Shown: piece after piece, positions 1 through 21,112 of the stretch
Layout of the letters: each line of letters begins with the position of its first letter
Position numbering within the stretch: position 1 is the first letter of the stretch
IMG/VR virus record: IMGVR_UViG_3300033998_000245
Coordinates: 1-21,112 of that record
Length of the DNA stretch: 21,112 bases
From: a virus
Direction: 5' to 3' (one strand)
The notes under the pieces: generated by a model
Seen by the model: only the letters and a program-made list of their open reading frames with translations
Databases searched by the model: none
What the model was told of the DNA's origin: nothing
Position numbers and translations under genes: made by a program

Positions 1-518
1 TTACCTAATTCTATTTGTACTGGAATACTATAAAAATACAATTGTTTTATTCTATCTTCCAATTTTTTGCCCTTATAAACATTAGAACTTTTATGGTCAA
101 AAATAACTAGGTTGCCAAAATTATCTTCTGCTACAAGGTCAGGGAATCCTCTGAATTTATATTTTTCAATTTCAAATATTACTTCTTTTTCAGTAATAAG
201 AGGAGTATACCCTTCAAACTCATCAAAGTTTTTAAAATATTCATATCCATTTTTATAATAGCTTTCTTGCAAATTTACATAAGAATTAGAGGGAAAAGGA
301 TACTTTATTTTTTGAAATCTTTTTTCATATTCGTCAACTAATTCCCAGGTTAATAATTTACCATTTATCCATTCTTCAATAATACTGTGTACCATTGTTC
401 CATAATCTGTAAATGCGTTCCCTTCTCCACATTCTTCATCAATGTAACTTTTTTTCCACATTAAAGGACAAGTATAGAAAGCGTTTAATCTAGAAAATGA
501 CCAAATAGTTTCACTCAA
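1..518 (-). CDS. RecB-family PD-(D/E)XK nuclease, C-terminus cut by window edge
   Basis: The open frame starts at TTG (518-516) after an AGAGGTGA ribosome binding site and leaves the window without a stop, giving 172 visible residues. The order of motifs is that of Cas4/AddB/RecB-like nucleases: an N-terminal SFSRLNAFYTCPLMWKK segment, a histidine in GTMVHSIIEEW (about residue 44), GFPDL with the first metal-binding Asp at about 127, then IFDHKSS with Asp141 and Lys143, and a Gln-x-x-Tyr-like RIKQLYFY. Such proteins cut DNA during recombination or end processing. The start is absent from an ATG-only scan. In this context it is probably the phage recombination exonuclease, working with the Gam-like, SSB-like and P-loop ATPase proteins further right. 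The family call is firm; the exact role is inferred. Confidence 0.85.
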   Translation of the reverse strand, partial: MSETIWSFSRLNAFYTCPLMWKKSYIDEECGEGNAFTDYGTMVHSIIEEWINGKLLTWELVDEYEKRFQKIKYPFPSNSYVNLQESYYKNGYEYFKNFDEFEGYTPLITEKEVIFEIEKYKFRGFPDLVAEDNFGNLVIFDHKSSNVYKGKKLEDRIKQLYFYSIPVQIELG

Positions 519-606
519 AAAATCACCTCTTATAATTTATTTTTATGTTAAATAAATTAACAATATAAAGAAAATAGCCCAATTACAACTTTAACTTTTA
601 TATTTT

Positions 607-861
607 CTACACTATTTCAAATTCATCAAATAAATTATCTAGTTTTATATTTTCTATTAATTTATTTATTTCTTCGCTTAGTCTTTCTTGCAATTCAGTA
701 ACTTCATCAAGAGTATTTTTACTACAAGGATATTTATATTTATCAACAAAACATTTTATATCTTCATTATTAGCACAATACAATGCACCTGCAATAATAC
801 TTAATTCTTCTTCAGATAATTCTAATAGAAATATTCTTTTTGTAAATATTTTTGACTTCAT
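607..861 (-). CDS. Small acidic protein of unknown function
   Basis: This 84-residue frame has a good ribosome binding site (AAAGGTGGAG, 5 bases before ATG) and a TAG stop. The protein is mostly predicted helix. A short segment around residues 15-30 (LSEEELSIIAGALYCANN) is followed by a Glu/Lys-rich stretch with heptad-like leucines and isoleucines, which suggests a small coiled-coil or helical-hairpin protein. I do not recognise a family. It lies between the release-factor-like gene and the nuclease and is probably co-transcribed with them. Confidence 0.65.
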   Translation of the reverse strand: MKSKIFTKRIFLLELSEEELSIIAGALYCANNEDIKCFVDKYKYPCSKNTLDEVTELQERLSEEINKLIENIKLDNLFDEFEIV

Positions 862-901
862 ATTACTCCACCTTTCGATAAAAGCAATATATTACTTATT
901 C

Positions 902-1249
902 TTAAAAATATTCAATTTTAATATTGCCATTTTTTAAGTCTCTTTCTATCATTTTTTCAACTTCTTTTTCGAGTTCTTCCCTCGTTTTATATATACCCAA
1001 TATTTCAAATACCTTCTTTTTGCACCATAATTGAAATTCCTTTGAATTTACCAATCTTTGTAAAGCCAACTTTTTATTTATATATTGGCTTCTTTCGCTT
1101 CTACTCTCTCCTACTGCCCCGCTTTCAGGATGACTAATTCTTACACCACTTTCTGTAGTATTTTGATGTTGTCCTCCCTTACCGCCACTACGGAAGGTTT
1201 CTATCTTTAAATCTTTTTTAGTGACACTAAATAATAATTCTCTCTTAAT
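902..1249 (-). CDS. Peptide chain release factor-like protein (GGQ domain) with ATT start
   Basis: The frame encodes about 115 residues containing FRSGGKGGQHQNTTESGVR, the GGQ peptidyl-tRNA hydrolysis motif of class I release factors, followed by the usual SGAVGESR and a basic helical C-terminus. It lacks the stop-codon recognition domain, like the short GGQ proteins of phages and the ICT1/YaeJ rescue factors. The frame has no ATG, GTG or TTG upstream of the motif: an in-frame TGA lies 9 codons before ATT 1249-1247. That ATT sits 7 bases after GGGGGTG and opens I-K-R-E-L-L-F-S, matching the remembered start of related proteins (M-K-R-E-L-L-F-S). It could therefore be a real AUU start, as in infC, or a start codon lost by one base change. 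Likely role: releasing peptides from stalled ribosomes. Confidence 0.8.
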   Translation of the reverse strand: MKRELLFSVTKKDLKIETFRSGGKGGQHQNTTESGVRISHPESGAVGESRSERSQYINKKLALQRLVNSKEFQLWCKKKVFEILGIYKTREELEKEVEKMIERDLKNGNIKIEYF

Positions 1250-1416
1250 ACAAGCACACCCCCTTTTATAAAATCATGTTTTATTTACTGTTTTTCTAAA
1301 TAACTCATATGATTCTATCTGTATGCTTATTGTAATAATCAAAAAAACAAGTTAATAATCATTGTTTATTAATACTCTTTTATATGTGTCTAAAATTTCA
1401 TTTTTTCTACAAGACT

Positions 1417-1638
1417 CTAATTATGAATTGGTATTATAATAGATACAATATTGTTTAAATCAAAATATCCAATATCAGTTATATTATCATTTTCATCAAA
1501 AAGATATAAACAAATTACTTTTGGTTCATCTACAGTAGATTCTAATACACCTTTATATACCAATCCATTATTTAATATTACTTTAATTATTTTACCTAAA
1601 TATCGTTCCCTAATTTTTTTAATAAAATCTACAGTCAA
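1417..1638 (-). CDS. Small beta-rich protein, possible Sm/LSM-like fold
   Basis: This 73-residue protein starts at TTG in a TTGA overlap with the preceding gene's stop and is preceded by GGGGGGAATTGA. After one helix (about residues 3-12) comes GKIIKVILNNGLVYKGVLES. This resembles the Sm1 pattern G-x-x-V-x-V-x-L-x-N-G-x-x-Y-x-G-x-L found in Hfq and Sm proteins. A second strand pair ends in FDLNNIVSIIIP, where Sm2 would lie. If real, it could form a ring that binds RNA. The usual Sm1 Asp and Asn are not clearly present, so a different small beta-barrel (SH3-like) is an alternative. Confidence 0.6.
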   Translation of the reverse strand: MTVDFIKKIRERYLGKIIKVILNNGLVYKGVLESTVDEPKVICLYLFDENDNITDIGYFDLNNIVSIIIPIHN

Positions 1639-1856
1639 TCAATTCCCCCCTTTCCTTTATTTTTTACAACATTTATCAACGCATTTATCCAACATTCATC
1701 ACAGTAAAAGCAACATGGAGAATATGTTATTTGTTCTCGATATTCTTGCGGTGGACATCCGCCTAAAAAATCTTTCAATTCTTTTCTTTGTTCAAAAATT
1801 TTTATAAATTCTTCTATTTTTCTGGGATTGATATCTTCTAATTCTAAAAATTGCAT
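1635..1856 (-). CDS. Small cysteine-rich protein, unknown
   Basis: A 73-residue frame starts at ATG after AGGGGGAG and ends in TGA, overlapping the next gene by four bases, so translation is probably coupled. The N-terminal half is charged and helical. The C-terminal half has Cys at about residues 34, 48, 49, 52 and 55 (GGCPP, SPCCFYCDECW), which could bind a metal. No family was recognised. A cysteine layout of the same general kind recurs in the 71- and 89-residue proteins at 8052-8538, suggesting a shared theme in this element. Confidence 0.6.
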   Translation of the reverse strand: MQFLELEDINPRKIEEFIKIFEQRKELKDFLGGCPPQEYREQITYSPCCFYCDECWINALINVVKNKGKGGID

Positions 1857-1869
1857 ATTATTCTCCCCC

Positions 1870-2181
1870 TTAACTCATTCTATAAGCATAACCATTAATA
1901 CATACATCAGCATTACAATATGTCTTATCACAGTCTAGCCACTGTTTGCAGTCGAAAGGAAATGGGCAAGAACCCTTTCCTACACAAATATTATCATCAG
2001 CAGTAATAATCCTATTTATAACATTCTTCCATGTTGAATCTTTTTTTAGCTTTATTAATAAATTATATATATCTCCTGATGTCATCTTTAATTCTATACC
2101 ATCTGTTTTAATCTTACACCCATATTCGTTAATATCATATGATAGTTTACCATATATATAAGTGGGCAATCCTTTATTCAT
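1870..2181 (-). CDS. Cysteine-rich protein, unknown
   Basis: This 103-residue protein starts at ATG after AAAGGAGGAATATTA and ends with TAA. The N-terminus (YGKLSYDINEYGCKIKTDGIELKM) looks like beta strands. The C-terminal 40 residues carry seven cysteines in a row of short spacings (ICVGKGSCPFPFDC, CDKTYCNADVC), which may bind a metal ion or form a compact knot. It has no signal peptide, so it is presumably cytoplasmic. Family and function are unknown. It lies in a run of four or five small genes transcribed from the promoter at 2990-3018. Confidence 0.6.
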   Translation of the reverse strand: MNKGLPTYIYGKLSYDINEYGCKIKTDGIELKMTSGDIYNLLIKLKKDSTWKNVINRIITADDNICVGKGSCPFPFDCKQWLDCDKTYCNADVCINGYAYRMS

Positions 2182-2203
2182 TAATATTCCTCCTTTAATA
2201 ATA

Positions 2204-2563
2204 TTATAAAATAAAACCCATTTCTTTCAATTCTTCTTTAGTATAACCTTTATCTATTTTTCCTGTTTTTTTCCATATCTCAAAACTTTTTTGTGGATTT
2301 TTGGGTTGAATACCGTAGCTTAAAAATCCTTCAGGAACAAATTTAAACTGCCTTATAATTTCTAAAACACAATCTTCACATAAATCAAACTTCCATCTTT
2401 CCATATCAAATTTACTACCATAGTTAAAGCCTACTGCAAATTCATGGAATAAGTTAATATCATTATAATTATTATCATTTATAATTATTTCTTTACCACA
2501 TTTATTACATATAACTTTATTAATTACTGATTTGTATTCAGGTATTAATTTATACTCCTTCAT
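2204..2563 (-). CDS. Probable zinc-binding protein, unknown
   Basis: The 119-residue protein has a CNKCGKE pair at about residues 19-22 and a LCEDC pair at about 62-65. This is the spacing of a split four-cysteine zinc ribbon. The C-terminal part (YTKEELKEMGFIL) looks like a short helical hook. The ATG is preceded by a GGGGGTGAT about 13 bases upstream, a rather long spacing, so the start is less certain than for its neighbours. I do not recognise the family. Confidence 0.6.
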   Translation of the reverse strand: MKEYKLIPEYKSVINKVICNKCGKEIIINDNNYNDINLFHEFAVGFNYGSKFDMERWKFDLCEDCVLEIIRQFKFVPEGFLSYGIQPKNPQKSFEIWKKTGKIDKGYTKEELKEMGFIL

Positions 2564-2586
2564 AATTAACTGTTAATCACCCCCTA

Positions 2587-2919
2587 TTAAAATTCTTTTA
2601 CATAGAAATTATCATTTCTATGATTTTCAAACCATACCACTCCATCATCAGCAGTTATTTTGTATTCCTGGTGATTAAAATTCAACAAATTAATTCCCAA
2701 TAAATCCTCATAATTTGCTACAGTCCATGCAATAAGGTATTTATCTTCAGGAACCCATATACTTCTACCTTTCCCTATTCTACTTCCATTAATTTCTACA
2801 TTATACCTGCATTCATCTAGTATTTTCATTTCTGGAACTACTCTATATATCTTTTCTACTAACAAATCTTCATACTCATAATCTTCACCAATAAGGTTGT
2901 AAAGAAAAACATATTTCAT
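2587..2919 (-). CDS. Unknown 110-residue phage protein
   Basis: I place the start at the ATG at 2919-2917 because AAGGGGTG lies 7 bases before it. The longer frame to 2958 would put that ribosome binding site inside the gene. The protein begins MKYVFLYNLIGEDYEYED and is rich in aromatic and acidic residues with alternating strands (YNVEINGSRIGKGRSIWVPED). This suggests a compact alpha/beta fold. No known domain was recognised. It is the first gene after the consensus promoter at 2990-3018. Confidence 0.6.
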   Translation of the reverse strand: MKYVFLYNLIGEDYEYEDLLVEKIYRVVPEMKILDECRYNVEINGSRIGKGRSIWVPEDKYLIAWTVANYEDLLGINLLNFNHQEYKITADDGVVWFENHRNDNFYVKEF

Positions 2920-2989
2920 AGAATACACCCCTTGTAATTTATTTTTTATTTTTATCATTTAAATAATTTGTTTTCTACTTCTCATTTAT

Positions 2990-3018
2990 ATTATAATTAT
3001 TTATTTTATATTTGTCAA
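2990..3018 (-). promoter_or_regulatory. Sigma-A type promoter inside the end of the primase gene
   Basis: On the minus strand TTGACA (3018-3013) and TATAAT (2995-2990) are separated by exactly 17 bases, a perfect vegetative promoter. The spacer begins AATATAAAATAAA, shared with the promoter at 20499-20527. It overlaps the last codons of the primase gene and would start transcription for the small genes from 2919 leftward. Confidence 0.75.
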
Positions 3019-4068
3019 CATATTTTTTGTAACTTCTATTTTATTTTTCATTAAATACTCCAACGTTTCTCTTCCTCTATCAGCAGGACTATCTTTATAA
3101 CCTAAAACACCTTTTCTATCTAAAATTAAATATACTTTAGTATAATAATAAAAATCTCTAGCAATTTTAAGTAAATTATTTAAATAATTCTTATATTCTT
3201 GGCTATATATTGTTTTATATTCTTTGTCAAAAGCTAAAAAAACTTCTCCTACATCTTGTTTAAGTATCAATTTTTTTTGTTCTTCACTAATATTGCTGCC
3301 TTCTACTCCTACAGTAAAATTATCATTTCCGTAGTAAGTATCACACTTTAATACAGATTTTTCACTTTCAAAAATAACTACCTTTCTTTTCTTTCTTATT
3401 GCATCTTTGGTTATCCACAATCCATATAGTTCTAAAGATTTTTGATATGAATAAAGGGAGAAATATTTTGGAATATCTAATTCCTCATATTCAACTTCAA
3501 GAGTTCTTCCAGTCACTCCTATTAATTCTCCCTTTTCATTTCGTTTAGGGAGAATTATTCTATTACTCTCAAGGTCGTACCTAATACCAAATTTATATTG
3601 ACTTGGTACTGAAATTCCTTCTTTTACCCATTTATAAACAGGGGCATATATATATTGTTTAAGTATATCTTCAGACAACACTTCATTTTTTTGTGTAATT
3701 TTCTCTTTCTTAGTAAATTTGTTTATCCATTCCCAATCTTTTATTTTCTTTATTATAATTTGACTAGTTTGCTCTTCAATATTTCTCCCTATAATTGAAG
3801 AAATATAGTTTACTGCATCATAATAGTTAATACCTTTAACCTTTTGTACTAGTGAAATAATAGTATAATGACAACTACAAGTATTAAGATAACAGTAAAA
3901 ACGTTCAGAATCAAAATAATAATATAATTTATTTTTCTCTGGTTTACAACAAATAGAATTAAATATCATATAATTACCATTAATTTTATATAAATGCCCT
4001 CCTAGATTTTCTACAATTTTTATTATATCTTCAGTACTTAACTGTTGCATTATATTTTTAGAAGTCAC
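3001..4068 (-). CDS. dnaG: DnaG-type DNA primase
   Basis: The protein would make RNA primers for phage DNA replication. The N-terminal 80 residues contain a Cys-rich zinc-binding region (NSICC, FYCYLNTCSCHYTIISLVQ), a variant of the CHC2 primase zinc finger. The TOPRIM domain follows at roughly residues 230-335: IFESEKSVLK with the catalytic Glu, VFLAFDKEY with the first Asp, and YKDSPADRG, the D-x-D equivalent. I chose GTG 4068-4066 as the start because AGGTGGGTGA lies just before it; an upstream GTG at 4080 would lack a site. At about 355 residues it is shorter than bacterial DnaG (about 600), so the helicase-interaction domain is missing or reduced, as in many phage primases. It follows dnaB directly. 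Confidence 0.88.
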   Translation of the reverse strand: MTSKNIMQQLSTEDIIKIVENLGGHLYKINGNYMIFNSICCKPEKNKLYYYFDSERFYCYLNTCSCHYTIISLVQKVKGINYYDAVNYISSIIGRNIEEQTSQIIIKKIKDWEWINKFTKKEKITQKNEVLSEDILKQYIYAPVYKWVKEGISVPSQYKFGIRYDLESNRIILPKRNEKGELIGVTGRTLEVEYEELDIPKYFSLYSYQKSLELYGLWITKDAIRKKRKVVIFESEKSVLKCDTYYGNDNFTVGVEGSNISEEQKKLILKQDVGEVFLAFDKEYKTIYSQEYKNYLNNLLKIARDFYYYTKVYLILDRKGVLGYKDSPADRGRETLEYLMKNKIEVTKNMLTNIK

Positions 4069-4076
4069 ATAATCAC

Positions 4077-4090
4077 CCACCTAAAGGTGG
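4077..4090 (-). promoter_or_regulatory. Hairpin over the primase ribosome binding site
   Basis: Between the dnaB stop and the primase start the minus strand reads CCACC-TTTA-GGTGG, a perfect 5-bp GC-rich stem with a four-base loop. The 3' arm is the Shine-Dalgarno sequence (AGGTGGGTGA) of the primase gene. In RNA this would hide the site until ribosomes finishing dnaB open it, so primase output may be coupled to helicase translation. The structure is seen directly; the regulation is inferred. Confidence 0.5.
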
Positions 4091-5563
4091 TTATTCTTCG
4101 CACCACCACTCATCTTTATCTTGTTGAGCTTCATATTCTATTTCTAATTTTGGAATTTCTAATTTTCTTCCATGTTGAGTTACTAAAACATCTTGATATG
4201 TACAGATACCATGATCTATTTTCATCCAAATATCTATATCTTTTTTCCCTCTTCGATTTTTATAAATACATAGACACAAATCAGGTTTATCATATTCTTC
4301 TAATATTCCCTCAAAAATAGCTTCATCTGATTTATCAACTTCCCTAATTATCATACCTACATCTACAGGGTCAGCAATAGCTTTAGCTCCTCTTAATAAT
4401 TTTTCGTTAAATTCCTTAGCATTATAAGCTTCAGCGTTAAGTTGAGTGGCTGTATAAACTCCTATATCAAGATTATTGGCTAATCTTTTTAATTTTTCTG
4501 TGAACATATATAAAACATTATCAGTTCTCAAATTACTTACTCTAGCCCTGCCTGCCAAATCACTTAACATTTCTACTGTAGCTTTTATATAATCAAAATA
4601 TACATATTCAATATCATGTATCATTTTATGATGTTTAACTACATTTTCTATTTTTTCAGGAGTAAAATCAGAAACAAATTCTACGTATAACGGACTAGTT
4701 TCTATCAATTTTATCGCTTCATCTACTTTTTTTTCTTCTTCTTTACTGTATTGACCAAGTAAAATTTTTTCCTCATCTACTTGTGATATATATGCCAAAA
4801 ACATAGTCTGAATTTCATCTTCCTGTTGCTCTGAAGTAATAAACAGAACAGGTTTTTTTAATTTTACTGCTTGATAAGCTGCACAACTAGCCATCATCCT
4901 ACTTTTTCCTCGTCCGCTTAAGGCAGAATGTAAATATAACTTTCCCTTTCTAAAACCTCTTAATATAACAGACATTGCATTAGAAGGGAAGGGTATACCC
5001 ATTTCAGGTATAGATTTATATCGCTCTTTTAAATCTTGCAATCCTTTTCCTGCATGTATTGACCGTCTATTAATTGTGTATTTTAATTTCAAATCAATTA
5101 ACTCTCTTTCATAGACCTCAAACATTTGCTCTATAGTCATATTATCAAAATTTAACATTTTTTCTTCATCATTTTCATCATAAAATTTAGAAATGTCATA
5201 ACCCTTCTTAACTAAATCTCTAAGTATAGAATATTTTATTACTCTTTTAGCATTGTATTCAAAATTTTCTGGTTGGGCAAGTTCAATTGCATCTTCAATA
5301 TACTTAATACCGTTATTTTGTTCAAAAATTTCATGTTGTTTTTTATATGAAACTAAAAAGCTATCTATAGTTAAAGCATCTATTTTTTCGACCCCTTGAC
5401 TAAATAAATTACTAATTGTTGCAAAAATTATCTTATGGAACATTTCAGGAAAATGATTCTTATCTAAATTTAAATAATCATATTGCACAAGTAAACCAGG
5501 GTTTTGTATTATACAACCTAAAACTTGTAGAATAGCTCTAGTATCCTGCAATCTCTCAATCAA
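4091..5563 (-). CDS. dnaB: Replicative DNA helicase, DnaB family
   Basis: A hexameric ring helicase that unwinds the fork during phage replication. From TTG 5563-5561 (after AGAGGTGATAAGCTA) the protein has 490 residues, close to DnaB/DnaC family length. The N-terminal helical domain is at about 1-120. The RecA-like domain starts with Walker A SGRGKS (216-221) and continues with LFITSEQQ, the Walker B-type YVYFDYIKA, the TATQLN motif, and a late LRGAKAIADPVDVG segment with the arginine-finger region. The longer frame to 5632 lies inside the preceding gene and lacks a ribosome site, so I shortened it. Primase follows ten bases after the stop. Confidence 0.93.
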   Translation of the reverse strand: MIERLQDTRAILQVLGCIIQNPGLLVQYDYLNLDKNHFPEMFHKIIFATISNLFSQGVEKIDALTIDSFLVSYKKQHEIFEQNNGIKYIEDAIELAQPENFEYNAKRVIKYSILRDLVKKGYDISKFYDENDEEKMLNFDNMTIEQMFEVYERELIDLKLKYTINRRSIHAGKGLQDLKERYKSIPEMGIPFPSNAMSVILRGFRKGKLYLHSALSGRGKSRMMASCAAYQAVKLKKPVLFITSEQQEDEIQTMFLAYISQVDEEKILLGQYSKEEEKKVDEAIKLIETSPLYVEFVSDFTPEKIENVVKHHKMIHDIEYVYFDYIKATVEMLSDLAGRARVSNLRTDNVLYMFTEKLKRLANNLDIGVYTATQLNAEAYNAKEFNEKLLRGAKAIADPVDVGMIIREVDKSDEAIFEGILEEYDKPDLCLCIYKNRRGKKDIDIWMKIDHGICTYQDVLVTQHGRKLEIPKLEIEYEAQQDKDEWWCEE

Positions 5564-5576
5564 TAGCTTATCACCT

Positions 5577-6086
5577 CTACAAACTTTCCATATTATAACT
5601 CTTAACAAGTTTGTTTTTAACAGGGTTATCATCTGAATTATTTATTTTATACTTTATAACATTTAGAGAAGGAGAATTTCTCTTTTGTTGTTCTAATTGT
5701 TTTTTCTTTCGCTCAACATTTAACCAAAATTTTTTAGCATCTTCGTAAATATAAGGAATTATACCTAAACTTTGCACAGTAGGTTTATTGCCCTTTATTA
5801 GAAAAAAGTATTTTAATGCCAAAGTCATATCTTTATAACTATAACCTCTTTTTTCATGAAATTCTTTTACTTGTTTTAACATATAACCAGTTGGATAAGA
5901 TATATTAAAAATATCTTTAATGGCACATATTAATTCATATCTTGCACTTTTTTCTTTTTCTGCGCTCTGATAACACTTATAATGGTAATACCATGTAGCA
6001 TATTTTTTACCTTTTTTATTTATTTTATCTAAAGCATAAGCTTCATTTTTAGGCAATTTTTTACCACATATCCTACACTTAACCAT
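5577..6086 (-). CDS. Zinc-finger protein upstream of dnaB, possible helicase loader
   Basis: The 169-residue protein opens MVKCRICGKKLPKNEAY and has a second pair in YYHYKCYQ, forming a C-x2-C...H-x2-C type zinc site in the first 40 residues. The middle (YSYKDMTLALKYFFLIKGNKP, then LGIIPYIYEDAKKFW) resembles a helical segment common in unannotated Bacillota phage replication proteins. A basic C-terminus follows. The start is ATG 6086 after AAGGGTG, overlapping the kinase stop by eight bases; an alternative GTG lies nine bases upstream. Its position directly before dnaB suggests helicase loading or replication initiation. That is context only: there is no P-loop of a DnaC-type loader. Confidence 0.7.
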   Translation of the reverse strand: MVKCRICGKKLPKNEAYALDKINKKGKKYATWYYHYKCYQSAEKEKSARYELICAIKDIFNISYPTGYMLKQVKEFHEKRGYSYKDMTLALKYFFLIKGNKPTVQSLGIIPYIYEDAKKFWLNVERKKKQLEQQKRNSPSLNVIKYKINNSDDNPVKNKLVKSYNMESL

Positions 6087-6630
6087 TATTAACACCCTTT
6101 TTATCTTTTAATAATTTTTTTATAAAAATGTCTACTTCTTTTTCTAAGTAACCTAAACCTGAATAACTCACTATATAATAATCAAAATTAAAACTATCTA
6201 AATCTGTTTCTGATTGATGTTGTTTTTGTTTTTCAGTTAATCCATTATCAAAATTTAATCTAATAACCCTTACATTTATAACATAATCAGGAAATCTAGA
6301 CATCGTTGTATATATTTCGTTACGGAATCTAACATCGGGAATAAGAAACCAGTCATAATCATTCTTAAATATATCTATCAAATCACAAGTTCTATCTACC
6401 CAAAAAGTATCTTTATATTCTCTTACCTTTTTTGTACCTATAAATTGTAATAAATTACGACCTTGTTTATTTTTTACTCCATCCCAACCCAAATATTTTT
6501 GACATATAAATTTAAGATAATCGGCATGGTGTATAATTAAACTTTTTCCAGGTAATTTTTCTTGTAAAAACAATGCAGTTGAAGTCTTGCCATGCTGTGC
6601 TTTTCCTGAAATATTAATAATACCCTTCAA
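6079..6630 (-). CDS. Deoxynucleoside monophosphate kinase-like protein
   Basis: This would phosphorylate dNMPs to dNDPs to feed phage DNA synthesis, as T4 gene 1 kinase does. Walker A is ISGKAQHGKTS (residues 7-17). Then come FICQKYLGWDG and the GRNLLQFIGTKKVRE segment typical of this family, WVDRTCDLI, and FLIPDVRFRNE, a Walker B-like strand with the conserved Asp-x-Arg. Length is 183 residues, slightly short. The start is TTG 6630-6628 in a TTGA overlap with the DUF2283 gene, with AAAGGAGTG upstream. A more general P-loop nucleotide kinase is the alternative. Confidence 0.8.
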   Translation of the reverse strand: MKGIINISGKAQHGKTSTALFLQEKLPGKSLIIHHADYLKFICQKYLGWDGVKNKQGRNLLQFIGTKKVREYKDTFWVDRTCDLIDIFKNDYDWFLIPDVRFRNEIYTTMSRFPDYVINVRVIRLNFDNGLTEKQKQHQSETDLDSFNFDYYIVSYSGLGYLEKEVDIFIKKLLKDKKGVNNG

Positions 6631-6890
6631 ATAATCACTCCTTTATTTTTTATTTGTTCAAGTTTTTGAATAATATTTTCATATAAATTTATTTGTTCTT
6701 TATAATAATTAATAATATTGTTAAATAATTTTACTTTATCTTGTTTCATCCAATCTAAAATAGTAAACCCACAAACTTCATCATTTTCATTTATTCTCAC
6801 CACAAACCCCTCATATGGTTCTTCAGCTGTACATTTATCATCCTTAAAAGTAATATACATTATATCGTTTTTAGAATCATAATTAAACAT
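6627..6890 (-). CDS. DUF2283-like small protein
   Basis: The first 50 residues match the DUF2283 pattern: YDSKNDIMYITFKD, then EGFVVRINENDEVCGFTILDW. This is a short beta-rich domain found in many bacteria and phages and has no assigned function. A predicted coiled coil follows (about 51-85, YYKEQINLYENIIQKLEQIK), an extension absent from most members. The gene ends with TGA overlapping the TTG of the kinase, so the two are probably translated together. Confidence 0.75.
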   Translation of the reverse strand: MFNYDSKNDIMYITFKDDKCTAEEPYEGFVVRINENDEVCGFTILDWMKQDKVKLFNNIINYYKEQINLYENIIQKLEQIKNKGVII

Positions 6891-6923
6891 AATTACCCCC
6901 TAAATCTTATTAATATACTATTA

Positions 6924-7220
6924 TTAAACTTTTTTAGTATTATTAACTTGTTTTATATATTTTCTTTCTTTAATAATTTCTAAATAACACATTACAAAAA
7001 AACTAATAGGAAATAAAATTAATAATACTGTATTAAGCAACAAAATAATTACATTTAAAATTGCTGTTTTAACACATTCAAAATAAATATACATAGTATA
7101 CCCCAAAAAATTCCATTGAAAAATTTTCACATACATAAGTTCTAGTATATTCATTTTCGCTATATTAGACGAACAATTTCTTATCTGTCCGTTATCCTTT
7201 ATAAAACCTTTATTAAACAT
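6924..7220 (-). CDS. Small membrane protein, unknown
   Basis: The 98-residue protein has a polar N-terminus, a hydrophobic stretch at about 36-48 and a strongly hydrophobic segment at about 52-82 (ILNVIILLLNTVLLILFPIS and onward), long enough for one or two membrane passes. A basic tail ends in KKV. It has a good ATG with GAGGGATG upstream. It is the only clear integral membrane protein in the window besides the secreted transglycosylase. No family was recognised. Confidence 0.6.
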   Translation of the reverse strand: MFNKGFIKDNGQIRNCSSNIAKMNILELMYVKIFQWNFLGYTMYIYFECVKTAILNVIILLLNTVLLILFPISFFVMCYLEIIKERKYIKQVNNTKKV

Positions 7221-7243
7221 TAATATTCATCCCTCAATATTTA

Positions 7244-7480
7244 TTATCCTATAACCTTTATTTTTTGATATAACGAATCTAAGATTAACCGTAAAAATTC
7301 TTTCCCCAAACATTCAGTTTCAACCAACAAATTACCATTATTATCCTTGAAAATATCTAAATGACCAAATCCAATACTACCACCCCAATAAATTCTCATA
7401 CCACCTTTGTTCTTTTCCCACTCTCCCCAGAATTCAATATCTCCTATTCTAATATCAGCCTCTTTATTATTCATTTTCAT
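7244..7480 (-). CDS. Small beta-rich protein, unknown
   Basis: This 78-residue protein starts at ATG 7480 after TAGGAGGTTAAT. It is rich in Gly and Trp in the middle (FWGEWEKNKGGMRIYWGG), followed by a strand-turn-strand (HLDIFKDNNGNLLVETE) and a C-terminal helix (FLRLILDSLYQKIKVIG). This arrangement looks like a compact beta-sheet with a terminal helix. I do not recognise a family. Confidence 0.6.
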   Translation of the reverse strand: MKMNNKEADIRIGDIEFWGEWEKNKGGMRIYWGGSIGFGHLDIFKDNNGNLLVETECLGKEFLRLILDSLYQKIKVIG

Positions 7481-7503
7481 ATTAACCTCCTAAAATCATA
7501 ATT

Positions 7504-7674
7504 TTATCTAATCTTTACGTCTTCATAATTTATGTCCTTAATTTTACAAAACTCTGCAAAATCTTCAGGTGAAGTTTTAATATTTCATGCCACTATGTTA
7601 GTTAATTCGTATTTAGCCTTACCATTGTCTTTTAACCATTTTAAATATTCTTCTTGTAATTCTTTCGATAACAT
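7504..7674 (-). pseudogene. Small gene interrupted by an in-frame TGA
   Basis: An ATG at 7674 with GGAGAATG upstream opens a frame of 56 codons up to TAA at 7504. It is continuous except for a TGA at codon 30 (7587-7585). The first part reads MLSKELQEEYLKWLKDNGK and the part after the stop reads NIKTSPEDFAEFCKIKDINY. Both halves have normal protein-like composition in the same frame, so one TGG or CGA probably changed to TGA. A short product of 29 residues may still be made. The gene fills an otherwise empty gap between two neighbours. Confidence 0.5.
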
Positions 7675-7708
7675 AATTCATTCTCCAAACATAAGGTAAA
7701 ACAAGAAA

Positions 7709-7999
7709 TTAAAAAGCACTAGTAGCTATATAAAAAGGTTCTATTTTAACACCACTTTTTAATTTTTTGTTTATCTCTTCTTTTAAAATTGCTGAAGCTA
7801 ACACATTTTCCTTTCCTAATTCTCTTCTGTCAATTATAAAATCCTTTACTACTAAACCAACTGAAAAACCATCTTTCTCATAATCATCACCAACCATTTC
7901 AAGCCAATATCTTACTGCTTCACTAATATTTTTAGCAACTATATAATCTTGCCCCCCAAAATCTATTTCAAATATTTTATATCCCTTGTATTCTATCAT
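7709..7999 (-). CDS. Small protein, unknown
   Basis: The 96-residue frame has a consensus AAAGGAGG and an ATG at 7999. It begins MIEYKGYKIFEIDFGGQDYIVAKNI, a strand-rich start seen in many small phage proteins, followed by a helical middle (SEAVRYWLEMVGDDYEKDG) and a beta-like VGLVVKDFIIDRREL. The layout could be an alpha/beta fold of the double-stranded-RNA-binding-like or HicB-like size class, but no signature residues support a name. The leader just upstream is unusual, with three AAAACAAA-like units before the ribosome site. Confidence 0.6.
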   Translation of the reverse strand: MIEYKGYKIFEIDFGGQDYIVAKNISEAVRYWLEMVGDDYEKDGFSVGLVVKDFIIDRRELGKENVLASAILKEEINKKLKSGVKIEPFYIATSAF

Positions 8000-8051
8000 A
8001 TTTAATCCTCCTTTGTTTTTGTTTTTTTGTTTTATTTAACAAACACTTTTG

Positions 8052-8267
8052 TTAAAGTACTTCTTCTTCTATATCCTTTATCCCCTCCCTTATTTCTATT
8101 AATATATCACACAAATTTTTAACCTCTTCTTCAGTATCTATACTAGATGGTATACATATATTAAAGCAACATTCTGAACAGTAATTTCGTTCACATTTCC
8201 AATCCCAAAAATCCTTTATAACTTCTTTTAATTTTTTATAGATTTGTTCTCCTTTTTTTAATTTCAT
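8052..8267 (-). CDS. Small cysteine-rich protein, unknown
   Basis: I start this gene at ATG 8267-8265 (MKLKKGEQIYKK), which has AAGGGGGAG upstream and follows the stop of the previous gene by one base. The longer frame to 8384 runs over that gene and is unsupported. The 71-residue product has a helical N-terminus and a central WDWKCERNYCSECCFNIC block with five cysteines in 14 residues, then an acidic helical tail. The block is likely a metal site. It closely recalls the SPCCFYCDEC block in the gene at 1635-1856. Confidence 0.6.
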   Translation of the reverse strand: MKLKKGEQIYKKLKEVIKDFWDWKCERNYCSECCFNICIPSSIDTEEEVKNLCDILIEIREGIKDIEEEVL

Positions 8268-8268
8268 C

Positions 8269-8538
8269 TTAGAACTCCCCCTTAGCCTTTTGTATAAAAT
8301 AATCTGCAAAACATTCAGCACAACTTGTATGGCAATCCCAATTAGATTCAGGGCATGGTACACCACATGGAACATTATCTCCAAGCCATTTACATGCTAA
8401 ATCAAAAGCCTTTTCAATTACATAAAATCTATTTTTAACTTTTCTTATTTCGTCAATTAGACCATATTTTGTATAATCTTTATACTTCTCCTTTAAATTA
8501 TCTAATTTTTCACTAGAAATTCTATTGTTTATTTCCAT
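8269..8538 (-). CDS. Small cysteine-rich protein, unknown
   Basis: The 89-residue protein begins MEINNRISSEKLDNLKEKYK at ATG 8538-8536, after GAAAGAGG. A TTG 36 bases upstream has no ribosome site. A helical first half precedes a Cys-rich second half (DLACKWLGDNVPCGVPCPES, then CHTSCAECFADYF) with seven cysteines, probably metal-binding. The C-x3-C-x2-C arrangement and a neighbouring gene with a similar block suggest that the two proteins may be related or act together. The family is unknown. Confidence 0.6.
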   Translation of the reverse strand: MEINNRISSEKLDNLKEKYKDYTKYGLIDEIRKVKNRFYVIEKAFDLACKWLGDNVPCGVPCPESNWDCHTSCAECFADYFIQKAKGEF

Positions 8539-8576
8539 TTTGATAAACCTCTTTCCTCTAGAAATTATCTTCAATA

Positions 8577-9023
8577 TTATTTAACTTTTCTTAAATCATC
8601 CTTATACCAAAACCATCTTTTATTTGGACGTACAGGAAAATTATCAGGTAATTTACATATCTCTCCAAAATCCCGTGGGTTTTGAGGAAAATCAATATCT
8701 CGTGGTGAATGACATAATGCTCTAACTTGTTGCCGACAATCTTTTAATGCCTCACAATACCCAACAAGTTTAAAATATTCCTTATAACTACCGTTACAAC
8801 GTAATTCTTTTTTCTTCTGTTCTAATAACTTAATATTATTTTTCCATCTTTCTTTAAGTTGAATAAGCAATCTTCTTACTCTCAACCATTTGTTTACCCC
8901 TCTATCTTTAAGTACGAATCTTACAATATCTTCAGGTATATATTTCGACAAATCTTTTACAACTAGTTCAGGATGGTTTTGCCGTCTGTTATTTATATCA
9001 TATTTAAAAGTACAGTTAAGCAT
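8577..9023 (-). CDS. Conserved-looking phage protein, unknown
   Basis: This 148-residue protein has a strong ribosome site (TAGGAGGTAATTAA) and an ATG. It is basic and helical in the middle (RVRRLLIQLKERWKNNIKLLEQKKKELR), where a coiled coil is likely. The C-terminal half holds proline- and tryptophan-rich motifs (HSPRDIDFPQNPRDFG, RPNKRWFWYKDD). Its charge suggests it could bind nucleic acid. I do not recognise a family. Confidence 0.65.
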   Translation of the reverse strand: MLNCTFKYDINNRRQNHPELVVKDLSKYIPEDIVRFVLKDRGVNKWLRVRRLLIQLKERWKNNIKLLEQKKKELRCNGSYKEYFKLVGYCEALKDCRQQVRALCHSPRDIDFPQNPRDFGEICKLPDNFPVRPNKRWFWYKDDLRKVK

Positions 9024-9068
9024 TTAATTACCTCCTATTTCTTCCTCCTTTACATAACTTTGGAATGT

Positions 9069-9341
9069 TTATAAATCCCAATCTAACAACTGCCCACAAC
9101 ACATACTATACTTTTGATGTTCGTTATAAGTTTGTAAAAATTTCCCGCAATTAGGGCATATATATAAAAGTTTATAACAATCGTATATAGGTTTTTGTGG
9201 TATTTGTTTTTTATTAGTGAAATCGAGTTTAAACTCATCTGTAAATATCTGTAAAAATTCGTCCAATGATAAAGTTTTGTATCCATCTTCTTTCAAATCT
9301 TTAAGTGTTGCTATCAGTTTATTTATCGAAATAATATTCAT
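9069..9341 (-). CDS. Small protein with C-terminal zinc ribbon
   Basis: The 90-residue protein starts at ATG 9341 after GAGGAGG. The N-terminal 45 residues are helical (NKLIATLKDLKEDGYKTLSL). The C-terminal 35 residues carry YICPNCGKFL and SMCCGQLLDWD, a C-x2-C/C-C zinc ribbon like those of many RNA polymerase-related or rubredoxin-like small domains. The role is unknown. The AT-rich leader and a micro-ORF with a similar CSFCGK motif lie just upstream. Confidence 0.65.
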   Translation of the reverse strand: MNIISINKLIATLKDLKEDGYKTLSLDEFLQIFTDEFKLDFTNKKQIPQKPIYDCYKLLYICPNCGKFLQTYNEHQKYSMCCGQLLDWDL

Positions 9342-9372
9342 TATTTATACCTCCTCTATCGATGTAGTATTT

Positions 9373-9417
9373 TTAATTTTTTTCATTAGATTTGCCGCAA
9401 AAGCTACAGCTTTTCAC
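9373..9417 (-). CDS. Possible 14-residue zinc-knuckle micro-ORF or gene remnant
   Basis: GTG 9417-9415 follows a perfect GGAGGAGG by eight bases and opens VKSCSFCGKSNEKN, then TAA. The CSFCGKS motif resembles the start of the ClpX-type zinc finger, but nothing follows it. A one-base shift at the A-run would continue into MKKIKNTTSIEEV, so this may be a decayed gene rather than a leader peptide. The ribosome binding site is as strong as any in the window. Confidence 0.35.
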   Translation of the reverse strand: MKSCSFCGKSNEKN

Positions 9418-9446
9418 AAATAATACCTCCTCCGCTCTGTTTTTGC

Positions 9447-9475
9447 AGGCAGGCCGGGGGATAGCCCGCCCGCCT
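9447..9475 (-). other. GC-rich stem-loop in an AT-rich background
   Basis: AGGCGGGCGGGC and its partner CCGGCCTGCCT fold into 8 bp (one G-U), a bulged G, 3 more GC pairs and a six-base loop. It is followed by GCAAAAACAG, not a U-run, so a simple Rho-independent terminator is unlikely. The surrounding 9433-9515 is far richer in GC than the rest of the phage-like DNA. Confidence 0.55.
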
Positions 9476-9506
9476 AAAATCGCCACCCCACCGTGCATCT
9501 TTCGAC

Positions 9507-9719
9507 CTACGCGTCATTTTCAGAATATATTACTTCTACATCTTCAGCATTTACATAAAAACATCCTTTAAAACCATCATCTGCATCATAATAAGGATTA
9601 TCTTTTGATCTATAACAAATTAATTCAATATCAGCACTATTTGCTATTGTAAAAAATTCTACTTTATCAACTTTTTCTTCTACAATACAGCCATCACAAG
9701 ATTTGTATTTTATTATCAT
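9507..9719 (-). CDS. Small protein, unknown
   Basis: A 70-residue frame starts at ATG 9719 after AAAGGGGAAATG and ends in TAG inside the GC-rich patch. It begins MIIKYKSCDGCIVEEKVDKV and contains three beta-type stretches, a DDGF loop and an acidic C-terminus. Cysteines at positions 8, 11, 35 and 53 could form a metal site. No family was recognised. Confidence 0.55.
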   Translation of the reverse strand: MIIKYKSCDGCIVEEKVDKVEFFTIANSADIELICYRSKDNPYYDADDGFKGCFYVNAEDVEVIYSENDA

Positions 9720-9784
9720 TAAGCATTTCCCCTTTTTTATAGAATTGTAAACTATAAAAATCAGTAAATAACTACCATTAAGTT

Positions 9785-10087
9785 TTACAGATACTTTTTC
9801 AGAAAATCTATTAGAATTTTCCCTTCTTCAGAAAGAATTACACCACGACCCTCACATTCAGGGCAAATATATTCTTTAGCCCCTTTTGGTTCTCTCAAGT
9901 CTGCTTCCTGTAGAGCTTTTTGTATTTGTTCATACACAAAAGGGTAGTTATAATCTTCATATTTTTTCTTAGTTTCTAATTCTATTTGCTTCTTTTTATA
10001 TCTATATTCCTCCCAATCAGGATTAATAATATATCCATCCCCATTACAATTAGGACACATTAATTCAAGCATTTCTATATTAATCAT
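9785..10087 (-). CDS. Protein with two DnaJ-type zinc motifs
   Basis: The 100-residue protein carries MCPNCNGDGYI near residue 10 and YICPECEGRGVI near residue 73. These are two C-x2-C-x-G-x-G repeats like the cysteine-rich domain of DnaJ, joined by a helical linker (RYKKKQIELETKKKYEDY). Two such motifs can chelate one zinc. The J domain is absent, so it is not a chaperone by itself. It overlaps the methyltransferase stop by eight bases and is probably made with it; an effect on protein folding or DNA binding is guesswork. Confidence 0.65.
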   Translation of the reverse strand: MINIEMLELMCPNCNGDGYIINPDWEEYRYKKKQIELETKKKYEDYNYPFVYEQIQKALQEADLREPKGAKEYICPECEGRGVILSEEGKILIDFLKKYL

Positions 10088-10823
10088 TTTTATCTCCCCC
10101 TAATAACTTTTTATTGTTTTTTAACCTTATACTAGCTTGTTTTATATTCTTCTTATCTATTTCAAATCCAATAAAATTCATTTCTAATTGTTCAGCCACT
10201 ACTGCTGTAGTACCTCCTCCCATAAAAGGGTCTAATACTATTGACCCCTTTGGAATATTAGAAAGTTTAATACATTTTTCTGGTAAACCTAGAGGAAACC
10301 TGTCTTTATGTATTTTTTGTTTTTTATTCTGAATTGTTTCGTAAGGAATGTACCATGTATTACCGCCACAGCGCAAATCCTTATTTGAATATCTGCCTAT
10401 GTTACTTTTATCTTTATAAGGAATACCTATACTTAATCTATCTAAATAGTAATTCTTTCCTTTAGAAAACATAAATATAAATTCTGTTAAATTATTTAAA
10501 CGCTTATTCCCTTGTATAGGAGTATAATGATTTTTTATCCATGTAATAGTATCTATCCATTCAAATCCTGATTTTTCAAATTCTAAAGCCACCAAAAATG
10601 GTCTACTTTTATAACCTGCTAAATGTCCAAAATTTACAAAGCATAATGTATTTTTTTTATGTACCCTATAAAGTTCTTTTGCAACCTTTTGTATTAATTC
10701 AAATGAAAAACCATCTGCTTCTTTATAAGGTGGAGAAGTTATTGTTAAATCAATGCTTTCATTATTTAGTAATTTTAATCCATCTACACAATTCATATTG
10801 TAAATCTTATTTACTTCTAACAT
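10080..10823 (-). CDS. DNA methyltransferase, beta class (N4-cytosine or N6-adenine)
   Basis: The 247-residue enzyme has the catalytic TSPPY near residues 29-33 in its N-terminal part and the AdoMet-binding DPFMGGGTT near 197-205 in its C-terminal part. This is the beta-class order. SPPY favours N4-methylcytosine, while related N6-adenine enzymes usually have D/NPPY. No restriction nuclease lies beside it, so it probably protects phage DNA or alters gene expression. Start ATG 10823 follows TAGGTGATT; a GTG nine bases upstream is the alternative. Downstream it overlaps the zinc protein. Confidence 0.85.
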   Translation of the reverse strand: MLEVNKIYNMNCVDGLKLLNNESIDLTITSPPYKEADGFSFELIQKVAKELYRVHKKNTLCFVNFGHLAGYKSRPFLVALEFEKSGFEWIDTITWIKNHYTPIQGNKRLNNLTEFIFMFSKGKNYYLDRLSIGIPYKDKSNIGRYSNKDLRCGGNTWYIPYETIQNKKQKIHKDRFPLGLPEKCIKLSNIPKGSIVLDPFMGGGTTAVVAEQLEMNFIGFEIDKKNIKQASIRLKNNKKLLGGDKND

Positions 10824-10917
10824 TTTAATCACCTATTATATATTTTCCTCGCTTTTTTTCGTTTTTGCGACTTTATCCTACTAGCGTCTACATTCCGCCT
10901 CCACCAGTTATCGTTAA

Positions 10918-11694
10918 TTAAGTTAAAATTTCAGTAACAATATCTTTTAAACGTTTTGTACTAATCAAGCTTTCATCATCTAGCCATTTTATATATCTTT
11001 CTACAATCCCTTCATGTTCTTGAACAAAATCTTTTAATGCTTTTTTACAGTCTAAATATCTCTGTTTTGGGTTATACCATTCAGTTATTTCACTATCTTT
11101 ATCAGCGAATAAAAGTAGATAGCAATCTAAAAACTCTCCAAATTGCTTCTCTAGAAGATATTTATCTTTTACATACCATCTTTCATTAAACTTACCCCAT
11201 GTACTTTCCCTAATTTTTTCTAATTGATTTTTTTTCTTATTATATTCTGTTATATTAGTTTTTATTGTTTCAAATAAACCCCTGGGGAATAGTTCGTTTT
11301 CCAATCTATTATATAATTTTTCAGTAATTTGAAAGTCTTTTTTAATAGTTTGAAAATCTTCAATAGTTTTAATATTTAATTCATCACCGCAATAATCATA
11401 TACTGCATCTCCCAAATCTTTCTTTATTAAATCATTATAGTTTTTTAATTCTTTAAATCTTCCGTTTTTTATAATCCATACATTATTACAGTATTCATAA
11501 TCAAATACAACAAAATTATCAGGATATTTATAATACAATGTCTTTAGCGGTAATTCATCTCCCTCATTAAAACTTCTCATTCCTCCACCACTATGCCAAG
11601 TGCCTGGTTTTCCTGTAATTATATCTTTTGATTCAAAGATAGGTGTATAAAATATTTTAATTTGCTCCCCACCCAAATAATCGTACATCCCCAT
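10918..11694 (-). CDS. Conserved phage protein of MGMYD type, unknown
   Basis: The 258-residue protein opens with MGMYDYLGGEQIKIFYTPIF, an N-terminus I recall from many phage hypothetical proteins. It continues with beta strands including a glycine-rich WHSGGGMRSFNEGDELPLKTL region, then about 150 residues of charged helix with coiled-coil potential. Codon use matches the neighbours. The gene starts after AAAAGGAGG and lies just downstream of the interrupted CCA gene. Its function is unknown. Confidence 0.7.
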   Translation of the reverse strand: MGMYDYLGGEQIKIFYTPIFESKDIITGKPGTWHSGGGMRSFNEGDELPLKTLYYKYPDNFVVFDYEYCNNVWIIKNGRFKELKNYNDLIKKDLGDAVYDYCGDELNIKTIEDFQTIKKDFQITEKLYNRLENELFPRGLFETIKTNITEYNKKKNQLEKIRESTWGKFNERWYVKDKYLLEKQFGEFLDCYLLLFADKDSEITEWYNPKQRYLDCKKALKDFVQEHEGIVERYIKWLDDESLISTKRLKDIVTEILT

Positions 11695-11748
11695 ATTTAT
11701 TCCTCCTTTTTACACTATAAATATCCACAAATTAAACATCTCAAATAT

Positions 11749-11825
11749 CTACAAAACTTTTTCTTTTACTAACTCCAATAGTTTTTCCTTAGTATTTAAT
11801 TTAGGGTTTTCTAATACTTGCTCAA
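11749..11825 (-). pseudogene. cca: 3' end of the CCA-adding enzyme gene, cut off by the insertion
   Basis: The 77 bases left of the element read in the original frame as LEQVLENPKLNTKEKLLELV and a short tail to TAG. This is the usual C-terminal helix of clostridial CCA enzymes. Joined to the part ending TTAC at 13552 they give 1332 bases, exactly 444 codons, and the target junction is TTAC/TTGAG. This piece has no start or ribosome site of its own. Confidence 0.85.
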
Positions 11826-11974
11826 TTGACACTCCCCATGACTAAAGTTAGGGGATTCTTGGGAGATTAAATGCCAATCCATTTCTGGTTGACAAGTATG
11901 ACCCAAAGTTAAGGGTGTGCCATCACCCCTCCCTAGGCAGGTCATATAGACCCTAGGGCTGGCAGACTATCGCT
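11826..11974 (-). ncRNA. Candidate omega-RNA of TnpB
   Basis: TnpB guide RNAs come from the 3' end of tnpB through the right end of the element, and their guide is the flanking DNA. This 149-base non-coding segment is strongly foldable: CCCTAGG pairs with CCTAGGG (about 11930-11960), GGGTG with CACCC, TTGGG with CCCAA, and then the right-end hairpin. The flank that would be the guide is TTGAGCAAGTATTAGAAAAC (11825-11806). The exact 5' end, which may lie inside tnpB, is unknown. Confidence 0.65.
11834..11858 (-). repeat. Right-end imperfect palindrome and GAAT guide of the element
   Basis: Minus strand: GAAT (11858-11855) then CCCC-TA-ACT-TT-AGT-CAT-GGGG (11854-11834), four bases, then TCAA at the tip. 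This matches the IS608 right end in the known pairing of GAAT with the TCAA cleavage site. Confidence 0.85.
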
Positions 11975-13024
11975 TTACGCTACACCATCTACCACAGGTG
12001 CTAACATTATATTCATAGCACCCAATCTATCTCTATGTGTACTAAACCCACATGATTTACATACATACTTTCTATCTCTTGCTTTATTTAAACTTCCACA
12101 TTGAGGACATTTTTGACTTGTATATTTTGGGTTTACATATTCAACTTTTATTCCTTCTAAATTTGCTTTGTATTCTATATATTTGGCGAGACGATAGAAA
12201 GACCATGTATGCAAATTCTTTTTGTTTTTACGGCTTGTTCTTGCCGTGTTTCTAATATTCGCTAAATTTTCTAAACGAATTACAGAAACATTATTTCCCA
12301 CTGCAAAATTTACTATTTGCCTACTTATCTTATGGTCTTGGTCTTTCATCCATCGCTGTTCTTTATCAGCTATTTGCTTAATCTTTTTTAGCTTTTTAGC
12401 TTTACCTAACCTTTGACGCAAGACTTTATATTTACGTCTAATATATTTGTTTTGTCTACCATTACCGAAGAATTTTGTTTTGCCATTATTTATTACTGCT
12501 ACTGCTGGTACTTTTAAACCTAAATCTACACCTATTATATTTTCTCTATTATAAGAAATTTGTCTTTCTGGTACTTCTACAGCTATTTGAGCTATCCATT
12601 TGCCTGATTTTTTAGTTATTCTTAATGTGCCTAAGTTATTGTTGAGTTGTTGTTTTTGATAATCTGTTAGTATTATTTTTACTTTAATTCTTTGTGTTTT
12701 CCCATTAATTACTATAGGAAAACTCAAAAAATCATTTATTTTATAATTTTGATTGTTCCATATACATACTAGTTTTTTTAGTATTGGCAGTTTACTGGTT
12801 TTCTTGTATTTCTTATAAACACTTTTAGCATCTTGTATAGCTTGATTTTTAACCGCACTTGGTAGATTGGCTTCAATATCTTTTGATGTTAACTTTATAT
12901 TTTTATTATTAACTATAATTTGTACTATATTATTTACTATGGATGTATACTCATTTAGAGTTTGTTCTAAATATTGTTCTTGTTCTTTAGTGGGTAGTAT
13001 TTTAAATTTAACTGTTAATTTCAT
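11975..13024 (-). CDS. tnpB: TnpB, RNA-guided RuvC nuclease of IS200/IS605 elements
   Basis: TnpB is the compact ancestor of Cas12. It uses omega-RNA to cut DNA beside a short target-adjacent motif. The 349-residue protein keeps all RuvC residues: Asp167 in IIGVDLGLK, Glu252 in RLENLA, Asp332 in HRDRLGAMNI. Cys306, 309, 322 and 325 form the zinc ribbon between the second and third motifs. At 349 residues it is somewhat shorter than the usual 370-410, and the N-terminal domain looks trimmed but intact (MKLTVKFKILPTKEQEQYLE). The start ATG has GGTGGTGAATT upstream, 14 bases after the tnpA stop. It appears functional although its partner transposase is dead. The motif it should recognise is TTAC, the insertion site. 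Confidence 0.92.
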   Translation of the reverse strand: MKLTVKFKILPTKEQEQYLEQTLNEYTSIVNNIVQIIVNNKNIKLTSKDIEANLPSAVKNQAIQDAKSVYKKYKKTSKLPILKKLVCIWNNQNYKINDFLSFPIVINGKTQRIKVKIILTDYQKQQLNNNLGTLRITKKSGKWIAQIAVEVPERQISYNRENIIGVDLGLKVPAVAVINNGKTKFFGNGRQNKYIRRKYKVLRQRLGKAKKLKKIKQIADKEQRWMKDQDHKISRQIVNFAVGNNVSVIRLENLANIRNTARTSRKNKKNLHTWSFYRLAKYIEYKANLEGIKVEYVNPKYTSQKCPQCGSLNKARDRKYVCKSCGFSTHRDRLGAMNIMLAPVVDGVA

Positions 13025-13038
13025 AATTCACCACCTTT

Positions 13039-13437
13039 CTATACATTCTTTTGATTTTCTATATATTTTTGTATTGCTTTTTGGCTAATATAACCTACAG
13101 TACAACAAAAATAACTTCGTGTCCAAAGTGAAGGTATTCTACTTCTTAGTTCTGGATATTTATTTCTTAAAATTCTACTACTTGCTCCTTTGAAATAACG
13201 TATTAATTTATGTAAAGGCTGTCATGGGTCAAAACTTATAAATAAACGGACATGGTCAGGCATTATTTCTAATGCTTTTATTTCAACATTTTTTTCTTTA
13301 GCAATATTATAAAATATTTGTCTTAAATCTTTTTCAATATCACCAACCAATACTTTACGTCTGTACTTAGGACAAAACACTATATGATATTGATTGAGGT
13401 ATACTATACCTTCTTTATGTGTATATTTATCATTCAT
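13039..13437 (-). pseudogene. tnpA: TnpA (Y1 HUH transposase) with nonsense and active-site mutations
   Basis: TnpA cuts and joins single-stranded IS608-type ends. The 133-codon frame is whole in outline: YHIVFCPKYRRKVL, MPDHVRLFI, KGASSRILR, LWTRSYF and the tyrosine nucleophile (codon 125, KYIENQ). However, the second histidine of the HUH motif is Arg (codon 64), and codon 72 is TGA (13224-13222), probably from CGA. The frame ends TAG at 13041-13039, just before tnpB. The start is ATG 13437 after GGTGGTGAATATCTA. The protein is almost certainly inactive. Confidence 0.9.
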
Positions 13438-13448
13438 TAGATATTCAC

Positions 13449-13492
13449 CACCTATCTAATTATAATATAACATAATATTAGATAGGTGTCAA
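13449..13492 (-). promoter_or_regulatory. tnpA promoter overlapping a perfect inverted repeat
   Basis: TTGACA (13492-13487) and TATATT (13469-13464) are 17 bases apart. A perfect 12-bp inverted repeat, CACCTATCTAAT (13488-13477) and ATTAGATAGGTG (13460-13449), flanks the -10 region. Its downstream arm contains part of the tnpA ribosome site (GGTGGTG). A transcript from this promoter would lack the upstream arm. A read-through transcript from the cca gene would fold and hide the site, as known for IS200. An operator function is also possible. Confidence 0.55.
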
Positions 13493-13511
13493 GTATCTAA
13501 TAAGCCTTCAT

Positions 13512-13536
13512 CCCAGTAACTAAAGTCATGGGCTTT
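13512..13536 (-). repeat. Left-end imperfect palindrome and AAAG guide of the element
   Basis: Minus strand: AAAG (13536-13533) then CCCA-TG-ACT-TT-AGT-TAC-TGGG (13532-13512). The distance from the TTAC/element junction to AAAG is 15 bases. This is the left-end architecture of IS608, whose AAAG guide pairs with TTAC. Confidence 0.85.
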
Positions 13537-14806
13537 CGGCTAGATTTCTTTGTAAATTATTTAGTATTTCTCCCATTTTTCTTCCTGGTTTAATACCTAT
13601 TCCCATTAAATCATATCCGTTAATATCTAAGTCTCTTATTGTTAATGGATGTTTTTCGTTTAATATTTTTTCTACTTGTTTTCTTAAATTTAAAATTTTA
13701 CTAAAATCATGTGGTGGTTTACTTCCCTTAATATCGGCAATTTGTAACTCAAAAAGATTATTTAAGTTTTCAATACCTACTCTACTAATAAATTTCTTAA
13801 TACTACTTGTTTTTAGGAAATCATATTTATTCATATGTTCTCTTACCAAAATACATACTTTTTCTATAGTTTCATTATCAAATTTTAATCTTTTTAATAT
13901 TTTCTTTGTTAATATTTCACCTTCAATATGATGTTTATAAAAATGTCCCACTCCATTATTACCAATAGAAAAAGTTATTGGTTTACCAACATCATGCAAT
14001 AAAGCTGATAATCTTAAAACTAAATTATTTGGTACTTCATCTAATACAATCATAGTATGTTCAAAAACATCTTTAAAATGGTTGGGGTTTAATTGGTCAA
14101 ATTTTACCATTCTCTCTACTTCAGGCAATATTTCATTAAGCAAACCTGTATCTCTTAATAATTTTATTCCCCTACTTGGATATTGAGAAATTAATATTTT
14201 AGACAATTCGTCATTTATTCTTTCTTTACTGATATTGTTGATTAATTTTTTGTTTTTTACTATCGCCTCATCTGTATTTTTATCTAATAATAAATCTAAT
14301 TGACAAGCGAATCTTATTGCCCTCATCATTCTTAAAGCATCTTCTTTAAACCTATCATCAGGACTACCAACTGCTTTAATAATTTTATTTTGTAAATCAT
14401 TTAAACCATCAAAAGGATCAATTAAACCCTCTTGTTGATTATATGCCATAGCATTAATAGTAAAGTCTCTTCTACCTAAATCTTCTATAATATTAGAAGT
14501 AAATTTAACTTTATCCGGTCTTCTATTGTCTGAATATTTCCCATCAATTCTATATGTAGTTACTTCATAATTTTTATTATCTAAAATAATTGTAATAGTA
14601 CCATGTTTTAAACCTGTAGAAATTGTTCTATATTCTTTAAATACATCTAATATTTCTTTAGGTAAAGCATTAGTACAAATATCCCAATCCTTAGGTTGCT
14701 TATTTAACAAACTATCTCTAACACAACCTCCTACAATATATGCTTCATAACCTTGTGATTGTAAAATATTTATTATTTTATCAGCACCATTATCAATTTT
14801 AATCAA
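13526..14806 (-). CDS. cca: CCA-adding tRNA nucleotidyltransferase with HD domain, 3' end disrupted by IS
   Basis: This class II nucleotidyltransferase would add or repair the CCA end of tRNAs. Motifs: VGGCVRD (25-31), DWD metal site (40-42), EDLGRRDFTINAMAYN (109-123), then an HD domain with LSALLHDVGKP (His271, Asp272). The element ends the real gene after codon 418; the present frame adds eight foreign residues and stops at 13526. The missing 25 residues lie at 11749-11825. The start is TTG 14806 in a TTGA overlap with the next nucleotidyltransferase, with AGGAGTG upstream. Poly(A) polymerase is an alternative, but the clostridial CCA pattern fits better. The core catalytic part remains, so some activity may survive. 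Confidence 0.9.
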   Translation of the reverse strand: MIKIDNGADKIINILQSQGYEAYIVGGCVRDSLLNKQPKDWDICTNALPKEILDVFKEYRTISTGLKHGTITIILDNKNYEVTTYRIDGKYSDNRRPDKVKFTSNIIEDLGRRDFTINAMAYNQQEGLIDPFDGLNDLQNKIIKAVGSPDDRFKEDALRMMRAIRFACQLDLLLDKNTDEAIVKNKKLINNISKERINDELSKILISQYPSRGIKLLRDTGLLNEILPEVERMVKFDQLNPNHFKDVFEHTMIVLDEVPNNLVLRLSALLHDVGKPITFSIGNNGVGHFYKHHIEGEILTKKILKRLKFDNETIEKVCILVREHMNKYDFLKTSSIKKFISRVGIENLNNLFELQIADIKGSKPPHDFSKILNLRKQVEKILNEKHPLTIRDLDINGYDLMGIGIKPGRKMGEILNNLQRNLAESP

Positions 14807-15807
14807 CTTATAACACTCCTATTAATTTCAATAACTAATTCATTAATTTTATTAAAATCTGGTTTTTTAGGCAATGGAGAATTTTTTGAAGCATATTCAA
14901 ATTTCTTTTCTAATTCATCTGCCATTTCAAAAATTTCCTCATATGTATATTTACCATTCCTGATATCTATTAATAAATCATGTTCTTTTTCTCTAAAAGT
15001 ATGAATTCCTTTGCCTTCTAAGATTTCAGTACCCATAATTAACAATCTAATTAAATGCATTGCATGTTTATTTAATCCTTCTTCTGTTTTCTTTTTATTT
15101 CTTTGAGTTAATTTACTATAACCTTTAACTATACTACTAAATTCTGAATAAATATTTTTAAAATCTCTTAATGGATAATGTTTTAATTCTATATCCATAA
15201 AAATTTCAGTATCATAATCTTCTTTTTCTGATTTGTCAATATATAAATTTAATTTACCATTAGCAATTTTTGTATAATGTTCCTTAATATAATACATCTG
15301 TTTTTCAATACTTTTTAAAATATGTTGTTCTTTTTCTGTTTGTAGACAACTATTCCTTGCTAATGCATTTCGCAATCTCCTTAATTGTGCTGTGGCATAC
15401 CCGCCAAAAGTATATTTAGCTTTTTGGGACAAAAATAAATCAACATTATCTAATAATAATTGCCCTTCTTTGGTTAAAATAATATAATGCTCTGGTTTAC
15501 AGCCTAACATTTCAATCATATTAGGATTACAATTGCTCATTAAACTAACAGCCTTTCTTAAACCGAAAATTGTAGTGTCGGTTTTCTCATCCACTCTTTG
15601 TTCAAAATTCGTTAATCCTAATAAGTCTGTTTCTCTTTCTAAAGCAATTCCCCTAATATCCACATCAGAATTTTTATTATTAGTACCATAAGCATAACTG
15701 CCACCTAAAACCAATAAAATAATATTACCTTTTAAATGCTGGTTTTCAAAAAGAAACCTATACTTATTATCATTAAAAACCATTTCTTTAATCTGATTAA
15801 CTTCCAT
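14803..15807 (-). CDS. Pol-beta superfamily nucleotidyltransferase (RNA-repair type, YcgL-like)
   Basis: The 334-residue protein carries GGSYAYGTNNKNSDVDIRG (35-53), the GS...D-x-D metal-binding signature of the PF10127-like family, followed by HYIILTKEGQ and a helical C-terminal domain. These proteins are found beside RNA ligases, CCA enzymes and phage tRNA-repair genes, and are thought to move nucleotides onto RNA or DNA ends. The gene overlaps cca by four bases, a strong sign of joint function. The start ATG has AAGGGGAAGG upstream. The substrate cannot be told from the sequence. Confidence 0.82.
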   Translation of the reverse strand: MEVNQIKEMVFNDNKYRFLFENQHLKGNIILLVLGGSYAYGTNNKNSDVDIRGIALERETDLLGLTNFEQRVDEKTDTTIFGLRKAVSLMSNCNPNMIEMLGCKPEHYIILTKEGQLLLDNVDLFLSQKAKYTFGGYATAQLRRLRNALARNSCLQTEKEQHILKSIEKQMYYIKEHYTKIANGKLNLYIDKSEKEDYDTEIFMDIELKHYPLRDFKNIYSEFSSIVKGYSKLTQRNKKKTEEGLNKHAMHLIRLLIMGTEILEGKGIHTFREKEHDLLIDIRNGKYTYEEIFEMADELEKKFEYASKNSPLPKKPDFNKINELVIEINRSVIS

Positions 15808-15876
15808 ATTACCTTCCCCTTGTTAGAACAAAAATTTTCACCTGATATATTTTCTTCCTATTTGTTAAGTAATTCT

Positions 15877-16332
15877 TCAATCCCACCAATGCTCAATATA
15901 TTTATTTAACATTCTAAATAACATTTCTCTATCCTGTTTTTTCATATAATCACTATGATTACAACATCTTTCAAAAGATTTTCTTCTTTCTGTATTAGGG
16001 TCTTCAACATATATATAAAAACCATTTATAGTAGGTTTAAACCATTCATCAACTAGTCTTTCTTCAAATTTTCTATCGTGCCAAAATGTTGCATTTTCTA
16101 AATATTTATCTTCGTATAATCTTTTAGCTAAATTTTTCGCTATCATTATTTTCTTTGCTATTTTTAGTGCATTAACGCTATAGGTTTTATCGCTCTCAAA
16201 AAACTCTTGCATAAATCTTAATTTATAATATAAAAATTTATAAATATAACCATAATCCCAATCTCTATCATACCAAATTACAGGTAGCCATTTAATTAAA
16301 TTTAATATTCTACTTTTTATTTTATAAAACAT
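15877..16332 (-). CDS. Conserved phage protein of the W-D-R-D-W type, unknown
   Basis: The 151-residue protein contains IKWLPVIWYDRDWDYGYIYK near the N-terminus, a tryptophan/aspartate-rich block I recall from uncharacterised proteins of large phages, followed by a helical YYKLRFMQEFF region. The C-terminus has FERCCNHSDYMKKQDREMLF and ends HWWD. TGA ends the gene, and tryptophans use TGG. No enzyme motif is visible. ATG 16332 has AAGGAG upstream. Confidence 0.7.
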   Translation of the reverse strand: MFYKIKSRILNLIKWLPVIWYDRDWDYGYIYKFLYYKLRFMQEFFESDKTYSVNALKIAKKIMIAKNLAKRLYEDKYLENATFWHDRKFEERLVDEWFKPTINGFYIYVEDPNTERRKSFERCCNHSDYMKKQDREMLFRMLNKYIEHWWD

Positions 16333-16350
16333 GCCTATTACTCCTTATCT

Positions 16351-16965
16351 TTATGCCAATTCTACTTTAAACTCATCTGGTCTCTCTATTACAGTTATTC
16401 CTTCTATAATTTCACCATCAGCTGATACTGCTCTATTCCCTGCTGTCTTTATAACCTTTTTTAAATCTCCCCACTTAGGCTTTTCTTTTATTTCTATATA
16501 ATCTCTCATATTTCTTTCTTTAAGCCATTCAAGTAATTTATCGTCTTCTCTTTTAAATTCTGGTTCTCGTTTTTTAAGTTTAAGTTTGCCAGTTGGTAAC
16601 TTATATGTCTTTTGAGTTTTAGTTTTTTTCAATACCTTGTCATCAAGACTATTAAAATACTCATAAAGTTTAAATTCAAAAAAATTAACTGTCCTATTTC
16701 GTTCCTCTTCTGCTTTTTGAAGTGCATTTTGAAGTTGTTCTATTTTTGCTTTAACTACCATTTCAAATCTGTTATATTCAGCATTAGCCTCACGAATAAT
16801 ATCTAATGCCCAATCAGCTGTATTATCATCAGTTATTTTCCATTTTTCTTTTTCTTCCTCATTATTAATATCTATATCAAGATTTTCTAATGCTAAATTA
16901 GCTATTATATTATTGACATAATTTTCCCTTTTATTAACCTCCATAGTACTTCTAAAAACCTCCAT
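16351..16965 (-). CDS. gam: Gam-like DNA-end protecting protein
   Basis: Mu Gam family proteins bind double-stranded DNA ends and block host exonucleases; they are related to Ku. The 204-residue protein has the long helical arm (ADWALDIIREANAEYNRFEM through an ERNRTVNFFEFKLYEYFN region) and the beta C-terminal half (TYKLPTGKLKLKKREPEFK, then WLKERN, and a final GEIIEGITVIERPDEFKVEL). The start is uncertain: ATG 16965 overlaps the previous stop by 14 bases and has only a weak site, while ATG 16944 has GGAGG 14 bases ahead. It lies among recombination genes, as Gam usually does. Confidence 0.85.
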   Translation of the reverse strand: MEVFRSTMEVNKRENYVNNIIANLALENLDIDINNEEEKEKWKITDDNTADWALDIIREANAEYNRFEMVVKAKIEQLQNALQKAEEERNRTVNFFEFKLYEYFNSLDDKVLKKTKTQKTYKLPTGKLKLKKREPEFKREDDKLLEWLKERNMRDYIEIKEKPKWGDLKKVIKTAGNRAVSADGEIIEGITVIERPDEFKVELA

Positions 16966-17509
16966 TTCTTTCTAATTTTTCTTTATAGTATAACACTCTA
17001 TCTACATATTCTTTAGCTACACCATATTTTAGAGTACCATATCTCCCTCGATTATAACTACTTAACATTAATTCAAATACTATTTCATCTGAATATCCTT
17101 TACTACTCCAATAATCTCTTTCTCTCGCTAATACAAATACACCTGCTTTTAAATTTTGATAGGGATTTAGAGGATTAAAATTACTAATTCCTGCATCTTT
17201 AGCAAAATCATACATATATTTATTATTTAACTGCATTATTCCAATATCTTTAGTTCCATTTTTATTAACACAAATTAAATCCACATTATAATTACTTTCT
17301 AATTTCGCTACTGCTAAAATTAATTCAGGAGACAAATTATATTTATTTGCTAATTCAAAAACATAATTCTGCAAATCATAACTCAAATCAATATCATAAT
17401 ATCTATAAAGAGTAATTTTGCTTGTGAGGATTGCTCCCTCCCCTACATCACTAGTTACTGGATTTATCATCATCAATATCAATCCTACAACCCCCACAAG
17501 CTTTATCAT
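16952..17509 (-). CDS. Secreted lytic transglycosylase (SLT domain)
   Basis: Cleaves peptidoglycan glycan strands. Residues 1-20 (MIKLVGVVGLILMMINPVTS) look like a signal peptide or anchor. The SLT domain starts near 58 (NLSPELILAVAKLESNY) with catalytic Glu71, then DIGIMQLN (88-95), NPLNPYQNLKAG and SYNRGRYG (151-158). The 185-residue length is that of a single-domain enzyme. The place is odd, between Gam and a RecA-like ATPase. The gene may serve host cell-wall remodelling, DNA transfer or superinfection control rather than lysis. Start ATG 17509 has AAGGAGGAG. Confidence 0.88.
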   Translation of the reverse strand: MIKLVGVVGLILMMINPVTSDVGEGAILTSKITLYRYYDIDLSYDLQNYVFELANKYNLSPELILAVAKLESNYNVDLICVNKNGTKDIGIMQLNNKYMYDFAKDAGISNFNPLNPYQNLKAGVFVLARERDYWSSKGYSDEIVFELMLSSYNRGRYGTLKYGVAKEYVDRVLYYKEKLERNGGF

Positions 17510-17547
17510 AAAGACTCCTCCTTATCAAAATTATTTGTTTTACAGTT

Positions 17548-18597
17548 TTACAACGTTTGAACTTTTTCTAAAAGTGCTTTTGCTACTTCTATATCTTCAA
17601 TTTTATTTGGATTAACAGTGCCTATTTCTTGTTTAAATATTTCACTTATTTCTTCTTTAGTTTTTTTACCCTCTTTTACTTTTTCTTTGGCAGTATCAAT
17701 TATCTGTCTAATAAGTTGATCTAAATTTGGTTCTCTATCTTTAGCTTCTTCTAGATAAGCTTCGACTTCCTTCTCTTTTTCTTTTGCTTGTTCTTGTTTT
17801 ATCTTTTTGACATCTATTCCTTCTCCTAATGCATTTTGTACTGCCTTTTCAAAAGTTTCAATAAACAAGTCTACATCATAATCTATCCTGTTAGGTACAG
17901 TTTCAAACCTACTACCAGCTTCCAGGTCTGCACCTTCTGCTCGGAAATAAATATATCTTTTATCTATTAGTTTTTCTCCTTGTTTTTCTTTCGCAATATC
18001 AATAAATACGATAAAATCTGCAATGTTTAGCACTATATCTCTTGCTGTACTAGGAAGAGAACAAGTAGTTTTGTCATAAGATATACCATCTCTACTCTCG
18101 AACTTCTTATCTTTATCATGAGTTAATATCCAAAGTCCATAGCCTGCTTTAATTATTCGTTCTAGAGTTGACTGCATTTCACTAGATACCATTGAATATC
18201 CTTTACCATATGCTATATCAGCAATATCCTGGATATTTTTACCTGTTTTTCTTCTTTCCTGTCTACAAATATAATCTGCTGCATATTTATACATTATATC
18301 TGCTGTGTCTATTGCTATTGTTTTATAGGGAAGTTGAGCTTTATATTTTTCCAATTGATCAAGAACATTTAAAAAATCTTCCCAACAATTAATATCTTGA
18401 GCTACTACCTTCATTGCTTGATACCCTTTTTCAAAAGCTAATAAAAGTCCGGCTTGAATATTGCCATAAAACTTTTCAACCATTTTAGCAAATAAACTAG
18501 TTTTTCCAGATTTGGGACGACCATAAACAGTAAATACATAATCCTCAATATTAGCCTTGGGAATATTAGGTTGCAAATTTAAAAGATTTATACTCAT
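17548..18597 (-). CDS. P-loop ATPase of phage recombination type (AAA_24/Sak4-like)
   Basis: The 349-residue protein has Walker A GRPKSGKTS (26-34) and Walker B KTIAIDTAD (92-100), then WILTHDKDKK, a RecA-like sensor strand. The C-terminal third is a long charged coiled coil (KKIKQEQAKEKEKEVEAYL). Proteins of this layout are common in phage recombination blocks, next to SSB and exonuclease genes, and include the single-strand-annealing ATPase Sak4. Here SSB is directly upstream and Gam is downstream. Sak4 itself is shorter, so the exact name is uncertain. ATG 18597 follows AAAGGAGTGGTG. Confidence 0.8.
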   Translation of the reverse strand: MSINLLNLQPNIPKANIEDYVFTVYGRPKSGKTSLFAKMVEKFYGNIQAGLLLAFEKGYQAMKVVAQDINCWEDFLNVLDQLEKYKAQLPYKTIAIDTADIMYKYAADYICRQERRKTGKNIQDIADIAYGKGYSMVSSEMQSTLERIIKAGYGLWILTHDKDKKFESRDGISYDKTTCSLPSTARDIVLNIADFIVFIDIAKEKQGEKLIDKRYIYFRAEGADLEAGSRFETVPNRIDYDVDLFIETFEKAVQNALGEGIDVKKIKQEQAKEKEKEVEAYLEEAKDREPNLDQLIRQIIDTAKEKVKEGKKTKEEISEIFKQEIGTVNPNKIEDIEVAKALLEKVQTL

Positions 18598-18649
18598 TAC
18601 ACCACTCCTTTATTTGTTTTATATTTATAAGTTTATTAATATATTAATA

Positions 18650-19609
18650 TTAAAATGGGAGCACATCTTCTTCTTCTTCTAAATCAGATATTTTTTGAAC
18701 GTTTTGTACTATTTCATCTTTTATAAAATCATTTTCATCATATAATTTTTTTTCGTAAGTTCCTGGAACTACTCCTGTTATTTCCATTTCTTTTCTTCTG
18801 TTCTTCACTAAATTAGTATATCCTACAGGTATTTTTCCTCCCCAAGCATCATCTTCTACTGCCATTTTTATTTTTTCCACACGATTATGAATTTTACCTA
18901 CAACCTTTAATTGGTCTCCAAATTTAGGTAATTTCAAAAAAGTTTCTGCCAATTTAGGATATTTTCTCCCATCAACGCTAAAAACAGCAATTTCATAGTC
19001 TTTGTTCCACAAAATTACATAAGCTGTTATAATAACTTTTTGTTCATCCCTTTGAGCATTTACAAATACTATTTCTTGTTCAAAATCTGCCATCTCTATA
19101 AAATCTTCGCTGTCAAAATCTAGTTCTGTATTAGATTCATACATATTATTTATTTTATATTTTACTTGAGGCCTATCTTTATATGTTGAAAATACATTTT
19201 CTCCTACAACGACTACTTTATCGCCATCTTTAAAGTTATCCTTAATCCATTTTACTGCATCATAATCTACTAAAAATACTTCTTCATTGCCTTTCTTTAG
19301 GTGTCTTCCTATAATACGATATTCACCAAAATCTTTATGTCTTTCCTTAAAAAGTATTTTTGTTGTAGAATAACTTTTATCCTCATTGCGTTTTGTTATA
19401 TAAGCATACTCCTGTTCTGCACCAAATAATTCATAATAAACAATATTATCTGAAGAACTTTTTACACCCAATCTTATACTTCTCCATTTTCTTCCATCAT
19501 CTAGTATACCCTCTTGATAACCCATTCCATTTTGAGGCTCATCAAGACCTATAATTATCCCTCTAGTTTTGTTACTACCTTTATGCGGTACTAAATTTTC
19601 TCTTCCCAA
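18650..19609 (-). CDS. ssb: Single-stranded DNA-binding protein with SSB-type acidic tail
   Basis: The protein (about 319 residues) ends SDLEEEEDVLPF. This is the acidic tip with a terminal Pro-Phe that bacterial SSB uses to bind partner enzymes. Beta-rich segments (about 12-60, WRSIRLGVKSSSDNIVYYEL; about 170-240, EIVFVNAQRDEQKVIITAYV) could be OB folds. I start it at TTG 19609-19607, eight bases after GGAGG; the ATG at 19624 would place the ribosome site inside the gene. It is about twice as long as Bacillus SSB, like several large phage ssDNA-binding proteins. The tail is clear; the OB folds are an inference. Confidence 0.75.
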   Translation of the reverse strand: MGRENLVPHKGSNKTRGIIIGLDEPQNGMGYQEGILDDGRKWRSIRLGVKSSSDNIVYYELFGAEQEYAYITKRNEDKSYSTTKILFKERHKDFGEYRIIGRHLKKGNEEVFLVDYDAVKWIKDNFKDGDKVVVVGENVFSTYKDRPQVKYKINNMYESNTELDFDSEDFIEMADFEQEIVFVNAQRDEQKVIITAYVILWNKDYEIAVFSVDGRKYPKLAETFLKLPKFGDQLKVVGKIHNRVEKIKMAVEDDAWGGKIPVGYTNLVKNRRKEMEITGVVPGTYEKKLYDENDFIKDEIVQNVQKISDLEEEEDVLPF

Positions 19610-19699
19610 TTTATCAACCTCCATTTGTTTTTTTTATTTATTTTTTAAATAATTAACTAAATTATCTTATATTATCACCTCCATTATTTTTAAGGTTTT

Positions 19700-19891
19700 T
19701 TAAACTTTATAATCTTCAATTAATTTTCTTATATATTTAACTTGTTTGTTATAGATATTATTATCTCCTACACATATCTCCATTACCATTACAACGCTAT
19801 TATCCTTAGTTCGAGCAAGGTCAAAACCACTACACCAATTCCCAGCGCTCCCATCTTTTACTATCTCATTTAACTGTTTTATTTTTGCCAT
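19700..19891 (-). CDS. Small protein, unknown
   Basis: The 63-residue frame has an ATG with AAGGAATGATTTAG upstream and a TAA stop. It reads MAKIKQLNEIVKDGSAGNWC with a GFDLARTKDNSVV segment, a strand-rich middle and a basic C-terminal helix (IRKLIEDYKV). Between promoter and SSB gene it is the first gene after the second promoter. No family was recognised. The AAGGAATG ribosome site is weaker than others here. Confidence 0.55.
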   Translation of the reverse strand: MAKIKQLNEIVKDGSAGNWCSGFDLARTKDNSVVMVMEICVGDNNIYNKQVKYIRKLIEDYKV

Positions 19892-19920
19892 CTAAATCAT
19901 TCCTTGTAATTTGTTTTTTA

Positions 19921-19949
19921 TTTATAAAAGCGGTTATTTTATTTGTAAA
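19921..19949 (-). promoter_or_regulatory. Promoter for the small gene and SSB operon
   Basis: TTTACA (19949-19944), 17 bases, TATAAA (19926-19921), with the upstream 43 bases (19940-19982) repeated almost unchanged at the next promoter to the right. The leader then has AAAAAACAAATTACAAGG before the ATG. Confidence 0.65.
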
Positions 19950-19982
19950 GAGTAAAAAACAAACTTTTTTATTTTTATAAAA
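19940..19982 (-). repeat. Copy 1 of a 43-44 bp promoter-upstream repeat
   Basis: Minus strand: TTTTATAAAAATAAAAAAG then TTTGTTTTTTACTCTTTACA. It covers the -35 element and about 35 bases upstream, and matches 20518-20561 in nearly all positions. An A/T-tract UP element or a regulator site is possible. Confidence 0.6.
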
Positions 19983-20032
19983 TTCTCATTATATCCAAGT
20001 GAACTACCCCCATCTAAAGTAGTAATAAATAG

Positions 20033-20428
20033 TTATTTTTTCTTCTCCAATAACTCTGGATTTTCGTATATGTTACCTATTACTTCAATACAATTACTTA
20101 TATACCCACTAGCGTGCCAACCTAAAATACAATTAATTGCTTTGCCTCTTACAAAGAAAGCAGTATTATGACTATCATATTCAACTTTGCCTATTAACTC
20201 TTTTTTCTCAAAAACGACTTTAACCATATCCCCTTCGTATATTTCAACTTCATTCTTATCTTTAACTCCAGTATACTGCATAAGAACTAAACAATCAGAT
20301 CTATCTATAAACTTAATTTCTGTTTCTTCATAATTCCAGATACCTATATTACCTTGAAAATCTAAATATAAGTCATATAACATTGTCTTTTGGTATTTAT
20401 GCCAAGCACGAAATTTAATATCCCTCAT
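20033..20428 (-). CDS. YopX-family phage protein
   Basis: The protein opens MRDIKFRAWHKYQKTMLYD and has LMQYTGVKDKNEVEIYEGDM, the clear signature of the YopX family (PF09643). It is common in Bacillota phages and prophages, with no settled function. At 131 residues it has the usual length. The ATG follows AAAAGGGG with a 10-base gap, after the promoter at 20499-20527. It is the first gene of the leftward operon. Confidence 0.9.
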   Translation of the reverse strand: MRDIKFRAWHKYQKTMLYDLYLDFQGNIGIWNYEETEIKFIDRSDCLVLMQYTGVKDKNEVEIYEGDMVKVVFEKKELIGKVEYDSHNTAFFVRGKAINCILGWHASGYISNCIEVIGNIYENPELLEKKK

Positions 20429-20498
20429 TTTTCACTAACCCCTTTTTATAATACTTACCCTACTTGTGATTTGTTTTATATTTACCCTTCTATATATT

Positions 20499-20527
20499 AT
20501 TATAGTAGTTTATTTTATATTTGTAAA
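20499..20527 (-). promoter_or_regulatory. Promoter for YopX and the leftward phage operon
   Basis: TTTACA (20527-20522), spacer AATATAAAATAAACTAC (17 bases), TATAAT (20504-20499). The spacer start is identical to that of the primase-internal promoter at 2990-3018. It lies next to the change in base composition. Confidence 0.72.
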
Positions 20528-20561
20528 GAATAAAAAACAAATTTTTTTATTTTTTATAAAA
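20518..20561 (-). repeat. Copy 2 of the promoter-upstream repeat
   Basis: Minus strand: TTTTATAAAAAATAAAAAAA then TTTGTTTTTTATTCTTTACA. It pairs with 19940-19982, some 580 bases away, and differs at only a few positions. Confidence 0.6.
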
Positions 20562-20595
20562 CCTTAGCTACTAAACCTTTTCAGTTTACTTTGCC

Positions 20596-21027
20596 CTAAG
20601 ATTCTTTCTGTATTATTTTTTCTAGTGCGTCAATGACTTCCTCTAGGGAAGCAATTTCGTCTTCAACCAACCAGGGACAACGATCTTGCCTAAGGACTTC
20701 TAGATATTTCCGATTCGCCACAATGATGGCTTCTATATCTTTAAGTGTCTTCTCTTTTTTGAGAACAGCCTCTTTTAGGAGAGGCAATATATCTTGCAGT
20801 GTCGCAACAACAATGCAACCCTTAGGAGGTTTAGCTTCATCGATAGCAAGACCGGAAGATACATTCCCTACCGGTGAAAATGCATCTTTATATTCATGTA
20901 TTTCGTGTGTTCGACAAAGACGCATAAATACGTCTATCGGTTTTTCTATGCAGTAGCAGATAGTATGATACTCAGTATTATAATTTAGGTGTTCCGATAT
21001 TTCAGCCCAATATATCTTTGTAGACAT
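20596..21027 (-). CDS. Unknown protein in a higher-GC segment
   Basis: The 143-residue protein begins MSTKIYWAEISEHLNYNTEY and ends in a charged helix with leucine heptads (DEIASLEEVIDALEKIIQ), likely a coiled coil. ATG 21027 follows AAGGAGGGTC. Its GC is close to half, unlike the AT-rich genes to the left, and its codons are more balanced. It may be a host gene, or one recently gained by the phage. I do not recognise the family. A weak stem (CTTAG/CTAAG with TAAAC/GTTTA inside) covers its 3' end and may act as a terminator. Confidence 0.6.
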   Translation of the reverse strand: MSTKIYWAEISEHLNYNTEYHTICYCIEKPIDVFMRLCRTHEIHEYKDAFSPVGNVSSGLAIDEAKPPKGCIVVATLQDILPLLKEAVLKKEKTLKDIEAIIVANRKYLEVLRQDRCPWLVEDEIASLEEVIDALEKIIQKES

Positions 21028-21029
21028 TT

Positions 21030-21112
21030 TTATTGACCCTCCTTAACCTTTAAATTATGCGGAACCGTCGCTTCCCCTCTTCCTTCCCCCTCTAATATCT
21101 GTAATACTTCAA
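21030..21112 (-). CDS. C-terminal end of a gene beginning outside the window
   Basis: The frame reads EVLQILEGEGRGEATVPHNL to a TAA at 21032-21030, 2 bases before the ATG of the next gene. It is open to the window edge, and the next gene's ribosome site overlaps its last codons, the usual layout for adjacent genes. It is too short to identify. Confidence 0.45.
   Translation of the reverse strand, partial: EVLQILEGEGRGEATVPHNLKVKEGQ

What the first reader, a model, noticed from the sequence alone, without database searches (positions are those of the whole stretch)
11806..13024. TnpB guide RNA should target the empty cca allele, next to TTAC
The flank that would serve as guide is TTGAGCAAGTATTAGAAAAC, and in the uninterrupted gene it sits directly after TTAC, the expected target-adjacent motif. 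TnpB has all catalytic residues. It would thus cut element-free copies in co-infecting or sister phages and promote copying of the element by repair, a homing-like drive that does not need TnpA.
Basis: partly seen in the sequence, partly recalled or inferred. Interest (0 to 1): 0.72.

Follow-up and report, generated by a model that had tools for sequence, protein, structure and literature searches.

The report
Phage IS605 element with TnpB guide
A small jumping gene sits near the end of a phage's cca gene; its own transposase is broken, but its RNA-guided nuclease and guide-RNA scaffold look intact and would recognise copies of the gene that lack the insert, which is a known trick of this transposon family seen here inside a phage.

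Summary
A 1,726-bp IS605-type element (+ coordinates 13551 to 11826, minus strand) interrupts a phage cca gene. Its ends are defined by homologous insertions, whose DNA identity stops at TTAC on the left and TCAA on the right. Joining the flanks gives a 443-codon cca reading ...TTAC|TTGAGCAAGTATTAGAAAAC..., and phage CCA homologues align across the join. The cleavage and guide motifs (TTAC, TCAA, AAAG, GAAT) are those of IS608.

TnpB keeps the RuvC triad D167/E252/D332 and a four-Cys zinc ribbon. The right end encodes a strongly covarying RNA scaffold that closes with a pseudoknot one base before the guide. That scaffold is the best new evidence that the flank is a real guide.

TnpA is dead: its HUH motif reads HVR, and codon 72 is a stop. 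The loss looks recent, so TnpB integrity does not show TnpA-independent selection.

Cleavage, transcription and homing remain untested. No element-free allele of this cca was found in any collection searched, and the one co-linear sister phage lacks cca. TnpB-guided attack on empty sites, and TnpB gene drive in plasmids, are already published. This is a new member of a known kind, in a phage.

The parts
13526..14806 (-). cca (tRNA nucleotidyltransferase) 5' part; 418 native codons, then an LE-encoded tail QRNLAESP and stop
   Evidence: Pfam PolyA_pol, RNA-binding, HD domains; PHROG 2244; joined ORF
13552..13555 (-). TTAC: insertion target and predicted target-adjacent motif
   Evidence: IS608 CL = TTAC (PMC5934647)
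11826..13551 (-). IS605-type element, 1726 bp, LE to RE
   Evidence: ends set by homologous insertions
13512..13536 (-). left-end guide AAAG plus imperfect palindrome IPL
   Evidence: same motif as IS608 GL
13464..13492 (-). LE promoter-like site TTGACA-17-TATATT with TG before the second hexamer (11 of 12)
   Evidence: consensus match only
13449..13488 (-). hairpin over the tnpA ribosome-binding region, formed only by RNA entering from upstream
   Evidence: fold z = -3.6; also in L005 and L063
13039..13437 (-). tnpA (Y1/HUH) pseudogene: HVH to HVR at codon 64 (13248-13246), stop TGA at codon 72 (13224-13222)
   Evidence: intact in L005, L011, L039, L063
11975..13024 (-). tnpB, 349 aa, RuvC triad D167/E252/D332, four-Cys zinc ribbon
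11826..11993 (-). predicted omega-RNA scaffold (3' end of tnpB plus RE)
   Evidence: covariation on 29 relatives; window RNA fold; start inferred
11834..11858 (-). right-end guide GAAT plus imperfect palindrome IPR
   Evidence: same motif as IS608 GR
11917..11922 (-). pseudoknot 5' strand (hairpin loop TGGCAC)
   Evidence: cols 75-80 pair with 199-204 in all 29 sequences
11827..11832 (-). pseudoknot 3' strand (RE terminus GTGTCA), one base before the guide
11806..11825 (-). guide: first 20 nt of cca 3' remnant
11749..11825 (-). displaced 3' end of cca (25 codons and stop)
   Evidence: joined ORF aligned with phage CCA homologues across the junction

Best explanation
This is an IS608-like IS605 element that inserted 3' of TTAC near the end of a phage cca gene and has since lost its transposase. 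Shown from sequence: exact ends, TTAC, the restored cca frame in the empty site, an intact TnpB ORF with catalytic residues, a covarying guide-RNA scaffold ending at the flank, and a dead tnpA. Inferred: transcription from the LE promoter (or read-through of the cca operon) gives a tnpB mRNA whose 3' end TnpB processes into an omega-RNA with the cca flank as guide. The TnpB complex then cuts TTAC-TTGAGCAAGTAT... in element-free cca alleles. Repair from an element-bearing genome copies the element in, or the cut genome is lost; either way the element-bearing allele is favoured.
For: Ends and empty-site reading. TTAC/TCAA/AAAG/GAAT identical to IS608. RuvC triad and zinc ribbon; PDB and fold matches to Cas12f and TnpB. 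Scaffold: 99.0% of cells paired, 103 double-change cells against 24.7 in shuffles and at most 10 in slid controls; the RE terminus pairs with a hairpin loop in 29 of 29, with C-G to G-C in five. LE promoter and no minus-strand terminator in 10850-13700. Published chemistry: TnpB cuts TAM plus guide match (PMC8612924), makes its guide from its own mRNA (PMC10278001), and TTAC works as a TAM for SfaTnpB (PMC12781874). The phage encodes a Sak4-like annealing protein and a Mu Gam-like end-protection protein.
Against: No RNA or cleavage data. No element-free allele found in any collection searched. The co-linear sister phage lacks cca. Window TnpB has a few substitutions at otherwise conserved positions, such as P85L, so activity is not certain.
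Confidence: 0.66

Rival explanations
1. Inert relic: the element stopped moving when tnpA died, and TnpB or its RNA is now inactive or unexpressed; the guide match is an automatic result of how IS605 inserts.
For: tnpA has two lesions. The TTAC-guide adjacency is a necessary outcome of TnpA insertion, so it is no sign of use. TnpB carries P85L, T179I and E244G at positions otherwise conserved among close relatives.
Against: tnpB is open, its triad is intact, window comparisons give dN/dS 0.08-0.16, and 28 of 29 scaffold pairs are kept in the window. tnpA death looks recent, so there has been little time for decay, which weakens this evidence.
Confidence: 0.22
2. Exclusion rather than homing: TnpB destroys element-free competitor phages carrying the cca allele, with no copying of the element.
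For: The same cutting step is needed. In the plasmid study the superinfection assay used RecA-deficient cells and cutting alone biased element-bearing plasmids (PMC11870625).
Against: The phage encodes its own annealing protein and end-protection protein, which would favour repair; no data here separate the two.
Confidence: 0.25
3. The element still moves, with a transposase supplied in trans by an intact relative in the same cell, and TnpB only prevents loss after excision.
For: IS608 recognition motifs are kept at both ends. Intact 85% relatives exist in another phage contig and in bacterial genomes.
Against: The LE palindrome has C where relatives have T at the bulge, and the RE stem has a G to A change breaking a pair, so recognition may be weakened. 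No second copy lies in the 21-kb record.
Confidence: 0.2
4. TnpB has been adopted by the phage as an RNA-guided regulator, like the TldR proteins.
For: Phage-encoded TnpB-derived regulators exist (PMC13418256).
Against: TldR proteins are nuclease-dead (own knowledge); here the RuvC triad is intact, and the guide is the insertion flank, not a promoter.
Confidence: 0.03

Closest known systems
IS608 (ISHp608), IS605 group of the IS200/IS605 family
   Same: tnpA then tnpB in the same direction; cleavage sites TTAC and TCAA; guides AAAG and GAAT; subterminal palindromes
   Different: tnpA here carries an HUH change and a nonsense codon; it lies in a phage cca gene
ISDra2 TnpB and reRNA/omega-RNA (PMC8612924, PMC10097598)
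   Same: RuvC triad, zinc finger, guide at the RE-flank junction, pseudoknot in the scaffold, target-adjacent motif equal to the insertion site
   Different: TTAC instead of TTGAT; by sequence this TnpB scores closer to Cas12f than to ISDra2 TnpB
TnpB gene drive of IS elements in plasmids (PMC11870625)
   Same: element-bearing molecules attack element-free ones through the recorded flank
   Different: shown experimentally for plasmids; here only predicted, for a phage, with dead tnpA
SfaTnpB (PMC12781874)
   Same: TnpB with a 5'-TTAC target-adjacent motif
   Different: a detection-tool study, not a phage element; sequence similarity to this TnpB was not compared
Phage homing endonucleases (SegB, T4 HEGs)
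   Same: would bias inheritance through cutting element-free alleles
   Different: RNA-guided, so specificity is rewritten at each insertion

Membership tests
IS200/IS605 family, IS605 group | Y1/HUH TnpA gene present | tested here: met
   Y1_Tnp hit E 3.7e-19; gene is now a pseudogene
IS200/IS605 family, IS605 group | functional HUH motif and uninterrupted TnpA | tested here: not met
   HVH to HVR and stop at codon 72; four relatives intact. Membership rests on descent, not activity
IS200/IS605 family, IS605 group | insertion 3' of a fixed tetranucleotide without target duplication | tested here: met
   TTAC in 5 of 5 readable LEs; joined cca in frame
IS200/IS605 family, IS605 group | subterminal palindromes with guide sequences | tested here: met
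   AAAG/IPL 13536-13512, GAAT/IPR 11858-11834, as in IS608
TnpB / OMEGA RNA-guided nuclease | RuvC D-E-D and zinc-finger domain | tested here: met
   D167, E252, D332 and four Cys invariant
TnpB / OMEGA RNA-guided nuclease | structured scaffold from the tnpB 3' end and RE with pseudoknot | tested here: met
   covariation and pseudoknot
TnpB / OMEGA RNA-guided nuclease | guide RNA transcribed into the flank | not testable with these tools
   needs small-RNA sequencing
TnpB / OMEGA RNA-guided nuclease | TAM-dependent DNA cleavage | not testable with these tools
   needs a biochemical assay
homing element / gene drive | element-free alleles of the target locus exist | tested here: inconclusive
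   none found in the viral contigs or 398 genomes searched; homologous cca genes exist but have diverged
homing element / gene drive | biased inheritance in mixed infection | not testable with these tools
   needs phage crosses

The most novel reading that the evidence does not exclude
A phage-borne IS605 copy that has lost transposition lives on as an RNA-guided homing element, spreading only by TnpB cutting of empty cca alleles in co-infecting phages and repair by the phage's own Sak4/Gam recombination proteins.
Probability: 0.27. Interest if true: 0.55.

Novelty: new member of a known kind. Interest (0 to 1): 0.36.

Why it matters
If it works as predicted, it extends the published TnpB gene drive from plasmids to phages. 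It would also show that a phage can carry a self-reprogramming homing nuclease after transposition is lost. The site is well defined, so a single test can decide: one TAM, one guide, one target gene. The scaffold with its terminal pseudoknot gives a concrete RNA to synthesise, and no Rfam family matched it.

Tried and rejected
Exact 19-mer TTAC plus 15 nt of guide in IMG/VR: one match (L078), in an unrelated gene of an unrelated phage, taken as chance. Degenerate TTAC-LLE.VLENP pattern: none. Guide with up to 2 mismatches in 398 genomes: 8 matches against 8 for the reversed control, none in a cca gene. Search for sister phages by AAA/Sak4, DnaB and dNMP-kinase proteins: one co-linear sister, G005/L089, without cca. 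Rfam: nothing relevant. tRNAs that might explain the cca gene: none in the window. dN/dS as a test of TnpB-specific selection: uninformative, because tnpA has the same low ratios, so its death is recent. The count of RE ends used a pattern containing TCAA, so it is not independent evidence for TCAA; the alignment ends are.

Full report
What is there. The record is a 21,112-base viral contig with nearly all genes on the minus strand. Those genes include DnaB helicase, primase, a Sak4-like annealing protein, a Mu Gam-like protein, a dNMP kinase, a DNA methyltransferase, an RlaP-like nucleotidyltransferase and cca. An IS605-type element interrupts cca near its 3' end.

Ends and empty site. The closest relatives (84-86% TnpB identity) are inserted at unrelated places, and their DNA similarity to the window stops at the same points. 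On the right it stops at 11825/11826 in 21 loci. On the left it stops at 13555/13556 in L005, L011 and L039, that is, including the TTAC. All five readable left ends are preceded by TTAC. Removing the element joins ...AATAATTTAC to TTGAGCAAGTATTAGAAAACCC... and restores a 443-codon cca. Phage CCA homologues of 42-48% identity align through the join: LLEQV against LLDVV, LLEEV, LLEYV, ILEIV and LLNGV. The TTAC/TCAA cleavage sites and AAAG/GAAT guides are those described for IS608 (PMC5934647; positions). It is also what any IS608-like insertion gives automatically, so the adjacency alone is not evidence of function.

Guide RNA. Twenty-nine right ends from independent insertions were aligned. 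RNAalifold finds 32 pairs, 18 of them with double changes. For a 29-pair structure including a pseudoknot, 99.0% of cells pair. There are 103 double-change cells, against 24.7 (sd 3.9) in column shuffles and at most 10 when the partner is slid. Helix 1 alone has six covarying pairs. The last bases of the element, GTGTCA, pair with a hairpin loop TGGCAC in every sequence; in elements ending GTCTCA the loop is changed to match. The scaffold thus closes one base before the flank. ISDra2 omega-RNA is reported to form a pseudoknot that is conserved among Cas12 guide RNAs (PMC10097598). The window keeps 28 of the 29 pairs, and its RNA folds better than shuffles (z = -2.8).

Nuclease. D167, E252, D332 and the four cysteines are invariant in 19 relatives. 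The best solved matches are Cas12f proteins, followed by ISFba1 and ISDra2 TnpB. The model is moderate (pLDDT 76, pTM 0.48), so the fold matches are supportive only.

Transposase. tnpA reads HVR in place of HVH and has TGA at codon 72. L005, L011, L039 and L063 are intact. Pairwise dN/dS for tnpA with the window is still 0.05-0.10, so the gene was under constraint until recently. For that reason the intact tnpB cannot be used as evidence that TnpB is kept without TnpA. The window's LE palindrome (bulge T to C) and RE palindrome (G to A, losing a pair) also differ from relatives, which may reduce rescue in trans; this is inference.

Expression. A promoter-like site (11 of 12, with TG before the second hexamer) lies in the LE, and no minus-strand terminator is predicted between it and beyond the flank. 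These are consensus matches only.

Targets. The guide match in the donor is preceded by TCAA, and no TTAC followed by a close guide match exists in the window, so the donor should be spared. Five phage cca homologues carry 7-11 mismatches over the 20-nt site. In ISDra2, double mismatches in the first 12 positions abolish cutting (PMC10097598), so only near-identical alleles should be targets. None was found: searches gave only chance matches. The one co-linear sister phage (G005, DnaB 66% identical) has no cca. The cca gene is therefore accessory, and the size of the target population is unknown.

Compared with what is known. TnpB cutting of element-free sites next to the insertion motif was shown in 2021 (PMC8612924). 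Guide production from its own mRNA was shown in 2023 (PMC10278001). A TnpB gene drive between plasmids was reported in 2025 (PMC11870625). TTAC has been confirmed as a TAM for SfaTnpB (PMC12781874). From memory, Meers et al. 2023 showed TnpB-driven transposon retention; that paper is not held here. The finding is a well-supported instance of this known kind in a phage. The part that would be new, a transposition-dead copy living by homing among phages, is possible but untested.

Noticed in passing
13449-13488 (-): A hairpin in the LE covers the tnpA ribosome-binding region; its 5' arm lies upstream of the expected start of the LE promoter transcript, so only RNA reading in from cca would form it. 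It could block tnpA translation from outside transcription. Also present in L005 and L063.
   Followed up: partly
13526-13551 (-): The LE supplies a short tail and stop codon (QRNLAESP*) to the interrupted cca, which loses only its last 25 codons, so the enzyme may still work.
   Followed up: partly
16351-16965 and 17548-18597 (-): Mu Gam-like end-protection protein and Sak4-like annealing protein close to each other: a phage recombination module.
   Followed up: no
14803-15807 (-): RlaP-like nucleotidyltransferase directly upstream of cca, overlapping it by four bases, suggesting an RNA repair pair; no tRNA gene is in the window.
   Followed up: no
L005 (IMGVR_UViG_3300020032_000002): Another phage contig (38% identical Sak4-like protein) carries an 85% identical element with intact tnpA at a different site, next to a gene's stop codon: this IS family circulates among phages.
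   Followed up: partly
11826-11993 (-) and 28 aligned relatives: The covarying RE RNA of this TnpB clade has no Rfam match in the window and could found a new family.
   Followed up: partly
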